In this document: in pieces, positions 1 to 64,000 of the stretch
Numbering within the stretch: the stretch's first letter is position 1
How the letters are laid out: each line of letters starts with the position of its first letter
Origin: Flavobacterium piscisymbiosum
Lineage (GTDB): Bacteria; Bacteroidota; Bacteroidia; Flavobacteriales; Flavobacteriaceae
Direction of reading: 5' to 3'
NCBI RefSeq assembly: GCF_020905295.1
Contig: NZ_JAJJMM010000001.1
Location: forward strand, 620,001-684,000
DNA length: 64,000 bases
Made by a program: the position numbers and the translations under genes
The notes under the pieces: generated by a model
Told to the model about the DNA's origin: nothing
Database searches by the model: none
What the model saw: the letters and a program-made list of their open reading frames with translations, nothing else

Positions 1-340
1 TATTATCCTTAAAATCTTTTCGTTTAATTTTTTTGATTTCCTTACCGGATATATCATAAACAACTGCTTCGATATTTTTTACACTAAGTGATTTATCATA
101 ATGTTGATAAGCATCAATGTTCCCTAATCCTTTTTCATTTAAAACTGTTACAACCCGCTGTGTTTTGATATTCATGCTTCTCTGCGAAGCAATATTAATA
201 TCCATTTGATCTAATCGAACAACAGCATTGGTATTTTCTTTAAGACTATCAGAAATCGCTGTTACAGCATATTCGGTTTTTTGAGCCGAAAGAATAAGGG
301 TAAATAAGAAAAAAAATAATCCCGAAAAAGTAAATTTCAT
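1..340 (-). CDS. DUF3857-type periplasmic protein, N-terminal part only
   Basis: The frame opens at an ATG at 338-340 and runs off the left edge, so only the first 113 codons are visible. Residues 1-19 form a signal peptide (hydrophobic FSGLFFFLFTLILSA, then QKT). The next 90 residues (NAVVRLDQMDINI, RVVTVLNEKG, IEAVVYDISGKEIKK) resemble the beta-rich DUF3857 domain that precedes a transglutaminase-like core in Bacteroidota proteins. That core lies outside the window, so the catalytic residues cannot be checked. The fold call is inference from motif likeness. Confidence 0.6.
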   Translation of the reverse strand, partial: MKFTFSGLFFFLFTLILSAQKTEYAVTAISDSLKENTNAVVRLDQMDINIASQRSMNIKTQRVVTVLNEKGLGNIDAYQHYDKSLSVKNIEAVVYDISGKEIKKIKRKDFKDN

Positions 341-404
341 TAGTAAGTAATTTCGCCAAATATATATTATTTTTAGAAATCCTTAACATATGTTTAATAA
401 AATT

Positions 405-857
405 TTACTCTCGATTTTTGCTGTCAATTAAAATCGTTACAGGGCCGTCATTTAAGAGACTAACCTTCATATCTGCACCAAAAATTCCGGTTTGTACTTT
501 TTTATTGAATTCTTTTTCTAAAGATTTTACAAAATTCTCATACATTGGAATTGCGAATTCGGGTTTTGAAGCTTTTATATAAGATGGGCGATTTCCTTTT
601 TTTGTAGAAGCATGAAGTGTAAACTGACTTACGACAATAATATCTCCGCCGATATCCTGAACAGAACAGTTCATAACATCATTTTCGTCGCCAAAAATTC
701 TCATTTTTATGATTTTCCCAACTAGCCAATCGATATCTTCCTGAGTGTCCAGATCTTCAATTCCTACTAGAACAAGTAGACCTTTTTTTATATCAGCTGT
801 TTTATTTCCATCAACGGTAACGGATGCTTCTGAAACTCTTTGAAGAACAATTCTCAT
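405..857 (-). CDS. dtd: D-aminoacyl-tRNA deacylase
   Basis: Hydrolyses D-amino acids (and glycine from tRNA-Ala) off mischarged tRNAs in the cytoplasm, a proofreading step in translation. The 150-residue length is the usual one for DTD. Two family motifs are clear: SQFTLHA at residues 77-83, which lines the active site, and NDGPVTI near 136-142, the Gly-Pro motif that gives D-chirality selection. The N-terminus MRIVLQRVSEASVTV is also typical, which fixes the start. It stands alone, 64 bases before the DUF3857 gene on the same strand and 154 bases after rsgA. Confidence 0.95.
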   Translation of the reverse strand: MRIVLQRVSEASVTVDGNKTADIKKGLLVLVGIEDLDTQEDIDWLVGKIIKMRIFGDENDVMNCSVQDIGGDIIVVSQFTLHASTKKGNRPSYIKASKPEFAIPMYENFVKSLEKEFNKKVQTGIFGADMKVSLLNDGPVTILIDSKNRE

Positions 858-924
858 ATTTTATCTAATAATGTGTTTTTTTGCCAAAGATTACACGGAT
901 TAAAAAGATTAAATTTCTAGCGTT

Positions 925-944
925 AGATGCACTGCTGTGCATCT
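925..944. repeat. Short inverted repeat between rsgA and dtd
   Basis: AGATGCAC and GTGCATCT form perfect 8-bp arms around a 4-base loop. It lies in the 154-base gap between rsgA and dtd, next to runs of ggaatttggaatttt that recur in other gaps of this window (56480-56520, 57545-57575). It may be a weak terminator or a degraded repeat element. Confidence 0.5.
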
Positions 945-1011
945 CTACATTCAAAATTTGTCGATAATTTTTTTTTGGAATTTGGAATTTTCGTTTTGGA
1001 ATTTAAAAAGT

Positions 1012-1989
1012 TTACTTCCTTAACTCATCACTCGCTTTTCGATCTTCATCATACGAATCTGTACGATAATTTTCGTCGTCACCTTCTAAGATTTTTAGAT
1101 AACTATTGTAACGTGACCAGGCGATCTCGTCTCTTTCTAAAGCCGCTTTAATAGCGCAATGAGGTTCTTCTTTATGCAGACAATTGTTAAACTTACATTG
1201 ATCTTTTAGTTTGAAGAATTCAGGAAAATAACCGCTGATTTCTTCTTTTTCCATATCAACGATTCCAAAACCTTTGATTCCTGGCGTATCGATGATTTTT
1301 GCATCAAAAGATAAATCATACATTTCGGCAAAAGTAGTTGTGTGCTGACCTTGTTTACTGGCTTCAGAAATGGTTTTGGTTTTAAGATGTAAAGACGGTT
1401 CCATTGCATTAACCAAAGTCGATTTTCCAACTCCTGAATGTCCGGAGAACATACTTACTTTACCAATCATCATTTCTTTCAATTCATCAACACCTTTCAT
1501 TTCTGTAGATGAAACACGAAGGCATTTATAACCAATTTGCTGATAAACGTATTGCATATACAATTGATCCTCGAGCGTTGGCTCATCAAAAGTATCTATT
1601 TTATTAAAAACCAGAATTGTTTCGATATTATAGGCTTCGGCAGTAACCAAAAAACGGTCTATAAAGTTGAAAGTTGTTGGCGGATTATTAATCGTGATCA
1701 ATAAAAATACACGATCAATATTCGACGCGATAATATGCATTTGATGCGATAAATTAACTGATTTACGAACGATATAATTCTTTCTTTCGTGAATATTAAA
1801 AATCGTTCCGGTTAAGGCATCAGAGGTTTCTTCGAGTTCATAATCGACAATATCGCCTACAGCAATAGGATTGGTACTCTTGATACCTTTCATCCTAAAC
1901 TTCCCTTTCATACGGCACTCTATAAAATCGCCTTGCTCCGATTTTACTGTGTACCAACTTCCTGTAGATTTATATACGAGTCCTGTCAT
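1012..1989 (-). CDS. rsgA: Ribosome small subunit-dependent GTPase RsgA
   Basis: A circularly permuted GTPase that helps mature the 30S subunit. The N-terminal 75 residues fit the OB fold. The G motifs come in permuted order: NKID (G4) at 129-132, GHSGVGKS (G1 P-loop) at 183-190 and DTPG (G3) at 234-237. A zinc-binding C-terminal part follows, with C265, C270, H272 and C278. The length of 325 residues is normal and all key residues are present. The start is supported by the family-typical MTGLVYKSTGSWYTV. It lies upstream of dtd on the same strand, but the 154-base gap holds repeats, so co-transcription is uncertain. Confidence 0.96.
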   Translation of the reverse strand: MTGLVYKSTGSWYTVKSEQGDFIECRMKGKFRMKGIKSTNPIAVGDIVDYELEETSDALTGTIFNIHERKNYIVRKSVNLSHQMHIIASNIDRVFLLITINNPPTTFNFIDRFLVTAEAYNIETILVFNKIDTFDEPTLEDQLYMQYVYQQIGYKCLRVSSTEMKGVDELKEMMIGKVSMFSGHSGVGKSTLVNAMEPSLHLKTKTISEASKQGQHTTTFAEMYDLSFDAKIIDTPGIKGFGIVDMEKEEISGYFPEFFKLKDQCKFNNCLHKEEPHCAIKAALERDEIAWSRYNSYLKILEGDDENYRTDSYDEDRKASDELRK

Positions 1990-2016
1990 TCTTTAATTTT
2001 AGATTACTGATTTTAG

Positions 2017-2032
2017 TCCCGAAGTTTCGGGA
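2017..2032. repeat. Perfect 16-bp palindrome upstream of rsgA
   Basis: TCCCGAAGTTTCGGGA reads the same on both strands and lies 28 bases upstream of the rsgA start. Short GC-rich palindromes of this kind also form the variable hairpin inside the repeat at 56700-56800, so this is probably a fragment of an intergenic repeat rather than an operator. Confidence 0.45.
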
Positions 2033-2065
2033 TTAGATTTCTCATTCTTTAGAAGAATAAAAAAT

Positions 2066-2114
2066 AAAAGGCAAAATTACGTTTTTAGAATTGAACAACG
2101 CAATTTCGCCTTTT
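2066..2114 (-). terminator. Probable terminator after the VIT/plug gene
   Basis: On the minus strand an arm around AAAAGGCGAAATTGCG pairs, with few mismatches, with CGTAATTTTGCCTTTT, and a T-rich tract follows. It begins 33 bases past the stop of the 1203-codon gene, where a factor-independent terminator is expected. The loop is long (about 17 bases), so strength is uncertain. Confidence 0.55.
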
Positions 2115-2146
2115 AAAATTAATGACTTACTCAGAATTTGGTGCGT

Positions 2147-5100
2147 TTACCAAACAATTTCGGCTAAAATCTCATTCTCTTTGATTTTTCCTAGCTGAAT
2201 TGTTTTTAACGTTTTTGTCGTTTTTCCGGCTTTGGTCGTATATATTTCAACCATAACCGTTGCCGGACCACTTTCTGTTAATTCTCTTTCGCCAAAATAA
2301 TTGGTTTTTATTTGATATTTCCCTTTTATAGCATTTCTAATTAAATATTGTTCTGGCCCGTAACCTTCTGTAAAGTCTTTAGAGAATCTTGCTCCGGCTT
2401 CTGTTTTGGTGTGACTGTAGTAACATTCCTCTCCATTTGGTTCAATAACATGCAAATCAAGATCGACATCGATTTGGTTCCAGTTCATAATTATTCTGAT
2501 ATCAACCGGCATTTTCTTCAAATATTTTTTATCAAGTTTACCCGTTTTCAAACCTTTATGTTCGATTGTCAAACGATTAATATCCATTAAAATAATATCT
2601 TCCACACCTTCATATTGACCGCTCATTTCTCCGTAATAATTTACTTCTAATGCTTTAATCAATTCATCAAAAGCTTCCTGATATTTTCCTGCACCTTCAA
2701 GAGCCAAAGCATAATCTCTCAAACTTTGTGGTTCATGCGCTCTCCATTTTGCAATTTGTCTTGCAGTAAATAAGGCATCATCAAAATCTTTCCACTGACG
2801 TAATGTATATGTAAGGGTTTTATAAAGCTGATGATTCTCTAAACCTAAATCAGCAATATTACTGATTACTTGCAAAGCTTTTTTGACATCGCCCTGATTG
2901 TAGAAAAAATGAGCCACATCAAAATAAAAACTCGGGTTTCTTTCCTGCGCTTTTCTTAATTCAAAATACAATTCGTATTGTTTATCTTTTGGTGCGGCGG
3001 CTAAAGCTTTAAGATATAATCTATCCGGATTCCAGGTTTTAGATTCGTTATTAATCACATTAGATTCTCCCTTTTTTGTAACAACATTTACAACTCCGTT
3101 TGATGCCCTGCTTCCATAGAGTGCAATTGTCAAAGCATCTTTAAGAACATCTACCGAAGCGATGTCATCCTGATCCAAATCTGACAATTCACCTTCAAAA
3201 GGTTTTCCATCCACAATTATTAAAGGTTTTTTTGAGATCGGCATTGAAACCTTCTCATCAAATATAACTTTATCACTACTCACAGAGGGTAAAGCAGTAA
3301 TTTGAACTCCTGAAACTTTACCAGCAAGTGCCTGAGATACATTGGTATTTTTTGAAATACTTTCAGACGAAATTGTTTGTACAGAATAGGAAACGTCAGC
3401 TTTTTTAACCGTTCCATAACCTACAACAGTAACTTCTTTCAACTCAGATCCTGCTTTATCAGAAGACTCTACAGCTGCCGGAGCTTCTTCAACTACATTC
3501 ATTACAGGCCCCGAACCAACTGGCTCATCAACTGTCATCACGGCATCAGCATCGCCTTTAATACTTCTGGCTGACGTTACAACAACTGATTCTAATTGTA
3601 CTGAATTCTCTCGTAATACTACTGTAAACTTATTATTCATGTCTGTATTCAACTGATAAGAGTCAAAGCCAATATAACTAAAGTTAAGAGTGCTATTCTC
3701 GGCGGCTCTAATTACAAATTTACCATCAAAATCAGTAGCAACTCCTTCTCTTTCTCCTCTTATTGTTACCGTTACACCCGGTAAAGGCGTTCCCTGCTGA
3801 TCTAAAACAGTCCCTTCAACTTTACCTGCCGCAACATTTGTGCTTCTAGTTGAAACTGCCGTTGCACTTCTGCCTGAATTTCTGCTTACTGTATTTGTAT
3901 TATTAACTACTCTTCTGTTTTTTTGAACTTTTGTTTTCGGCAAAGGTTTTGGAGTTGAATATTTAATGTCTTTTTGCCACCAATTATCTAAACCTTCAAA
4001 ATAAGTTTCGATACTTTCCCAATTATTTTTTTGCTGCGCCAAAGCATTAGCATTTTCCTGTTTTTTAATTCGGTCAAATTCAGCACGTAATTCGGCCGGC
4101 GGAATAATATCATAAGAAATATAATCACGAATAGCTTCCAGAACAATCAACGAAGTATTTTTGGTTATAATTCCATATTTCTTTCCTAAAAGTTCGATTT
4201 CATCCGCATTTTTAGCATATTGAAAATCAAGATTGGCTATTTTTTTCTGTGCCCAAAGTTTTTCAACATTCACATCATTTGTATTTTGAACAATAGCATC
4301 CAGAGTTATTTTTCGTTCTAAAACTGCTTCATTATTATAACCAAATAATAAGGTAATTTGATTTTTTTGATTCAGAGAAATTCCCGAAAAACTAAAGCTT
4401 CCTGAAACCGAAGTTCCTTCCATCGGAAATAAATCTGTTACCGTATAATTCTCTTTTATACCTAAAAACTTCAAATTACTATTAGTCAGTTTATCTAATG
4501 CATTGTCCTGATTCACCTGATTTAAATTGATAAAATTTCCACCCGTTTGCATCGCCGAATAATTCAGAAAAGAAAAATCTGCCGAAACTGAAGATGTAAT
4601 GGTATAAATTGTTTTTTTAGTCTTTGGCAAAACATTTTCGCTCAAAGATGAAAGTCCGTCAGAGAAAAACAAATATTCGTCGTTGTTCATGAAATTAAGT
4701 TGCGAAAAACGAGTTCCTCCGTCATATTTTGTATTCTCTAAAACTGCTTTTAATTCAGTCCAGTTTCCGTTTGTAATGACGTATTCTTTTTGTTTTTCGA
4801 AAGTATAATTCAAAAAGTATAAAGTGACTTTTGTATTTTTTATTTTTTGAAAATAAGCATTCAACAAACTCATTTCTTTTTTTACATCTCTTGTTTTACA
4901 ACTCAGTGAATTATCCCAAATTAAACCAATTGAAGCCGGAGTTTTTTTAGCTATTTTATTTCCTTCGATAAAAGTATTTCCGTAAAAATAATGCTGTCCA
5001 CCAACATTTTGCATGATTACACTCGGAGTATTTTCCTGAATCGGAATCTTAAAAAGTAGTTTTTCAGATGGCTGATAATTTTCTTTTTTGATAGAAGTTT

Positions 5101-5758
5101 GAAAAGATTGATTCCATTTCGAAAAAACAATTGCGTCTCCCGAATTCTCCGAAACAGTTGGCGAAGCCGAAGTTCCTAAAACCGAAACATTCATCTCGAA
5201 ATTATCCAGCTTTTTAGGATAACGACTCACCAATTGATACGCCAGATTGTCTTTATCAAATGCCGAAAGTTCTTCTTCGTAACCAATAATCACAGTGCGT
5301 TCGCCGTTTGGCATCAACGGATAAATTCTGGTTCTGAAATTATTCCCGTCTACTTTCTCCAATAATCCGGGATCAACACGTCGATGTTCAATAGCTTCAA
5401 AAACCTGTTTCCCTTTGTTTTTATTGACCGGAACGGCTTCACGCATTTTTCCATTGATGTCAATGGCATATCGGGAAACCGAAACATTTTCCGGTAAAGG
5501 AAAAATAAGTTCCGCTTCCATCTGGCGGGTTCCCGAATTAAAGAAATGCATTTCGGCAGTGGTGTAAGCGATATTCCCCACCACTTTTACATTCACAATT
5601 AGTTTATTCATTCGAACCTTTTCAGCTTCATCCCCTTTTACTGTTAATTCGGGACTTTGAGCGAAAGATTTTGTTCCTAAAAACAATATCAAATAAAATA
5701 ACATTTTCAAGCTTACTTGAAAAATTCCTGGCTGAGATAAACATAATTTTGATTTCAT
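2147..5758 (-). CDS. VIT/vWA protein with carboxypeptidase-like, TonB plug-like and DUF2135 domains
   Basis: 1203 residues. A signal peptide (to about residue 34, ending KSFAQS) predicts export. Then, in order: a VIT domain (about 40-160; AEMHFFNSGTRQMEAELIFPLP), a vWA-like region (about 265-430; starts SIGLIWDNSLSCKTRD), a carboxypeptidase-regulatory-like domain (about 645-730; VEGTVLDQQGTPLPGVTVTI), a plug-like segment (about 770-920; VTVVGYGTVKKADVS and PLIIVDGKPFEG, then YGSRASNGVVNVVTKKG), a helical TPR-like stretch (about 950-1060) and a C-terminal DUF2135 domain (about 1090-1203; DVDLDLHVIEPNGEE). There is no beta-barrel after the plug, so it cannot be a TonB transporter by itself. The role is unknown; a cell-surface or periplasmic binding scaffold is a guess. 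The vWA metal site appears degenerate (DNSLSC rather than DxSxS). Confidence 0.85.
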   Translation of the reverse strand: MKSKLCLSQPGIFQVSLKMLFYLILFLGTKSFAQSPELTVKGDEAEKVRMNKLIVNVKVVGNIAYTTAEMHFFNSGTRQMEAELIFPLPENVSVSRYAIDINGKMREAVPVNKNKGKQVFEAIEHRRVDPGLLEKVDGNNFRTRIYPLMPNGERTVIIGYEEELSAFDKDNLAYQLVSRYPKKLDNFEMNVSVLGTSASPTVSENSGDAIVFSKWNQSFQTSIKKENYQPSEKLLFKIPIQENTPSVIMQNVGGQHYFYGNTFIEGNKIAKKTPASIGLIWDNSLSCKTRDVKKEMSLLNAYFQKIKNTKVTLYFLNYTFEKQKEYVITNGNWTELKAVLENTKYDGGTRFSQLNFMNNDEYLFFSDGLSSLSENVLPKTKKTIYTITSSVSADFSFLNYSAMQTGGNFINLNQVNQDNALDKLTNSNLKFLGIKENYTVTDLFPMEGTSVSGSFSFSGISLNQKNQITLLFGYNNEAVLERKITLDAIVQNTNDVNVEKLWAQKKIANLDFQYAKNADEIELLGKKYGIITKNTSLIVLEAIRDYISYDIIPPAELRAEFDRIKKQENANALAQQKNNWESIETYFEGLDNWWQKDIKYSTPKPLPKTKVQKNRRVVNNTNTVSRNSGRSATAVSTRSTNVAAGKVEGTVLDQQGTPLPGVTVTIRGEREGVATDFDGKFVIRAAENSTLNFSYIGFDSYQLNTDMNNKFTVVLRENSVQLESVVVTSARSIKGDADAVMTVDEPVGSGPVMNVVEEAPAAVESSDKAGSELKEVTVVGYGTVKKADVSYSVQTISSESISKNTNVSQALAGKVSGVQITALPSVSSDKVIFDEKVSMPISKKPLIIVDGKPFEGELSDLDQDDIASVDVLKDALTIALYGSRASNGVVNVVTKKGESNVINNESKTWNPDRLYLKALAAAPKDKQYELYFELRKAQERNPSFYFDVAHFFYNQGDVKKALQVISNIADLGLENHQLYKTLTYTLRQWKDFDDALFTARQIAKWRAHEPQSLRDYALALEGAGKYQEAFDELIKALEVNYYGEMSGQYEGVEDIILMDINRLTIEHKGLKTGKLDKKYLKKMPVDIRIIMNWNQIDVDLDLHVIEPNGEECYYSHTKTEAGARFSKDFTEGYGPEQYLIRNAIKGKYQIKTNYFGERELTESGPATVMVEIYTTKAGKTTKTLKTIQLGKIKENEILAEIVW

Positions 5759-5835
5759 AACACGAGAGTTAAGGTTCTATAATTGTATAGAGAACATAAA
5801 ATCTAAAAAGGTTGGAAACCACTTCAAATTATTTC

Positions 5836-5871
5836 AAAAAAAAATCTCCAAAGCCCGAAAGCAATGGAGAT
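5836..5871 (-). terminator. Terminator of the aromatic amino acid operon
   Basis: On the minus strand ATCTCCA and TGGAGAT form a 7-bp stem, with a smaller GC-rich hairpin in the loop, followed directly by a run of eight or more T. It lies about 120 bases after the stop of the DAHP synthase gene, the last gene of the operon. Confidence 0.75.
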
Positions 5872-5950
5872 TTAATATAAAAAAACAATCTATTTTTAAT
5901 ACCGTGGTATAAAAAAATTCAAGTTCAGCGTTTGCCAAAATTAAATAAAA

Positions 5951-5980
5951 CTTATACCACTTATATAACTTATATGGTTG
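5951..5980. repeat. Half copy of the ATATAAGTTATATAAG repeat family
   Basis: CTTATATAACTTATATGGTT and an adjoining related stretch lie just after the DAHP synthase stop. The same motif forms the arms of the full elements at 21941-22014 and 42219-42380. Only one arm is seen here. Confidence 0.6.
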
Positions 5981-5990
5981 AAAATTTCAA

Positions 5991-7073
5991 TTATGCATTG
6001 AAAATTTTCTCCTGGTGACCAATACTTTCCTGGTGAATAGCTTTGAACATTCTTAAAACAAACTCTTCAGTAAGACCTTTTTTCTCACCTTCAAGAATCA
6101 TTTTTCCTAAGATTTCGTTCCAACGGTTGTTTTGAAGGATTGCTACGTTTGCATCTTTTTTCACCTGACCAATTTCGTCAGCTACTTTCATACGTTTTCC
6201 TAATAACTCTAATAAGTTAGCATCAAGAACGTCGATGTTAGCTCTTAATTTTGTCATTTTTTGAGTGTACTGATCTGTAGTATCATCCGTTTTTCTGATC
6301 GTCAAATCTTTAATGATTTGTTTCAAAGCATCTGGAGTAACTTGTTGAGCAGCATCAGACCAAGCGTTGTCCGGATCGTAATGCGTTTCGATAATCATAC
6401 CATCGTAATTCAAATCTAAAGCCTCTTGAGTTACTTCAAAAATCATTTTACGATCTCCAGTAATGTGAGATGGATCAATGATTAAAGGTAAATCAGGGAA
6501 TTTATTTTGCAATTCGATAGCAATTTGCCATTCAGGAATATTTCTGTATTTTGTTTTTTCGTAAGTAGAGAAACCTCTGTGAATAACACCTAATTTCTCT
6601 ATTCCAGCCATGTGTAAACGCTCAACACCACCTAACCATAAAGCTAAATCCGGGTTTACAGGGTTTTTAACCAAAACGATTTTGTCAGTTCCTTTCAATG
6701 TATCAGCAATTTCCTGAACTGCGAAAGGGTTTGCAGTTGTACGGGCACCAACCCATAAAACGTCGATATCATGTTCTAAAGCCAGTTTACAATGCGCTGC
6801 AGTTGCCACTTCAGTACCCATTAATAAACCAGTTTCAGCTTTTGCTTTTTGTAACCATTTTAAACCAATTTCTCCAACACCTTCAAATCCTCCCGGACGC
6901 GTTCTTGGTTTCCAGATTCCAGCTCTGAATACACTAACTTTTGAATCTTTCAATTCATGAGCAATTTTTAATACCTGATCTTCTGTTTCTGCACTACATG
7001 GTCCTGCTATCACAAGTGGGTGATTTAAATTGAAATCTTCTAACCACTTTCTCATTTCTTTCTTATTTTCCAT
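5991..7073 (-). CDS. Bifunctional DAHP synthase / chorismate mutase
   Basis: Catalyses the first step of the shikimate pathway (phosphoenolpyruvate plus erythrose 4-phosphate) and the later step chorismate to prephenate. Residues about 10-255 are a KDSA-like type I beta DAHP synthase (VIAGPCSAE, FRAGIWKPRTRPGGFEG, PLIIDPSHITGDR). Residues about 270-360 are a type II chorismate mutase (LRANIDVLDANLLELLGKRM, VADEIGQVK). The fusion is usual in Bacteroidota, and the mutase part often gives prephenate feedback. It is the last gene of the pheA operon, 13 bases after the prephenate dehydrogenase gene, and is followed by a terminator. Confidence 0.95.
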   Translation of the reverse strand: MENKKEMRKWLEDFNLNHPLVIAGPCSAETEDQVLKIAHELKDSKVSVFRAGIWKPRTRPGGFEGVGEIGLKWLQKAKAETGLLMGTEVATAAHCKLALEHDIDVLWVGARTTANPFAVQEIADTLKGTDKIVLVKNPVNPDLALWLGGVERLHMAGIEKLGVIHRGFSTYEKTKYRNIPEWQIAIELQNKFPDLPLIIDPSHITGDRKMIFEVTQEALDLNYDGMIIETHYDPDNAWSDAAQQVTPDALKQIIKDLTIRKTDDTTDQYTQKMTKLRANIDVLDANLLELLGKRMKVADEIGQVKKDANVAILQNNRWNEILGKMILEGEKKGLTEEFVLRMFKAIHQESIGHQEKIFNA

Positions 7074-7086
7074 CTTAATTCTATTT

Positions 7087-7944
7087 TTACTTTTTAATTG
7101 TTAATCCGTTTAATATTTCTTTGATTTTATTCGTGCTTTCCATTTCTTCAAAAATGGCGTTGTAATTTTCATCTTTCAACAAATCCCTAAACCGACTGAG
7201 ATTTGAAATGTATTCTTCTAATGTTTCAATAACGTGTTCCTTGTTTTGTTTAAAAATCGGTGTCCACATTGCGGGAGAACTTTTAGCTAAACGAACGGTG
7301 CTTTCGAATCCACTTCCCGCCATATCAAAAATATCCTGTTCGTCTTTTTCTTTATTCATTACCGTTTTACCAAGCATAAACGAACTAATGTGTGACAAAT
7401 GCGAAACGTAAGCGATGTGTTTGTCGTGCGAAGTTGGGTCCATATATCGAATCCTCATTCCTATTTCGCTAAAAAGCGTTAATGCCTTTTCCTGCAATTT
7501 AAAAGTGGTTTTTTCCACCTCACAAATAATGTTCGTTTTTCCTTTAAACAAACCTCTTATCGCTGCTGAAGGTCCCGAAAACTCCGTTCCCGCTATCGGA
7601 TGCGTTGCGATAAAATTTCTTCTTTTTGGATGACTGGCAACCGCATCACAAATTGGTTTTTTAGTCGAACCCACTTCAAAAACAATCGTTTTATCTCCTA
7701 CCAAGTCCAACACTTTAGGCAAAACCACCAGTGCCACATCTACAGGAACCGAAACAATCACAAAATCAGCATCGGCCAATTCTTCAAAGCTTCCTGCCTG
7801 ATCAATAACGCCTAAATCAATTGCTTCCTGCAAGTGTTTTTCGTTATTATCTATTCCAAAAATAGTGGCATCAGGATGTTGGTCTTTGATGTCCAGCACC
7901 ATCGAACCTCCTATTAACCCTATTCCTATTACGTATACTTTCAT
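7087..7944 (-). CDS. tyrA: Prephenate dehydrogenase
   Basis: Oxidises and decarboxylates prephenate to 4-hydroxyphenylpyruvate for tyrosine synthesis. The start chosen is the ATG at 7942-7944 (MKVYVIGIGLIGGS), which puts the dinucleotide-binding GxGxxG at residues 6-11 as usual; the frame stays open 21 bases further to an ATG at 7965. The product is 285 residues with a Rossmann domain (about 1-165) and an all-helical C-terminal domain holding THPIAGTEFSG and HLSHISSF. There is no ACT or mutase domain. It sits between the aminotransferase and DAHP synthase/mutase genes. Confidence 0.92.
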   Translation of the reverse strand: MKVYVIGIGLIGGSMVLDIKDQHPDATIFGIDNNEKHLQEAIDLGVIDQAGSFEELADADFVIVSVPVDVALVVLPKVLDLVGDKTIVFEVGSTKKPICDAVASHPKRRNFIATHPIAGTEFSGPSAAIRGLFKGKTNIICEVEKTTFKLQEKALTLFSEIGMRIRYMDPTSHDKHIAYVSHLSHISSFMLGKTVMNKEKDEQDIFDMAGSGFESTVRLAKSSPAMWTPIFKQNKEHVIETLEEYISNLSRFRDLLKDENYNAIFEEMESTNKIKEILNGLTIKK

Positions 7945-8006
7945 AATTCTTTTTATTTGAAGCAATTTCCTGCTATCCGTTTCAATCTTTTTTTCGGTAA
8001 AACCTC

Positions 8007-8038
8007 AAAAAAGGATTTCCACTTCTATCAGGGCTAGG
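8007..8038 (-). repeat. Fragment of the CTAGCCC..GGAAATCCTTTT repeat family
   Basis: Read on the minus strand, CCTAGCCCTGATAGAAGTGG followed by AAATCC and T/A-rich sequence matches the left end of the fuller copies at 14433-14520 and 56700-56800. It lies inside the aromatic operon between the aminotransferase and tyrA genes. Confidence 0.6.
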
Positions 8039-8080
8039 CTTCACGTTTTTTCAAGACCTATAGTTCTAATTTAACCTTTC

Positions 8081-8148
8081 TGTCACCCTGAGCGAAGTCG
8101 AAGGGCGCTCCAATTGGAACGTGGGCTTCGACTTCGCTCAGCCTGACA
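8081..8148. repeat. 68-bp imperfect inverted repeat, copy A
   Basis: TGTCACCCTGAGCGAAGTCG at the left pairs imperfectly with CGACTTCGCTCAGCCTGACA at the right. The central part contains CCAATTGGAACGTGGG. Copy B at 9411-9478 has the same length and differs at only two positions. Both copies lie in gaps inside the pheA operon, so its mRNA would carry two similar long hairpins. Confidence 0.85.
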
Positions 8149-8199
8149 AACTATGCCAAAAAATCTAAAATCTTGATTCTTTACTCTTTGCTCTTGCTT

Positions 8200-9345
8200 C
8201 TAAAATCTATCAATCGCTTCTTGTACTTTTTCTTCTTTCACACACAACGAGAATCTAATGTATCCTTCACCATTACTTCCGAAGATTGTTCCCGGTGTGA
8301 TAAAAATGTGTTTCTCGTATAATATTTCGTCAATGAACTTCTCTGATGATTCGATTCCTTCCGGAAGTTTTGCCCAAACAAAAAGCCCAACTCCTTCTTT
8401 ATAAACTTTACAGCCTAATTTTTCTGCTAGTTTTTCTGTTAATTCTCTGCGGCGTCTGTAAATTTTGTTTTGATCTTCAAACCAGGATTTATCACAGTTT
8501 AAAGCTGCAACTGCACCTTTCTGAATTCCGTAAAACATTCCGCTGTCCATGTTGCTTTTTACTTTTAGGATTGCATCGATAATTTCAGGATTTCCTAAAA
8601 CCATTCCAACTCTCCAGCCTGCCATATTGAACGTTTTACTAAGAGAATTTAATTCTAAAGCCACATCTTTTGCACCTTCAATCTGCAATAAACTCATCGG
8701 ATTATCATTCAAAACAAAACTATACGGATTATCATTTACCAATAATATGTTGTGTTTTTTAGCAAAAGCAACCAATTTTTCAAATAACGCTAAACTTCCT
8801 CTCGCTCCTGTTGGCATGTGCGGATAACCCAGCCACATAATTTTAACTTTTGAAAGATCCAGTTTTTCTAAAGCTTCAAAATCCGGTTCCCAGGCATTAG
8901 CTTCTTTCAGATCATAATAAACCGGAACCGCTCCAACTAAATTAGTTACCGAAGTATACGTTGGATAACCCGGGTTCGGAATTAAAACGTGATCGCCTTC
9001 ATTTAAAAAGGCTAACGAAATATGCATAATCCCTTCTTTTGACCCCATTAAAGGCAAAATCTCATTTTCTGGATTTAACGCAACACCAAACTGATCTTGA
9101 TAGAAATCTGCCATCCCTTTTCTCAATTCCGGTAATCCCTGATAGCTTTGATAACCATGCCCGTTTTCATCTTGAATTGCTGCGGCAACCGCTTCAATTA
9201 CTGCTTTAGACGGACTCAAATCAGGGCTTCCTATTGCCATACTGATAATCGGTTTTCCCTCAGACATTAGCTGTCTCACTTCTCTCAATTTTGATGAGAA
9301 GTAGTATTCCTTAACTATGTCTAATCGTTTTGCTGTTGTAATCAT
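8200..9345 (-). CDS. Fold-type I aminotransferase, probably aromatic
   Basis: A PLP enzyme that probably makes phenylalanine and tyrosine from their keto acids, given its place between pheA and tyrA. 381 residues. The PLP lysine is K237 in NSLSKTFNMAGWRVG. D205 and Y208 (NDNPYSF) match the residues that hold the pyridine ring, and an arginine in YIRFSLCV near the C-terminus matches the carboxylate binder. One odd point: the usual NPTG motif reads HMPTG, with Met177 where most class I/II aminotransferases have the PLP-contacting Asn. Substrate preference cannot be read from sequence alone. Confidence 0.88.
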   Translation of the reverse strand: MITTAKRLDIVKEYYFSSKLREVRQLMSEGKPIISMAIGSPDLSPSKAVIEAVAAAIQDENGHGYQSYQGLPELRKGMADFYQDQFGVALNPENEILPLMGSKEGIMHISLAFLNEGDHVLIPNPGYPTYTSVTNLVGAVPVYYDLKEANAWEPDFEALEKLDLSKVKIMWLGYPHMPTGARGSLALFEKLVAFAKKHNILLVNDNPYSFVLNDNPMSLLQIEGAKDVALELNSLSKTFNMAGWRVGMVLGNPEIIDAILKVKSNMDSGMFYGIQKGAVAALNCDKSWFEDQNKIYRRRRELTEKLAEKLGCKVYKEGVGLFVWAKLPEGIESSEKFIDEILYEKHIFITPGTIFGSNGEGYIRFSLCVKEEKVQEAIDRF

Positions 9346-9410
9346 GATTTATATTTATATTTTGCTTTACGCTTTACGCTGTAAGCTTTATGCTTTTTCT
9401 CTTTTTGACT

Positions 9411-9478
9411 TGTCACCCTGAGCGAAGTCGAAGGGCTTTCCAATTGGAACGTGGGCTTCGACTTCGCTCAGCCTGACA
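9411..9478. repeat. 68-bp imperfect inverted repeat, copy B
   Basis: Nearly identical to copy A at 8081-8148 (aagggctttcc here, aagggcgctcc there). It lies in the gap between pheA and the aminotransferase gene, preceded at 9362-9395 by a degenerate run of gctttacgct/gtaagcttta, itself a common kind of intergenic filler in flavobacteria. Confidence 0.85.
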
Positions 9479-9527
9479 ATCTAAAATCTTAATTCGTTAA
9501 TCTTCAATCTAAAATCACTTTGCAACT

Positions 9528-10367
9528 TTAAGACTGACTCAAAGGTTTCGTATTTTTATATTCTCCCAAAACCTTTAAATATTCTGCCATTATATTTAGT
9601 AGCGATTTAGCTTTTGCAAAATCTTCGTATTTCTCAAATGTCACATCTACGAAAAATGAATATTTCCAAGGCGTTTCAATTTTTGGAAGCGATTGAATTT
9701 TCGTTAAATTCAATTTGCAATCACTCATTACATTCAAAACCGCTGCCAAACTTCCTCTTTTGTGATCCAATTCAAATTTGATGGATGCTCTGTTGATTTC
9801 GTTTTCCGGCAAAAATGAATTTTGCTTTTTGATAATCACAAAACGAGTCATGTTGTTTTTGATCGTTTGAATTTCCGGCGCAATGATTTCCAAATCATAC
9901 ATTTCCGAAGCTACCTTACTTGCTATTGCAGCAATTCCGGTTAATTGTTTTTCCTGAATTCTTCTTGCCGTTTCTGCTGTATCTTTATCTTCAACCAATT
10001 TGATGTTTGGATATTGTTTCAAAAAATCCATGCATTGTAATAATGCCATTGGGTGCGAATGAACTTCTTTTATATCTTCAATTTTTTGACCTTTTAAAGT
10101 CATTAAATTTTGGTGAATGCTTAAATAATGCTCTCCAATTATGTGTAAATTATTCTTATCAATCAAAGCATAATTCGGAATAATTGGCCCGGCGATCGAA
10201 TTTTCTATCGCCATTACTGCCTGATCTGATTTTCCTGAAAGCAGGCTGTCAACCAATTCTTCAAAAGACAAACATTCATCAATAGCCACATTTTCAGAGA
10301 AATACTCTTTTACAACCTGATGATGAAAAGAACCTTTAATACCTTGTATTGCAATTTTAGTTGTCAT
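9528..10367 (-). CDS. pheA: Prephenate dehydratase
   Basis: Converts prephenate to phenylpyruvate for phenylalanine synthesis. 279 residues. The catalytic domain spans about 1-180, with the TRF motif (NMTRFVII near 168-175) holding the catalytic threonine. A regulatory ACT domain follows (about 190-279; GSLAAVLNVMSDCKLNLTKI), the usual site of phenylalanine inhibition. No mutase is fused; that activity is on the last gene of the operon. It is the first structural gene after a Phe/Tyr-rich leader peptide and terminator, whose T-tract ends only 6 bases before the ATG. Confidence 0.94.
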   Translation of the reverse strand: MTTKIAIQGIKGSFHHQVVKEYFSENVAIDECLSFEELVDSLLSGKSDQAVMAIENSIAGPIIPNYALIDKNNLHIIGEHYLSIHQNLMTLKGQKIEDIKEVHSHPMALLQCMDFLKQYPNIKLVEDKDTAETARRIQEKQLTGIAAIASKVASEMYDLEIIAPEIQTIKNNMTRFVIIKKQNSFLPENEINRASIKFELDHKRGSLAAVLNVMSDCKLNLTKIQSLPKIETPWKYSFFVDVTFEKYEDFAKAKSLLNIMAEYLKVLGEYKNTKPLSQS

Positions 10368-10373
10368 ATATTC

Positions 10374-10402
10374 AAAAAAAAATCCTGATTTTCATCAGGA
10401 TT
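10374..10402 (-). terminator. Attenuator terminator directly upstream of pheA
   Basis: On the minus strand AATCCTGAT and ATCAGGATT form a perfect 9-bp stem with a GAAA loop (10381-10402), followed by a run of seven T (10374-10380). The pheA ATG begins at 10367. A terminator here can only act on transcripts entering pheA. The 5' arm, in the segment ACAATCCT (10397-10404), can instead pair with AGGATTGT (10450-10457) inside the leader peptide gene, giving a mutually exclusive antiterminator. Confidence 0.85.
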
Positions 10403-10434
10403 GTATATTAGTTTTATTTGTCTTTTAAATTTTC

Positions 10435-10515
10435 TCAAATAACCATAGCACAATCCTCACTTCTACTAAAGAAGAAATAAAAAGAGTTGCTAAAATAAAA
10501 ACGGTTATTAGACAT
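10435..10515 (-). CDS. Phe/Tyr-rich leader peptide of the pheA operon
   Basis: A 26-codon frame, ATG at 10513-10515 and TGA at 10435-10437. Codons 5-16 read RFYFSNSFYFFF, so 6 Phe and 2 Tyr fall within 12 codons, just upstream of Phe and Tyr synthesis genes. Codons 20-23 contain the AGGATTGT that can pair with the 5' arm of the terminator. This is the standard layout of ribosome-mediated attenuation. A ribosome stalled for charged tRNA-Phe or tRNA-Tyr leaves the antiterminator strand free; a ribosome reaching the stop codon covers it. Whether the peptide is made is not shown by sequence. Confidence 0.8.
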   Translation of the reverse strand: MSNNRFYFSNSFYFFFSRSEDCAMVI

Positions 10516-10544
10516 TTTGTTTGTGTTTTTCAATAAATTCTCTG

Positions 10545-10575
10545 CGAATGTATAAATTAATTTCAGTGCACCAAA
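10545..10575 (-). promoter_or_regulatory. Predicted promoter of the pheA leader
   Basis: On the minus strand TTTG at 10572-10575 is followed after 19 bases by TACATTCG (10545-10552), one mismatch from the Bacteroidota -7 consensus TAnnTTTG. Transcription would start near 10538, about 23 bases before the leader peptide ATG. Confidence 0.55.
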
Positions 10576-10679
10576 AAAAATATTGCATTTTATGAAACAA
10601 AAAAGGATTTCTTAACAAATTTAGCAGGTTTTGTATGATAATATAAAAATACGAGCTTAAAATGAGATATTTACAATGG

Positions 10680-10745
10680 GTTTTTCTAAGATGCTAAGAT
10701 TCTGAGTTGCTAAGGTTCTAAGATTTTTTGCCACGAATTCACGAA
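10680..10745. repeat. CTAAGATGCTAAG-type degenerate repeat
   Basis: Several loose copies of tctaagatgctaag and ctaaggttctaag followed by ttgccacgaattcacgaatt. The same kind of run recurs at 13575-13608, 38343-38395, 38446-38480 and 42420-42462, always between genes. Confidence 0.6.
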
Positions 10746-10811
10746 TTAGCACAAATCATTCTGGCTTTGAATGTCAATTTCTCAAACTAAAAGGAATGTT
10801 TTTACTCCATC

Positions 10812-10915
10812 TTGTCATTTCGAGGAACGAGAAATCTCCGCAAGAAGCTCAACAAAGATTGGCGATTCTGCGAATGGAGTTACTTATGGAGATTTCTCGT
10901 TCCTCGAAATGACAA
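10812..10915. repeat. Inverted repeat with perfect 28-bp arms
   Basis: The arms at 10812-10839 and 10888-10915 are exact reverse complements over 28 bases (core CGAGGAACGAGAAATCTCC), separated by 48 bases. A degenerate relative lies at 56566-56666. It sits between the DUF1501 gene end and the pheA promoter, and could fold into a very stable hairpin on either strand. The rest of the 10576-10937 gap holds only AT-rich filler. Confidence 0.9.
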
Positions 10916-10937
10916 TATTGTGGACAGAAAATAAAAC

Positions 10938-12107
10938 TTAAGAAAACAACCCAGAAACCGGAGTATTCCTAATTCCAATTTTAGAGTAATCAAAATTCAT
11001 TTTCTCTTTTAATAAAGAAGCATAAACACTTCTAAAATCAATTTCGTATTTTAAATCGCCATTATCTAAATTCGCTAAATCAGGATTATTACCTAAAATT
11101 ATTCCTTTATTATTTCCTCCAATAATAAACATTGGCGCGGCAGTTCCGTGATCAGTTCCGTTGCCATTGTCTTTTACACGTCTTCCAAATTCTGAAAATA
11201 CCACAATTGTAACGTTTTGAAGCAATTGCGCTTGTTTTAAATCTTGATAAAAACTATACAATGCATCATTCAGATCTGTTAATTTTTTCTCATGAAGGGC
11301 GAGTTGATTATCATGCGTATCAAACCCTCCGAGTGAAGTGTAATATACTTTTGAGTTCAGGTTTCCTTTGATTAATCTTCCAATCCATTCCAGATTTTTA
11401 GACAAATCGGTTTTGGGATAACTGATTTCTGATTTGGATTTCGCTAAAGCTTTCTGAATTTCATCTGAACCTTCGGTAACTGAATTGGCTATTTTTCGAA
11501 CAAAATCTAATTGCGGATTATCTGATAAGGTTACATTTTCTTCTTTATCTGATTTTACTTTGAATCGGTTTGGATCTTTTACCGTTATTGAATTAGGTTC
11601 TAATCCTTTTAATGCGAGATTATCGATCGAATCCAGATTGATTCCAGCCGTTGCCTGATGTCCGTTGCATTGCAAATCAAGGTAACGCCCCAACCAGCCT
11701 TCGTTGATATACTTATTCGAATCAGCTGCAGTTTGCCAAATTTCCTGACTACGAAAATGAGATCGAATAGGTTCCGGATATCCAACATTCTGAATCACGG
11801 TTAAATCTCCGTTTTGCTGCATTTGAGCAAAATCTTTTAACGAGGGATGAAATGCCATTCCGTTATTTTTTCCGATGACTGCATCTTTATTCAAAGCAAT
11901 TTTAGTCCTTAAATCATAATACAAAGGATTATCGTATGGAATAAAAGTATTCAATCCGTCGTTTCCTCCATTCAACTGCACAAAGACGATACACTGCTCT
12001 CCGATTACCAAATTATTTTGTGTACCAAAAGCATGTAAAAAATCAGGAAGCACCAGCAATCCGCCAGTAAAAGTTCCTGTAAGCGTTAGAAAATTTCTTC
12101 TGTTCAT
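10938..12107 (-). CDS. DUF1501 family protein with Tat signal
   Basis: 389 residues. The N-terminus MNRRNFLTLTGTFTGG is a twin-arginine signal, so the protein is probably exported folded. The rest shows DUF1501 hallmarks: FVQLNGGNDGLNTFIPYD near 43-60, GFDTHDNQ near 262 and VVFSEFGRR near 305, reminiscent of the alkaline phosphatase/sulfatase superfamily. The substrate is unknown. It follows the DUF1800 gene by 12 bases on the same strand; this pair is commonly found together in Bacteroidota and Planctomycetes, so the products likely work together. Confidence 0.9.
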   Translation of the reverse strand: MNRRNFLTLTGTFTGGLLVLPDFLHAFGTQNNLVIGEQCIVFVQLNGGNDGLNTFIPYDNPLYYDLRTKIALNKDAVIGKNNGMAFHPSLKDFAQMQQNGDLTVIQNVGYPEPIRSHFRSQEIWQTAADSNKYINEGWLGRYLDLQCNGHQATAGINLDSIDNLALKGLEPNSITVKDPNRFKVKSDKEENVTLSDNPQLDFVRKIANSVTEGSDEIQKALAKSKSEISYPKTDLSKNLEWIGRLIKGNLNSKVYYTSLGGFDTHDNQLALHEKKLTDLNDALYSFYQDLKQAQLLQNVTIVVFSEFGRRVKDNGNGTDHGTAAPMFIIGGNNKGIILGNNPDLANLDNGDLKYEIDFRSVYASLLKEKMNFDYSKIGIRNTPVSGLFS

Positions 12108-12119
12108 AGCTGTAGCTTT

Positions 12120-13517
12120 CTAAATTAATTGATATTCGGGTAGTTTCGTGATGTAATCAAAGAGTCGTATTACGGCAAAATTGGCGTGCTCCTCTTTTGG
12201 ATCAAAATCATATTTCAGTAAATTCTCCATGTCTTTTTGCATCGAATCATTTACTTTGAATAATAATCGGTTCGATAATTCGGTAATAATGGTTTTGTTA
12301 TTTCCGTTAGGATCAAAATCTATTTTTACATCGATTTTCTCCAATTCTGTCTTTGGTTTGTCCGTATCCGAAGTCACTGTATTCAGCACTTTTCTGGTAA
12401 TGCTTCTTCCGCTGCAAAGCAAATCTGAGGTATTGTTGCGCTGCAAATAGATTTGTGAAGTTAGCCAGGAATTTCCGCCATCCCAACCTTTCACATTTAC
12501 CTGATTGTACAAATCCATTCCTTGTTGCTTCAGGAAAAACATAACCATTCCATCATCAAGATCATCAACATGCAATTCATCCAAAAGCTGTAAAATATAA
12601 ACCAACGGATCTTTGATTTTCGTTCCTGAAGTTTCTTTTTTATATTCTTCCGTAAAAATTTTAGTCAATAACGGTTCTATTTCAAACTTTACTTTTCTGA
12701 AATAATCGCCGTAATACCACACCAATTCTTCTGAAGGATTATCATAAATAAACCATTTTAGAATTTTTCTGGTAATGAGATACGGAATATTTTTTTGTTC
12801 GAAAATAATATCAACCAAATCATCCACTTTCCAGTTTCCCGTTTTTCCGAAATAGGTTTTATCGCTATTATCTTCTATATTTTTTCTGTAAACTGCGCCA
12901 TCATCTCCGTAATTTAATCCGGCCAGAGCTCTTGCACCTTCTTTGATATCGTTTTCAGAATAATTTCCAATGCCAATTGTGAATAATTCCAATAATTCAC
13001 GGCTTAGGTTTTCGTTGTATTTCCCTTTTTTATTATCGACATTATCCAGATATTTTACCATTGCATTCGATCTTACGATTTGCTTGGTAAGTTCTTTGAA
13101 ATTGCCAAAAGCATGTTCGCGCAAAATCATATTGTGCTGATAAATCCAGTAATTGACTTTTACTTTTTGGGTTGTAGAAACGAAATGATTGTGCCAGAAA
13201 CAAACCATATTTTCGCGTAACGGAAATTCATCATTCCGCATTTTAGAAATCCACCATTTTTTTAGTTCAACGGCAGAATAGATTTCTTTTTTGAGCGCTT
13301 TTTTCTTGAATTCAGAATCGGCGGTTTTGATAGATTCCCGCAATTCTTTAAGCTCAAGAAGCGTTTTAGGATCGTCATTTAAAAAAGCAGGAAGTTGTGT
13401 ATCAAATTTGGAATCATAGGAATGCTTTAGAAATTTTTCTAATCCTAGTTTCTCTATTTTATCGGATTCTTTTCCGGAAAAACCCAACCGTAACGACCAA
13501 AGATTGCTTTTTTTCAT
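12120..13517 (-). CDS. DUF1800 family protein
   Basis: 465 residues. Family features include FWHNHFVSTTQKV near 105, NLSRELLELFTIGIGNYSENDI near 168 and EGARALAGLNY. No signal peptide is evident, and the start is the first ATG after an AT-rich gap. It is transcribed just ahead of the DUF1501 gene. The family function is not established; the motif N-x-x-R-E-x-x-E-L-F-x-x-G is the signature I rely on. Confidence 0.9.
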   Translation of the reverse strand: MKKSNLWSLRLGFSGKESDKIEKLGLEKFLKHSYDSKFDTQLPAFLNDDPKTLLELKELRESIKTADSEFKKKALKKEIYSAVELKKWWISKMRNDEFPLRENMVCFWHNHFVSTTQKVKVNYWIYQHNMILREHAFGNFKELTKQIVRSNAMVKYLDNVDNKKGKYNENLSRELLELFTIGIGNYSENDIKEGARALAGLNYGDDGAVYRKNIEDNSDKTYFGKTGNWKVDDLVDIIFEQKNIPYLITRKILKWFIYDNPSEELVWYYGDYFRKVKFEIEPLLTKIFTEEYKKETSGTKIKDPLVYILQLLDELHVDDLDDGMVMFFLKQQGMDLYNQVNVKGWDGGNSWLTSQIYLQRNNTSDLLCSGRSITRKVLNTVTSDTDKPKTELEKIDVKIDFDPNGNNKTIITELSNRLLFKVNDSMQKDMENLLKYDFDPKEEHANFAVIRLFDYITKLPEYQLI

Positions 13518-13688
13518 AACACAGGAATTTGTTTAGCAATAAGACTCGACTTTTTCTTAAAGGTTTAATTTGAGAAAGGGTCTGAGGTTCTTAGATACTA
13601 AGGTGCTAAGTTTTAAAATCTTTGGTATTAATTAGAACGTGGATTTTTTGGGGATATTGTTTATTTTATATTCAACAATCATAATTAA

Positions 13689-13767
13689 ACATAGCCTGTG
13701 GTTTCAACCACGGGAAACATATTAGAGAAATGCATTGTGTTCCCGTGGTTGAAACCACGGGCTATGT
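13689..13767. repeat. Inverted repeat with 28-bp arms at the end of a small gene
   Basis: Arms at 13689-13716 and 13740-13767 match as reverse complements at 27 of 28 positions (core GGTTTCAACCACGGGAA). The right arm overlaps the stop codon of the 89-codon gene that ends at 13762. It could act as a terminator or mRNA-stabilising hairpin for that gene. Confidence 0.9.
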
Positions 13768-14031
13768 TATAAGAAATTCATCTATGAATTCTTTCTTTTC
13801 ATCAACATAAAGAAAATAGTTACCTGTCTTTTTTTGATCTTTAAAAAGCTCTAATTTAATCTCTATACAGGGTGTTGGAATAAAATCATGATCTACTAAA
13901 ATCGAAATGGATTTTGAAATGATTTTATCAAAATCAATATCTAACTCAATAGAATCTATTTTCTTCAAATAGTTATTAGCTAGATTATAATATAAATCTT
14001 TATCTTGAATAATATTTAAATGTTTTTGCAT
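13762..14031 (-). CDS. Hypothetical protein, 89 residues
   Basis: Not recognised. A small, charged, soluble protein rich in Asp, Lys and Ile, without signal peptide or membrane segment. Its start overlaps nothing and lies 1 base after the stop of the 126-codon gene upstream, so the two are probably one transcript. The stop lies inside a long inverted repeat. It belongs to an accessory islet between the DUF1800 gene and dinD. Confidence 0.6.
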   Translation of the reverse strand: MQKHLNIIQDKDLYYNLANNYLKKIDSIELDIDFDKIISKSISILVDHDFIPTPCIEIKLELFKDQKKTGNYFLYVDEKKEFIDEFLIT

Positions 14032-14032
14032 G

Positions 14033-14413
14033 TCAATTCTTTATTTTTTTCCAATAATGATGGGATTTCTCAATATCGTCAATTAGAAAAGCTATTCTTT
14101 TATTATTGACTTTGATAAATTTCATTGGTTGTCTATTTTCATTATCATGAAGCAATAAGGTATCTCCTGACATTTTCCACTTTCCGTATTCATCATTAGA
14201 TTTCCTTAAAACATTTTTCCGAGCCATTTTTCTCGAATTGTATTGTTGTTCTAAGAGTCTATAACTATAATCATCTCGTAAATACAAAACACTGACTCCA
14301 TAAAAATAACCAATTGTAGGATAAGAATCGTAACTTATTCTATAAACAATATCTCTTTTTTGAGCGTAGCAAGTACTAATTGAAAGAAACATAAATATCA
14401 TTATTTTTTTCAT
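14033..14413 (-). CDS. Hypothetical secreted protein, 126 residues
   Basis: Not recognised. Residues 1-17 (MKKIMIFMFLSISTCYA then QKRD) form a signal peptide with a likely signal peptidase I site. The rest is basic and beta-prone, with many tyrosines (YRISYDSYPTIGYFYGVSVLYL) and a closing segment WKMSGDTLLLHDNENRQPMKF that looks like an extracellular beta domain. It is coupled to the 89-codon gene downstream. It lies next to the 14433-14520 repeat. Confidence 0.6.
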   Translation of the reverse strand: MKKIMIFMFLSISTCYAQKRDIVYRISYDSYPTIGYFYGVSVLYLRDDYSYRLLEQQYNSRKMARKNVLRKSNDEYGKWKMSGDTLLLHDNENRQPMKFIKVNNKRIAFLIDDIEKSHHYWKKIKN

Positions 14414-14432
14414 AATTTTCTATTGAATAATG

Positions 14433-14520
14433 ACTAGCCCCGATTGAAGTGGAAATCCTTTTGTGCCGGCGTTCGGCACAAAAGATTGTAACGAAAAGCG
14501 GGAAATAGCTCCTAAAAAAA
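14433..14520. repeat. CTAGCCCCGAT..AGCTCCT intergenic repeat with variable hairpin
   Basis: Begins CTAGCCCCGATTGAAGTGG and ends GCGGGAAATAGCTCCT. In the middle GTGCCG and CGGCAC form a hairpin flanked by CCTTTT and AAAAG. The copy at 56700-56800 keeps both outer parts but has a different central palindrome, and 8007-8038 is a left-end fragment. This is a repetitive element whose hairpin tip varies. Confidence 0.8.
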
Positions 14521-14618
14521 ACAAAAGCAGCTATCATTATAATAACTACTTTCTAATTTTTAAATTGATTATTTACAAGAAATCATCCAAATTTAGATCT
14601 AAATTAATTCCATGCAGA

Positions 14619-15461
14619 TTAAGACAATTTATCAGGATTCTTTTCAATACTTTTAGTTTCTGAATTAACTCTTCTCTCTAACTTTTTTATATCTTCTTCT
14701 GCTGGTAAATTCTCAGGGATAATTTCTCTATCTAATAGTAATTTACGAACTCCTTTATTATTCTTAACATGTTCAGAAGAAATACTTGATTCATTGGACA
14801 AACCTTTATCTTTTGTATTAAAAACTGTAATTTCAGCAGCAAAATCTTTAGCCTTAATAACAATAGTAGGTAAAAAATCTGCAAGAGGTCTGCTTTCCGG
14901 AACTCCTAACTTCTTTTTCATCTGCAATGTATTTTTGCCTCCAAAAAGTGCCTGATCTCCTTTACTTCTAATAATTCCAAAATCCTTGTCATTACCCGTT
15001 TTTTCAAAAATAAGTTCTGACAATTCTTTTTCAGATGAAGTTAATTTCTGCCTTGCATTTAATCTTTCCCAATCATCAATTCGTTTAGCAATCTCTTCAA
15101 ACTTTCTTGTTTGTATAGCAAAATAATTTTGCGCAAAAGCAATTTGCTCTTTTCTAGGATCTCCGTTTTGGGCTATAAGATAACAAGCATATCTTGTAAG
15201 CATTATGTCATCAATCTCCCTTTCTGTACCAGAACCAATTACAACCTTTTTGTTGACATCAACAAAATGGTCTAAAACTAAATGACCTGTAATTTCACAA
15301 GAAGTTTTAGCCTTTAAAATCACCTTATTAAAATTTCGCCATTCAGAATATCCTAATAGATGCTGAATATCTCTTGCAAACCAAAATTCTATACCTGCTT
15401 CTGTCTTTTGAGAATAATCTTCAAATTCGGTAGTCAAACTTTTTATTAATTCATTTTTCAT
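14619..15461 (-). CDS. dinD: DinD-like DNA-damage-inducible protein
   Basis: 280 residues, close to the 274 of the E. coli protein. It begins with a BRO-N-like domain (GIEFWFARDIQHLLGYSEWRNF near 24-45, then IDDIMLTRYACYLIAQNGDPRK) and continues with the DinD-specific AFAQNYFAIQTRKFE and DQALFGGKNTLQMKKKLG. E. coli DinD is a LexA-regulated inhibitor of RecA filaments; the role here is inferred. The gene is patchily distributed in bacteria, and its position among repeats and orphans suggests horizontal gain. Its mRNA would begin with the hairpin that can also end nrdA. Confidence 0.88.
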   Translation of the reverse strand: MKNELIKSLTTEFEDYSQKTEAGIEFWFARDIQHLLGYSEWRNFNKVILKAKTSCEITGHLVLDHFVDVNKKVVIGSGTEREIDDIMLTRYACYLIAQNGDPRKEQIAFAQNYFAIQTRKFEEIAKRIDDWERLNARQKLTSSEKELSELIFEKTGNDKDFGIIRSKGDQALFGGKNTLQMKKKLGVPESRPLADFLPTIVIKAKDFAAEITVFNTKDKGLSNESSISSEHVKNNKGVRKLLLDREIIPENLPAEEDIKKLERRVNSETKSIEKNPDKLS

Positions 15462-15478
15462 GTAATTGCTTTTTTACT

Positions 15479-15523
15479 AAAAGAAAAGGGAGTTAAATTA
15501 CTTTAACTCCCTAATTCAAAATT
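15479..15523 (-). promoter_or_regulatory. Overlapping nrdA terminator and dinD promoter
   Basis: GGGAGTTAAA (15487-15496) and TTTAACTCCC (15501-15510) form a perfect 10-bp stem with a 4-base loop; on the minus strand it is followed by TTTTCTTTT, so it can end the nrdA transcript. A -7 element TAATTTTG lies at 15516-15523, placing a dinD start near 15509, on the first bases of the same stem. The TTTG at 15547-15550 is 23 bases upstream, slightly long for a -33 element. Confidence 0.6.
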
Positions 15524-15592
15524 ACATATTTTATTATTTATAAATACAAAAATTAAGATAATTCTTATAATTAAATATCAGGATCTCTAATA

Positions 15593-17989
15593 TTAAGACC
15601 CACACATTTCACAATCATCAGGCTCTGCTGCTTGTGCTTTTAAAAGCATCGCTTTATAATCCTCAACGCTGATTGCTTCTGTTTCCGGAACTAAAGTTAC
15701 CGGAGCATCTTCTTCTTTTTTATCGTTGTTTAGGGTGAATTTAATAGCATCAACTGCAGATTTTGTTCTTAGGTAATACATTCCTGTTTTTAAACCTGAT
15801 TGCCAAGCGTAAAAGTGCATTGACGTTAGTTTAGAATAGTTTGCATCTTGCATGAACAAGTTCAATGACTGTGATTGATCAATGAAATAACCTCTCTGAC
15901 GTGACATATCGATAATGTCTTTCATCGACATTTCCCAAACTGTTTTGTATAGTTCTTTCAGGTCTTGCGGAATCACATCAATATTTTGAACTGATCCGTT
16001 ATGACGCATGATTTCTTGTTTCAATGTTTCGTTCCATAAACCTCTGTCTACTAAATCGTGAAGTAAGTGTTTGTTTACTACGATAAATTCTCCAGACAAT
16101 ACACGACGTGTGTAAATGTTTGATGTGTATGGTTCGAAAGCTTCGTTGTTTCCAAGAATTTGTGAAGTCGAAGCAGTTGGCATTGGCGCAACCAATAATG
16201 AGTTACGAACTCCATGTTCCATTACTTCTTTTCTTAATGAAGCCCAGTCCCAACGTCCTGATAATTCTTCATCTTTCATTCCCCACATATTGTATTGAAA
16301 TTCTCCTTGTGACATTGGAGAACCTGCAAATGTAGAATATGGGCCTTCTTCTTTTGCCATTTCCATAGAAGCGGTTACGGCTGCGAAGTATAATGTTTCG
16401 AAAATCTCCTGATTTAATACTTTTGCCTCATCACTAGTAAACGGCATACGCAACATGATAAAAGCATCTGCTAAACCTTGAACACCTAATCCTACCGGAC
16501 GGTGACGTAAGTTAGAATTTTCAGCTTCTTTTACCGGATAGTAATTTCTGTCGATTACTTTGTTCAGGTTACGAGTTACACGTTTTGTAACATTGTAAAG
16601 TGCTTCGTGATCGAATTTTCCGTTTTCAATAAACATTGGTAACGAAATAGAAGCTAAGTTACAAACCGCGATTTCATCTTTAGAGGTAAACTCCATAATC
16701 TCTGTACACAAGTTAGATGAACGAATTGTTCCTAAATTCTTGTGGTTCGATTTACGGTTTGCTGCATCTTTGTACAACATATAAGGCGTTCCTGTTTCGA
16801 TTTGTGATTCAAGGATTTTCTCCCATAATTCACGTGCACGAATGGTTTTTCTACCTTTTCCTCTAAATTCATAATCCAAATACATGGTTTCGAATTCTTC
16901 TCCGTAAACGTCGTATAATCCCGGGCATTCGTTAGGACACATTAAAGTCCATGACGCATCTTCCTGTACACGTTTCATGAATAAATCAGATGTCCACATC
17001 GCGAAGAATAAATCTCTTGCACGCATTTCTTCTTTTCCTGTATTTTTCTTTAAATCTAGGAAATCAAAGATATCAGCATGCCATGTTTCGATGTAAATCG
17101 CAAAACTACCTTTACGTTTTCCTCCACCCTGATCTACGTAACGAGCCGTATCGTTGAAAACTCTCAACATTGGTACGATTCCGTTTGAAGTTCCGTTTGT
17201 ACCACGAATATAAGATCCCGTTGCACGAACGTTATGGATAGAAAGACCAATTCCTCCCGCTGATTGCGAGATTTTAGCCGTTTGTTTTAAAGTATCATAA
17301 ATACCATCAATACTATCATCCTGCATTGCCAAAAGGAAACAAGAAGACATTTGTGGTTTTGGAGTTCCGGCATTAAACAACGTTGGCGTTGCATGCGTAA
17401 AGAACTTTTTAGACATTAAATCGTAAGTTTCAATTACTGATTTTAAATCATCAAGGTGAATACCAACCGAAACACGCATCAACATATGTTGTGGTCTTTC
17501 GACGATTTTTCCGTTGATTTTTAGCAAATACGAACGCTCTAAGGTTTTGAAACCAAAGTAATCGTAATTAAAATCTCTTGTATAAATGATATGAGAATCA
17601 AGAAAAGCAGAGTTTTCCTGAATTACCTTGAATACTTCATCCGAAAGTAATGGTGCATCTTGTCCATTTCTTGGATTTACGTATAAGTACATATCTTTCA
17701 TCGTTTCTGAAAACGATTTTTTTGTATTTGAATGTAGGTTCGAAATTGCCACACGCGCTGCTAATTGTGCATAATCAGGATGCGCAATTGTCATAGAAGC
17801 CGCCGTTTCTGCCGCAAGATTATCTAGTTCAGAAGTTGAAACCCCATCATACAATCCTTCGATAACTCTCATCGCTACCTTAACAGGATCTACAAGTTCA
17901 TTTAAACCGTAACACAATTTTTTGATTCTTTCTGTAATCTTATCAAACATTACGGGCTCTCTGTGGCCATCTCTTTTTACTACATACAT
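15593..17989 (-). CDS. nrdA: Ribonucleoside-diphosphate reductase, alpha subunit
   Basis: The catalytic subunit of class I ribonucleotide reductase, making deoxyribonucleotides. Start taken at ATG 17987-17989 ([18 protein letters not shown]), which begins directly with the ATP-cone; the frame is open to 18028 but those codons overlap a palindrome. 798 residues: ATP-cone (about 1-90), then the ten-stranded barrel with [34 protein letters not shown] and the radical-site region. The C-terminus DDCEMCGS supplies the Cys pair that re-reduces the active site. It follows nrdB on the same strand after 255 bases. Confidence 0.96.
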
Positions 17990-18027
17990 AAGCTTACTAA
18001 TTTTAGTTATTGAAAAAATGAAAGACA

Positions 18028-18046
18028 CTGGAATAACGAATTCCAG
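18028..18046. promoter_or_regulatory. Palindrome upstream of nrdA
   Basis: CTGGAAT and ATTCCAG are perfect 7-bp arms around AACGA, 39 bases upstream of the nrdA start. Two more inverted repeats follow in the nrdB-nrdA gap: GAGAATT..AAATTCTC at about 18081-18098 and GATCTGAAATCAGATC near 18117-18132. They may be operators or stem-loops in the intercistronic mRNA. No NrdR box was recognised. Confidence 0.45.
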
Positions 18047-18244
18047 ATCTTAAACATTGCGTGTTTTTAAATTATTTTTTGAGAATTATGAAATTCTCAA
18101 TAGTTGTGTGTTCCCGATCTGAAATCAGATCGAAAAGGCATTAAAAATTGTTATTGAATCTACGATTTGGGAAAGAGATTCAATCTTAAAAAAATGATTT
18201 TAATCTTTTGTTGCGTTTCGAGGTAACGCTACATTATTCTTGCT

Positions 18245-19222
18245 CTAAAAATCTGCATCGAATGAAATTTTCTGAGCATCGCTATCTGTGTTCATCACAC
18301 CTGATTTTTGATACTCGGCAACACGTTTTTCAAAGAAATTGGTTTTTCCCTGAAGTGAGATCATGTCCATGAAGTCAAACGGATTCGCTGATCCATATAC
18401 ACGCTCGCAACCTAATTCTACTAATAATCTATCCGCAACAAATTCTAAGTATTGCGTCATTAAAGTAGCATTCATACCTATTAAACTTACCGGAAGTGAT
18501 TCTGTAACAAATTCTCTTTCGATATCTAAGGCATCAACAATAATTTCTTTAATTCTGTCTTTTGGTACTTTGTTGATCAAATGGTGATTGTGTAAGTGTA
18601 CTGCAAAGTCACAGTGTACACCTTCGTCACGGGAAATCAACTCGTTAGAAAAAGTTAAACCTGGCATTAAACCACGTTTTTTCAACCAATAAATAGAACA
18701 GAAAGCACCTGAAAAGAAAATTCCTTCAACTGCGGCAAAAGCAATTAGTCTTTCGGCGAATGAATCAGATTCAATCCACTTTAAAGCCCAGTCTGCTTTT
18801 TTCTTAATTGCAGGAAAAACTTCTAATGCATTAAACAATTCTGCTTTCTCTGCTTCATCTTTCACGTAAGTGTCAATTAATAAAGAGTAAGTTTCGCTGT
18901 GAATGTTTTCCATCATGATCTGAAAACCATAGAAAAACTTCGCCTCTGCATATTGTACTTCGTTTACAAAGTTCTCAGCAAGATTTTCGTTTACGATTCC
19001 GTCAGAAGCAGCAAAGAATGCTAATATGTGTTTAATGAAATATCTTTCGTCGTCACTAAGTTTATTGTTCCAATCTGTCAAGTCCTGGTGTAAATCGATT
19101 TCTTCAGCAGTCCAGAAACTAGCCTCCATTTTCTTATACCATTCCCAAATATCATGATGTTTGATAGGAAAAATAACGAAACGATTTTTATTTTCTTGTA
19201 ATATTGGCTCGACTTGTGACAT
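18245..19222 (-). CDS. nrdB: Ribonucleoside-diphosphate reductase, beta subunit
   Basis: The radical-generating subunit of class I ribonucleotide reductase. 325 residues, resembling the eukaryotic R2 type ([46 protein letters not shown]). The Glu-x-x-His ligands in ENIH are followed four residues later by the tyrosine expected to hold the radical, so this is a tyrosyl-radical (class Ia-like) enzyme. EGIFFSG and [10 protein letters not shown] give the remaining ligands. It is transcribed ahead of nrdA. An AATCTTTG -7 element lies at 19274-19281. Confidence 0.96.
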
Positions 19223-19273
19223 GGTAATTTTTATTTAATTTTTGTATTGAATATTTACTAATTCAATAGACTA

Positions 19274-19320
19274 CAAAGATTGTCAATTATCGCTAAAAAA
19301 GAAAGCCAAACTTATTCACA
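19274..19320 (-). promoter_or_regulatory. nrdB promoter with a nearby DnaA-box match
   Basis: On the minus strand AATCTTTG (19274-19281) is one base from TAnnTTTG, placing the start near 19267. TTATTCACA, a full match to the TTATNCACA DnaA box, lies on the plus strand at 19312-19320, about 45-53 bases upstream of that start. DnaA regulates nrdAB in E. coli; a single box here could be chance. Confidence 0.4.
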
Positions 19321-19484
19321 ATTCGACGTAGTTTTTAACAAAGGAGAAAAAATGAGATATTTTTCAGACAATAATTAATTTACTGTAAATGAATGTTTTA
19401 AAAACGAATAAACGACCTAAAAGCCCGTAAAATATAGACTTTTTATCATAAAAAGCAAGAAATTTTCAATTGTTTTTAAAACTT

Positions 19485-19519
19485 TTTTTTGAGTTAAAAC
19501 TATATTTTTTGAGTTAAAA
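19485..19519. repeat. Two direct copies of TTTTTTGAGTTAAAA
   Basis: The 15-base sequence occurs at 19485-19499 and again at 19505-19519, a period of 20 bases. It lies in the 335-base gap between the DUF3109 gene end and nrdB; the rest of the gap beyond the nrdB promoter is AT-rich and shows nothing else. Confidence 0.55.
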
Positions 19520-19557
19520 TATATCACCCAAAAGCGTTAACTAGAGCGCCTGGATTT

Positions 19558-20127
19558 TTAAGATTTTTTAAGTTCTTCGGCCACTTTTTCAAGCTCCAAA
19601 TACCAATCCTGACCAAAGCGGCGAATCAATGCTTCTTTGACAAATTTATAAACCGGAACTTCCAGTTCTTTACCTAAAGAACAGGCATCATCGCAAATAT
19701 CCCATTTATCATAATTGACTGCAGCAAATTCTGTAAAATCTTTTACACGAATTGGGTATAAATGACAGGAAACTGGTTTTTTCCAGTCTACGATTCCTTG
19801 ATTATAAGCTTGCTCGATTCCGCAAAGCGCGGTTTTCCCATCAAAAATAACGTAAGCGCAATCTTTTTCGTCGATCAGTGGTGTTTCAAGATCACCATCA
19901 GTTCCTTTTACCCAGGTTCCTTGTGCTTCGATAGCGGCAATTCCTTCTTTGCGTAAAAATGGTTTTACTTTAGGATAAATTTCTTCAAGGATTTTAGTTT
20001 CTTCTTCGCTTAATGGCGCACCCGCATCTCCGTCAACGCAGCAAGCTCCTTTACAAGCTGACAAGTTGCACACAAATTCTTTTTCAAGAATATCTTCTGA
20101 AATAATGGTTTTTCCTAATTGAAACAT
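19558..20127 (-). CDS. DUF3109 family cysteine-rich protein
   Basis: 189 residues from the ATG at 20125-20127 (MFQLGKTIISEDILEKEF). A longer frame reaches 20187, but a -7 element at 20157-20164 lies inside that extension, so the shorter start is right. The protein is a likely metal binder: CNLSACKGACC near the N-terminus, then single cysteines in DCAYV, ALCGIEQ and VSCHLYPIR, and CDDACSLG. This resembles the YkgJ-like zinc/iron-chelating cluster. Function is unknown. Confidence 0.88.
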   Translation of the reverse strand: MFQLGKTIISEDILEKEFVCNLSACKGACCVDGDAGAPLSEEETKILEEIYPKVKPFLRKEGIAAIEAQGTWVKGTDGDLETPLIDEKDCAYVIFDGKTALCGIEQAYNQGIVDWKKPVSCHLYPIRVKDFTEFAAVNYDKWDICDDACSLGKELEVPVYKFVKEALIRRFGQDWYLELEKVAEELKKS

Positions 20128-20156
20128 GATAATAAAATACTGAAATTTATAAAGTG

Positions 20157-20164
20157 CAAAGATA
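20157..20164 (-). promoter_or_regulatory. -7 element of the DUF3109 gene
   Basis: TATCTTTG on the minus strand, a full match to TAnnTTTG, 29 bases before the ATG at 20127. It decides the start of the gene. Confidence 0.7.
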
Positions 20165-20196
20165 GACAAAGAAAACAGATAAAACACTCTTAATAT

Positions 20197-20288
20197 TTAA
20201 CCGCAAGGCACGCAAAGATTCGCAAAGCTTTATCACTTTTTTATCCTTTGCGTACTTTGCGTAAATCTTTGCGAATCTTTGCGGTTAA
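20197..20288. repeat. Inverted repeat built of CGCAAAG units
   Basis: TTAACCGCAAGGCACGCAAAG at the left edge pairs with TCTTTGCGAATCTTTGCGGT at the right edge, and inner copies of ttcgcaaag and tttgcgtac also pair. It occupies most of the gap between the divergent DUF3109 and MarC genes. Confidence 0.8.
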
Positions 20289-20383
20289 ATTATCTTTTGT
20301 TACAAATATCACTTTTTCAATACTCAAAACATGTTTTTATAACAAAAATACATCCTATTAAAAAAACACCTACCTTTATTATC

Positions 20384-20391
20384 TACCTTTG
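20384..20391 (+). promoter_or_regulatory. -7 element of the MarC gene
   Basis: TACCTTTG matches TAnnTTTG and lies 32 bases before the ATG at 20424. Confidence 0.7.
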
Positions 20392-20423
20392 CAAAAATTT
20401 TAAACGCTTAAAATCAAAGTAAT

Positions 20424-21002
20424 ATGTTAGAAATCGACTTTAAAGAAATAATTACTGTTGGAATGGTGCTTTTTGCTGTAATTGATATTGTAGGTTCTAT
20501 TCCTATTATTGTGAATTTAAGATCTAAAGTTGGACACATCGAATCTGAGAAAGCTTCGATTGTTGCCGGACTTATTATGATTGTCTTTCTTTTTGTTGGA
20601 GAAGGCTTCCTGAGTCTTATTGGTATCGATGTACATTCATTTGCCGTCGCAGGTTCGTTTGTATTATTCTTCCTGGCTTTAGAAATGATTTTAGGAATCA
20701 GGATTTATCGTGACGAAGAACCGGGATCAGCTTCTATCGTTCCGTTAGCGTTTCCGTTAATTGCCGGAGCGGGAACAATGACTACTTTATTATCGTTACG
20801 ATCTCAATTTCATACTATTAACATTATTATCGCCATTATCTTAAATATAATATTGGTTTATATTGTTTTAAAATCTTCTAAAAAAATCGAAACTTTATTA
20901 GGAGAAAACGGACTTGGCGTGGTTCGCAAGACATTTGGAGTGATACTTTTAGCGATTGCTGTTAAATTATTTGCTGCTAATGTTAAAGGTTTGTTCGTCT
21001 AA
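20424..21002 (+). CDS. MarC family integral membrane protein
   Basis: 192 residues with about six hydrophobic segments. Family features are FAVIDIVGSIPIIVNL in the first helix and VPLAFPLIAGAGTMTTLLSL in the middle, the proline/glycine-rich segment typical of MarC proteins. These proteins were once linked to antibiotic resistance but have no firm function. The gene has its own -7 element at 20384-20391. The next gene starts 107 bases downstream. Confidence 0.92.
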   Translation: MLEIDFKEIITVGMVLFAVIDIVGSIPIIVNLRSKVGHIESEKASIVAGLIMIVFLFVGEGFLSLIGIDVHSFAVAGSFVLFFLALEMILGIRIYRDEEPGSASIVPLAFPLIAGAGTMTTLLSLRSQFHTINIIIAIILNIILVYIVLKSSKKIETLLGENGLGVVRKTFGVILLAIAVKLFAANVKGLFV

Positions 21003-21109
21003 CATTTATTTTTATAAATTTACCCCATAAAATTTCTAAAATATAACTTTAGGACATTTTTTAAGTCATAGAGTTTTACTTTATTATTTTAGGCAAATAA
21101 ACAACCATT

Positions 21110-21310
21110 ATGAAAATTTTTACTTCAATCTTAGTGCTTCTGGCATTAGCTTTAATTGTTTTTAATATTACGTTGCTAGACTTCAAAAATCCTTTTCAGG
21201 GAGACAGTGTAGTTGCTTTTATTGGAATCGCAGCTTCATTTTGTGCCGTATTGATTCTTTTAATCTTTAGAATTTCTAAAAGAATCGAAGAAAAAACAAA
21301 CGGACGATAA
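21110..21310 (+). CDS. Small two-helix membrane protein, 66 residues
   Basis: Not recognised. Two hydrophobic stretches, residues 3-22 and 34-54, joined by a short loop (LDFKNPFQGDS), and a charged tail RISKRIEEKTNGR. The stop is 3 bases before the start of the flavoprotein gene, so the two are almost certainly translated from one mRNA. That pairing suggests, but does not prove, a joint role at the membrane. Confidence 0.75.
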   Translation: MKIFTSILVLLALALIVFNITLLDFKNPFQGDSVVAFIGIAASFCAVLILLIFRISKRIEEKTNGR

Positions 21311-21313
21311 TAT

Positions 21314-21919
21314 ATGTTTGACGTTTTAATTATTGGCGGAGGTGTTTCAGGTATGTCTTGTGCCCTCGTTTTAGGATCTGCCAAAAACAAAGCTTTTGTT
21401 ACCGATAAAAAAATCGGAATTTTTACACATCAAAAAAATTCTTCTTTACAAGAAGCAATTTTCTACAATGCTTATGGCATAACGCCAGGCAAATTAGGAT
21501 CTGATTTGCTTACAGAAAGTACGCAGGATTTATCTATGACTTATCCGCACATTACACAGATCGCAAATGAAAAGGTAATAAAAGTAGAAGGCACTTATCC
21601 TGAATTTACTGTTACTACAAACAAAAATTCCTACCAAACAAAAAATATCGTTGTCGGGATTGGTTCTGCCAATACTTTTGACATCGACGGTTTGATACAA
21701 TACATCGAACCACATAAAAAAGCATTACCCGAAAAACAACGTATTCAGCTTAAAAACGACGATCATAAAGTAACCGACGGTATTTATGTTATTGGAACTT
21801 TAGCGGGCTGGAGAAGCCAACTGGCAATTGCTGCCGGAAGCGGCGCTGCTGTTGCAACAGATATTCTTACTTTATGGAATAACGGCGTACAAACTCATTC
21901 GCACGATAGTATTCGATAA
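21314..21919 (+). CDS. Small FAD-dependent, thioredoxin reductase-like oxidoreductase
   Basis: 201 residues. The N-terminus FDVLIIGGGVSGMSCALVLG is a dinucleotide-binding motif for FAD, and DGIYVIGTLAGWRSQLAIAAGSGAAVATDI near the C-terminus is the second FAD contact of the thioredoxin reductase fold. The protein is too short for a separate NADPH domain, and no CxxC pair is present, so it is not a standard thioredoxin reductase. It is coupled to the 66-codon membrane protein gene upstream. The substrate is unknown. Confidence 0.8.
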   Translation: MFDVLIIGGGVSGMSCALVLGSAKNKAFVTDKKIGIFTHQKNSSLQEAIFYNAYGITPGKLGSDLLTESTQDLSMTYPHITQIANEKVIKVEGTYPEFTVTTNKNSYQTKNIVVGIGSANTFDIDGLIQYIEPHKKALPEKQRIQLKNDDHKVTDGIYVIGTLAGWRSQLAIAAGSGAAVATDILTLWNNGVQTHSHDSIR

Positions 21920-21940
21920 AAACTCACTATAAAATTATCA

Positions 21941-22014
21941 AACCATATAAGTTATATAAGTTCATTTAATTTATGCGCGAAGCATTTACACGAACTTATA
22001 TAACTTATATGGTT
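21941..22014. repeat. Inverted repeat with perfect 23-bp arms
   Basis: Arms at 21941-21963 and 21992-22014 are exact reverse complements (core ATATAAGTTATATAAGTTC), around a 28-base centre that itself contains ATGCGCGAAGCAT. It lies between two convergent genes and may serve as a terminator for both. Related copies are at 5951-5980 and 42219-42380. Confidence 0.9.
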
Positions 22015-22020
22015 TAATTT

Positions 22021-22332
22021 TTACTTAACCGAAACAATTTCTTTTACTGTGATATGTTTTTCAGTATCTGTTTTCCAGATTTCTCCTTTTACTGAAACCT
22101 CATCACCTTCTTTAAACCTTTTGTAGTTTTGTGGCCCTCCAACATTTACAATGCTTACAGTCGCGAAATAAACCTCATTTTTATCGGTATTGATTTTGGC
22201 TGTGTAACCGTCTTTTCCGTTTTCTATAGATTCCACTTTTCCTGAAATGGTATTTTTATCTTTCATACACGCGCAAGAAATTACAAAAGTCATTAGTAAA
22301 ACCAGAAAACTTATTCTTTTTAGATTTTTCAT
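22021..22332 (-). CDS. Small lipoprotein with an OB-like domain, 103 residues
   Basis: Residues 1-20 are a lipoprotein signal with the lipobox cysteine in VISCACM. The mature part, with ISGKVESIENGKDGYTAKINTDKNEVYFATVSIV and EGDEVSVKGEIWK, looks like a small beta-barrel of OB type. No family was recognised. It ends a run of same-strand genes (HupE-like, dCMP deaminase, S41 protease, NTF2-like) but is separated from the last by 76 bases and may have its own promoter. Confidence 0.7.
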   Translation of the reverse strand: MKNLKRISFLVLLMTFVISCACMKDKNTISGKVESIENGKDGYTAKINTDKNEVYFATVSIVNVGGPQNYKRFKEGDEVSVKGEIWKTDTEKHITVKEIVSVK

Positions 22333-22408
22333 GTTTATATTTTAAATGTAAATCTCGCTCTTTTTAAGTGAGACTTATTACATTATATTTTAAAAAATTA
22401 TTATTATT

Positions 22409-22783
22409 TTATTGTAGAGCAACGCAACTTCCGGCAATTACTTTTAGGCTTTCGCCGAATTGTTTCCAGACTCTTATATAACGAAACGAATTAGCGATGG
22501 GATTATTATCGTATGTCCCCTTTAATAAAATGATCACGCTAACTACTGCTGTATCCTCAATTACATTAATGATTTGATCCGCTGCTTCTAGTGTTTCGAT
22601 TTTAATTTTGCCTGAACGGTACGACTCTAAATCAAATTCTTTTGTGATGGTTTGTCCGTCTGGTAAATTAAAAAGCAAATCATCGTGCAACATTTTATCC
22701 AGTGTTGCAACATCGGCAGTTTTAATTGCTGTTAAAAGTTCGATTTCAGCATTTACAATAGATTCTATTTTCATCTGATACAA
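22409..22783 (-). CDS. NTF2-like (DUF4440) protein
   Basis: 124 residues with the SnoaL/NTF2-like cone fold pattern: an N-terminal helix (EIELLTAIKTADVATLDKMLHDDLLFNLPDGQ) and then beta strands ending FRYIRVWKQFGESLKVIAGSCVAL. No catalytic residues can be named. A second ATG at 22772-22774 (MKIESIV) is an equally good start. It follows the S41 protease gene by 10 bases and is probably co-transcribed with it. Confidence 0.85.
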   Translation of the reverse strand: MYQMKIESIVNAEIELLTAIKTADVATLDKMLHDDLLFNLPDGQTITKEFDLESYRSGKIKIETLEAADQIINVIEDTAVVSVIILLKGTYDNNPIANSFRYIRVWKQFGESLKVIAGSCVALQ

Positions 22784-22793
22784 AATTTAAGGA

Positions 22794-24371
22794 TTACTTT
22801 TTCGGATTCAAAACGGCTTTGATCATGGCATCGTCTTTCAAAATAACATCATAATAATATAGCTCTCCATAAAGCTGACGAGCAAATTCCGCAGTAATAT
22901 AGCGGTTTACCAAAGCTTTGGTTTTATCTAACTTCAGGTCTAAACCTGTCATTAAAATATACGTTCTGAACTTTTTGAAATATGCGTCAGAGTTTTTCAT
23001 CTTAGCCAAAAACTCATTAAAATGAAGACCTTTAAAGGCATCTCTGTTTTTATCTAATTCTTCAAAAACAAAATGTCCTACGATTCCGGTTTGCATCAAA
23101 TAAGCTACATTTTCATTTCCGTGTTCGGCTTCTATCGGTACAAAAACGTCAGGAACAATTCCGCCGCCACCGTAAACTATTTTACCTTTTGGAGTTTTAA
23201 ACTTTAAAGAATCTGCAACTTTTATACTGTCTTTTGCATAAAGTTCGCCTGATTTTATGCGTGATTCTGATTCTTTATAATATTCTTCGTTTCCTTTTTT
23301 ATACGGTTTCTGAATCGATCTTCCGGTTGGTGTATAATATCTCGCCACGGTTAATCTTACGGCAGATCCGTCGTTGAAATCCATTTCTCGTTGTACTAAT
23401 CCTTTACCAAAAGAACGTCGGCCTACAATAGTTCCGCGATCACTGTCCTGAATTGCTCCAGCCAGGATTTCACTTGCCGAGGCGCTATTTTCATTAATTA
23501 AAACATACACTTTTCCGGTTTCAAAACTTCCCGCTTTTGTAGCGAATGTTTTTTCGGTTGTGCCGTTTTTATTTTTGGTAAAAACGATCAGTTGTTTATC
23601 TTTCAGGAATTCATCAGCAATTGCGATAGCTTCTTCCATATAACCACCGCCATTATCACGAAGATCAATAATAAGCGATTCAATTCCGTTTTGTTTTAAT
23701 CTGGTTAAACCGGTTTTGAATTCATTAAAAGTAGTTTCGGCAAAACGATTGATTTTGATATAACCTGTTTTATTATCGAGCAACAAAGAAGCATCGACAC
23801 TTTTTATAGGGATAATATCCCTTTTTACCTTAAACTTGAGCTTCTTTTGTTCTGATTTTCTAAAAACAGTTAATTCAATTTCAGAACCTTTTATTCCTTT
23901 TAATTTCGAAAACAAACTATCCGAAGGCAATCTTCTGCCAAACAACTTTGTTTTTCCTGCAAATAAAATTCGGTCGCCTGATTTTAATCCGGCTTTCGCC
24001 GAAGGTCCGTTTTCAATTGGTTTTATAATCGCAACAGAATCTTTATACATATAAAAATTGATTCCAATTCCCACGAAATCACCTTTCATACTTTCAGCTA
24101 CTTCAGCTTGTTCTGTTGGCGGAATATAAACGGAATGCGGATCTAGTTTCGACAAGATATTATCTACTGTAAGATTGACAATAGAATCTGTATTGATGCT
24201 GTCAACATATTCGTTATTGATAAAATCAATGAGTTTATTCAGCTTGGTTTTCGAGTAATTTTTAGCCAAAAGCTGATCATCAACGGGAGCATTCATCAAG
24301 CTTCCGATGACTATACCAAGAGCAAAAGTAGCTCCGATAATGATTGGCAAATATTTTAAGTTCAATTTCAT
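22794..24371 (-). CDS. S41 family carboxy-terminal processing protease
   Basis: 525 residues. An N-terminal membrane anchor or signal (residues 7-27) is followed by a PDZ domain (about 100-185; VGIGINFYMYKDS, SAKAGLKSGDRILFAG) and the S41 catalytic domain. The serine nucleophile is S296 in INENSASASEIL and the general-base lysine is K323 in GRRSFGKGLVQ. The family degrades or trims periplasmic proteins from the C-terminus. The start codon overlaps the dCMP deaminase stop by one base (TAATG), a sign of translational coupling. Confidence 0.94.
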   Translation of the reverse strand: MKLNLKYLPIIIGATFALGIVIGSLMNAPVDDQLLAKNYSKTKLNKLIDFINNEYVDSINTDSIVNLTVDNILSKLDPHSVYIPPTEQAEVAESMKGDFVGIGINFYMYKDSVAIIKPIENGPSAKAGLKSGDRILFAGKTKLFGRRLPSDSLFSKLKGIKGSEIELTVFRKSEQKKLKFKVKRDIIPIKSVDASLLLDNKTGYIKINRFAETTFNEFKTGLTRLKQNGIESLIIDLRDNGGGYMEEAIAIADEFLKDKQLIVFTKNKNGTTEKTFATKAGSFETGKVYVLINENSASASEILAGAIQDSDRGTIVGRRSFGKGLVQREMDFNDGSAVRLTVARYYTPTGRSIQKPYKKGNEEYYKESESRIKSGELYAKDSIKVADSLKFKTPKGKIVYGGGGIVPDVFVPIEAEHGNENVAYLMQTGIVGHFVFEELDKNRDAFKGLHFNEFLAKMKNSDAYFKKFRTYILMTGLDLKLDKTKALVNRYITAEFARQLYGELYYYDVILKDDAMIKAVLNPKK

Positions 24372-24802
24372 TACTCTTCTAAAACAGGAATATGTTCGAC
24401 TTCGACACCTGCTTTTATTAAAAACTGAATTCCGGAATCATCACGATATCCGTTATGATATACCACTCTTTTTATTCCGGATTGATGTATCAATTTGCTG
24501 CATTCTTTGCAAGGCGAAAGCGTTATATATAAGGTTGCCCCTTCACACGATTGTGTTGATCTTGCTACCTTAAGTATGGCATTTGCCTCGGCATGCAAAA
24601 CATCCCAACGGGTTAATCCGTCTTCGTCTTCGCAGCAATTTTCAAAACCGGATGGTGTTCCGTTGTATCCATCAGAAATAATCATTCGGTCTTTTACGAT
24701 AATGGCGCCTACTTGTTTTCGTTTGCAATAGGAAAGTGCTCCCCATTCTGTCGCAATTCGCAAATAAGCTTTATCGTATTTATTTAATTTTTTTTCTTCC
24801 AT
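24371..24802 (-). CDS. dCMP deaminase family protein
   Basis: 143 residues of the zinc-dependent cytidine/deoxycytidylate deaminase fold. HAEANAIL supplies the zinc histidine and catalytic glutamate, and SPCKECSKLIHQSGI the two zinc cysteines. It probably makes dUMP from dCMP for thymidylate synthesis; a ComEB-type role in competence is the other usual label. It lies 5 bases after the HupE-like gene and overlaps the S41 protease gene by one base. Confidence 0.92.
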   Translation of the reverse strand: MEEKKLNKYDKAYLRIATEWGALSYCKRKQVGAIIVKDRMIISDGYNGTPSGFENCCEDEDGLTRWDVLHAEANAILKVARSTQSCEGATLYITLSPCKECSKLIHQSGIKRVVYHNGYRDDSGIQFLIKAGVEVEHIPVLEE

Positions 24803-24807
24803 TTATT

Positions 24808-25401
24808 TTATCTGTTCCAAATTGGGCTTTCGATAATCATTGGAACTACAACTCCAATGATAAAAGCCGACATTACAAGCGCCCAATCGCGTTTTGAAAA
24901 ACGAAATACGGTTTGCACAATATAGGATATAATTAGTACCACAAACACTACAACTAACTGAGCCGCTTCGATTCCTAACGCAAACTCGCCTAAAGGTAGT
25001 AATTTTGAACTAGGTGATCCTCCTAAAATGGTCTTGAAATAATTAGAGAATCCAAGTCCGTGTATAATCCCAAAAAACAGGGTTACAAAAAACACTAAAT
25101 TCAACCCGTCACTTTTGGATGTTTTCCCTGCTGTAAAAAGATTAAAAATCGCCGTTATTAAAATGGTGATCGGAATTAAAAATTCGACCGTATTGACTTT
25201 GATAGCAATGATTCCATAAACCGAAAGCAATAAAGCCAATGTGTGACCAATTGTAAAAACAGAAACCAAAAGCAATATGCGTTTCCAGTCTTTGAACAAA
25301 TAAGGGGTTGTTAATGCAATTAAAAAAAGAACGTGATCATAAGCGTGAATATCCAAAACGTGCTTTAATCCTATTTGAAAATAAATCCAAAATTCTGACA
25401 T
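24808..25401 (-). CDS. HupE/UreJ-like membrane protein
   Basis: 197 residues with about six transmembrane segments. FQIGLKHVLDIHAYDHVLFLIALTTPYLF, with a histidine-rich first helix, and IGHTLALLLSVYG resemble the HupE/UreJ family, whose better known members are nickel or cobalt permeases. No metalloenzyme gene is near, so the cargo is unknown. It is the first gene of the run down to 22409. Confidence 0.85.
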   Translation of the reverse strand: MSEFWIYFQIGLKHVLDIHAYDHVLFLIALTTPYLFKDWKRILLLVSVFTIGHTLALLLSVYGIIAIKVNTVEFLIPITILITAIFNLFTAGKTSKSDGLNLVFFVTLFFGIIHGLGFSNYFKTILGGSPSSKLLPLGEFALGIEAAQLVVVFVVLIISYIVQTVFRFSKRDWALVMSAFIIGVVVPMIIESPIWNR

Positions 25402-25541
25402 ACGGGTAATACTATTAAATGATTAGGGGTTGTAAACTTACGATTTATTTTGAAAATTTAAAGACGTCTCATATTAAATCAATGAATATTGACAAGTTAA
25501 AATTTATGAGAAAATTAAAATTAATAATTTAAAATAAAATT

Positions 25542-25549
25542 TATCTTTG
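25542..25549 (+). promoter_or_regulatory. -7 element of the TerB-like gene
   Basis: TATCTTTG, a full match to TAnnTTTG. Its last bases form a TTG that opens the same frame, but that TTG lies inside the promoter, so translation must start at the ATG at 25571. Confidence 0.75.
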
Positions 25550-25570
25550 CCTTATAAAAATCAACAAATT

Positions 25571-26002
25571 ATGCCATTTTCAGAATTATTTGATAACGAA
25601 TTCAAAGAAAGAAACAGAGGCCATTTCTCTGCAATTGTTCGTGTAGCTTTCGCTGACGGAAAAATTAATGACGAAGAACAAACATTTTTAGATAAAATTG
25701 CTTCAACATTACAAATTTCAGAAGAAGAATATAAGGAAATCCTTAAAGATCCGTGGAAACATCCAATAAACCCTCCTTACTTATACACACAACGCTTAGA
25801 GCGTTTGTATGATTTGGCAAGAATGGTTCACGTAGACCACCATTTAGGAGATCAGCAAGAAGTAATGTTAACCCGTATGGGATTAGCTTTAGGATTTACT
25901 CCAGGAAACGTAAATTATATTGTTAGAAAAGCATTGTCTTTAGTAGATAAAAAAGTAGATCTTGATACTTTCCTTTTCGAAATGGAAAACATGAACAAAT
26001 AA
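25571..26002 (+). CDS. TerB family protein
   Basis: 143 residues starting MPFSELFDNEFKERNRGHFSAI. The all-helical TerB fold is indicated by VRVAFADGKINDEEQTFLDKIASTLQISEEEYKEILKDP, where Asp and Glu pairs match the metal-binding positions, and by a second helical half with ARMVHVDHHLGDQQEVML. The family is linked to tellurite resistance in some bacteria; no other ter genes are here, so a general stress or metal role is as likely. It is monocistronic and converges on fbp. Confidence 0.9.
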   Translation: MPFSELFDNEFKERNRGHFSAIVRVAFADGKINDEEQTFLDKIASTLQISEEEYKEILKDPWKHPINPPYLYTQRLERLYDLARMVHVDHHLGDQQEVMLTRMGLALGFTPGNVNYIVRKALSLVDKKVDLDTFLFEMENMNK

Positions 26003-26005
26003 GAA

Positions 26006-26160
26006 AGTATTCAGTTTTCAGTGGCAGTTTTCAGTCACCGTAAACAGTTTAACCAAAATAAATAAACCCGACCGTTTTTATAAACGTGTCGGGTTTGCTT
26101 TTTGTAGCCAAGTCTGAGACTGAAAACTGTGACTGCGACTAAAAACTGAGACTGAATACT
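26006..26160. repeat. GTTTTCAGT-type inverted repeat flanking a terminator
   Basis: AGTATTCAGTTTTCAGT at the left and ACTGAGACTGAATACT at the right form the outer arms, with cagttttcagtcac and gactgaaaactgtgac pairing inside them. The terminator at 26064-26096 sits in the middle. A relative lies at 48031-48100. The right arm touches the fbp stop codon. Confidence 0.75.
26064..26096. terminator. Bidirectional terminator between the TerB-like gene and fbp
   Basis: AAACCCGAC and GTCGGGTTT form a perfect 9-bp stem with an inner ACGTTTATAAAAACG-type extension, flanked by A-rich and T-rich stretches. It serves the convergent genes on both sides. Confidence 0.8.
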
Positions 26161-27166
26161 ATAAAGCTTCTGCCATAAACTGCTCCGCTTTTTCGACCAT
26201 ATTATAACTTCCGCAGAAAAAAGGAACTCTTTGGTGCAATTCTGTTGGCTGGATTTCCATAATTCTACCAAAACCATCTGTTGCTTTTCCTCCAGCTTGT
26301 TCTGCAATAAACGCCATCGGGTTGCATTCGTATAATAAACGCAACTTCCCTTTTGGTGCTTTTGAACTTGTGGGATACAGATAAATTCCGCCTTTGATCA
26401 TATTTCGATGAAAATCAGAAACTAAACTTCCAATATATCGGGAAGTATAAGGCCTGTCTTCTTCTTCTCTCTGACAATATTTAATATAGTTTTTTACTCC
26501 TTGCGGAAAATGAACATAATTTCCTTCGTTTACTGAATAGATATTTCCGTTTTGTGGAAATTTCATATTAGGATGTGAAAGGTAAAATGTACCAATTGCC
26601 GGATTCAGTGTAAAACCATTTACGCCATGACCAGTTGTGTACACCAACATGGTCGAAGTTCCATAAATTACATAACCTGCTGCAACTTGATTGATTCCCG
26701 GTTGTAAAAAATCCTCGCTTGTTACCGGGGTTCCGATAGGTGTAATTCTTCTAAAAACAGAAAAAATAGTCCCTACAGAAACATTTACATCAATGTTTGA
26801 AGATCCGTCAAGCGGATCCATTAAGATCACGTACTTATTATTATGACTGTTGTCGCTCCCCTGAACAGTAATAAAATCGTCGTTTTCTTCTGAAGCAATA
26901 CCACAGACAATCTCACGGTTTATTAACGTCTGGATAAATACTTCGTTTGCATACACATCTAATTTTTGTTGGTCTTCGCCCTGAATATTTTGTTCGCCTG
27001 CAGCGCCAATAATATCCACCAATCCGGCTTTGTTTACTTTATAGTTTACGACCTTGGCCGCCAAACGTATAGAGTTGATAATTCGGGAAAGCTCCCCCGA
27101 CGAATACTGAAATGCTTTTTGGTTCTCAATAATAAACTCTCCTAGTGTTTTATTGCGTTCTTCCAT
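26159..27166 (-). CDS. fbp: Fructose-1,6-bisphosphatase, class I
   Basis: Removes the 1-phosphate of fructose 1,6-bisphosphate in gluconeogenesis. 335 residues, the usual class I length. The metal and catalytic site shows SEEND near 95 and the signature [10 protein letters not shown] near 116-125. The C-terminal part has [20 protein letters not shown], typical of the family. It is monocistronic, with a terminator downstream and a 263-base gap to the divergent GNAT gene that shows only AT-rich sequence. Confidence 0.96.
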
Positions 27167-27429
27167 TGCTATATCGTTATAGTTTTTGATTATAAGTCAC
27201 AAATATCGCTTTTTTTGTGAGAATGCTTCAAAAATTATTTTGTTAGTTTGCCACTATTGTATATTTGCTAATTAAAAGCGGGAAGTATCAGATAAAAAAA
27301 TACATTTTTAGCTAATAAACGCTTAATAATAAGAATATATGAATTGCCCTTACAAGAAATTCGTACAAACAAATTTTTTAAATTTAAAGAGGGAATAGTA
27401 TATTTAGGATTAAAATAAAATTACAGAAT

Positions 27430-27918
27430 ATGAATATTAGAAAAGGAAATCCTGAAGACATGGAATCGGTTTTGGGATTAATACAGGAGTTGGCAATATT
27501 CGAAAAAGAACCGGAAGCCGTTGTAATTACTGTAGAGGATTTAGTACGTGACGGTTTTGGTGAAAAACCGCTATTTAATGTTTTTGTGGCAGAAATTGAA
27601 GATGAATCAAGCAACAAAGAAATAGTTGGTATCGCTCTTTATTATTATCGTTACTCTACCTGGAAAGGAAAAACCATACATCTTGAAGATTTAATCGTAA
27701 AAGAAAAAATGCGCGGCACAGGTTTAGGATCTGCTCTTTATGCTGAAATCATGAAACAAGGCAAAAAAGATAATGTTCGAAGAGTAGAATGGAATGTTCT
27801 GGACTGGAATACTCCTGCAGTAAAATTTTACGAAAGCTCAGGTGCAAAAATCCTTGAAGAATGGAGAGTTGTTCAAATGGATGAAAACGGAATTAATTCG
27901 TTCTTAGAAAAATTATAA
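27430..27918 (+). CDS. GNAT family N-acetyltransferase
   Basis: 162 residues. The GNAT acetyl-CoA site is seen in IHLEDLIVKEKMRGTGLGSALYAEIMKQ (R/Q-x-x-G-x-G/A pattern), followed by NTPAVKFYESSGAKILEEW, the usual C-terminal strand-helix. It resembles the spermidine/spermine acetyltransferase-like subgroup, but the acceptor is unknown. A TATATTTA near 27399 may be its -7 element. The aspartate kinase gene starts 70 bases downstream. Confidence 0.9.
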   Translation: MNIRKGNPEDMESVLGLIQELAIFEKEPEAVVITVEDLVRDGFGEKPLFNVFVAEIEDESSNKEIVGIALYYYRYSTWKGKTIHLEDLIVKEKMRGTGLGSALYAEIMKQGKKDNVRRVEWNVLDWNTPAVKFYESSGAKILEEWRVVQMDENGINSFLEKL

Positions 27919-27988
27919 AAATAAAATAAAACCAGATTTCACTCAAACCCCGAATCTGAAATCTAAAACCTGAAATCTAAAATTAAAA

Positions 27989-29251
27989 ATGAGAGTATTT
28001 AAATTTGGTGGAGCATCAGTTAAAGATGCCGATGGAATTAAAAACGTATATGACGTTTTACAAAAAGTAGGTTATGAAGATGTGATTTTGGTCGTTTCGG
28101 CGATGGGAAAAACTACAAATGCTCTTGAGGTTGTCATCAAAAATTATTTTGAGAAATCAACAGAGTTGAATTCATCTGTACAGGAAATAAAAAAATATCA
28201 CAATCAAATATTATTGGATTTATTTGAGGATGAAAAACATGAAGTTTTTACGGCTGTAAAAGCGCAGTTTTCTGAATTAGAATATTTCCTGGCACATAAT
28301 AAATCGCCAAATTACAACTTTGTTTACGATCAGGTGGTAAGTTTTGGAGAATTGATTTCGACTACTATCTTAAGTCATTATATGAATTACAGAGGTATTC
28401 AGACGCAATGGCTGGATGTTCGTAATTTTATTAAAACGAATGCTAATTACAGAGATGCCGAAGTTGATTGGGAAACGACTCAACAATTGATCAGCAAAAA
28501 TGTAAAACGCAAAATATTAAACATCACACAAGGATTTTTAGGTGCCGATGAGAATAACTTTACTACCACTCTTGGCCGTGAAGGTTCTGATTATACGGCC
28601 GGAATTTTTGCTTATTGCTTAAACGCCGAAAGTGTAACAATCTGGAAAGATGTTCCGGGAGTTATGAATGCGGATCCGCGTTATTTTGAAAATGCAAGTT
28701 TGTTAAATCAAATCTCGTATCGTGAAGCGATCGAGTTGGCTTTTTACGGTGCTACGGTTATTCACCCAAAAACTTTGCAGCCATTACAGAAAAAAGAAAT
28801 TCCGTTGTATGTAAAATCGTTTATCAACCCGTTATTAAAAGGAACCTGCGTTTCCAAAGGTGTTGATTTAGAGCCGCAATATCCTTGTTTTATTGTAAAA
28901 AGAAATCAGCTTTTGATCTCGCTTTCATCAATTGATTTCTCTTTTATTATGGAAGAAAACATCAGTGAGATTTTTGCTTTGTTTCATGAATTCAAAATAA
29001 AAGTGAATCTGATTCAGAATTCTGCGATTAGTTTTTCTGTTTGTGTAGAAGATAAATTCGAAAATTTCAATGAATTGAATGCGATTCTTTCGAAAAAATT
29101 CAAAGTTGATTATAATGAGAATGTGACTTTATATACGATTCGTCACTTTACAGAAAATGCAGCCGAAACTGTTGAAGCAAACAAAACTGTTTTACTAAAA
29201 CAAGTAAGCCGCGAGACGATGCAAATTGTTACGAAAGAGATTAATAACTAA
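27989..29251 (+). CDS. Aspartate kinase, monofunctional
   Basis: Phosphorylates aspartate, the first step toward lysine, threonine and methionine. 420 residues. MRVFKFGGASVKDADGI is the ATP-site signature, FTTTLGREGSDYTAGIFAY and VTIWKDVPGVMNADPR belong to the kinase core, and two ACT-like regions follow from about 300 (LLISLSSIDFSFIMEENISEIFALF, VNLIQNSAISFSVCVED). No homoserine dehydrogenase is fused. It stands after the GNAT gene and is closed by a strong terminator. Confidence 0.94.
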   Translation: MRVFKFGGASVKDADGIKNVYDVLQKVGYEDVILVVSAMGKTTNALEVVIKNYFEKSTELNSSVQEIKKYHNQILLDLFEDEKHEVFTAVKAQFSELEYFLAHNKSPNYNFVYDQVVSFGELISTTILSHYMNYRGIQTQWLDVRNFIKTNANYRDAEVDWETTQQLISKNVKRKILNITQGFLGADENNFTTTLGREGSDYTAGIFAYCLNAESVTIWKDVPGVMNADPRYFENASLLNQISYREAIELAFYGATVIHPKTLQPLQKKEIPLYVKSFINPLLKGTCVSKGVDLEPQYPCFIVKRNQLLISLSSIDFSFIMEENISEIFALFHEFKIKVNLIQNSAISFSVCVEDKFENFNELNAILSKKFKVDYNENVTLYTIRHFTENAAETVEANKTVLLKQVSRETMQIVTKEINN

Positions 29252-29295
29252 ATCTTTTTTATTTACGTTAATTATTTCAATTCAAATATATTTAA

Positions 29296-29328
29296 GAAAG
29301 GCTTCGCATAATTGTGAAGCCTTTTTTA
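29296..29328 (+). terminator. Terminator after the aspartate kinase gene
   Basis: AAGGCTTC and GAAGCCTT form an 8-bp stem around GCATAATTGT and are followed by a T tract. It lies 45 bases past the stop. Confidence 0.8.
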
Positions 29329-29413
29329 TAACCCATTTTATGCATTTATCGCATAAGGAATTTTATAAATAGTATGTAGTTTTGAAAAAGTGAATTAAAA
29401 GCATTTTGCTATT

Positions 29414-29629
29414 ATGAAAACCAGAACTACGCGTTTTATTATCATTTATATCATAAGCCCTCTTTATATATTAATATTGTTTAGGATTATGTTTTTTGAG
29501 GATCATGAATCTTTTACAGAAAAAATAGCGCTTCACAAAGCCGATCCAAAAATGTATCTGGCGCTTTTACTTTGTTTTATTAGCTTGTTTTTATTGCGTT
29601 GGGGAATGAAATTTCCGAAAACTTTTTAA
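29414..29629 (+). CDS. Small membrane protein, 71 residues
   Basis: Not recognised. Two hydrophobic stretches (about residues 9-25 and 48-62) separated by a charged loop (FFEDHESFTEKIALHKADPK). It lies between the aspartate kinase terminator and the convergent TonB-type barrel gene, so it is transcribed alone. Confidence 0.6.
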   Translation: MKTRTTRFIIIYIISPLYILILFRIMFFEDHESFTEKIALHKADPKMYLALLLCFISLFLLRWGMKFPKTF

Positions 29630-29664
29630 CAAAAAAAACTATTTAATGAATGTATAGTCTTTAA

Positions 29665-31842
29665 CTATCTCGCCCTATTATTCTCACTCTGTTCAATTTC
29701 TGATTTTTTATACGTTGCCTTTTTTGAATTTCCAAAACTATAAGTGGCTATCAATTTAAAATAATTGGTAGTATACGTTCTGTGATAATAGATTTCAGTT
29801 TGTCCTACGTCATAATTACCGGAAACCATAAAGTCATGAAAGATATCATTTGCGGTAAAATTGAGCTTTAGCGCCTCTTTAAAAAAGTTTCTTTCGATTC
29901 CTACAGTAACTGTCGACCTGCTATTTTCACTTCTTAATCCGTAACTCTTATCGCCCAAATACCACGCTAATAATTGTATTTTAAAAAGATTCGGAATGGT
30001 AAATGTATTATTCGAATACAGATAGATTTGAGGTTTGACCGGACCCAAAGCATATTCATAAAAATTATCGATCGATTTACTTAAATTCATACTAATTGTA
30101 TTTGTTGAATTCCACCATTTGTTTGTAAATGATCTTGAAAGCGAAGTAAAAAAAGTATGTTCTTTTTCTATATTTAGTGATCTCAAAATATAACTGTTAG
30201 GCGTATCGCCACGCAAAGCAGCTCCAGAAATTGGATCGATTTTATAGGAATATCCTATTCTAAAATCGAACTTTTTGTACATCACACCAATTTCAAAAGC
30301 ATGAACTTTTTCGGGCAATAAATTAGGATTTCCTTCTATAGTGGTAAACGGATCCTGATAAATAACAAACGGATTCAAACCCTGATATCGTGGTCTTGTT
30401 ATTCTGGAAACATACGATACATGCGCTTTCAAATCATCTGAAACATCCATATTTAGTAACACATTCGGGAAAAAGTTGGCATAACTTTTTTTGAATTCCT
30501 GAATCCCGTTTGCAGTAGTATGCAAATTATAACTTGTCCATTCGCCTCGGGCGCCAAAAGAAAAATTAAACTTCTTTCCTAATGAACTTCCATAATTAAA
30601 ATAAACCGCACTGATTTTTTCAACGTATTTAAAATCACTCGAAAGTTGATCATCAGGTTCAAATTCCCCATTTTCTATATCAGAAATCAGGAAATCTGTT
30701 CCTGATTGTACTTTCGCATTGCTAAATTTTGCTCCGGTTTCGAGCTTTGTATTTTCATTTATCTTTTTAGAATAATCTGCCTGAATACTTATAATATCAA
30801 TTGTATTATCAACATTATTCTTCAAATACTTTTCAGTATTTCGTTCGTCAACCAAACTATTTTCATCAATAAAATCTTTTACAATTCCGTTATAATTAGA
30901 GTATTGCGTTCCTATAAATAACGACGAACCTTTACTATCTGTTATGGCATTATAATTTAGATTAATGAACTGATTCAGCAACACATCATTTTTAGCAATA
31001 TCCGTGGCATAAAAGCTATTTCCAACATTATTACTGATGGAATTTCGGCTTTCTACAATTCCGCCTAAATCTTCAATATTCCCGCTATAGGCCAAGGAGA
31101 TATAATTTTTTTCAGAGAACGTGTATTGCAATCCAAACCCAAAATTAGAGTAATTATTAAACTGTCTTCTCCAATCTGTAGTTAATTCAGATCGCATATA
31201 ATCCTCCGGATTAGGTCGTGTTCTGGTTGTGTACAATAATTCACGGCCTTTGCCCAATTGCAATCCGTAATTAGTAATAAAGGAAAATTTTCCTTTTGTA
31301 TAATTAAAATCCAAAAGCGTATTCGTACTCGTTCCTGCAAATTCTGAAACGGTTACTTGCTGACTCGCAGTTCCCATTATTCCGCTTTCGATATTTTTTT
31401 TGGTAATAATATTAATGACTGCTTTTCCTTCGGCATCATATTTTGAAGAAGGATTTGAGATTACTTCAATCTTTAAAATTTGTGAAACCGGAATTGCAGC
31501 AAAACGTTCGTAATTAATCAAAATTCCGTTAAGGTAAATAAGGGCTTCACCTTTCCCGAGAACGCTTATTTGCCCTTCTGCAACAATAACATTCGGCACT
31601 CTGCCTAATAATTCATTTACAGAACTGCTTGTCGATAGCAACGTATTAGCGACATTTACATCGATTGTTCCGTTGGCTGAATATTTTACTAATGAATTTT
31701 GTCTTTTGATGACAACTTCAGTTAACTCATTATTTTGATTTGTAATTTTCTCGGGAATTGTTGGCTTAGATTGTGCTTTTATTGCTAAAGCATAAAAAAG
31801 AAGGCAATAGGTGTAAATGAAAACAGAAACTGGGAATCTCAT
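29665..31842 (-). CDS. Outer membrane beta-barrel / TonB-dependent receptor-like protein
   Basis: 725 residues. Signal peptide to about residue 23 (ending AIKAQS). A plug-like segment follows at about 40-150 (SVNELLGRVPNVIVAEGQISVLGKGEALIYLNG, then SNPSSKYDAEGKAVINIITKK). The rest is beta-barrel with many aromatic strand ends, like the OMP_b-brl_3 family. Unlike many flavobacterial receptors it has no carboxypeptidase-like domain before the plug, and no SusD partner is nearby. It lies downstream of an AraC-type and an XRE-type regulator on the same strand, which may control it. Ligand unknown. Confidence 0.87.
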   Translation of the reverse strand: MRFPVSVFIYTYCLLFYALAIKAQSKPTIPEKITNQNNELTEVVIKRQNSLVKYSANGTIDVNVANTLLSTSSSVNELLGRVPNVIVAEGQISVLGKGEALIYLNGILINYERFAAIPVSQILKIEVISNPSSKYDAEGKAVINIITKKNIESGIMGTASQQVTVSEFAGTSTNTLLDFNYTKGKFSFITNYGLQLGKGRELLYTTRTRPNPEDYMRSELTTDWRRQFNNYSNFGFGLQYTFSEKNYISLAYSGNIEDLGGIVESRNSISNNVGNSFYATDIAKNDVLLNQFINLNYNAITDSKGSSLFIGTQYSNYNGIVKDFIDENSLVDERNTEKYLKNNVDNTIDIISIQADYSKKINENTKLETGAKFSNAKVQSGTDFLISDIENGEFEPDDQLSSDFKYVEKISAVYFNYGSSLGKKFNFSFGARGEWTSYNLHTTANGIQEFKKSYANFFPNVLLNMDVSDDLKAHVSYVSRITRPRYQGLNPFVIYQDPFTTIEGNPNLLPEKVHAFEIGVMYKKFDFRIGYSYKIDPISGAALRGDTPNSYILRSLNIEKEHTFFTSLSRSFTNKWWNSTNTISMNLSKSIDNFYEYALGPVKPQIYLYSNNTFTIPNLFKIQLLAWYLGDKSYGLRSENSRSTVTVGIERNFFKEALKLNFTANDIFHDFMVSGNYDVGQTEIYYHRTYTTNYFKLIATYSFGNSKKATYKKSEIEQSENNRAR

Positions 31843-31931
31843 AGGTGTGGCAATTTAAAATTTGACTTTGTTGAGACAAAAGTCTATTCTAAATTGCAGG
31901 ATGAGGTAATCGAAACAGAAATCAGGAGTAC

Positions 31932-31945
31932 GAATTTATAAATTC
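31932..31945. promoter_or_regulatory. 14-bp palindrome upstream of the receptor gene
   Basis: GAATTTATAAATTC is a perfect palindrome in the 113-base gap between the AraC-type regulator and the receptor. It is AT-rich, so chance is possible; an operator for one of the two neighbouring regulators is the alternative. Confidence 0.3.
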
Positions 31946-31955
31946 ATACTAAGCT

Positions 31956-33017
31956 TTAAGCCTGTAAAGCCTGAAGTTGGTAGTTTAACGGTGTAGTTCC
32001 GGTATGTTTTTTAAAGGCTGCAAAAAAAGTCGATTTAGAATTAAAACCTACATCATAACCAATAGATTCTAACGTCAGTTTATCATTTGAAGTGATGATT
32101 TTGCAAGCTTCATTTATCCTGAACTCATTCACAAAACTGGTAAAATTCTTATTCAGGTTGTTGTTTAAAAACTGTGATAATTGATGAGTCGAAATATTCA
32201 TCTCTTGTGATACATCCTGTAAACTTAAATTTGGATTTTTATACAAGCTTTTTACGTTCATTATATTTTCCAGCTTTTCGGATAAAATTGCTGCTTCGGC
32301 TAACTCTATTTTCTTGCCTGAATACTTTTGATTATTTAGCAGAAATAAATCGTCTGTTTTTTTTCGGTATAAAAGAATCGAAATAATTAGGTACAAAATA
32401 AAAGAAAAAACTACTGCACCGCTGATATAAGTAGTAGCCGGAGCCCCCATTAAAGCAAGAAAATAAAAAAGAAACAAAAGAAAATTGCCTAGAAAAATCA
32501 TTCCAAACCACGTTTCTGCCGGAGTTGTTTTGTGTTTTCTTTTTATGATTTTCGCCCATATACCTTTGATCGTATAACATGAAAAAACAATATAAACAAA
32601 CCATTGAAAATAAATGATTTTTATAAAATAACCGCGCCAGAGTTTTGGGTAATATTCATATGGAAATATAATTCCAACAGTAATAATAAGTATCGCCCAG
32701 AATAAAAGTGTGAGTTTCCAGGATTTTGGCATAATATTGATTTCCTCTGTTGCCGATTTAAGAAAATAATACAAACAGGGACCAATAAAAAAACAAGCTG
32801 TAAGCCCAAATTGCAAATACATTTTTGGCAAAGCATCATCAAAATATACAAATACAGATTTCCCAATTCGTATGCTTAGTGCAAACAAAAGTGCTCCCAG
32901 GAAATAATTGGTCAGGTATTTTTTCTTTGTAAAAAAGAAGAAATAAACTCCCAGAATAATTCCGTTGAAAACTCCCAAAGCACTAAAAAAGAATAAGAGT
33001 TCTTTACTGGTATTCAT
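31956..33017 (-). CDS. AraC family regulator with an N-terminal membrane domain
   Basis: 353 residues. The first 220 hold about seven hydrophobic segments (FFFSALGVFNGIILGVYFFFF, YFLGALLFALSIRIG and others). The C-terminal 100 residues are an AraC-type double helix-turn-helix (NPNLSLQDVSQEMNISTHQLSQFLN, then ESIGYDVGFNSKSTFFAAFKKHTGTTPLNYQ). The layout suggests a membrane sensor that binds DNA directly. It precedes the receptor gene by 113 bases, which makes that gene the natural target. Confidence 0.92.
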   Translation of the reverse strand: MNTSKELLFFFSALGVFNGIILGVYFFFFTKKKYLTNYFLGALLFALSIRIGKSVFVYFDDALPKMYLQFGLTACFFIGPCLYYFLKSATEEINIMPKSWKLTLLFWAILIITVGIIFPYEYYPKLWRGYFIKIIYFQWFVYIVFSCYTIKGIWAKIIKRKHKTTPAETWFGMIFLGNFLLFLFYFLALMGAPATTYISGAVVFSFILYLIISILLYRKKTDDLFLLNNQKYSGKKIELAEAAILSEKLENIMNVKSLYKNPNLSLQDVSQEMNISTHQLSQFLNNNLNKNFTSFVNEFRINEACKIITSNDKLTLESIGYDVGFNSKSTFFAAFKKHTGTTPLNYQLQALQA

Positions 33018-33055
33018 AAATTAAGTTTGTTATATTCTGACAAAGCTAAAAAAAA

Positions 33056-33397
33056 TTAGGACTTTAATGCTTTTTTATTCTGCTTCAAATCTTTAATTAT
33101 TTTTTTCAATTCTTTGATACGCTCTTCGTATTGCACAATTATTTGATCTGATACCTGATCTGCATTGCTAATCGAGGATACTTCTTTATTGTTGAGATCT
33201 ACTTTCAGCAATTCTTCAGGAGCTATAACAAAAATTTTACAAATGGTTAAAATATGATTTGCCCACGAACTGCTTTCGCCACTTTCCATTCTGGCATATG
33301 CTGATTGAGATATATGAAGACTGTCTGCCACTTCTTCTTGTGACATGTTTTTATTTTTTCGAAGTATTTTAAGTTTTTTACCTACAACAATATTCAT
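33056..33397 (-). CDS. XRE family helix-turn-helix regulator with coiled-coil tail
   Basis: 113 residues. Residues 4-65 are an XRE-type HTH (LKILRKNKNMSQEEVADSLHISQSAYARMESG). The C-terminal 30 residues (IVQYEERIKELKKIIKDLKQNK) form a likely coiled coil for dimerisation. It lies 38 bases upstream of the AraC-type gene on the same strand, so both regulators are probably co-transcribed. Confidence 0.88.
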   Translation of the reverse strand: MNIVVGKKLKILRKNKNMSQEEVADSLHISQSAYARMESGESSSWANHILTICKIFVIAPEELLKVDLNNKEVSSISNADQVSDQIIVQYEERIKELKKIIKDLKQNKKALKS

Positions 33398-33636
33398 ATT
33401 TTATGGTATTTTTCCTTACAAACCAATAGAGGACGGTTTTATAAAAATATACTCACAAAATCTTGATTATTTTCAAATAAAAAAACAACTATAAATTAAG
33501 TATTAAAATACCCGATAATCACATAATAAAAAGCCTTACAAAGCAGTAATTTAGACCTGCAAAAAAACAAATAGATAGTATCTGAAAATCAGAGATAAAA
33601 TCTAATCATAACATAACCACTAAAATCTTAAAAAAT

Positions 33637-33717
33637 ATGAGTAATCCAACATTGTTTTTATGTCTTCTAATAATAGTTATTGCGCTTGGGTACCGATTTT
33701 CAAAAAAGCATCGTTAA
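33637..33717 (+). CDS. Very small membrane peptide, 26 residues
   Basis: ATG at 33637-33639, TAA at 33715-33717. The peptide is one hydrophobic helix (NPTLFLCLLIIVIALGYRF) with a basic tail SKKHR, the form of many single-helix regulatory peptides. It is followed 52 bases later by the DUF5808-like gene on the same strand. Evidence is only the frame and its composition. The 33398-33636 gap before it is AT-rich with nothing else seen. Confidence 0.4.
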   Translation: MSNPTLFLCLLIIVIALGYRFSKKHR

Positions 33718-33769
33718 AAATTTCTTTCAAAATTAATTAGTGATATTAAATTTAAGGTGCTAAACAATC

Positions 33770-34000
33770 ATGGGCAATAACAATAAACCTGATCAGGAAA
33801 ACCATAACGAATGGAACAATGATCCCGATAACTGGATTTGGGGAATATTTTATTATAACCCAAAAGACAACAGATTATTTCCTCCCAAAAGAATCAAAGA
33901 ATTTGGCTGGACGATTAATTTTGCCAATCCCAATTCTGTTTTTATAGCCTTGATTATAATTGCCATACTTCTTATTCTGGGGGAACATTACACTAATTAA
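33770..34000 (+). CDS. DUF5808-like small protein
   Basis: 76 residues. The middle reads WGIFYYNPKDNRLFPPKR followed by GWTINFANPNSVFI, a combination I associate with DUF5808, and residues 55-71 form a membrane helix. The N-terminus is polar and Asn-rich. The function of the family is unknown. It lies in a small plus-strand cluster with the 26- and 56-codon membrane peptides. Confidence 0.7.
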   Translation: MGNNNKPDQENHNEWNNDPDNWIWGIFYYNPKDNRLFPPKRIKEFGWTINFANPNSVFIALIIIAILLILGEHYTN

Positions 34001-34047
34001 ATTCAAAAAAAACCGGGTAACGTCTCCTGATTAATATTCATTACAAC

Positions 34048-34218
34048 ATGAAATTCTTTATATTCAAATATAGCATCGCTATTATAAGCTGTCTATATTT
34101 AGCCTACTTTTTTTATAGCCTGGGTCATACCGGCAATATGATAAAAGCCGGGACATCAATTGTATTAGCACTATTAATTTCTGTCTCGATGTACAGTGAG
34201 ATAAAAACCAGAAAATAA
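34048..34218 (+). CDS. Small two-helix membrane protein, 56 residues
   Basis: ATG at 34048-34050, TAA at 34216-34218. Two hydrophobic stretches (FIFKYSIAIISCLYLAYFFY, then GTSIVLALLISVSMY) joined by SLGHTGNMIKA, and a basic tail EIKTRK. It begins 47 bases after the DUF5808-like stop on the same strand. Composition and a clean frame support it; no family was recognised. Confidence 0.5.
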   Translation: MKFFIFKYSIAIISCLYLAYFFYSLGHTGNMIKAGTSIVLALLISVSMYSEIKTRK

Positions 34219-34308
34219 CTCGAAAAACACACCTAAAATCTCCAAATTACAGACCCGGCATTTCCCAATTATAAATACTACTTTTGATTTTTTAGAGTTA
34301 AAGTATTT

Positions 34309-37300
34309 ATGTTGAAAAAATTACTGTTTTTAACGGTTTTGATTTGGTATTCCGGGCTTCAGGCACAGGAAACGGAATCATCGTATAAAACCAAAAAAGT
34401 AATTGTAAGCAGGGATACAATTCATCTCGAAGAATTTAGTATCAATTCTGGTTTTTTCGAAATTTTAAATACTAAAAATCAACCCATAGATTCTACTTTC
34501 TATAAAATTGATTTCCAAAAAGGAACATTAATTTTGAAGGAAAATGCAGGTTCAGTTTTGGATACTTTAATTGTAAATTATTTAAAATATCCCGATTTCT
34601 TAACCAAAGAATATAGTCTTTACAAATCAGATCAGGTGGTTACCAATGATGTTGGTTCTGAGAGATTGTACCGAATTGATAATACCAGCACCAAAAAAGT
34701 CACTCCGTTTGATGGCTTACAAACTTCGGGAAGTATTACACGCGGCGTTACAGTTGGAAACAATCAGAATACGGTTTTAAACTCTAATTTAGATCTTCAG
34801 ATTACGGGAAAAATATCCGATAAAATTAGTCTTCGGGCGTCGCTGCAGGACAATAACATTCCGCTTCAGGATGGCGGTTATTCGCAAAAGCTGGATCAAT
34901 TCGACAATATTTTTATCGAACTTTTTAGCGACGACTGGAACATTCGCGCAGGAGATGTTTTTTTAGAAAACAGAAAAACCCAATTTCTAAATTTTAATAA
35001 AAAAGTACAGGGACTTTCGACCAGTTTTAATTTTGGAGATGAAGAAAGCAAAACCAATATTTTTGCGTCGGTCGCTTTTGTAAAAGGGCAATATGCCAAA
35101 AGTACTTTTACAGGACAGGAAGGCAATCAGGGGCCTTATAAATTAAAGGGTCAAAATGGTGAGTTGTATGTTCTCGTAATTTCAGGATCTGAGCGGGTTT
35201 ATGTAAATGGAATTTTGCTAAAACGTGGCGAAAACAACGATTATGTTATTGATTATAATGCTGGTGAAATTACTTTTACGTCGCTTTTTACGATTACATC
35301 AGAAATGCGTATTAATGTAGAATATCAATATTCTGAAAGAAATTATAACCGACTCGTAACTTACGCAGGGGCAACACACGAAAACAAAAACTGGAGTTTT
35401 GGCGGTTATATTTATTCTGAAAATGATATGAAAAATCAGCCTTTGCAACAAAATCTTTCTACTGAGCAAGTCGAGATTTTAAGCCAGGCCGGTGATGATC
35501 CTAATTTAATGAAAGCGCCATCTGCTTACGAAGATTCTTATGCAGATAATAAAATCCTGTACAAAAAAATACTTATCAATTCGGTAGAAGCTTACGAATA
35601 CTCGAATGATGCCAGCAATGTTTTGTATAATGTAAAATTTAGTCTTGTGGGCAATAATACCGGAAATTATATTATTCAGAACAACAATTCGGTAGAGCGT
35701 ATTTACCAATATGTTGCTCCCGTAAGTGGCGTTTTGCAGGGAAATTATGAGCCTATTGTACAATTGGTTGCACCGATAAAATTGCAGGTTGCCACTTTTT
35801 TAGGAAAATACAATCCTGACGAAAAAACGCTGGTTGACTTTGAAATTGCCATAAGTAATAACGATAAAAACCTATTTTCGAAAATTGATGATGGCGACAA
35901 TAGCGGAATTGCCCTTAAAACCAATATTAAAAAACGTCTTTTTACGAAAGAATGGACTTTAGACGGTTTTGCCAATTATCAGTTTGTTCAGGAAGATTTT
36001 AGATCTGTGGAGCGATTGTATAATATCGAATTTAATAGGGACTGGAACTTGAATGAAGCGCTTTTAGGCAATCAGAGTTTATTGGTTACGGGTTTGAATT
36101 TTGATTTATTTGCTAAAAAACAAACCTCAAATATTGGTTTGCTTACTTATCAGTTTGAAAAATTAGATTACACCGAAAGTTATTCCGGAGCAAGACATAC
36201 CACGACTGCTTTGTTCAAATTAAAAAATTGGACAATCGAAAATCAGGGGAGTTTTATGAATAGTGATGCGACAAATTCTACTTCAAAATTTATTCGAAAT
36301 CAAACCAGAACCAAATATCATTTTGGCAAAAACTGGATTGGTGCCAGTATGCAGCTCGAAAATAATCAGCAACGGGATAAAGTTAGCAATCAGTTTTCGG
36401 CTTTAAGCCAAAGATTCACAGAATACGGAGCTTTTGTTGGTCGCGGTGACAGTACCAAAGTTTTTGTAGAACTGGGTTATTTGCAACGCCGAAATGATAG
36501 TTTGCAAAACGGATTCTTACAGCACGTAAACAATTCGCAAACCTATTATTTAAAGTCAAAATTGATCCAGAATAAAACAACCGATTTAGCGGTTTATGCA
36601 AGTTATCGTAACTTAGATTTCATTAATTCATCCCAAAAAAACGAACCTTCCCTAAATTCGAGAATACTATATAATGATCGATTCTTTAACCAATTCATGC
36701 AAATAGGGTCGACTTACGAAACCAGTTCCGGAACGATTGCACAACAAGAATTTACTTATGTAGAAGTTCCTACAGGACAAGGTGTTTATACCTGGAATGA
36801 TTATAATGGTAATGGAATTCAGGAATTGGAAGAGTTTGAAATTGCCGCATTCCCCGATCAGGCCAGATTTGTCCGAATCTTTTTGCCCAATCAGGTTTAC
36901 ATTAAAACCAATCAAAACAAATTTTCTCAATCTGTTGCTTTGAATCCGTTGCAATGGCAAAACGAAACAGGTTTCAAGAAAGTTGCTTCTTATTTTTACA
37001 ATCAGACTTCGTTTATTATGGATCGAAAGGTAAAAAGCCAGGGCGAACGTTTAGAACTCAATCCGTTTGATTCATCAGAAGAAAATATTCTGGGATTAAA
37101 TTCAAGTTTTAGAAACAGTTTATATTATAATCGCGGAAAACAAAAACATTCTGTTACCTACACTTATCTTATTAATAAAGGTAAAAATTTACTTTCGATA
37201 GGATCTCAAAATGTTAGAAACAGTTCGAACCAATTACAATACACACATTTGTACCAAAAAAGCTGGTTGTTTAATTTCTTTACCAAAACAATTAGCACCA

Positions 37301-37740
37301 ACTTAGTTTCAAAAGATTTTGTCGAAAAAAACTATGATTTAAAAGGCTATCAGGTAGCGCCAAAAATCAGTTATTTGTTTTCTAAAAATACCAGTTTAGA
37401 TTTCTTTTATGAGTTTCAGAACAAAGAAAATCAAATTGGAGATTTTGAAACTTTAGTTCAAAACAGAATCGGGACTTCGTTTTCGTTTGCCGGAGAGAAA
37501 AAAGTAACCTTAAACGGAGAATTTTCTTTTTACCAAAATAAATTCAACGGAAACGAATTTTCATCTGTAGGATTTCAAATGCTGGAAGGACTTCAGGAAG
37601 GTCAAAATTTAGTCTGGAAATTGCTATTACAAAAGAATATAACACAATTTCTGGATGTAAATTTAAATTATCAGGGTCGAAAAAGTGAGACGGGATCTGT
37701 TGTTCATACAGGCAACATACAGCTTCGCGCTTATTTTTAA
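34309..37740 (+). CDS. Large outer membrane protein of unknown function
   Basis: 1143 residues with a signal peptide (LLFLTVLIWYSGLQAQE) and a C-terminal aromatic end (LRAYF) typical of outer-membrane barrels. The N-terminal third has GSITRGVTVGNNQNTVLNS, then a segment with GSERVYVNGILLKRG and DYVIDYNAGEITFTS, a motif seen in surface-exposed Bacteroidota barrels. Alternating polar/aromatic strands fill the rest. A canonical EF-hand-like loop, DYNGNGIQELEEFE, lies near residue 829. I do not recognise a named family. It is monocistronic, 63 bases before the Ala/Lys-rich gene. Confidence 0.75.
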   Translation: MLKKLLFLTVLIWYSGLQAQETESSYKTKKVIVSRDTIHLEEFSINSGFFEILNTKNQPIDSTFYKIDFQKGTLILKENAGSVLDTLIVNYLKYPDFLTKEYSLYKSDQVVTNDVGSERLYRIDNTSTKKVTPFDGLQTSGSITRGVTVGNNQNTVLNSNLDLQITGKISDKISLRASLQDNNIPLQDGGYSQKLDQFDNIFIELFSDDWNIRAGDVFLENRKTQFLNFNKKVQGLSTSFNFGDEESKTNIFASVAFVKGQYAKSTFTGQEGNQGPYKLKGQNGELYVLVISGSERVYVNGILLKRGENNDYVIDYNAGEITFTSLFTITSEMRINVEYQYSERNYNRLVTYAGATHENKNWSFGGYIYSENDMKNQPLQQNLSTEQVEILSQAGDDPNLMKAPSAYEDSYADNKILYKKILINSVEAYEYSNDASNVLYNVKFSLVGNNTGNYIIQNNNSVERIYQYVAPVSGVLQGNYEPIVQLVAPIKLQVATFLGKYNPDEKTLVDFEIAISNNDKNLFSKIDDGDNSGIALKTNIKKRLFTKEWTLDGFANYQFVQEDFRSVERLYNIEFNRDWNLNEALLGNQSLLVTGLNFDLFAKKQTSNIGLLTYQFEKLDYTESYSGARHTTTALFKLKNWTIENQGSFMNSDATNSTSKFIRNQTRTKYHFGKNWIGASMQLENNQQRDKVSNQFSALSQRFTEYGAFVGRGDSTKVFVELGYLQRRNDSLQNGFLQHVNNSQTYYLKSKLIQNKTTDLAVYASYRNLDFINSSQKNEPSLNSRILYNDRFFNQFMQIGSTYETSSGTIAQQEFTYVEVPTGQGVYTWNDYNGNGIQELEEFEIAAFPDQARFVRIFLPNQVYIKTNQNKFSQSVALNPLQWQNETGFKKVASYFYNQTSFIMDRKVKSQGERLELNPFDSSEENILGLNSSFRNSLYYNRGKQKHSVTYTYLINKGKNLLSIGSQNVRNSSNQLQYTHLYQKSWLFNFFTKTISTNLVSKDFVEKNYDLKGYQVAPKISYLFSKNTSLDFFYEFQNKENQIGDFETLVQNRIGTSFSFAGEKKVTLNGEFSFYQNKFNGNEFSSVGFQMLEGLQEGQNLVWKLLLQKNITQFLDVNLNYQGRKSETGSVVHTGNIQLRAYF

Positions 37741-37803
37741 CACTTTACGAAAAACGTATTCATAAATTGATTAATTTTAATTGAAATTTAAAACCGTAAC
37801 CCT

Positions 37804-38337
37804 ATGAAAAAATTATTATTACTTTGCTTAATGGTGGTTTTATCTACCAATTTCTACGCCCAGGAAACTGCCACAAAAGCTGCTAAAAGTAAAACTGAAG
37901 CTACTACTAAAAAAGCTAAATCTGATGCTGACAAAGCAAAAGCCGATGCAAAAAAAGAAGCTGCAAAATCTAAAAAAGCAGCCAAAGATGCAACCGATGC
38001 TTCTGCAGCAAGCACAGCAGCAACTAAAAAAGCGGCAGATAAAGAAGCTGCTAAAGCAAAAAGCGATGCCACTAAAGCTTCTAAAAAAGCAACTGCAGCA
38101 GCAGATGGTGCTAAAGCTGATGCCAAAAAAGCTGATGCTAAAGCAACTGTAGCTAAAAAAGACGCCACGGCTACTAAAAAAACAGCTACTAAAACATTAA
38201 AAGAAACTACCGAAAAAGCTCCTAAGGTAGCGGATAAAGTTACCGGAGAATACAACGGAAAAAAAGTATATACGGGACCAAAAGGCGGTAAATACTACAT
38301 TAATAAAAACGGAAACAAAACGTATATTCAGGATTAG
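37804..38337 (+). CDS. Secreted Ala/Lys-rich protein with a PBCV basic adaptor-like C-terminus
   Basis: 177 residues. Signal peptide (residues 1-19, ending NFYAQE). Residues 22-145 are almost only Ala, Lys, Asp, Thr and Ser in short units such as KAKSDADKAKADAKKEAAK, forming a long charged helix like histone H1 or colicin linkers. The C-terminal 30 residues include KKVYTGPKGGKYYINKNGNK, the pattern of the PBCV-specific basic adaptor domain. A DNA- or polymer-binding periplasmic or surface role is possible but unproven. A terminator follows. Confidence 0.75.
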   Translation: MKKLLLLCLMVVLSTNFYAQETATKAAKSKTEATTKKAKSDADKAKADAKKEAAKSKKAAKDATDASAASTAATKKAADKEAAKAKSDATKASKKATAAADGAKADAKKADAKATVAKKDATATKKTATKTLKETTEKAPKVADKVTGEYNGKKVYTGPKGGKYYINKNGNKTYIQD

Positions 38338-38342
38338 GAAAA

Positions 38343-38480
38343 AAGGTTCTAAGGTGCTAAGACACTAAGGTACTAAGTTTCTAAGGCGCTAAGATTAATA
38401 AAAAACCGAACTATAGTTCGGTTTTTTATTATTTAACAGGCAAAAAACTTAGCATCTTAGCGCCTTAGAAACTTAGAAGC
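38343..38480. repeat. CTAAG-type repeats forming an outer hairpin around a terminator
   Basis: Left: ggtgctaagacactaaggtactaagtttctaaggcgctaag. Right: cttagcatcttagcgccttagaaacttag. The two are largely complementary. The same unit occurs at 10680-10745, 13575-13608 and 42420-42462. Confidence 0.7.
38400..38430 (+). terminator. Terminator after the Ala/Lys-rich gene
   Basis: AAAAAACCGAAC and GTTCGGTTTTTT form a 12-bp stem with a TATA loop and a T tail. Confidence 0.85.
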
Positions 38481-38539
38481 TTAAATCAGAGTTAATAATT
38501 TAGTAATATGTACGAAATATCATAAAAAGCTTATTTCTT

Positions 38540-38547
38540 TATCTTCG
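38540..38547 (+). promoter_or_regulatory. -7 element of the glycosyltransferase gene
   Basis: TATCTTCG, one base from TAnnTTTG, 20 bases before the ATG at 38568. Confidence 0.5.
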
Positions 38548-38567
38548 TTTTTAAAAAGCGTTAAACT

Positions 38568-39638
38568 ATGAGCATTGACTATTCTGCGAACAAAACAATT
38601 TTAGTTGCTCCATTAAACTGGGGATTAGGCCATGCCACAAGATGTATCCCTATTATAAAAGCGCTTCAGGAAAAAAATTTCATCCCAATTATTGCTTCTG
38701 ATGGGATTGCATTGGCGTTATTACGCAAAGAATTCCCGTACATTCAAACACTTGAGTTGCCTTCTTACCATATTGAATATGCTAAAAATGGTAAAAACTT
38801 TAAATGGAAACTGATTAAAAGCCTGCCTAAAATGATCGTTGCAATTTTAGACGAGAAAAAAATGGTCAATCGCTGGATTAAAAAACACGGGATTGACGGT
38901 ATTATTTCGGATAATAGATTGGGAGTTTTCAGTAAAAAAATTCCATCTGTGTTTATGACACATCAATTGAATGTCATGACGGGAAACACTACTTGGTTTA
39001 CCAGTAAATGCCATCAATACATTATAAAAAAATACAACGAATGCTGGGTTCCCGATACTAATGAAAAGGTGAACTTAACGGGTGATTTAGGTCATCTTAA
39101 AACCAATCATCTTAATTTAAAATACATTGGTCCTTTGAGCCGAATGCGTAAAAAGGAAACGCCAAAATTGTATGATTTGATGGTGATTTTGTCCGGACCT
39201 GAACCTCAGCGCACTTATCTGGACGAAAAATTACAAAAAGAAGTAGCGAATTACCAGGGTAAAGTTGTTTTTGTACAAGGTATCATTGATAAAACCCAAA
39301 CCAAATGGCAGGCGGGAAATGTAACGTATTACAATTTCATGAACTCAAAACAACTGGAACAAACTTTTAACGAAAGTGATTTTGTTTTATGCCGTTCGGG
39401 TTACACTACCGTAATGGATTTGGCAAAATTGGGCAAGAAAGCTTTTTTTATTCCCACTCCGGGGCAATATGAGCAGGAATATTTGGCGATAAAACTTCAG
39501 GAAGAAAATCTGGTACCGTATGCATTGCAAAACGACTTTACCATTGAAGATCTTTCAAAAGTAAAGTCGTTTAAAGGTTTAACTCAGTTCAACGAAGATA
39601 TCGACTGGGATTCTTTGTTTACCGTTTTCGAAGATTAG
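38568..39638 (+). CDS. MurG-like glycosyltransferase
   Basis: 356 residues with a GT-B look. The N-terminus ILVAPLNWGLGHATRCIPIIKALQ is the GLGHATR nucleotide-sugar loop seen in MurG-like and UDP-glycosyltransferase-like proteins. The C-terminal half has VLCRSGYTTVMDLAKLGKKAFFIPTPGQYEQEYLA, the usual donor-binding block. Donor and acceptor are unknown. It ends 1 base before the stop of the convergent porin gene, with no terminator visible between them. Confidence 0.85.
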   Translation: MSIDYSANKTILVAPLNWGLGHATRCIPIIKALQEKNFIPIIASDGIALALLRKEFPYIQTLELPSYHIEYAKNGKNFKWKLIKSLPKMIVAILDEKKMVNRWIKKHGIDGIISDNRLGVFSKKIPSVFMTHQLNVMTGNTTWFTSKCHQYIIKKYNECWVPDTNEKVNLTGDLGHLKTNHLNLKYIGPLSRMRKKETPKLYDLMVILSGPEPQRTYLDEKLQKEVANYQGKVVFVQGIIDKTQTKWQAGNVTYYNFMNSKQLEQTFNESDFVLCRSGYTTVMDLAKLGKKAFFIPTPGQYEQEYLAIKLQEENLVPYALQNDFTIEDLSKVKSFKGLTQFNEDIDWDSLFTVFED

Positions 39639-39639
39639 T

Positions 39640-40935
39640 TTAGAAATTAAACTGCGCTTGCAAGCGTAATAAATTTCCTTGCTGACGGTTGATAGGAAGC
39701 ACGCTGTCTTCAAAAGTTCTGTCGGCAATGACATATTCTGCTGTAAACTCAAAAGCTTTAATTGGCTGCCATTCTATACCAATTTCATAATCTCTAACCA
39801 CATAACTTCTGGCGTCTTTTTCGTATTTCTTTCCTCCGTCATAATATTGAAATTTGGCAAAAGGATATATGTGTTGCTTTTTGATATCTAATTTATAATT
39901 CAGTAAAACATAACCTCCGTTTAAGTCTGTTTCGTCAACAGTATTGGTTACCGTATTGTATCGCGGTCCTGTACCAATATTATATTCTGTCTGGATTCCG
40001 AAAGGTCTAGGATATAAAACGAAAGTCGCTCCTACCCTTTGATCCTTTACATATTGCGGATCATTTACTTTTACTCCCGGTGAAATTTCGCCGGTAAAAG
40101 CCCATTTTCCTGTATAAGCCTGAATTCCGGGTTCGATAATCTGGCTACCTATTACAAAAGGATATGTTGCTCTTGCGACAACATTAAGATCTCTGTTACC
40201 ATCAAGTTTATTCGCAATTTGTCCGTTGTAGACTCCAAAGGCAAAAACACCATAATCGCCTGAACCTTTAAAACCGTCTTTTACCAACATGGCAAAACGC
40301 TCTCTGATTTCGGCCGGAGCCCAATAAAAGAATATTCCTAAATCACGTTCGTTTAATATCGCGCTATTCATCGCATCATTACGGTCTAACGCTAAGCGTA
40401 CAGAACTTGACTGCATGTTTTCGAAGCCATACGGAATCTTACTTTGTCCCACACGAACTCTATATTCCTTTTTCTTATCAAAAGAAAGATCGAAATACAA
40501 ATCACGAATCTGGACAAAATTCTGGATTCCTGTACTTGGCGAACTGGCAAAATCAGGCTGAAAATAGAAAAACACATTAGGATGTACTTGTCCTGAAAAG
40601 ACTAAGCGTGCGCGACGAATAAACAATCCGTTGTTTGCTTTTGCATCCGGATCTGTAGAGGTTGTTCCCCAGGATTTATCGCACTGATCGCAGGAAACTT
40701 TATCATTTGTAGAGAAAAGACCATTGTAGCGTATTTGTGCATAACCTCTTAAGGAGATTCTGTCATACCAGTGTTCTTCGACTCCTCCGCCAGATTTAGT
40801 ATCTGGAAGTTTTGCTTTGTTGATAGAATCTAAAATACGCATTACTTCGTTTTTTACATCCTGTTTATTTAAATCCTGAGCATTTGCTGCAAAATTTAAC
40901 AGCAATAAAACGGCAACCAATTTTCTTTTTATCAT
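39640..40935 (-). CDS. OprO/OprP-type (phosphate-selective) porin
   Basis: 431 residues from ATG 40933-40935, which begins a signal peptide (IKRKLVAVLLLLNFAANAQ); the frame is open to 40983 but that part covers the promoter. The mature protein matches the OprO/P pattern: SLRGYAQIRYNGLF, FIRRARLVFSGQVHPNVFFYFQPDFA, RVGQSKIPYGFENMQSSS, NERDLGIFFYW, and a final barrel strand LRLQAQFNF. Phosphate selectivity is not proven by this, but 11-bp phased repeats upstream and the PhoR/PhoB-like pair next door support phosphate uptake. Cysteines in CDQCDKSW near residue 70 are unusual for a porin. Confidence 0.88.
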   Translation of the reverse strand: MIKRKLVAVLLLLNFAANAQDLNKQDVKNEVMRILDSINKAKLPDTKSGGGVEEHWYDRISLRGYAQIRYNGLFSTNDKVSCDQCDKSWGTTSTDPDAKANNGLFIRRARLVFSGQVHPNVFFYFQPDFASSPSTGIQNFVQIRDLYFDLSFDKKKEYRVRVGQSKIPYGFENMQSSSVRLALDRNDAMNSAILNERDLGIFFYWAPAEIRERFAMLVKDGFKGSGDYGVFAFGVYNGQIANKLDGNRDLNVVARATYPFVIGSQIIEPGIQAYTGKWAFTGEISPGVKVNDPQYVKDQRVGATFVLYPRPFGIQTEYNIGTGPRYNTVTNTVDETDLNGGYVLLNYKLDIKKQHIYPFAKFQYYDGGKKYEKDARSYVVRDYEIGIEWQPIKAFEFTAEYVIADRTFEDSVLPINRQQGNLLRLQAQFNF

Positions 40936-40966
40936 TCTTTCTCTAATATCCCTTAGTTTCAGGGTA

Positions 40967-41032
40967 CAAAGATGTGGCATCAATGTTAAGAAATCATTAA
41001 CAGGATGTTACTATAATAAAAATTTAATGTTA
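40967..41032 (-). promoter_or_regulatory. Candidate Pho box and promoter of the porin gene
   Basis: Read on the minus strand, TAACA occurs at 41032-41028, 41010-41006 and 40988-40984, exactly 22 bases apart, with weaker units (TTTTA, TAATG) midway, so five units at 11-bp spacing. Thirteen bases after the last unit comes TTTG of a -7 element (CATCTTTG, 40967-40974). Spacing and unit length match the PhoB box architecture (7-bp half-sites, 11-bp period). Confidence 0.75.
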
Positions 41033-41105
41033 CGAAGTTTTTCCGTAGTTTGATTAATTGTTAAAACGCCATGTTTTACAGCAGTTCGCTTCAATCAGCT
41101 TACAA

Positions 41106-42185
41106 TTATTTAACTTCTGCTTTTATGGTTTTATGCGCTTTTTCTAGTGTAAAAGAGAATTCAGATCCAATTCCGAATTCGCTTTCTACATATACTTTCT
41201 CTTTATGCGCTTCGATTATATGTTTTACAATCGCTAATCCCAGACCAGAACCACCTTCTGAACGGGTTCCGCTTTTATCAACTCTGTAAAAACGTTCAAA
41301 AAGTCTTGGGATATTTTGTTTTTCAACTCCTTCTCCGTTATCACTAATTCTGATTAAAACTTTTTTCTTGGTTAGGTTTACAACACCAACTTCGGTTAAA
41401 CCGCCATCTTTACCATACTTAATAGAATTGACGATCAGGTTCTCTAAAACTTGCTGAATTCTGTCCTGATCTCCGCGAATAATAACCGACTGCACATTTT
41501 TACTTTCAAAAGCAAGTTTAATTTTCTTTTTGTCGGCTTTCATTTCCAACAAATCAAAAACATTCTGAATCAGTTCGACGATATTAAAATCAGTCATATT
41601 CAAATCAAGATCTCCTGATTCCAATTTGGTAATCATGTCCAAATCTTCTACTATATATATAAGGCGCTCCACTCCTTTTTCGGCACGTTTTAAATATTTT
41701 TTCCTAATGGTTTTATCATCCATCGCACCATCCAACAAGGTTGAAACATAACCCTGAACAGTAAACAAAGGTGTTTTAAGTTCGTGCGAAACGTTTCCTA
41801 AAAACTCTCTTCGGTATTGTTCTCGAATTTCGAGCATTTCGATTTCCAGCTTTTTATCGGTAGCAAACTTTTTCACTTCACGCGAAAGCGTTTCCATATC
41901 TGTAGTAATAGGCTGATTGATAAGTGTTGTAGATTCTAATAAAGAAACCTCATCGTAGATTTTCTTTACTCGCCTGTAAATAAAACGTTCTACACGATAT
42001 TGTAATACCAGAAAGGAGAAAATATAAATCGAAATAATAAAGATTATCCCAAATGCAACCTGATGTTTCAGCTGATTTTTATAAAATAAATTCATCAGAA
42101 TCAGCACAAATCCTGTCCCGAAAAGACTGATATATAACGCTGATTTTACAGCAAATTTGTATGTTTTTTTAAAATTAATTTTCAT
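41106..42185 (-). CDS. PhoR-like sensor histidine kinase
   Basis: 359 residues. Two adjacent membrane helices (about 13-33 and 41-61) leave almost no periplasmic loop, as in E. coli PhoR. The HisKA histidine is in FLGNVSHELKTPLFTVQGYVSTLL near 134, and the ATP domain shows NSIKYG, ISDNGEGV and GGSGLGLAIV. There is no HAMP or clear PAS domain. Its partner regulator gene lies upstream on the same strand but is separated by 278 bases of repeats. Neighbouring porin and receptor promoters with Pho-like boxes suggest phosphate sensing. Confidence 0.88.
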   Translation of the reverse strand: MKINFKKTYKFAVKSALYISLFGTGFVLILMNLFYKNQLKHQVAFGIIFIISIYIFSFLVLQYRVERFIYRRVKKIYDEVSLLESTTLINQPITTDMETLSREVKKFATDKKLEIEMLEIREQYRREFLGNVSHELKTPLFTVQGYVSTLLDGAMDDKTIRKKYLKRAEKGVERLIYIVEDLDMITKLESGDLDLNMTDFNIVELIQNVFDLLEMKADKKKIKLAFESKNVQSVIIRGDQDRIQQVLENLIVNSIKYGKDGGLTEVGVVNLTKKKVLIRISDNGEGVEKQNIPRLFERFYRVDKSGTRSEGGSGLGLAIVKHIIEAHKEKVYVESEFGIGSEFSFTLEKAHKTIKAEVK

Positions 42186-42218
42186 TGATATTATTAATCG
42201 TTAAGAGATTATATTTTT

Positions 42219-42380
42219 ACCATATAAGTTATATAAGTTCATTTAAAGTAAAGCGCAATTGTATTATTACATTAAGAACTTAAAAAAAGAAATCTTTGTC
42301 AAAGTTCAAAACTTTGACAAAGATAAACTTCGATTCTAAAAGTATGTATACTATATTTTAAATGAACTTATATTTGGTTC
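42219..42380. repeat. Nested inverted repeats between the kinase and regulator genes
   Basis: Outer parts CCATATAAGTTATATAAGTT at the left and aatgaacttatatttggtt at the right are imperfect arms of the family seen at 21941-22014. Inside, 42292-42306 and 42310-42324 are perfect 15-bp arms (ATCTTTGTCAAAGTT) around 3 bases. After this comes a CTTAGAACCTTAG-type run at 42420-42462. Such a gap is odd within a two-component gene pair. Confidence 0.75.
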
Positions 42381-42463
42381 ATTTTATGCAATTCTAATCA
42401 GTTTAAATCTTCAGCAAAATCACTTAGAACCTTAGTTCCTTAGTAACTTAGCATCTTAAAAAA

Positions 42464-43147
42464 TTAAACTTCAAATTTATAACCAACACCTTTTATGGTT
42501 TTAAAAAGGTCTTCTCCTATTTTTTCGCGCAGTTTTCTGATGTGAACATCGATTGTTCTTCCTCCCACTACAACTTCATTACCCCAAACTTTATCCAGGA
42601 TTTCGTCTCTTTTAAAAACTTTCCCTGGTTTTGAAGCCAATAAATAAAATAATTCGAACTCTTTTCTTGGTAAAGCAATTTCTACATTGCCTTTTATGAT
42701 CTTATATTCCTCACGGTTTATCTCGATTCCGCCAACATTTAAGGTATCGCTAACAACTTCTTGTTCTTTTAACCTTCTTAACAAAGCCTTTACTTTGCTT
42801 ACCAATAATTTTGGTTTTATTGGTTTGGTGATATAGTCATCTGCACCTGCATCAAAACCAGCAACTTGTGAGTAATCTTCGCTTCTGGCAGTCAAGAATG
42901 TTATGATAACATTATTTAATTCCGGGATTTTTCTGATGTGTTCGCAAGCTTCCATTCCATCCATTTCGGCCATCATTACATCCATAATAATTAGGTCCGG
43001 CAATTCTTTCTGAGCCTTTGCTATCGCTTCTTTTCCATTTGAAGCGGTAACAATCTGGTAGCCTTCCTGAGCAAGGTTATAGCCAACGATTTCTAAGATA
43101 TCTGGTTCATCGTCAACTAATAAAATCTTGGTTTGTGTTTTTTTCAT
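42464..43147 (-). CDS. PhoB-like response regulator (OmpR/PhoB family)
   Basis: 227 residues from ATG 43145-43147 (MKKTQTKILLVDDEPDILEI). The receiver domain has the acidic pair DDE near 12-14, the phospho-acceptor aspartate in DLIIMDVMMAEMDG near 55, and KPIKPK with the conserved lysine. The C-terminal winged helix shows KEFELFYLLASKPGKVFKRDEIL and GRTIDVHIRKLREKIG..KGVGYKFEV. It is divergent from the TonB receptor gene, whose promoter carries the phased repeats, and probably binds them. Confidence 0.9.
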   Translation of the reverse strand: MKKTQTKILLVDDEPDILEIVGYNLAQEGYQIVTASNGKEAIAKAQKELPDLIIMDVMMAEMDGMEACEHIRKIPELNNVIITFLTARSEDYSQVAGFDAGADDYITKPIKPKLLVSKVKALLRRLKEQEVVSDTLNVGGIEINREEYKIIKGNVEIALPRKEFELFYLLASKPGKVFKRDEILDKVWGNEVVVGGRTIDVHIRKLREKIGEDLFKTIKGVGYKFEV

Positions 43148-43230
43148 AAATAGCAAAAATTGAGATTTTTACATCAAATTTTCTTCATTATACATTCGAT
43201 GTTTTTTATTTCACAGCGTAAATATACTAA

Positions 43231-43262
43231 CAAAATAACCGTTAAAAATTGCGGTTAACGGT
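43231..43262 (-). promoter_or_regulatory. Inverted repeat at the regulator gene promoter
   Basis: ACCGTTAA (43238-43245... as read on plus) and TTAACGGT (43255-43262) are perfect 8-bp arms with a 9-base spacer. On the minus strand a -7-like TTATTTTG lies at 43231-43238, so the repeat covers about -14 to -40 of the regulator gene promoter. It is distinct from the 11-bp phased array next to it at 43275-43334. Confidence 0.5.
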
Positions 43263-43274
43263 AATTTAATCTGG

Positions 43275-43351
43275 TAACAATTTGATAATCTACAAGACAC
43301 AAAAACATAACAAGTGCCTAACATGAACTTTACACAGCGTTTCTTTCTTTG
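43275..43351 (+). promoter_or_regulatory. Candidate Pho box array and promoter of the TonB receptor gene
   Basis: Six units at exact 11-bp steps: TAACA (43275), TAATC (43286), ACACA (43297), TAACA (43308), TAACA (43319), TTACA (43330). Thirteen bases after the last unit comes TTTG (43348-43351) of a TTTCTTTG -7 element, the same 13-base distance as at the porin promoter. The ATG is at 43381. No -33 TTTG is present, as expected if an activator replaces it. Confidence 0.78.
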
Positions 43352-43380
43352 CACAAAAATAAATCAAACACAACACAAAA

Positions 43381-46194
43381 ATGAAATTCAATTTAAAATT
43401 TCTATTAATCACATTATTTATTTGTACGATTTCGGTCGCTCAAAACAAAGGTACGATTTCTGGTGTATTAACCGACAAAGAAACCAACAATCAACCTTTA
43501 CCTTTCGCAAATGTTTTAGTAAAAGGGACTAACACAAGCGCGAACACTGACATTGACGGAAAATATTCGTTAAGTGTAAATCCGGGAAATTATATTCTTA
43601 TTTTTAGTTTCGTTGGATATGAATCTGTAGAACAACCCGTAATTGTTAAAGCAAATGAAACTATTACTGTAAATCAGGTGCTATCATCTGGAGGTTATAC
43701 TCTAAAAGATGTTGTTGTAAAATCTACTGCAAGCAAAGAAAAAGAAACAGCCTTATTACTGGAACAAAAAAATGCTGTTGTCATTAAACAAAGTATTGGT
43801 GCACAGGAAATGTCCCGAAAAGGAGTTAGCGACGTCGAGGAAGGTTTGACTAAAATAACCGGAATCACCAAAGTAGACGGAAGAGGTTTATTTGTAAGAG
43901 GTCTGGAAGATCGTTACAATAGTCTTTTACTTAATGATTTGGCTGTTCCATCAAACAATCCTTTTAAAAAAATCATTCCTTTAGATATTTTTCCAACGGA
44001 TATTGTAAGTGTTTTAGAAACATACAAAACTTTCAATCCTAATTTATACGGTGATTTTGCAGGAGCTACTTTTAATATCGTAACAACTGCTACTGGAAAA
44101 AGTCAAACGAAAATTAATTTTGGAGCTGGTTATACTGTCAATAATAACCTTAAAAAGTTCCTTATTTCCCGAGATGCAACTTCAACATCTGATTTCTTCG
44201 GATTTTCTGGCAACGAAAGAGATTTACCATCTGCATTGACTAAAACTCCAAGCAACCAAACATTAACTTCAGACCAGGCTGCAAACGGATTTGGTTCAGG
44301 TTTTGACGTTAAAAGTGATGTAGCTCCTTTAAATACAAGTTTTGGAGTTACTCATTCAGAAAAATTCAATGTAGGCAAAAAACAAAACGTATTTCAATAT
44401 TTGATATCACTTAACTATGAGAATAAATATCAAATTAGAAGTGGAGCTGATAGAATTTTTAATACTGCACAAGGAAACTATGACAACGATTTAACTACAA
44501 CACAGTATAAATTCATCACAAATTCATCTGCATTATTGGGATTAACTTATAAAACAAAAAGACTTTCTCTTACATCAAACACGATCTATCTAAAATCGAC
44601 AGAGAATTTAATACAAGATCAGTTAGGTTACACAAATTCTAATGCAGCCCAAACAAATGGTTTTATCAGAATGAACCAATTGCAAGAATCTACTTTTTTT
44701 AATACACAATTGTTTGGTAATTATAAAATAACCGAAGATGAAAGACACACTGTAAAATCCGGTATTTCATACTCTACAACACAGTACAAACTTCCAGACA
44801 GAAAATCTTTCAAGGGTATTAGAATTGATGACAATACAACTGCAATATCTTATACAGGTAATAGTTTAACGAGACAATATCTTGATTTTAAAGGTGACCA
44901 ACATATCTCTGGTTTATTAGAATACAATTGGAAATTTGGAAATGAAGATTTAAGCAAATCGCACAAACTTACAGCGGGATATAGCGGTTATATGAACAAA
45001 ATGGGATCTGAATTTAGATTTTTGGTATCACAAAATTTAAACTCAAATAGTGCTACTTTCCCAACTAATACTCCTGATGCTACTTTAAAAAACGAAATTT
45101 TAAACGACAATTTCACTTATAGAGAAGGAACAAACTCAACTTACAAAGCAATGCTGGAAGAGTTTATTAATGCTGGATACTTAGATTTAGCCTTAAAATT
45201 TTCTGAAAAATTTGAATTGAATGTAGGTGCAAGAGTTGAACAGACTCATAGAGAGACTAAATACAAATCAACAGGAAGTTTTGAAGATCCATATCAGATT
45301 ATAACTACTGATAAAACAGATATTTTGCCGTCTTTAAACACAAAATATATTATAAATGAGAAATCAAATTTAAGATTTGCAGCTTCAAAAACAATTACAA
45401 GACCTGTAATTATGGAGTCTTATCCTCTGGAGTTTGTAAATCCGGATGGTACTATAGAAAGAGGTAATGAATTTTTGACTAATAGCGCTAATTATAATTT
45501 TGATTTGAAATACGAATTGTTCCCGACAAGTAAGGAATTAATTTCTGCTACAATTTTCACCAAAATGATAGATAATCCTATCGAAAGATTATTTACAAAC
45601 TCAGCAGGAAGTGGTGGACAAATTATAACATATGGTAATTCTAATAAAGCTTTATTATATGGTGCTGAATTCGAATTCTTATTTCAATTAGAAAGAATTT
45701 CAAAATCATTATCTAATTTCTCTGTAGGTGCAAATGCCTCATTAATGGATACGAAAGTAACTATCGAAAAAACTTTTGAAAATGGAGTTAACAATCCTGA
45801 AACTATTGCAGTTGATAATAACCCATCCCGAAAACTACAAGGTGCATCTCCTTGGATAATGAATGCTGATCTTAGATATGATTCTGAATTTAGTGAAAAA
45901 TGGAAAAGCTCTATGACTATGGTATATAATCTTTACAGTAAAAGAATCTATGCGGTAGGTACAAATGGATTAGATAATTATTATGAAATGCCGTTTGGTA
46001 AACTTGATTTTATCTGGCAAAACAAAATTTCAGACAAATTTGATGTTAAACTTTCTATAGACAACATATTAAACCCGGCTTATAAAATACAAATGGGCGA
46101 CAAGAGCAGAATCGAAATAACTGAAACCGATCTAACAGTAAGAGAATATAAAAAAGGAGTTGGTTTCTCTATGAACATATCTTACACATTCTAA
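43381..46194 (+). CDS. TonB-dependent receptor with carboxypeptidase-like domain
   Basis: 937 residues. Signal peptide (LLITLFICTISVAQ), a carboxypeptidase-regulatory-like domain at about 22-105 (GTISGVLTDKETNNQPLPFANVLVKG), a plug (about 130-240; DVEEGLTKITGITKVDGRGLFVRGLEDRYNSLLLND) and a 22-strand-type barrel ending VGFSMNISYTF. It has no SusD partner; the next gene is a lipoprotein. The promoter carries 11-bp phased repeats, so the ligand may be phosphate-containing. Neither ligand nor regulation is shown directly. Confidence 0.92.
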   Translation: MKFNLKFLLITLFICTISVAQNKGTISGVLTDKETNNQPLPFANVLVKGTNTSANTDIDGKYSLSVNPGNYILIFSFVGYESVEQPVIVKANETITVNQVLSSGGYTLKDVVVKSTASKEKETALLLEQKNAVVIKQSIGAQEMSRKGVSDVEEGLTKITGITKVDGRGLFVRGLEDRYNSLLLNDLAVPSNNPFKKIIPLDIFPTDIVSVLETYKTFNPNLYGDFAGATFNIVTTATGKSQTKINFGAGYTVNNNLKKFLISRDATSTSDFFGFSGNERDLPSALTKTPSNQTLTSDQAANGFGSGFDVKSDVAPLNTSFGVTHSEKFNVGKKQNVFQYLISLNYENKYQIRSGADRIFNTAQGNYDNDLTTTQYKFITNSSALLGLTYKTKRLSLTSNTIYLKSTENLIQDQLGYTNSNAAQTNGFIRMNQLQESTFFNTQLFGNYKITEDERHTVKSGISYSTTQYKLPDRKSFKGIRIDDNTTAISYTGNSLTRQYLDFKGDQHISGLLEYNWKFGNEDLSKSHKLTAGYSGYMNKMGSEFRFLVSQNLNSNSATFPTNTPDATLKNEILNDNFTYREGTNSTYKAMLEEFINAGYLDLALKFSEKFELNVGARVEQTHRETKYKSTGSFEDPYQIITTDKTDILPSLNTKYIINEKSNLRFAASKTITRPVIMESYPLEFVNPDGTIERGNEFLTNSANYNFDLKYELFPTSKELISATIFTKMIDNPIERLFTNSAGSGGQIITYGNSNKALLYGAEFEFLFQLERISKSLSNFSVGANASLMDTKVTIEKTFENGVNNPETIAVDNNPSRKLQGASPWIMNADLRYDSEFSEKWKSSMTMVYNLYSKRIYAVGTNGLDNYYEMPFGKLDFIWQNKISDKFDVKLSIDNILNPAYKIQMGDKSRIEITETDLTVREYKKGVGFSMNISYTF

Positions 46195-46204
46195 AAAAAA
46201 CACT

Positions 46205-46292
46205 TAACAATTACCAAACACAAACTTAAAGAGCAGGTGTTGATTTCATAACATTCTCTTAAATAGATTAGAAGAGACTCGGATTAAATTTG
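46205..46292 (+). promoter_or_regulatory. Weak phased repeats and -7 element before the lipoprotein gene
   Basis: TAACA at 46205 and 46249 are 44 bases apart (4 x 11), with AAACA (46216) and TAAAG (46227) in phase. TAAATTTG, a full -7 match, lies at 46285-46292, 37 bases before the ATG, and its TTTG falls in the same register (13 bases after a 46271 unit). The units nearest the promoter are degenerate (TAAAT, GAAGA), so this is weaker than the two main arrays. Confidence 0.4.
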
Positions 46293-46328
46293 TTGAAGAT
46301 TGAAATAAATAAAACAAACACAAAACTT

Positions 46329-47546
46329 ATGAAAAAATTAGTATTCTGCTTAGCAGTTTTAGGAAGTATCTTTACAGGATGCTCATCAAGTGACGACAAT
46401 AACGATACACCGGTAAAACAACCAGTAACAGGAGAAATCTCTGCAAACATTACAGCAAATAAAACTTACGCATACGGTAACTATACATTAAAAGGGATGA
46501 TTAAAGTTAGCGAAGGTGTAACTCTTACTTTCGAAGCTGGCTCTACAATTACTGCTGACAAATCTACAGGAGAAAATGGTCTTATTATATTAAAAGGAGG
46601 AAAACTAATCGCTAACGGTACGGCTGATGCTCCAATCGTTTTCACTGAAAAATCAAAAGTAGGTGGTTCTTGGGCTGGTATCATTATGTACGGAGATGCT
46701 CCAATTGTAAACTCAGCAACTGCTCCTGCTCCACAAACAGCAGTTTCAGAAGATGGTTTAAACTTAATATACGGAGGTTCAAATGCAGCACACAATGGTG
46801 GTTCATTGAAATATGTAAGAGTTGAATATGCTGGACAAGTAATTACAACTAACAGTAAAGAAAATAACGGATTCTCATTCTACTCTGTTGGATCAGGAAC
46901 TGTATTAGATCACTTGGTTGCTTACAAAGGTAATGATGACGGTTTTGAATTTTACGGAGGAACAGCAAGCTTAACAAACTCAATCTCTTACGGTAATACT
47001 GATGACTCTTTTGACTGGCAAGACGGATGGAGAGGTCAAGAAAACTCAAACTGGTATGCATACCAAACAGGTGTTGCTAACTACGGTATAGAAGTAGAAT
47101 CTAAAAGTGTTGACAATGCATTCTGGCCAAAAGTTACTGGTATCACTCTTAGAAGAGCTGCTGGTACAACTACAGAAGATCAAAAAGAAATTCAATTGGA
47201 TGCTATTCAATTTAAAAAAGAAGGAAATGGTGACTACAGCAACATCGTAATTGATGGTTATATTAGCCAAACTACTCCAATTGCTTACAATGGTGGTGTG
47301 ATTCAAATACAAGATAAAGCTACTTATGATCACCAAGTTGCTGGAGGAAAAATCAAATTAACTAACGTGAAAATCACTAACTCTCCTCTTACTTTCATCT
47401 CAGGAGTACCTGCTTCATTCACAGTAACTGCAGCTAGTTTTGTTCCTGCAACAAACTGGACAGTTAGTACTACTGCTACCGGAGCTGTTTTAACTGGTGG
47501 TGCATGGGCTACAGTTGATGGTGTAAACTTATTAGCAAAACTATAA
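46329..47546 (+). CDS. Lipoprotein with beta-helix-like repeats
   Basis: 405 residues from ATG 46329-46331. The lipobox is SIFTGCSSSDDN. The N-terminal part (GNYTLKGMIKVSEGVTLTFEAGSTITADK, GLIILKGGKLIANGTADAPIVFTE) and the middle (GGSLKYVRVEYAG, DHLVAYKGNDDGFEFYGGTASLTNSISYGNTDDSFDWQDGWRG) fit a right-handed parallel beta-helix. The aspartate-rich DDGFEF and DDSFDW could bind metal. It follows the TonB receptor gene and may serve as its surface partner in place of SusD. The frame opens further upstream at 46290, but the lipoprotein signal decides the start. Confidence 0.8.
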   Translation: MKKLVFCLAVLGSIFTGCSSSDDNNDTPVKQPVTGEISANITANKTYAYGNYTLKGMIKVSEGVTLTFEAGSTITADKSTGENGLIILKGGKLIANGTADAPIVFTEKSKVGGSWAGIIMYGDAPIVNSATAPAPQTAVSEDGLNLIYGGSNAAHNGGSLKYVRVEYAGQVITTNSKENNGFSFYSVGSGTVLDHLVAYKGNDDGFEFYGGTASLTNSISYGNTDDSFDWQDGWRGQENSNWYAYQTGVANYGIEVESKSVDNAFWPKVTGITLRRAAGTTTEDQKEIQLDAIQFKKEGNGDYSNIVIDGYISQTTPIAYNGGVIQIQDKATYDHQVAGGKIKLTNVKITNSPLTFISGVPASFTVTAASFVPATNWTVSTTATGAVLTGGAWATVDGVNLLAKL

Positions 47547-47572
47547 GTTATTAGTAATCATATAAATTGTTA

Positions 47573-47605
47573 AAAACATCCTAAATTTTTAGGATGTTTT
47601 TTTTT
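47573..47605 (+). terminator. Terminator after the lipoprotein gene
   Basis: AAAACATCCTAAA and TTTAGGATGTTTT form a long stem with a short loop, followed by more than five T. It separates the lipoprotein gene from the T9SS protein gene. Confidence 0.85.
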
Positions 47606-47657
47606 GGCGTGCTTTTTGTAATTTTTTTTGTATATTTACGGTAATCAAAAAAATGCG

Positions 47658-47996
47658 ATGGCAAAAAACTACTTTTATATTACATTCTTATTGGCTTTTT
47701 TCTTTACTATAAGTGTCTCGGCACAAGATAGTAAGCAATTACCAAAACCTCAAAGCGCAAGCACCATTGAGGGTTTAAGCTTGTACCCTAATCCCGTTAG
47801 TAACGGAAAAGTATATATCTCGTCTAAAAACGATTTAGAAAAAGAAATTATAATTTTTGATGTTTTGGGCAAAAAAGTACTTCAGACACATTTAAGTTCA
47901 AAAGAATTAAATGTATCAGAGCTGGTTCCCGGTGTTTACATCATTAAAATAAGCGAAGAAAATGCTTCTGCAACAAGAAAGCTCATTATTCGATAA
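47658..47996 (+). CDS. Small secreted protein with a T9SS type A sorting domain
   Basis: 112 residues from ATG 47658-47660 (MAKNYFYITFLLAFFFTISVSAQ, a signal peptide). After only about 15 linker residues the type A sorting domain begins: GLSLYPNPVSNGKVYI, IIIFDVLGKKVLQ, LVPGVYIIKISEENASATRKLIIR. This domain normally directs a large passenger across the outer membrane by type IX secretion and is cleaved off; here nearly the whole protein is the signal. A TATATTTA at 47631-47638 may be its own -7 element. Confidence 0.88.
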   Translation: MAKNYFYITFLLAFFFTISVSAQDSKQLPKPQSASTIEGLSLYPNPVSNGKVYISSKNDLEKEIIIFDVLGKKVLQTHLSSKELNVSELVPGVYIIKISEENASATRKLIIR

Positions 47997-48001
47997 GTTA
48001 T

Positions 48002-48030
48002 AAAAAAAGCTCCTTTTCAGGAGCTTTTTT
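48002..48030 (+). terminator. Terminator after the T9SS protein gene
   Basis: AAAAGCTCC and GGAGCTTTT form a 9-bp stem with a TTTTCA loop and a T tail. A GTTTTCAGTCACAG-type repeat follows at 48031-48100, related to 26006-26160. Confidence 0.85.
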
Positions 48031-48106
48031 AGTTTTCAGTCACAGTCACAGTTTCACAACACACCAAAAACTGCAACTGAAAACCGCGACTAAAAACTAA
48101 AAACAA

Positions 48107-48114
48107 TATCTTTG
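48107..48114 (+). promoter_or_regulatory. -7 element of the LuxE-like gene
   Basis: TATCTTTG, a full match to TAnnTTTG, only 13 bases before the TTG start codon at 48128. The mRNA leader would be at most about 8 bases. Confidence 0.65.
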
Positions 48115-48127
48115 CACAAAAAAAGTT

Positions 48128-49108
48128 TTGATTACAGCCAACGATATATTTACGATTTCGAGTCAGAAACAATTTGAAAAGATAGCTTTAAAAGTGTTTC
48201 GTTTTCAACATGAGAATAACGTCGTATATCGTGATTTCTGCGATTTCCTAAAAGTCAATCCACAACAGGTAAAATCTTTGGAACAAATTCCATTTTTACC
48301 TATTCAGTTTTTCAAAAGTCATAATGTAGTTTCTACTACCGATCCGGCTCAGGTTACTTTTACCAGTAGCGGAACAACCGGAATGATTACAAGCCGACAT
48401 ATAGTGACCGATGTTTCCCTATATGAGGAAAGTTACCGCAATGGATTTTCGCAGTTTTACGGCAATATCGAAGACTATGTTGTTTTAGCCCTTTTACCGT
48501 CTTATCTCGAACGCGACGGCTCTTCGTTAATTTACATGATCGAAGATCTTATAAAGTTATCCAATCAGCCTGAAAGCGGGTTTTATTTACACAACCACGA
48601 TGACTTAATTAAAAAACTCACCGCTCTTGACGAATCCGGTCAAAATGTTATTTTAATTGGTGTTACTTATGCCTTATTGGATTTGATTGAAAAACATCAA
48701 TTCAACCTTCAAAACACCATAATTATGGAAACCGGAGGAATGAAAGGTAAACGTAAAGAAATGATTCGCGAAGAATTGCACGAGATTCTTTGCAAAGGTT
48801 TTGGCGTTACGGCAATTCACTCAGAATATGGCATGACCGAACTTTTAGGACAAGCGTATTCTCTAGGCGAAGGCGTATTCGAATGTCCGTCATGGATGCA
48901 CATTTTAGTTCGTGATCCCGAAGATGCTCTCACTTACGTGAAAGATGGAAAAACCGGCGGAATAAACGTTATTGATTTGGCCAATATTAACTCTTGCTCT
49001 TTTATAGCTACGCAGGATTTGGGCAAAAAAAATCCCAACAACTCTTTCGAGGTATTGGGACGTTTTGATAATTCGGATATTCGTGGTTGTAATTTGATGG
49101 TGTTGTAG
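48128..49108 (+). CDS. LuxE-like acyl-protein synthetase / adenylate-forming enzyme
   Basis: 326 residues, starting at TTG (no ATG exists before residue 100, and the -7 element leaves no room for an earlier start). VTFTSSGTTGMITSRHIV near 77-94 is the phosphate-binding loop of adenylate-forming enzymes. IMETGGMKGKRKEMIREELHEIL and YGMTELLGQAYS follow, as in LuxE and phenylacetate-CoA ligase-like proteins. LuxE activates fatty acids; no other lux genes are present, so the substrate is open. It ends directly against the convergent broken toxin gene. Confidence 0.85.
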   Translation: MITANDIFTISSQKQFEKIALKVFRFQHENNVVYRDFCDFLKVNPQQVKSLEQIPFLPIQFFKSHNVVSTTDPAQVTFTSSGTTGMITSRHIVTDVSLYEESYRNGFSQFYGNIEDYVVLALLPSYLERDGSSLIYMIEDLIKLSNQPESGFYLHNHDDLIKKLTALDESGQNVILIGVTYALLDLIEKHQFNLQNTIIMETGGMKGKRKEMIREELHEILCKGFGVTAIHSEYGMTELLGQAYSLGEGVFECPSWMHILVRDPEDALTYVKDGKTGGINVIDLANINSCSFIATQDLGKKNPNNSFEVLGRFDNSDIRGCNLMVL

Positions 49109-49359
49109 TTATTCGTAAATATCTTTTCGATGTCCTAAATCAATAACATCTATCAAAAGTACTTCATCGAATATTTCATAGATAACCCTATAATCACCAA
49201 CTCTAATTCTATAACCTGGTCTTCCTTTTAATTTTTTATAACCTTTTGTCTTGGATTTTCAGATAAACTTCCAATTGCTGACAATATAGGATTTGCAATT
49301 GTATCAGATAATTCATCAATTTTCTTTTGTGCTTTTCTCGAAAAATCAATACTATACAT
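49109..49359 (-). pseudogene. RelE/ParE-type toxin, frameshifted
   Basis: The ATG at 49357-49359 opens a frame (MYSIDFSRKAQKKIDELSD) that stops after 43 codons. In the next frame the natural remainder continues (GRPGYRIRVGDYRVIYEIF, then LIDVIDLGHRKDIYE) to a TAA at 49109-49111. One missing base around 49248 (single G where GG would restore cca aaa ggt tat) explains it. With it restored the protein would be about 83 residues, normal for RelE/ParE toxins. The start overlaps the antitoxin stop by 8 bases, as usual for such operons. Confidence 0.8.
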
Positions 49360-49548
49360 TTGATCTTTTTGATTCTCTCGTTTTTATATAATCTTCAAAA
49401 GAAATTCTGAATCCATCATCACTTTTTTTGCCTCATCATATAATTTAACATCGTGCAAATCTTCGAATTGCTCAATCATTTTATTATATTTTTCAATTGG
49501 CAATAAAACAGCTATTTTGTTTCCTTTTTCGTCTGTTAAAAATTGCAT
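49352..49548 (-). pseudogene. Antitoxin of the RelE/ParE-type pair, frameshifted
   Basis: ATG at 49546-49548 opens MQFLTDEKGNKIAVLLPIEK, then YNKMIEQFEDLHDVKLYDEAKK, a typical Phd/YefM-like or DUF-type antitoxin start. After codon 42 the frame runs into unrelated residues and stops at codon 55. One extra A in the run of seven (49423-49429 on plus) would restore SDDGFRISFEDYIKTRESK up to a TAG at 49352-49354. Both partner genes are therefore broken by single missing bases in homopolymers. Confidence 0.78.
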
Positions 49549-49567
49549 TTCAAGTAAAGTTAATCAA

Positions 49568-50863
49568 TTAAACCACTCTAATCACAAAATAATTCTTCTT
49601 ACCACTTTGCAATAACACAAACTGATTATTAATTAAATCATTTGAAGTCAATACAAAATCTTCTTTTATTTTTTCTCTGTTTACTGAGATTGAGTTTGCT
49701 GTTAATGCACGTCTCGCTTCTCCGTTTGATTTAAAGAAACCTGTTTTTTCATTTAAAACAGTAACAATATCCAATCCGTTTTCTAAATCAGCTTTTGCGA
49801 TTTCAGCTTGAGGAACTCCATCAAAAACTTCTAAAAAAGTAGTTTCATCTAATTTCTTCAAATCATCTGCAGTAGAATTTCCGAACAAAATATTCGAAGC
49901 CTGAATTGCTTTTTCTAATTCTTCTTCTGAGTGAACAAAAATTGTGATTTCTTCAGCTAGTTTCTTTTGCAAAACTCTTAAATGCGGAGCCGTTTTATGC
50001 TCTTCGATCAAAGCATCAATCGTTTCTTTATCTAAAAAAGTAAAAATCTTAATATATTTTTCAGCATCAACATCGGTTGAATTTACCCAAAATTGGTAAA
50101 ATTTATATACCGAAGTTTTATCAGCATCCAGCCAAACGTTTCCACCTTCAGATTTTCCAAATTTAGATCCGTCTGCTTTTGTTATTAATGGAGTTGTAAG
50201 AGCAAAAGCTTTTGCATTTTCTCCACCCATTCTGCGCACTAATTCTGTACCTGTAGTGATATTTCCCCATTGGTCAGAACCTCCCATTTGCAGAACGCAA
50301 TTGTTGTTTTTATATAAATGATAAAAATCGTAACCCTGAATTAATTGATAAGTAAACTCTGTAAAAGACATTCCTTCGCCTTCTCCGGCAAATCTCTTTT
50401 TTACTGAATCCTTCGCCATCATATAATTTACAGTGATACGTTTTCCAACTTCACGTGCAAAATCAATAAACGAGAATTCTTTCATCCAGTCATAGTTATT
50501 TACCATAACAGGAGCATTTTCTTCTTTTGAATTAAAGTCTAAGAAACGAGACAAAACACTTTTTATTCCCGCAACGTTTTTAGCCAAAGTTTCTTCGTTC
50601 AGCAAATTTCTTTCGTCAGATTTCCCAGATGGATCACCAATCATTCCGGTTGCGCCACCTACAAGGGCGATAGCTTTATGACCGGTTCTATTTAAGTGAA
50701 CCAATAAAATAATCTGAACCATGCTACCAATATGTAGCGAATCTGCCGTTGGATCAAAACCTATATATGCCGTTGTTACCTCTTTAAGCAATTGTTCTTC
50801 CGTTCCTGGCATGCTATCATGATATAACCCGCGCCACTTTAATTCTTCAACTAGATTCTTCAT
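49568..50863 (-). CDS. tyrS: Tyrosyl-tRNA synthetase
   Basis: Charges tRNA-Tyr. 431 residues from ATG 50861-50863 ([16 protein letters not shown]); an upstream in-frame ATG at 50911 lies before the -7 element at 50881-50888 and is not used. The class I signatures read DSLHIGSM (HIGH) near 41-48 and KFGKSEGG (KMSKS-like) near 230-237. A C-terminal S4 RNA-binding domain spans about 365-431. No T-box or other leader was seen upstream. Confidence 0.96.
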
Positions 50864-50880
50864 TTTTAAAATAATTTGTG

Positions 50881-50888
50881 CAAATATA
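50881..50888 (-). promoter_or_regulatory. -7 element of tyrS
   Basis: TATATTTG on the minus strand, a full match to TAnnTTTG, 18 bases before the start codon. Confidence 0.7.
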
Positions 50889-50946
50889 ACGATTGTGAAT
50901 TGAAAGCTCAAAAATGAATTGAGAGACAGTTTAAAATCGTGTCAAA

Positions 50947-51153
50947 TTATACAGTAAAATCCTTTTTTCGAAAATAAGATGAGATATTAAAAAGTATTGC
51001 AATAAAAAAGCATAGAATACTAAAACATAAGAAATAAACCTTAGCCAGATCATTATCTGAATCTGATAACTGAATAAGTAAGAACAACATGAAAGATGCT
51101 GCTCCCAAAAACCACAATACCACCTTTCTCCTTTTTACATCAAATTTTGTCAT
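50947..51153 (-). CDS. Small two-helix membrane protein, 68 residues
   Basis: Not recognised. A basic N-terminus (TKFDVKRRKVVLW) is followed by two hydrophobic stretches (about 13-27 and 36-54) around QLSDSDNDLAKVYF, ending SSYFRKKDFTV. It is transcribed toward tyrS and lies between tyrS and the divergent epimerase gene. The 51154-51308 gap is AT-rich and holds only the epimerase promoter. Confidence 0.6.
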   Translation of the reverse strand: MTKFDVKRRKVVLWFLGAASFMLFLLIQLSDSDNDLAKVYFLCFSILCFFIAILFNISSYFRKKDFTV

Positions 51154-51308
51154 TTTGCATAATTCTTATTAATTAAACACAATCACTTTAATATCAAACA
51201 AATTAAAAACAAATACAAAAGTAATACTTTTCTTTCTTTTTTAATTATATTTTATACAACTTTATAAATCAATTAAAAGAAATAATTTCGAAATACTAAA
51301 TCATTCAA

Positions 51309-51316
51309 TATCTTTA
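51309..51316 (+). promoter_or_regulatory. -7 element of the epimerase gene, probably leaderless
   Basis: TATCTTTA, one base from TAnnTTTG. The ATG at 51321 follows after 4 bases, so the transcript probably starts at or next to the start codon. Confidence 0.55.
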
Positions 51317-51320
51317 CAAA

Positions 51321-52322
51321 ATGGTATTAGTAACTGGAGGAACAGGTTTAGTAGGTGCACATTTATTACTTCATTTAATTGAAAATGGAGAAAATGTCAG
51401 GGCCATTTATCGAAACCAAAACAACATTCAAAAAACAAAATCAGTTTTTAAACTATATAAAAAAGGAGGTTTATTCGAAAAGATCAATTGGCTTGAAGCC
51501 GATATTCTTGATGTTCCTTCACTAGAAACTGCTTTTATCGATATTGACTACGTTTATCATTGTGCGGCTCTAATTTCTTTTGATCCTAAAGATGAAGATG
51601 CTTTAAGAAAAACTAATATAGAAGGAACAGCCAATATGGTTAATTTTTCTATTGCCAAAGGAATAAAGAAATTTTGCTACGTAAGCTCTATAGCCGCTTT
51701 AGGAGATATAGCACCACACGAAACTTATATTACCGAAGAAACCGACTGGAATCCTGAGAAACCCCACAGCGATTATGCGATTTCTAAATATGGTGCCGAA
51801 ATGGAAGTTTGGCGTGCACTTCAGGAAGGTTTAGATATTATTATTATAAATCCGGGTGTAATTTTAGGACCAATTGCAGCAACAAAAATTTTCGATGAAG
51901 GAAGTGTCGAATTGTACCGAAAAGTAGCCAACGGACTTTCGTTCTATACTCTTGGAAGTACCGGTTTTATTGCCGTAGACGATGTGGTTCGAATTGCACA
52001 TGAATTAATGAAAAGCGGCATCAAAAACGAGCGTTTTCCTTTAATTGCTGACAATATTGTTTTTCAGGATATTCTAAACACAATTGCTGATACTTTAAAA
52101 GTAAAAAGACCCAAAACTCATGCTAAACCGTTATTAATGAATTTTCTTTGGATGGCAGATTTGACATTCTCTACTTTGTTTTTTCAAAAGAGGCGTCTCA
52201 CAAAAGCAACTGCAAAAGCTTCTTATTCTAAGAACTTGTACTCGAATGAAAAAATAAAAACCGCTCTGGGAACGGTTTTTTTAGATGTACATCAATACAT
52301 AAAAGATATTTCGAGGTTATAA
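51321..52322 (+). CDS. NAD-dependent epimerase/dehydratase family protein
   Basis: 333 residues of the extended short-chain dehydrogenase type. MVLVTGGTGLVGAHLLLHL holds the NAD motif TGGTGLVG at 5-12. The catalytic YAISKYGAE gives Tyr-x-x-x-Lys, and CYVSSIAALGD the serine. The C-terminal part is open for substrate, which cannot be named. Its last 6 bases overlap the end of the convergent DUF4296 gene, and a terminator-like hairpin lies within its last codons. Confidence 0.9.
   Translation: MVLVTGGTGLVGAHLLLHLIENGENVRAIYRNQNNIQKTKSVFKLYKKGGLFEKINWLEADILDVPSLETAFIDIDYVYHCAALISFDPKDEDALRKTNIEGTANMVNFSIAKGIKKFCYVSSIAALGDIAPHETYITEETDWNPEKPHSDYAISKYGAEMEVWRALQEGLDIIIINPGVILGPIAATKIFDEGSVELYRKVANGLSFYTLGSTGFIAVDDVVRIAHELMKSGIKNERFPLIADNIVFQDILNTIADTLKVKRPKTHAKPLLMNFLWMADLTFSTLFFQKRRLTKATAKASYSKNLYSNEKIKTALGTVFLDVHQYIKDISRL
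52255..52284. terminator. Bidirectional terminator inside the 3' end of the epimerase gene
   Basis: AAAAACCG and CGGTTTTTTT pair around CTCTGGGAA, with A- and T-rich flanks on either side, so the hairpin can end transcription both ways. It lies within the last 20 codons of the epimerase gene and about 35 bases past the stop of the convergent DUF4296 gene, so it most likely ends the pyrC operon transcript. Confidence 0.6.
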
Positions 52323-52808
52323 AACTATCTTTTTTTTTCTTGATTGTATTAATTGTTTTATCGGATCGATATTTATTTGCTGTTTTACAGGTTTCTTAAT
52401 CGCTTCTTTAATAGAATAATCTTTTTCTTTCTTTTTCTTTTCTTTAGCTGCTTTTTTATCTTCGATTTTTACAATCGAATCTGTAGCTCTTTGATTTACA
52501 GCCAATCGCTTACCAATTTCATCAAACATTTCCTTGTATGCTTCATAATCGGTTGCGTAATACATATTGCTTTGGGCAAACTGTAAACTGTCGACTTTAT
52601 ACTTTTTCAAAATAAACTTTGTTGGATCAGTATCAATTGAATCTAACGAAAGCGGATTTTGATATTTCATCGCATCCAAAAGAGATAAATCATACATAAT
52701 ATCGATCATCTTTCCTCTCTCTATAAGTTTTGCAGGTTGTTTGACCAACTCTTTTTTACAACTTACAGAAAGAAACAAAACCAATATTATTACTATACAA
52801 TTCTTCAT
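52317..52808 (-). CDS. DUF4296 lipoprotein
   Basis: 163 residues. Signal with lipobox LFLSVSCKKEL. The domain ERGKMIDIMYDLSLLDAMKYQNPLSLDSIDTDPTKFILKKYKVDSLQFAQSNMYYATDYEAYKEMFDEI matches DUF4296 of Bacteroidota. The tail is strongly basic (KKAAKEKKKKEKD, then KPVKQQINIDPIKQLIQSRKKK). Function unknown. It lies 9 bases after pyrC in an operon with the mannosyltransferase gene. Confidence 0.88.
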   Translation of the reverse strand: MKNCIVIILVLFLSVSCKKELVKQPAKLIERGKMIDIMYDLSLLDAMKYQNPLSLDSIDTDPTKFILKKYKVDSLQFAQSNMYYATDYEAYKEMFDEIGKRLAVNQRATDSIVKIEDKKAAKEKKKKEKDYSIKEAIKKPVKQQINIDPIKQLIQSRKKKIVL

Positions 52809-52817
52809 TTCAGCTTT

Positions 52818-54164
52818 TTATCTATCAAACAATAATCTTTTTCCGTTGCGCAGGTCTTTTACTTTAAAATTATTATAAACCAATTCACCATTTACAAAAG
52901 TATGTGTAATTCTTGATTTAAAAGTAAAATTTTCAAAAGGTGACCATCCGCATTTTGCAAGGATATTTTCTGGTTTTACGCTCCAAGGCAAACTTGGATT
53001 TACAATTACCAAATCAGCAAAATAACCTTCTCTTATAAAACCTCTTTTTTCGATTTTGAAAATCTTAGCCGGATTGTGGCACATTTTCTCTACGATTTTT
53101 TCTACAGTAATTTTTCCCTGGTGATGCGCTTCGAACATTGCCACAACTGCATGTTGTACAAGTGGCCCTCCAGAAGGAGCATTCAAATACGATTGCATTT
53201 TTTCCTCTTTTGTATGAGGCGCGTGATCTGTAGCTATTACATCAATACGACCATCGTTTAAAGCTTTCCAAAGCTCAGCTCTGTCCTGGGCAGTTTTTAC
53301 AGCAGGGTTCCATTTGATGAAATTTCCTTTTATTTTATAATCTTCATCGGTAAACCAAAGATGATGTACACAAACCTCAGCAGTAATTTTTTTATCTTCT
53401 AAAGGAATTTTATTCGTAAACAATTCCATTTCTTTCGCAGTTGAAAGGTGAAAGATATGCAAACGGGCTCCCGTTTTCTTTGCTAATGCCACAGCTTTTG
53501 ATGATGAAATATAACAAGCCTCGGCACTACGAATCAAATGATGCGCTGTTACCGGAACATCATCACCATATTGCTCTTTAAAAGCGGCAAGGTTATTCTG
53601 AATCGTAGTTTCATCTTCGCAATGCACAGCAATTAACATGGGCGTGCTTGAGAATATTTTTTCTAAAGTCGCTTCGTTATCTACCAACATATTTCCGGTA
53701 GACGATCCTAAGAAAATCTTGATTCCGGCAACATTTTTCGGGTTAGTTTTTAGAACTTCCTCCAGATTATCATTGGTTGCCCCCATCATAAACGAATAAT
53801 TCGCAAATGATTTCACGGCAGCAATTTGGTATTTATCTTCTAAAATTTCCTGAGTAACCGCATTAGGAACCGTATTAGGCTGTTCGATAAAAGAAGTAAT
53901 TCCTCCCGCAACCGCAGCTCTCGATTCTGATTCGATATCTCCTTTATGTGTTAATCCCGGTTCTCTAAAATGCACCTGATCATCGATTGCGCCCGGCATT
54001 AAATAACTTCCTTCGGCATCAATCACTTTACAATCAGATGTTTTTAAGCTAATGCTGTCTGCAACTTCAACGATCAAATCGTTTTCGATCAGGACATCAC
54101 CTTCAAAAATAGATCCTTCGTTTACAATTTTAGCATTCTTTATTAAAATCCTGTTCATCGCCAT
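52818..54164 (-). CDS. pyrC: Dihydroorotase
   Basis: Closes carbamoyl-aspartate to dihydroorotate in pyrimidine synthesis. 448 residues of the amidohydrolase fold (type I-like, long form). The metal motif is GAIDDQVHFREPG near 57-69, with further ligands in VHCEDE, HIFHLST and VIATDHAPH near 310. The substrate arginine is in HFREPG. The start may be ATG 54164 or the third codon (MNRIL). It is the middle gene of a three-gene operon. Confidence 0.94.
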   Translation of the reverse strand: MAMNRILIKNAKIVNEGSIFEGDVLIENDLIVEVADSISLKTSDCKVIDAEGSYLMPGAIDDQVHFREPGLTHKGDIESESRAAVAGGITSFIEQPNTVPNAVTQEILEDKYQIAAVKSFANYSFMMGATNDNLEEVLKTNPKNVAGIKIFLGSSTGNMLVDNEATLEKIFSSTPMLIAVHCEDETTIQNNLAAFKEQYGDDVPVTAHHLIRSAEACYISSSKAVALAKKTGARLHIFHLSTAKEMELFTNKIPLEDKKITAEVCVHHLWFTDEDYKIKGNFIKWNPAVKTAQDRAELWKALNDGRIDVIATDHAPHTKEEKMQSYLNAPSGGPLVQHAVVAMFEAHHQGKITVEKIVEKMCHNPAKIFKIEKRGFIREGYFADLVIVNPSLPWSVKPENILAKCGWSPFENFTFKSRITHTFVNGELVYNNFKVKDLRNGKRLLFDR

Positions 54165-54171
54165 TGTGGTA

Positions 54172-54897
54172 TTATAAGGTATTAACTAATTTTTTTAATC
54201 TAAGGGAAATTACACCCAGAATAGCTTCTTTGATAATAGCATTGCTCATTTTCGAAACTCCCTTGGTTCTGTCTGTAAAGATAATTGGAACTTCGGTAAT
54301 TTGAAATTTAGCACAATAAGTCCTGTATTTCATTTCGATCTGAAAAGCATAACCTACAAATTTTATTTTATTAAGATTGATCTTTTCCAACACCTCTCTT
54401 TTATAGCAAACAAAACCTGCCGTGGCATCATGAATTTTCATTCCGGTAATAAACTTCACATAAACAGAGGCAAAATAAGACATTAAAACACGACTCAATG
54501 GCCAGTTTACCACATTTACACCTGTTACATAACGAGAGCCAATAGCCAGATCTGCCCCACCAAAATGGCAAGCATCAAATAATTTCTCAAGATCATTGGG
54601 GTTATGCGAAAAATCGGCATCCATTTCAAAAATGTAATCGTATTTGCGTTCAAGGGCCCATTTAAAACCATGAACATAAGCAGTACCTAAACCTGATTTT
54701 TTGGCTCTTTTTTCTAAAAACAACCTATCAGGAAATTCTTCCTGCAAAGCAATTACCTTATTTGCCGTAAAATCCGGCGAATTATCATCGATAATTAAAA
54801 GATGAAAAGGTTTGTGCTGAGAGAGTACAGCTCTAACTATACTTTCTATATTTTCAATTTCGTTATAAGTGGGGATTATGACAATACAATCATTCAT
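54172..54897 (-). CDS. Polyprenol monophosphomannose synthase-like glycosyltransferase
   Basis: 241 residues of family GT2, starting at ATG 54895-54897 (MNDCIVIIPTYNEIENIESIV). IIDDNSPDFTANKV and FEMDADFSHNP give the nucleotide-sugar and DxD motifs; GSRYVTGVNVVNWPLSRVLMS and ATAGFVCYKREVL are typical of DPM1-like enzymes. It probably transfers mannose to a lipid carrier for glycoprotein or glycolipid synthesis. A TACTTTTG -7 element lies at 54918-54925, supporting this start over 54915. Confidence 0.9.
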   Translation of the reverse strand: MNDCIVIIPTYNEIENIESIVRAVLSQHKPFHLLIIDDNSPDFTANKVIALQEEFPDRLFLEKRAKKSGLGTAYVHGFKWALERKYDYIFEMDADFSHNPNDLEKLFDACHFGGADLAIGSRYVTGVNVVNWPLSRVLMSYFASVYVKFITGMKIHDATAGFVCYKREVLEKINLNKIKFVGYAFQIEMKYRTYCAKFQITEVPIIFTDRTKGVSKMSNAIIKEAILGVISLRLKKLVNTL

Positions 54898-54917
54898 TTT
54901 TCGGAGTAATTTCACCG

Positions 54918-54925
54918 CAAAAGTA
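54918..54925 (-). promoter_or_regulatory. -7 element of the mannosyltransferase-pyrC operon
   Basis: TACTTTTG on the minus strand, a full match to TAnnTTTG, 20 bases before the ATG at 54897. Confidence 0.65.
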
Positions 54926-54987
54926 AACTTTTTATGGCATTTGATTCATAATAAATTTATAATAAAAGTATTGAAACAAAAAATTAC

Positions 54988-54995
54988 TAATTTTG
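54988..54995 (+). promoter_or_regulatory. -7 element of the DUF4271 gene, near-leaderless
   Basis: TAATTTTG, a full match to TAnnTTTG. The ATG at 55003 lies only 7 bases past it, where transcription itself should begin. Confidence 0.6.
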
Positions 54996-55002
54996 TATCG
55001 TT

Positions 55003-55695
55003 ATGATTGAACAACTTCACCCTCGAATTATCGAAAACAAAGACTGGGCAACACTTTTATTTGTGTTGACTTTTGCTGTTGTTGCTATGACTAAATCAGC
55101 TTATGAAACCAGATTTAGTGAATTTAGCAAGCTTATTTTCTCAGACAAATACGCAAAAATTTATCGTGATAACAACCATCTAAAAAGTAGTTTTACAGTT
55201 GGTTTGTTTTTTGTACAAGTTATTTCGTATGCTTTTTTCATTCAGTTGACAATGCATATTTTTTCAGAGAATGCTAAAACTGGAATTTATGATGTTTCAA
55301 AAACCGACTGGATTCTGTTTATTCAAATCGCCACATTTTTACTTTACTTTATTTTAGCGAAGTTTTTAATCGAAAAAATTGTAGCAACTTCATTCAATAT
55401 TGATGAGTTTGCCGACCTTTTTAACTTACAAAAAGTTACATACAGAACTTATATTGGCGTTTTAGTGCTTCCTATTAATGCCATTTTGTTTTATTATGAC
55501 AATATTCCTAAAATTATACCGCTCATAATCATAGGTATTTCGCTATGTATCAGTCTTTACTCATATTTTATTTCAATAAAAACATATCAAAACGCAATAA
55601 TCAGCAAGTTATTTTATTTTATTTTATATCTTTGCGCTCTTGAAATAGCACCTTATTATTTTCTCTATTATTGGATTACAAAAGTAAGTGCTTAG
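55003..55695 (+). CDS. DUF4271 membrane protein
   Basis: 230 residues with about six hydrophobic segments (LLFVLTFAVVAMTKSAY, VGLFFVQVISYAFFI, ILFIQIATFLLYFILA and others). The family is limited to Bacteroidota and is regularly next to hemD, as here: the hemD start is 15 bases past this stop. That pairing suggests a shared need rather than a known reaction. The ATG at 55003 is the first possible start after the -7 element. Confidence 0.88.
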   Translation: MIEQLHPRIIENKDWATLLFVLTFAVVAMTKSAYETRFSEFSKLIFSDKYAKIYRDNNHLKSSFTVGLFFVQVISYAFFIQLTMHIFSENAKTGIYDVSKTDWILFIQIATFLLYFILAKFLIEKIVATSFNIDEFADLFNLQKVTYRTYIGVLVLPINAILFYYDNIPKIIPLIIIGISLCISLYSYFISIKTYQNAIISKLFYFILYLCALEIAPYYFLYYWITKVSA

Positions 55696-55709
55696 AAAAA
55701 GTTTACAAT

Positions 55710-56459
55710 ATGAAAGTGAAAACAATTTTGGTGTCACAGCCTGAACCTAAAGTGGAAAATTCTCCTTACTTTGAGCTCCAACAAAAACACAAAATAAAAA
55801 TTGATTTCAGACCATTTATTCATGTGGAAGGGGTTAATGCAAAAGAGATTCGATTACAAAAAATCGACCTTAATCATTATACTGCTATAATCTTGACAAG
55901 CCGTAATGCGGTAGATCATTTTTTTAGAGTAGCGGATGAAATGCGTTATAAAGTTCCTGAAGGATTGAAATATTTCTGCCAATCTGAAGCTGTTGCATTT
56001 TACCTGCAAAAGTATGTTGTGTATAGAAAACGTAAAATTTACGTTGGAGCAAAAGATTTTGCAGACTTATCACCTCTTATCAAAAAGTACAAAGACGAAA
56101 AGTTTTTGCTTCCTGCATCTGATCAACTAAATGCTGATGCTCCTATAACGTTAAACAATCTAAAAGTAGATTGGGCACAAGCTGTTTTTTACAAAACAGT
56201 AATGAGTGACTTATCTGATCTTGCAGATGTTTATTATGATGTTTTAGCATTCTTTAGTCCAACCGGAATTAAATCATTATTTAAAAACTTCCCGGACTTT
56301 AAGCAAAACGAGACCAGAATCGCTGTTTTTGGAAGCACAACTCAAAAAGAAGCTCTAGATCATGGTTTAAGAATTGATATTCTTGCTCCAACTCCGGAAA
56401 CACCTTCTATGACAATGGCTTTAGAAAAATACATTAGCGAAGCAAACAAAGGAAAATAA
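55710..56459 (+). CDS. hemD: Uroporphyrinogen-III synthase
   Basis: Closes hydroxymethylbilane to uroporphyrinogen III in heme synthesis. 249 residues from ATG 55710-55712 (MKVKTILVSQPEPKVENSPY); an open frame from 55671 overlaps the DUF4271 gene and is not needed. Typical features are ILTSRNAVDHFF near 66-77, AFFSPTGIKSLFKNFP and AVFGSTTQKEALDHGL, the two-domain pattern of this weakly conserved family. It is co-transcribed with the DUF4271 gene. Confidence 0.9.
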   Translation: MKVKTILVSQPEPKVENSPYFELQQKHKIKIDFRPFIHVEGVNAKEIRLQKIDLNHYTAIILTSRNAVDHFFRVADEMRYKVPEGLKYFCQSEAVAFYLQKYVVYRKRKIYVGAKDFADLSPLIKKYKDEKFLLPASDQLNADAPITLNNLKVDWAQAVFYKTVMSDLSDLADVYYDVLAFFSPTGIKSLFKNFPDFKQNETRIAVFGSTTQKEALDHGLRIDILAPTPETPSMTMALEKYISEANKGK

Positions 56460-56565
56460 TCCTTTTTAAATACAATATCAAAAATTCCAAATTTCAACTT
56501 TACTGTTGGGATTTGGAATTTTTTATTTTAAATCACTTTCGATTTTAAGTATCTAAACACAATCA

Positions 56566-56666
56566 TTGTCATCCCGAACTAGGGATCTCCGTAAGAAAAT
56601 CCGTAAAGTAAACTACCTGTCTTTCTCGAGCTACTCGCGGAGATCCCTCGTTCCTCGGGATGACAA
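56566..56666. repeat. Degenerate inverted repeat, TTGTCATCCCGA..TCGGGATGACAA
   Basis: Outer arms TTGTCATCCCGA (56566-56577) and TCGGGATGACAA (56655-56666) are perfect; GGGATCTCCG and CGGAGATCCC pair inside them. It resembles the 10812-10915 element in layout and in the words GTCAT, GGAGAT and TCGTTCCTCG. Confidence 0.8.
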
Positions 56667-56699
56667 ACTATACGATAATACTGTTATGAAAACAGATGT

Positions 56700-56800
56700 C
56701 CTAGCCCCGATAGAAGAGAAAATCCTTTTGTAGCGGTCCCGATAGCTATCGGGAGCCACAAAAGATTGGAACGGATAGCGGGATTAGCTCCTGAAAAAAA
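56700..56800. repeat. CTAGCCCCGAT..AGCTCCT repeat, second full copy
   Basis: CTAGCCCCGATAGAAGAG at the left and AGCGGGATTAGCTCCT at the right match the 14433-14520 copy. The central hairpin here is CCCGATAGCTATCGGG instead of GTGCCG..CGGCAC. The rest of the 56460-57065 gap holds AT-rich filler and the Lrp-type promoter. Confidence 0.8.
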
Positions 56801-57010
56801 GTTTGGTTTTATCATAGAAATCGGCATGACAAAAATGCGCATAATAACTTTGAACATAAACATTTGTCAAAGTCCCCTTTGTTCTTTATTTAAATTTCAC
56901 ATTTTAAGAACTTCTCTTTATTTTCTTAATCTCTTAATGGTGAAAAAAAACTCAACGCTGAGAAAAATAATTCAAATCTTGATTTTTTAAATATTTTAAA
57001 GTTTTATTCC

Positions 57011-57018
57011 TAAATTTG
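57011..57018 (+). promoter_or_regulatory. -7 element of the Lrp/AsnC-type gene
   Basis: TAAATTTG, a full match to TAnnTTTG, 47 bases before the ATG at 57066. Confidence 0.65.
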
Positions 57019-57065
57019 ATTTCTATTTTAAACCAAATCATCTAAATAAGTTTCAAACCACAACT

Positions 57066-57536
57066 ATGAAAATCAACTCCCTTTTAATTGAAATTGACGG
57101 TATCGATAAAGAAATCCTGCGTTACTTAATGGATGATGCCAGAAAACCCATTTTGCAAATCGCCAATAAAATAGGCATTTCAGGAGCTGCGATTCATCAG
57201 CGTTTAAAGAAACTGGAACAATCGGGCGTTATATCAGGTTCTAAATTTACCGTAAACCCAAAAGTTTTAGGATACAATACTATGGCTTTCATTGGTGTTT
57301 ATCTGGACAAAGCTTCCCGAAACTCCGAAGCCGTAAAAGATCTGAAAAAAATCCCCGAAGTTCTCGAATGTCACTATACAACCGGAAACTGGTCTGTATT
57401 AATAAAAATCATTTGTCGCGACAACGAACATTTAATGCAGCTTTTAAACACTAAAATTCAGGCTATAGAAGGTGTTTCAAGAACCGAAACATTTATTTCG
57501 CTGGATCAACAAATTGACAGACAAATTCAACTTTAA
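57066..57536 (+). CDS. Lrp/AsnC family transcriptional regulator
   Basis: 156 residues. An N-terminal winged helix-turn-helix (IDKEILRYLMDDARKPILQIANKIGISGAAIHQRLKKLEQSGVI) is followed by the AsnC ligand-binding RAM domain (TMAFIGVYLDKASRNSEAVKDL, VLECHYTTGNWSVLIKIICRD). The family senses amino acids or related small molecules. No obvious target lies next to it. It is monocistronic. Confidence 0.94.
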   Translation: MKINSLLIEIDGIDKEILRYLMDDARKPILQIANKIGISGAAIHQRLKKLEQSGVISGSKFTVNPKVLGYNTMAFIGVYLDKASRNSEAVKDLKKIPEVLECHYTTGNWSVLIKIICRDNEHLMQLLNTKIQAIEGVSRTETFISLDQQIDRQIQL

Positions 57537-57698
57537 GGAAAGAAATTCCAATATAAAAAATTCCAAATTCAAATTCGAAATGAGAAGCTGGAATTCTACA
57601 TCTAGTAAACGCGGCAGGTTTTAAAACCAGTCGCGTTTAAACTGCAATTAAATTAGGCAATGTGTCAATTTGATAATAAGATAATTTACGAAACCTTT

Positions 57699-57974
57699 AT
57701 GACAAACATTAGACCCGAGATTAAAACTATTCTGTTTTTTATATTTTACTTTGTAATAGCATTTATCGCAGAAAAAACAAGCCCAAGTGGTGTTTGTACG
57801 CCAGGATTTGGCTTTTTACTGTTTTTACTTTCAATACCGGTAAGTATAATTTATTCATTAATTCTTTTTTTCAAATATCATAAATCAGAGAACAAACAAT
57901 ACTTAAACTCCGTTTTTATCATATCCGGAATTTGGGTTTTAGTATTTATCTTTTTAAGCTTCAGCAATTCATAA
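57699..57974 (+). CDS. Small membrane protein, 91 residues
   Basis: Not recognised. From ATG 57699-57701 (MTNIRPEIKTILFFIFYFVIAF) there are about three hydrophobic stretches (ILFFIFYFVIAFIA, GFGFLLFLLSIPVSIIYSLILFF, VFIISGIWVLVFIFLSF). An ATG at 57660 in the same frame would add 13 polar residues (MCQFDNKIIYETF) and cannot be excluded. It ends just before a bidirectional terminator. Confidence 0.6.
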   Translation: MTNIRPEIKTILFFIFYFVIAFIAEKTSPSGVCTPGFGFLLFLLSIPVSIIYSLILFFKYHKSENKQYLNSVFIISGIWVLVFIFLSFSNS

Positions 57975-57975
57975 A

Positions 57976-58007
57976 AAACCCGATTAGCTTTAAAACTAAT
58001 CGGGTTT
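57976..58007. terminator. Bidirectional terminator
   Basis: AAACCCGATTAG and CTAATCGGGTTT form a perfect 12-bp stem with a CTTTAAAA loop. It stands between the 91-codon gene and the convergent zinc metallopeptidase gene. Confidence 0.85.
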
Positions 58008-58042
58008 ATATCATGATCTAATTGACAAATAATCTATTTTTT

Positions 58043-58729
58043 TTAATTCCTTCTGCTTCCGGAATAAATCGAGATATAGTACAGCAACGTTGCAATTGAT
58101 CCTATAGCCGCTACAACATACGTTCTTGCAGCCCATTTTAAAGCGTCTTTTGCTCCAGCCTGTTCTTCCTGTGTCAGCATGTGTTTATTTTCTAACCAGG
58201 CAAGCGCTCTGTTGCTCGCATCGTACTCTACAGGCAACGTTATAATGGTAAACAATGTAGTTGCGGCAAAAATCACGATTCCTACCAATAGTAATTGCGG
58301 AAAAGTCCTGATCATTAAAATTCCGGCCAGCAAAATCCATTGTACATAATTTGAGGCAATACTCACAATTGGCACCAGTTTAGAACGTAAAGCCAGCCAT
58401 TCGTAACCTATAGAATGTTGCACAGCGTGACCACATTCGTGCGCCGCAACAGCCGCCGCAGCTGCATTACGATGATTGTAAACTGCCTCGCTTAAATTTA
58501 CTGTTTTATCTGAAGGATTATAATGATCTGTTAATTGTCCCGGAGTTGAGATTACTCTAACATCAGTAATTCCATTATCAGCCAACATTTTTTCGGCAAT
58601 TTCTGCACCACTCATTCCGTTTCTTAACTGTATTTTCGAATATAATTCAAACTTACTTTTGAGCTTTGAACTCACTAACCAGCTGAACAACATAATTGCT
58701 CCTGCAATAATTAAATATCCACTTCCCAT
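58043..58729 (-). CDS. Membrane zinc metallopeptidase, YugP-like
   Basis: 228 residues. HECGH at 97-101 is the HExxH-type zinc motif, in VAAHECGHAVQHSIGYEWLALRSKLVPI. An N-terminal membrane helix (residues 4-20) and about three later helices make it membrane-bound. DVRVISTPGQLTDHYNPSDKTVNLSEAVY is typical of the neutral zinc metallopeptidase family (PF04298-like). The substrate is unknown. It is monocistronic. Confidence 0.9.
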   Translation of the reverse strand: MGSGYLIIAGAIMLFSWLVSSKLKSKFELYSKIQLRNGMSGAEIAEKMLADNGITDVRVISTPGQLTDHYNPSDKTVNLSEAVYNHRNAAAAAVAAHECGHAVQHSIGYEWLALRSKLVPIVSIASNYVQWILLAGILMIRTFPQLLLVGIVIFAATTLFTIITLPVEYDASNRALAWLENKHMLTQEEQAGAKDALKWAARTYVVAAIGSIATLLYYISIYSGSRRN

Positions 58730-58832
58730 ATTTTCTTACTTTTATTTGATTGATTACTAAAGTTACAAAAGAAACTGCAATTTCTGAACCAATTTAAAAA
58801 AATGTCATTTTGGCATTTTACAGGACACTTTT

Positions 58833-59468
58833 TCAATCTAAAAGATTGTTTTTCAGCAGCAATGTTATTAATTCTGCGACATTTTTGGTTTTGTATTTTT
58901 GAAGAATATTTCGCCTGTGAGTCTGCACCGTTAAAAAGCTTAAAAAAAGTTCATCGGCAATTTCCTGGGTTTGTTTTCCTTTTGAAAGTAAAATGGCAAT
59001 ATCTTTTTCTCTTCGGCTCAAACTCGGAATAGTATCCAGATCTTCAGATAAAGGCTGACTTACGATTATTTTAACCTCATCACTAAACACAATTTCGCCT
59101 TCAATTGCTTTATTGATACAGTTTTTAAATTCATCAAACGAAGCACTTTTCAGGATATAACCATTTCCTCCATTCTGAATAAACTTCATTACTAAACTTC
59201 GTTCAGACTGACTGCTCATTCCGATAACAATTACCTGCGGAAATTTCTGTTTAATTGCTTTACATAAATCGATACCGGTTATTACCGGAAGAAAAATATC
59301 CATTAAAACCAAATCTACTTCGTTATTCTCTACATAATCCAAAAGCATAACGCCGGACTGCATTTTCTCGATAATTTCAATATTTTCTAAATCAGATAAA
59401 AGCCCTGAAATACCCGAAATCACGATAGGATGATCATCAACCACAACCATTTTATATTTTTTACTCAT
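58833..59468 (-). CDS. NarL/LuxR-type response regulator
   Basis: 211 residues. Receiver domain 1-120, phospho-acceptor aspartate in DLVLMDIFLPVITG near 56; acidic pair in VVVDDHPIVISG. The C-terminal LuxR helix-turn-helix spans about 145-205 (LSRREKDIAILLSKGKQTQEIADELFLSFLTVQTHRRNILQKYKTKN). Its start overlaps the kinase stop by 8 bases, so the pair is translationally coupled. A perfect 18-bp palindrome upstream of the kinase (61535-61552) is a likely binding site. Confidence 0.93.
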   Translation of the reverse strand: MSKKYKMVVVDDHPIVISGISGLLSDLENIEIIEKMQSGVMLLDYVENNEVDLVLMDIFLPVITGIDLCKAIKQKFPQVIVIGMSSQSERSLVMKFIQNGGNGYILKSASFDEFKNCINKAIEGEIVFSDEVKIIVSQPLSEDLDTIPSLSRREKDIAILLSKGKQTQEIADELFLSFLTVQTHRRNILQKYKTKNVAELITLLLKNNLLD

Positions 59469-61473
59469 TTTCCTGATTTTCGTTGATTACATTTAATTCT
59501 ATATAAGCAGACGTTCCCTGATTACGTTTACTATCAATCTCTAATTTCCCGTTCAGGAATTCCACGCGATTTTTAATATTTTTCAATCCCATTCCGTTTT
59601 TATTTTTCGGATCCAAAACATCAAAACCAACTCCATTATCTTCAACCGTAATAAAAAATACGTCTTTGTTTTGAGAGCATGAAACCAAAACCTGAGAAGC
59701 TTTTGCATACTTTAAAGCATTGTTTAATAGCTCCTGAATAATTCTATAAATCATGATTTCGGAATTTTTAGGAAGTCTTGATTTTTTTATCAAATACTGA
59801 AATTCAACTTTGGTAACAGCATTAGAATTTGCAGCGCATAAATCTCTTAAAGCATGTTCTAAACTCAATTCCAGCAAACTTTCGGGCATTAAATTCTGCG
59901 ATATGTTTCGAAGTTCTTTTATCGAATTATCGAGCATAGCATCTACTCCGTTTACAGTTTCAGCATTTTCTTTTTTCGCGAGGTTCAAATGAATTTTTAC
60001 ACTCGAAAGCATACTTCCCAGACCATCGTGCAGCTCTCTGGCAATTCGTTTTCGCTCCATTTCTTCACCCTGAATCAAAGCCTTGGAAACTGAAAGTTTA
60101 TGACGATTTTCAAAAGCAGACAATTCTTGCTTAAGGTTGATTTCTTTTTGAATACTTAATTTCTTTTGGTTTTTATTGAAAATCCACAAAAACAAAACAA
60201 TCACAAGCAACAGAAAAGACAAACCTGCAAAAAGCAATGAATTCAAACGGTTGCTGTATACCATTAAAGCGGCTTTGTCGTTTAGCGATTGCAGCATCGT
60301 TATTTTTTTCTCACTTTCGGCTTTTTTATATTTTGCTTCAAGCTCTACAATTTCGCTTTTAAACTTAGTACCATTCAGGCTGTCATTTATTCTATTCGAT
60401 TTATTTGAATAGAAATAAGCCTTATCATAATTTTTGGTTGCATTATAAACTTCAGACAACTTATTATAGTAATTCTTTTGATCAACAATAAAAGGTGTTT
60501 TTTCTAAAAGATACTCCAGATTGGCTTTTGCTTTATCATAGTTTTTTAATTTAAAATTTACTTCGTACTCTGCATATTTCAACCTGTTTAATGCGATTTG
60601 GTTTTGATGCTTTTCTGCCGATTTAATACCTTTCCCGTAACTCGCCAAAGCATCTGCATTTTTATTTAACCTGGCATAATACAATCCTTCAGAATAAAAA
60701 TAAGAATCGTTTAAATTCGATTCAGGGAAATTCTTCAAGGTCGAAAATGCTTTATCAAGTACTTTTTGGGCATCATAAAAATGCTGTAACTCTACTAAAT
60801 TTTCAGCATTAATAATATACGTTTCCATTTTTGACTCAGCCAGCGTTGGTGATTTTTTAATAGCTCTTTCGATATATTTCTGAGCTTCACTTAAATATTC
60901 ACTCGCTTTTTCGCGTTCGTTGTTATTCATAAAAATAATAGCAACCGCTTTATACAATCCGCTTATCAATTCATAATCACGGCTTTTTTTAGCAGCAGGA
61001 ATAGCTTCATTAATAAGCAGTTTCATATAACCCTTTTCGTTGTTCTTTCGTTGCTGCATGATACCGTAATTCTGCAGAATAATGGCACGGAGTCGAAATG
61101 CTTCGGTATTATAATACTTTTTTAGCTTATTGTTCCCTTCAAATAGCGCTTTTTCGAAGCCATCAGCATCACCTTTTTCTAAAAAACTATAAGCATTATA
61201 AAAGATTCCTGCATCATTTAAGAACGGAAATCTTCTTTTTAGTTTATTAGCCTGTTCTAAATATTCTTTTGATTTTTTGACATCCTGAACCATCAAATAC
61301 ATTTTAGACAACTTAAAGCTATACAAGCATTTAATACTATCTGACTTAGTGTTTTTGGCAATTTTAGCAATACTGTCTATATAAACCGAATCATCATCAA
61401 GAGAAAGAATTACCTGCGAATGCGAAACGGCAGATAAAAAAAGAAATAATATTAATAAGTAGATTTTCTTCAT
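59461..61473 (-). CDS. TPR-containing sensor histidine kinase (HisKA_3 type)
   Basis: 670 residues from ATG 61471-61473, which starts a signal peptide (MKKIYLLILFLFLSAVSHSQ). A periplasmic region of TPR-like helices (about 25-385) is followed by one membrane helix (LNSLLFAGLSFLLLVIVLFLWIF near 405-425) and a NarX/DesK-type kinase: ERKRIARELHDGLGSMLSSVKIHL holds the histidine, and VEDNGVGF with GMGLKNIKNRVEFLNG the ATP site. The layout is typical of Bacteroidota sensors. The signal is unknown. Confidence 0.93.
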   Translation of the reverse strand: MKKIYLLILFLFLSAVSHSQVILSLDDDSVYIDSIAKIAKNTKSDSIKCLYSFKLSKMYLMVQDVKKSKEYLEQANKLKRRFPFLNDAGIFYNAYSFLEKGDADGFEKALFEGNNKLKKYYNTEAFRLRAIILQNYGIMQQRKNNEKGYMKLLINEAIPAAKKSRDYELISGLYKAVAIIFMNNNEREKASEYLSEAQKYIERAIKKSPTLAESKMETYIINAENLVELQHFYDAQKVLDKAFSTLKNFPESNLNDSYFYSEGLYYARLNKNADALASYGKGIKSAEKHQNQIALNRLKYAEYEVNFKLKNYDKAKANLEYLLEKTPFIVDQKNYYNKLSEVYNATKNYDKAYFYSNKSNRINDSLNGTKFKSEIVELEAKYKKAESEKKITMLQSLNDKAALMVYSNRLNSLLFAGLSFLLLVIVLFLWIFNKNQKKLSIQKEINLKQELSAFENRHKLSVSKALIQGEEMERKRIARELHDGLGSMLSSVKIHLNLAKKENAETVNGVDAMLDNSIKELRNISQNLMPESLLELSLEHALRDLCAANSNAVTKVEFQYLIKKSRLPKNSEIMIYRIIQELLNNALKYAKASQVLVSCSQNKDVFFITVEDNGVGFDVLDPKNKNGMGLKNIKNRVEFLNGKLEIDSKRNQGTSAYIELNVINENQENE

Positions 61474-61534
61474 AAAGTGGTATTTATTCAAAAATATCAA
61501 ATAAAAAAATGTTTAAAAAGCAATTACACCACTT

Positions 61535-61575
61535 TTACCTGATATCAGGTAATTCAAAATGCATTTTATCAGGTA
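61535..61575. promoter_or_regulatory. 18-bp palindrome plus half-site between the two-component system and lipoprotein gene
   Basis: TTACCTGATATCAGGTAA (61535-61552) is a perfect palindrome. A second half-site ATCAGGTA follows at 61568-61575, 24 bases from the matching half of the palindrome. It lies 47 bases upstream of the lipoprotein -7 element (TAATTTTG, 61599-61606) and 61 bases upstream of the kinase start on the other strand. NarL-type regulators bind dyad sites of this size. Confidence 0.65.
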
Positions 61576-61598
61576 TTGTCATCTCATTTATAAGCGTC

Positions 61599-61606
61599 TA
61601 ATTTTG
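61599..61606 (+). promoter_or_regulatory. -7 element of the lipoprotein gene
   Basis: TAATTTTG, a full match to TAnnTTTG, 32 bases before the ATG at 61639. Confidence 0.6.
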
Positions 61607-61638
61607 TTTTAAATGAATGTTAACTAATAAACTATATT

Positions 61639-62037
61639 ATGAAATCTATTTTAAAAACTTTAGCGATTGTATTCACCCTTGCTTTTACAGCAGGATCTTG
61701 CAGCAGCGACGACAATAATGACTCAGCACCTGTTTCAAGAGATGTAAAATATGAGCTAACCGGAAATTTTTCAGGAGAACTTAGTACAATTTATTTTGAT
61801 AAGGGTGGAAATCCATTAAATGAGGACGTTACCGCCTTGCCTTGGACAAAAGAAATCACCGTTGATGCAGGTGTTAATGCTGTGACAGCCAGCGCAAGTG
61901 GTCATGGCGGAGTTAAAGATCAAACCCTAACTGCCAAAATTTATGTTGGCGGTAAAGTAGTAAAAGAATCGACTGCAAAAGCAAACAATGACGGAATCAT
62001 TGTGGTAACTCTTGTACCTTATGCTTTCCCTCTATAA
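61639..62037 (+). CDS. Small lipoprotein with an MmpS-like beta domain
   Basis: 132 residues. Signal with lipobox FTAGSCSSDDN. The mature part (VKYELTGNFSGELSTIYFDKGG, ALPWTKEITVDAGVNAVTASASG, LTAKIYVGGKVVKESTAKAN) resembles the small beta-sandwich of MmpS-like proteins, by pattern only. It is monocistronic, divergent from the two-component system, with an 18-bp palindrome in between, which suggests control by that system. Confidence 0.7.
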   Translation: MKSILKTLAIVFTLAFTAGSCSSDDNNDSAPVSRDVKYELTGNFSGELSTIYFDKGGNPLNEDVTALPWTKEITVDAGVNAVTASASGHGGVKDQTLTAKIYVGGKVVKESTAKANNDGIIVVTLVPYAFPL

Positions 62038-62075
62038 ATTTTAGGAGTAGAATTTTTATTTCAATTTTGGAAAAA

Positions 62076-62107
62076 AGAAGCTTCGTATATTACGAGGCTT
62101 TTTTTTA
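62076..62107. terminator. Terminator between the lipoprotein gene and the sigma factor partner gene
   Basis: AAGCTTCGTA and TACGAGGCTT form a stem with one mismatch around TAT, with A and T runs on the two sides. The left arm is preceded by AAAAAAG and the right arm followed by eight T. Confidence 0.75.
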
Positions 62108-62698
62108 TGACTCTAATTGATTGTTGATTTCCTCAAATTTCTCAATCAGATGATTAATTTTAGTTTCCTGTTTTTTGATTTGCTTTGGTCGAATATAAAA
62201 CCAATTAAATGCAATCCACAACAAAGTGATTCCGTAAGTAACCAAAGCGTAGAAAACAGTCATTCTTGATGCGTATTCATACATATACAGACAAATTCCT
62301 GCCATAAGCAAAACAAAATACCAGCTCAATACTTTAGACTGCATGTATTGCTGTTTTTTTCTAATCGAAATTAACTGTTGCAAATATTCCTGATTGGTTT
62401 GTGTAGTATCTGTATTTTTATAAGGCCCCAACAATTTGTTATAAATACCTACATACATTACCATTGCCAAAATCGCCAAAACGATTCCAATTTTGGTCGA
62501 AATAAATTCAGGCTGATAATGGTACCATAAAAAAATTATAAAAGCAGTTGTTGCTGCAAGTAAGATATTAGTTCTCCACAAAGATCTTAAACTTGATTTT
62601 TTAAACTGTTTTAATCTCAGTAACAAATCTTCAATATTGGGCTGATTTACGGTTTGTTTCTTCCATAAATCTTTAAAATCTATATTATTGTTGTCCAT
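62105..62698 (-). CDS. Membrane protein coupled to an ECF sigma factor, 197 residues
   Basis: Not recognised by family. A polar N-terminus (NNIDFKDLWKKQTVNQPNIEDLLLRLKQ) precedes four hydrophobic stretches in two pairs (about 44-60, 69-85, 122-138, 146-166) and a charged, coiled-coil-like C-terminus. The start overlaps the sigma factor stop by 14 bases. The position fits an anti-sigma factor or regulator, but no zinc or ASD motif is visible, so the role is inference from context. Confidence 0.75.
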   Translation of the reverse strand: MDNNNIDFKDLWKKQTVNQPNIEDLLLRLKQFKKSSLRSLWRTNILLAATTAFIIFLWYHYQPEFISTKIGIVLAILAMVMYVGIYNKLLGPYKNTDTTQTNQEYLQQLISIRKKQQYMQSKVLSWYFVLLMAGICLYMYEYASRMTVFYALVTYGITLLWIAFNWFYIRPKQIKKQETKINHLIEKFEEINNQLES

Positions 62699-63158
62699 TT
62701 TCTTTAAATTTTTGAGTCAGTTTTTCTTTAATTCTGTGAATTTTCACTCTAACATTCGCTTCAGAAAGCCCAATAATTGTAGCAATTTCGGCTTGCTTCA
62801 CTTCTTCTAATTCCAGCGAAATAATGATACGGTCTGTTTCCGGCAATTCGGCAATACATTTGTATAAAAACTGAATTTGAGGTTCTATCGAAGTCTGTTT
62901 TTCCTCGGTAAGATGATTGGGCAAATCCGATTTTGGGAAGCGTTTTTCTTTTTCAATCTGCCTTAAACAATTATTAGATGCGATTCTAAAAATCCAAGTT
63001 CCTATACCGGATTCATTTCTAAAAGTTTCCAGCTTTTGCCAAACAATAATAAAAGTTTCCTGTGCCAAATCCTGTGCAACATCATGATCGTTTACGAAAC
63101 CCATACAAAGCCTGAAGATCCTGTCCCAATATGTTTTATAAATAGTTTCAAATTCCAT
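62685..63158 (-). CDS. ECF-type RNA polymerase sigma factor
   Basis: 157 residues. Region 2 is seen in VAQDLAQETFIIVWQKLETFRNESGIGTWIFRIASNNCLRQ, and region 4 in LEEVKQAEIATIIGLSEANVRVKIHRIKEKLTQKF. Both promoter-binding regions are intact, with no extra C-terminal domain. It lies 3 bases after the hydrolase gene and overlaps the membrane protein gene, so the three form an operon. Confidence 0.94.
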   Translation of the reverse strand: MEFETIYKTYWDRIFRLCMGFVNDHDVAQDLAQETFIIVWQKLETFRNESGIGTWIFRIASNNCLRQIEKEKRFPKSDLPNHLTEEKQTSIEPQIQFLYKCIAELPETDRIIISLELEEVKQAEIATIIGLSEANVRVKIHRIKEKLTQKFKENGQQ

Positions 63159-63161
63159 TTA

Positions 63162-64000
63162 TTACGATTTTATAAAATTGCCAATCTGAGTTAAATACCA
63201 CGCTTTATCATCATACATTATAAAGTGCAAACCTTTATTGGCATATTGAAAATTGCCTGTTTTTAAATTTTTATACTGAGCATCAATTGCTGGTTTTAAA
63301 TTTACAAAATAAGATTCCAGTAAAATTAATGACGGACATTTTATAGCTGCAATTTTATCTCTTAAATCGGTATTAGAGAAATCGCAATACATTTCGGCAA
63401 AGGTTTTTCGATCTGATTTTAGGCTCCAATCTACTACCATATCTAGTTTCGAAGTATCTTCAAGAAGTCTTGGCATTGTTTTTTTCTGCATATCTGCAAA
63501 CTGAGTATCTGATAATGCCGTCATTTGACTTACCATAGTTGAACAGTCATTATTTTCTTTTGATTTGAATGAAGGATCCATCAACGCGCCTAAACATGGT
63601 AATGCGTCGACCACAATAATTTTACTGATTAATTCAGGATAATCTGCAGCAATTGCCAATGCTAATCCGCCGCCCATACTATGACCAACAACAATTGGTT
63701 TCTCTATTTTATTTGCTTTTATATAATTAACGATTTCATCTTCCCAATTTTTAAAAGAAGGATTTGGCTGGGGTTTTACTCCTGCAAAACCAGCCATTGT
63801 AAAAGTGTAACAGGTAAAATCTTTTTCGAAAGTTGCTTTGGTTTCATTCCAGACATCTCCTGATGAGGCAAATCCGGGAATAAATAAAATGGATTGTTTT
63901 CCTTTTCCGGTTTTAAGAACCTCAAACGGATATTGTTTTGTTTGTGCAAATACATTTAAACATAATGCTGAAAATAATAAGGCGATAACCAGGATGATAT
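63162..64000 (-). CDS. Alpha/beta hydrolase, exported, N-terminus cut by the window edge
   Basis: The frame runs open to the right edge; the visible part begins inside a signal peptide (IILVIALLFSALCLNVFAQ), so only a few codons are missing. FIPGFASSGDVWNET is the oxyanion loop region, VVGHSMGGGLALAIAADYP the nucleophile elbow (serine in GHSMGG), and NKGLHFIMYDDKAW near the end the catalytic histidine. An ATG at 63795-63797 (MAGFAG) is internal, not the start. It leads the operon with the ECF sigma factor. Substrate unknown. Confidence 0.88.
   Translation of the reverse strand, partial: IILVIALLFSALCLNVFAQTKQYPFEVLKTGKGKQSILFIPGFASSGDVWNETKATFEKDFTCYTFTMAGFAGVKPQPNPSFKNWEDEIVNYIKANKIEKPIVVGHSMGGGLALAIAADYPELISKIIVVDALPCLGALMDPSFKSKENNDCSTMVSQMTALSDTQFADMQKKTMPRLLEDTSKLDMVVDWSLKSDRKTFAEMYCDFSNTDLRDKIAAIKCPSLILLESYFVNLKPAIDAQYKNLKTGNFQYANKGLHFIMYDDKAWYLTQIGNFIKS

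What the first reader, a model, noticed from the sequence alone, without database searches (positions are those of the whole stretch)
40967..43351. 11-bp phased TAACA arrays at two promoters: a candidate flavobacterial Pho box
The porin promoter (minus) has TAACA units at 41032, 41010 and 40988 with weaker units between them. The TonB receptor promoter (plus) has six units from 43275 to 43334. Both step by exactly 11 bp, and in both the last unit ends exactly 13 bases before the TTTG of the -7 element. PhoB boxes in other phyla have 7-bp half-sites with an 11-bp period placed next to the core promoter. The two promoters flank genes for a PhoR-like kinase and a PhoB-like regulator, and one drives an OprO/P-type porin. 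Same unit, period and promoter distance at two places is unlikely by chance.
Basis: partly seen in the sequence, partly recalled or inferred. Interest (0 to 1): 0.85.

Follow-up and report, generated by a model that had tools for sequence, protein, structure and literature searches.

The report
Flavobacterial phosphate-starvation (Pho) operator arrays
Two outer-membrane nutrient-uptake genes beside the phosphate-sensing genes of a Flavobacterium carry evenly spaced DNA tags that also sit, with the same spacing, in front of phosphate-uptake genes of related bacteria, so they are very probably the landing sites of the phosphate-starvation regulator.

Summary
Observation confirmed. Phased TAACA arrays (11-bp step, last unit 13 nt before TTTG) precede the OprO/P porin and the TonB receptor; they are the window's two best matches, unmatched in 60 shuffles. 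The grammar is kept at most orthologous receptor and porin promoters. A model built from those alone hit pit promoters in 5 and pst promoters in 4 other Flavobacterium genomes. The strict two-unit signature lies before 14 of 30 pst and 9 of 26 pit operons, and 0 of 178 sampled upstreams of the window's genome; in both sets only gap 13 and period 11 exceed one hit. In the window's genome it also precedes an FII-homologous lipoprotein gene and a receptor-phytase operon. In F. johnsoniae such genes are strongly Pi-starvation induced (PMC8115612). Riemerella PhoP DAP-seq gave TTTAACA (PMC9603813). Best reading: the Pho box of Flavobacteriaceae, bound by tandem PhoB dimers against the -7 element. 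Against: F. johnsoniae oprP was not induced; PhoX upstreams (0 of 14) and several other induced families lack the signature; a Riemerella phoPR deletion raised pstS. At phoB the array is inverted. Binding by this PhoB is inferred.

The parts
40984..41032 (-). Array at the porin promoter: five 11-bp registers TAACA / TTTTA / TAACA / TAATG / TAACA
   Evidence: 11 of 15 porin upstreams (window included) keep a unit with TTTG at exactly 13 nt; of the four misses, L038 and L039 have 14 nt
40967..40974 (-). -7 element of the porin promoter, CATCTTTG (TAnnTTTG with one mismatch)
   Evidence: consensus from PMC6847099 (passages)
39640..40935 (-). OprO/P-type porin gene
   Evidence: PF07396 Porin_O_P, E 3.8e-35
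41106..42185 (-). PhoR-like histidine kinase
   Evidence: HisKA + HATPase_c; gene order as Fjoh_0543 PhoR (PMC8115612)
42464..43147 (-). PhoB-like response regulator, the inferred array-binding protein
   Evidence: Response_reg + Trans_reg_C; best solved chains MtrA, RegX3; gene order as Fjoh_0544 PhoB
43219..43226 (-). Candidate -7 element of phoB (TATATTTA)
43256..43270 (+). Two-unit array TAAC...TAAT, inverted relative to phoB; out of register with the receptor array; candidate autoregulatory site
   Evidence: inverted arrays in 78 of 80 phoB upstreams, phoB-oriented arrays in 5 of 80; in Flavobacterium the count includes the receptor array itself
43275..43334 (+). Array at the TonB-receptor promoter: six 11-bp registers TAACA / TAATC / ACACA / TAACA / TAACA / TTACA
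   Evidence: orthologous promoters
43344..43351 (+). -7 element of the receptor promoter, TTTCTTTG (one mismatch)
43381..46194 (+). TonB-dependent receptor, counterpart by gene order of Fjoh_0545 (+8.0 in Pi depletion)
   Evidence: PF00593, PF13715, PF07715; PMC8115612 Table 1
46329..47546 (+). Lipoprotein of the FII type, counterpart by gene order of Fjoh_0546 (+9.9)
   Evidence: PMC8115612 Table 1; no Pfam match

Best explanation
The arrays are the Pho box of Flavobacteriaceae. SHOWN by sequence: 2-6 half-sites of consensus TAA(C/T)A repeat head-to-tail every 11 bp, and the promoter-proximal one ends 13 nt before the TTTG of the -7 element, in front of pst, pit, OprO/P-porin, TonB-receptor/lipoprotein and (in the window's genome) receptor-phytase genes. 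With TTTG at -8 to -5 (numbering of PMC6847099) the units lie at -26/-22, -37/-33, -48/-44 and so on, over the place of the weak -33 element. INFERRED: under phosphate starvation PhoR phosphorylates PhoB; PhoB-P binds the array as head-to-tail dimers and holds the primary sigma factor at a promoter that lacks a good -33 contact (class II activation). At phoB itself an inverted, more distant array probably mediates autoregulation.
For: Window: top two sites, none as good in 60 shuffles. Orthologues: 45 of 50 receptor and 12 of 15 porin upstreams pass the model (self-trained, so conservation rather than a test). Independent sets: pst 14 of 30 and pit 9 of 26 strict hits, sampled own-genome upstreams 0 of 178, Fisher 7e-14 for pst, related loci counted as independent; in both sets no gap from 6 to 22 except 13 and no period from 7 to 15 except 11 gives more than one hit. 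Of 20 pstS genes with a full own upstream, 14 have the anchor and all 14 have TAAY at -11 and -22. Ten hits among 499 neighbourhood upstreams all lie before PstS (3), Porin_O_P (4), DUF47/PhoU_div (1) or FII homologues (2). Window's genome: an FII-homologous lipoprotein gene and the receptor-phytase promoter outscore all 177 sampled upstreams (so do the receptor and porin, which are in the training set). Expression in F. johnsoniae, FC column of Table 1 of PMC8115612, taken as log2: Tbdt Fjoh_0545 +8.0, FII +9.9, FIII +11.6, Tbdt Fjoh_1368 +9.2, phytase +5.8, PhoB +3.1. Riemerella PhoP DAP-seq: 'most conserved nucleotides are TTTAACA', self-binding by EMSA (PMC9603813, passages).
Against: F. 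johnsoniae OprP Fjoh_0542 was not induced (-1.3, n.s.). PhoX, among the most induced there (+12.5), shows no strict or relaxed signature in 0 of 14 genus upstreams; one of 14 (L186) has a good register score well before the gene. In the window's genome the upstreams of PhoA1, EndA, PUSI and PUSII genes and the glycosyltransferase, whose counterparts are mostly induced, are within the range of sampled upstreams, and so is the receptor with PF13620 (5 of 177 as high). 12 of 26 pit upstreams, the window's genome included, have two units about 10 bp further from TTTG (by eye); there the register score is matched by 3 of 177. A Riemerella phoPR deletion raised pstS 8-fold (PMC5399024, passages), the opposite sign. 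Orthology of Riemerella PhoP to this PhoB was not tested. A promoter beside another two-component system carries three TTAAC units at 11 bp (L154). In the 499 set gap 22 also gave 4 hits, not examined.
Confidence: 0.85

Rival explanations
1. The arrays are bound by one or more other OmpR-family response regulators that share the same 11-bp direct-repeat grammar; PhoB is only one user or not the main one.
For: OmpR/PhoB-family regulators bind 10-11-bp direct repeats in general (recalled). In the window's genome three TTAAC units at 11 bp precede an outer-membrane receptor-type gene divergent from a histidine kinase gene that is followed by a response-regulator-like frame (L154).
Against: The signature concentrates on phosphate genes (pst, pit, OprO/P porins, receptor-phytase) and on the phoB locus itself; 0 of 178 sampled upstreams. 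At L154 the position 13 nt on reads TTTT, not TTTG.
Confidence: 0.08
2. PhoB binds the arrays but acts at some of them as a repressor, or as activator and repressor depending on the gene.
For: pstS rose 8-fold in a Riemerella phoPR deletion (PMC5399024); F. johnsoniae OprP was not induced; one group of pit promoters has the units about 10 bp further upstream.
Against: The array genes whose counterparts have expression data, other than OprP, are strongly induced under Pi depletion, and the activator-like 13-nt spacing is the one that is conserved.
Confidence: 0.2
3. AT-rich helically phased promoter DNA or chance, without a dedicated regulator.
For: AT-rich motifs centred at -18 and -28 are general in F. 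johnsoniae promoters (PMC6847099, passages).
Against: None of 178 sampled upstreams has the strict or the relaxed signature; shuffles never reach the window sites; the C of TAAC is conserved; pst and pit were recovered by a model that had not seen them.
Confidence: 0.02

Closest known systems
Pho box bound by PhoB in Escherichia coli (CTGTCAT direct repeats, 11-bp units)
   Same: Tandem 11-bp half-sites bound head-to-tail (PMC4415409, passages), placed against the core promoter of pst and other Pi genes (placement recalled).
   Different: Half-site TAAYA instead of CTGTCAT; up to 5-6 units; anchored 13 nt from the TTTG of the Bacteroidetes -7 element; at phoB the array is inverted.
PhoP box of Bacillus subtilis (TTAACA-like repeats: recalled; no call gave the sequence)
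   Same: Nearly the same half-site letters and about 11-bp spacing (recalled).
   Different: Different phylum, sigma factor and core promoter (recalled).
Riemerella anatipestifer PhoP DAP-seq motif (PMC9603813; passages seen, figures not held)
   Same: Called Flavobacteriaceae there; PhoPR named as a phosphate-type system; most conserved letters TTTAACA; binds upstream of its own operon by EMSA.
   Different: The passages found mention no 11-bp array, fixed distance to the -7 element or pst/Pho regulon; the authors likened the motif to E. coli ArcA; orthology not tested here.
F. johnsoniae Pho regulon (PMC8115612; passages and the section with Table 1)
   Same: Same phoBR locus order: glycosyltransferase, OprP, PhoR, PhoB, Tbdt, FII lipoprotein.
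   Different: Expression only; 'Pho box' and 'promoter' occur 0 times in its main text.

Membership tests
Pho box (PhoB/PhoP operator) | Two or more direct-repeat half-sites with 11-bp period | tested here: met
Pho box (PhoB/PhoP operator) | Adjacent to the core promoter at a fixed distance | tested here: met
   13 nt to TTTG is the only gap of 6-22 with more than one hit in the pst and in the pit set; exception: 12 of 26 pit upstreams, about 10 bp further
Pho box (PhoB/PhoP operator) | Found in front of pst and other phosphate-acquisition genes | tested here: met
   14 of 30 pst, 9 of 26 pit strict; 0 of 178 sampled. Not met for PhoX (0 of 14) and for the phosphatases of the window's genome, which has no PstS match over the family cut-off
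Pho box (PhoB/PhoP operator) | Genes induced by phosphate starvation | tested here: inconclusive
   Published F. johnsoniae data: receptor, FII, FIII, receptor-phytase induced; OprP not. No data for the window's organism.
Pho box (PhoB/PhoP operator) | Bound by phosphorylated PhoB/PhoP | not testable with these tools
   Only indirect: TTTAACA motif of Riemerella PhoP
PhoB-type response regulator | Receiver plus OmpR/PhoB winged-helix domain, next to a PhoR-like kinase gene | tested here: met
E. coli-type Pho box | CTGTCAT half-site | tested here: not met
   half-site frequencies: T 0.98, A 0.77, A 0.98, C 0.84, A 0.65

The most novel reading that the evidence does not exclude
Flavobacteriaceae use a modular Pho operator: two to six tandem half-sites in helical phase that substitute for the -33 contact of the divergent primary sigma factor, with unit number and quality setting the strength of the starvation response, while an inverted array at a clustered distance (37-40 nt from a -7-like box in 24 of the 34 phoB upstreams of L076-L110) tunes phoB itself in another way.
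Probability: 0.35. Interest if true: 0.75.

Novelty: new variant of a known kind. Interest (0 to 1): 0.62.

Why it matters
My searches of open-access full text (listings, plus passages of the closest papers) showed no paper that defines a Pho box for Flavobacterium or Bacteroidota; the nearest is the Riemerella TTTAACA motif. A defined operator would let much of the Pho regulon of a large environmental family be predicted from sequence, including TonB receptors and lipoproteins of unknown function that are strongly induced by phosphate scarcity, and gives a test case for activator-dependent initiation by the unusual Bacteroidetes primary sigma factor.

Tried and rejected
Whole-genome pattern TAACA-N6-TAACA-N6-TAACA with 2 mismatches: 44 hits against 81 for the reversed pattern, so this pattern alone has no specificity; the receptor promoter was one of its two best hits. 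The R1 model in the window's genome: the two training sites lead; the third hit (E 0.004) precedes a gene of no evident phosphate link. Of the 19 non-training places I then fetched or re-read with their genes, most had no fitting downstream gene, and L146/L147 look like copies of a repeat; DUF47-pit and the receptor PF13620 were among the fitting ones. The scan missed the FII-homologous and receptor-phytase promoters, which were found through their genes. Only 150 of 4799 first-look candidates were scored there, so the scan is incomplete. In one search I assigned matches near pit, pst and the phoB locus by position; the rest were not assigned.

PhoX (PF05787): absent from the window's genome, present in 14 of 81 genus genomes. 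Upstreams: strict or relaxed signature in 0 of 14; register score above the highest of the 177 sampled upstreams (12.7) in L186 (18.3) and, at or inside the start codon, in L191 and L192. Two further FII paralogues of the window's genome (L168, L169) have no array.

My first translation of the porin and FII queries was out of frame; those two columns are void and were redone. My first pit operon walk ran into a further upstream gene in 12 loci and was redone; 4 of 30 pit loci were dropped there (2 gene not found or cut, 2 without DUF47). In one search, 10 of 30 pst loci were left out because another gene closely precedes pstS or the upstream was short; in L281 the anchor picked lies one register downstream of the better TTTG. 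In one search several pst upstreams are shorter than 150 nt because the locus ends. Model set A1 holds 41 of the 57 sites that passed, chosen by me to thin near-duplicates. The sampled control comes from the window's genome, the pst and pit sets from other genomes of the genus.

Literature without a usable box: B. fragilis PhoB (PMC3547664, passages, EMSA on the pstC promoter), F. psychrophilum promoter map (PMC9723704, passages, 'PhoB' 0 times), PafA paper (PMC8812569, passages), Pho review 2025 (PMC12351708, passages, no Bacteroidetes).
Full report
WHAT WAS CLAIMED.

CHECK. Reading the DNA confirms the coordinates given. Porin promoter, minus strand: TAACA 41032, TTTTA 41021, TAACA 41010, TAATG 40999, TAACA 40988. 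Receptor promoter, plus strand: TAACA 43275, TAATC 43286, ACACA 43297, TAACA 43308, TAACA 43319, TTACA 43330. Both have 13 nt and then TTTG. Scoring five registers plus an exact TTTG over both strands, these are the top two sites of the 64-kb window (20 of 25 letters); 60 dinucleotide shuffles reached at most 17.

CONSERVATION. The regulator was used to fetch 80 loci of public genome contigs. In the 250 nt upstream of phoB (80 sequences, window included) TAACA pairs lie 11 (32), 44 (27) and 33 (17) bp apart against a mean of 3 per distance. A 56-nt model (four units, 13 nt, TTTG) refined on 65 receptor and porin upstreams passes 57 of them at the threshold used (45 of 50 receptors, 12 of 15 porins), among them receptors only about 30-32% identical to the window's. 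This model is self-trained and takes the best position, so it counts as conservation, not as an independent test. 41 of those sites align without a gap.

INDEPENDENT TESTS. The sequence-only model R1 was run on 61 genomes of the genus; 53 had a match at E <= 0.01. Comparing positions with separate searches for phosphate transporters: in G009, G010, G011 and G014 a match lies about 750 nt before a PHO4 (pit) gene, the distance of the DUF47 gene that usually precedes pit, and in G012 about 100 nt before a PHO4-type gene; in G017, G019, G031 and G058 a match lies within about 90 nt before a pstS-type gene, that of G058 below the family cut-off. Neither gene type was in the training set. The strict signature TAA[CT]-N7-T[AT]AC-N14-TTTG lies within 150 nt before 9 of 26 DUF47-pit operons and 14 of 30 pst operons, and before 0 of 178 genes in twenty stretches spaced through the window's genome. 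Varying the gap from 6 to 22 or the period from 7 to 15 gives at most 1 hit at any value other than 13 and 11 in the pst and pit sets. In 499 other upstreams of the phoB neighbourhoods there were 10 hits, all before phosphate-type genes or the locus's own lipoprotein: PstS 3 (TIGR02136), Porin_O_P 4, PhoU_div 1, FII homologues 2; there gap 22 also gave 4 hits, not examined. Of 20 pstS genes with a complete own upstream, 14 have the anchor unit and all 14 have TAAY at both -11 and -22. The relaxed form TAAY-11-TAAY-13-TTYG gives 14 of 20 pst, 11 of 26 pit, 0 of 178 sampled. PhoX-family genes: 0 of 14.

THE WINDOW'S OWN GENOME. A register score (four units + 13 + TTTG) was compared with 177 sampled upstreams. 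Above all of them: the receptor and the porin (both in the training set), an FII-homologous lipoprotein gene (FI or FIII type not decided; five phased registers by eye) and the receptor-phytase operon (TTCG instead of TTTG; for the phytase). Borderline: DUF47-pit (3 of 177 as high; the units lie about 10 bp too far), receptor PF13620 (5 of 177), EndA and PUSI FecR (7 of 177 each). Not distinguished: phoB in its own orientation, phoR, glycosyltransferase, PhoA1, PhoA2, PUSI ECF and PI-PLC, PUSII genes, two more FII paralogues. PhoX is absent and the only PstS match is weak. So the own-genome list contains some of the expected kinds of genes but misses several.

EXPRESSION AND BINDING IN PRINT. 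PMC8115612 (passages and the section with Table 1) shows in F. johnsoniae under Pi depletion (FC column, taken as log2): Tbdt Fjoh_0545 +8.02, FII Fjoh_0546 +9.91, FI Fjoh_3856 +14.47, FIII Fjoh_4889 +11.56, Tbdt Fjoh_1368 +9.22 and phytase +5.76, Tbdt Fjoh_3841 +7.69, PhoX +12.50, glycosyltransferase +5.42, PhoB +3.06, PhoR 0.76 (n.s.), OprP Fjoh_0542 -1.3 (n.s.). The word promoter does not occur in it. Counterparts in the window's genome were assigned by gene order, Pfam family or homology, not by a tree. PMC9603813 (passages) reports DAP-seq of Riemerella anatipestifer PhoP with most conserved nucleotides TTTAACA, and EMSA binding at -156 to -121 of its own operon. PMC5399024 (passages) reports pstS 8-fold higher in the double deletion, which argues against simple activation there. 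Whether that PhoP is the orthologue was not tested.

MECHANISM. Numbering from PMC6847099 (passages) puts TTTG at -8 to -5, so units fall at -26/-22, -37/-33, -48/-44 and further. That paper finds little -33 signal in ordinary promoters. The most likely mechanism is head-to-tail PhoB-P dimers on the array, the proximal one contacting the sigma factor (class II), as known for E. coli PhoB (PMC4415409, passages, for tandem binding; sigma contact recalled). Binding, phosphorylation dependence and sigma contact are inferred.

PHOB ITSELF. Inverted arrays (pointing away from phoB) occur in 78 of 80 phoB upstreams; phoB-oriented ones in 5 of 80. Of the 34 sequences of L076-L110 (L108 left out), 32 have it; only 5 of these 34 have a match of this receptor next door, so the inversion is not merely the neighbour's promoter. 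In 24 of the 34 an array edge lies 37-40 nt from a TAnnTTT[AG] box (counted from the listing; that box is a loose pattern in AT-rich DNA, and other distances occur in the same loci).

VERDICT. Direct binding and the response of the porin gene remain open.

Noticed in passing
L154 6963-7009 (G000:C1:5421862-5421908, minus): Three TTAAC units at 11-bp steps precede an outer-membrane receptor-type gene divergent from a histidine kinase gene and a response-regulator-like frame; 13 nt on the DNA reads TTTT. Another regulator may use a similar grammar.
   Followed up: partly
window 43219-43270 and L076-L110: Inverted array at phoB at a clustered distance from its presumed -7 element, also where no such receptor gene is adjacent.
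   Followed up: partly
pit upstreams L198, L203, L209, L211-L217, L220, L221: One group of pit promoters keeps two TTAAC units at 11 bp but about 10 bp (one helical turn) further from TTTG than the 13-nt class.
   Followed up: partly
L178 13876-13958: Three phased units (TAACT, TAATG, TAATA) between an ECF sigma gene and a FecR gene of a PUSI-like cluster, with 17 nt to TTTG.
   Followed up: no
L186, upstream of a PhoX-family gene: TAATA, TTACT and TTACA in register, then 13 nt and TTTG: the one PhoX-family upstream of 14 with a good register score clearly before the gene.
   Followed up: no
L146, L147 (G000:C1:4661101, 569810, 578532): Near-identical array-like hits that look like copies of a repeated element, in L147 with a transposase-like reading frame nearby.
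   Followed up: no
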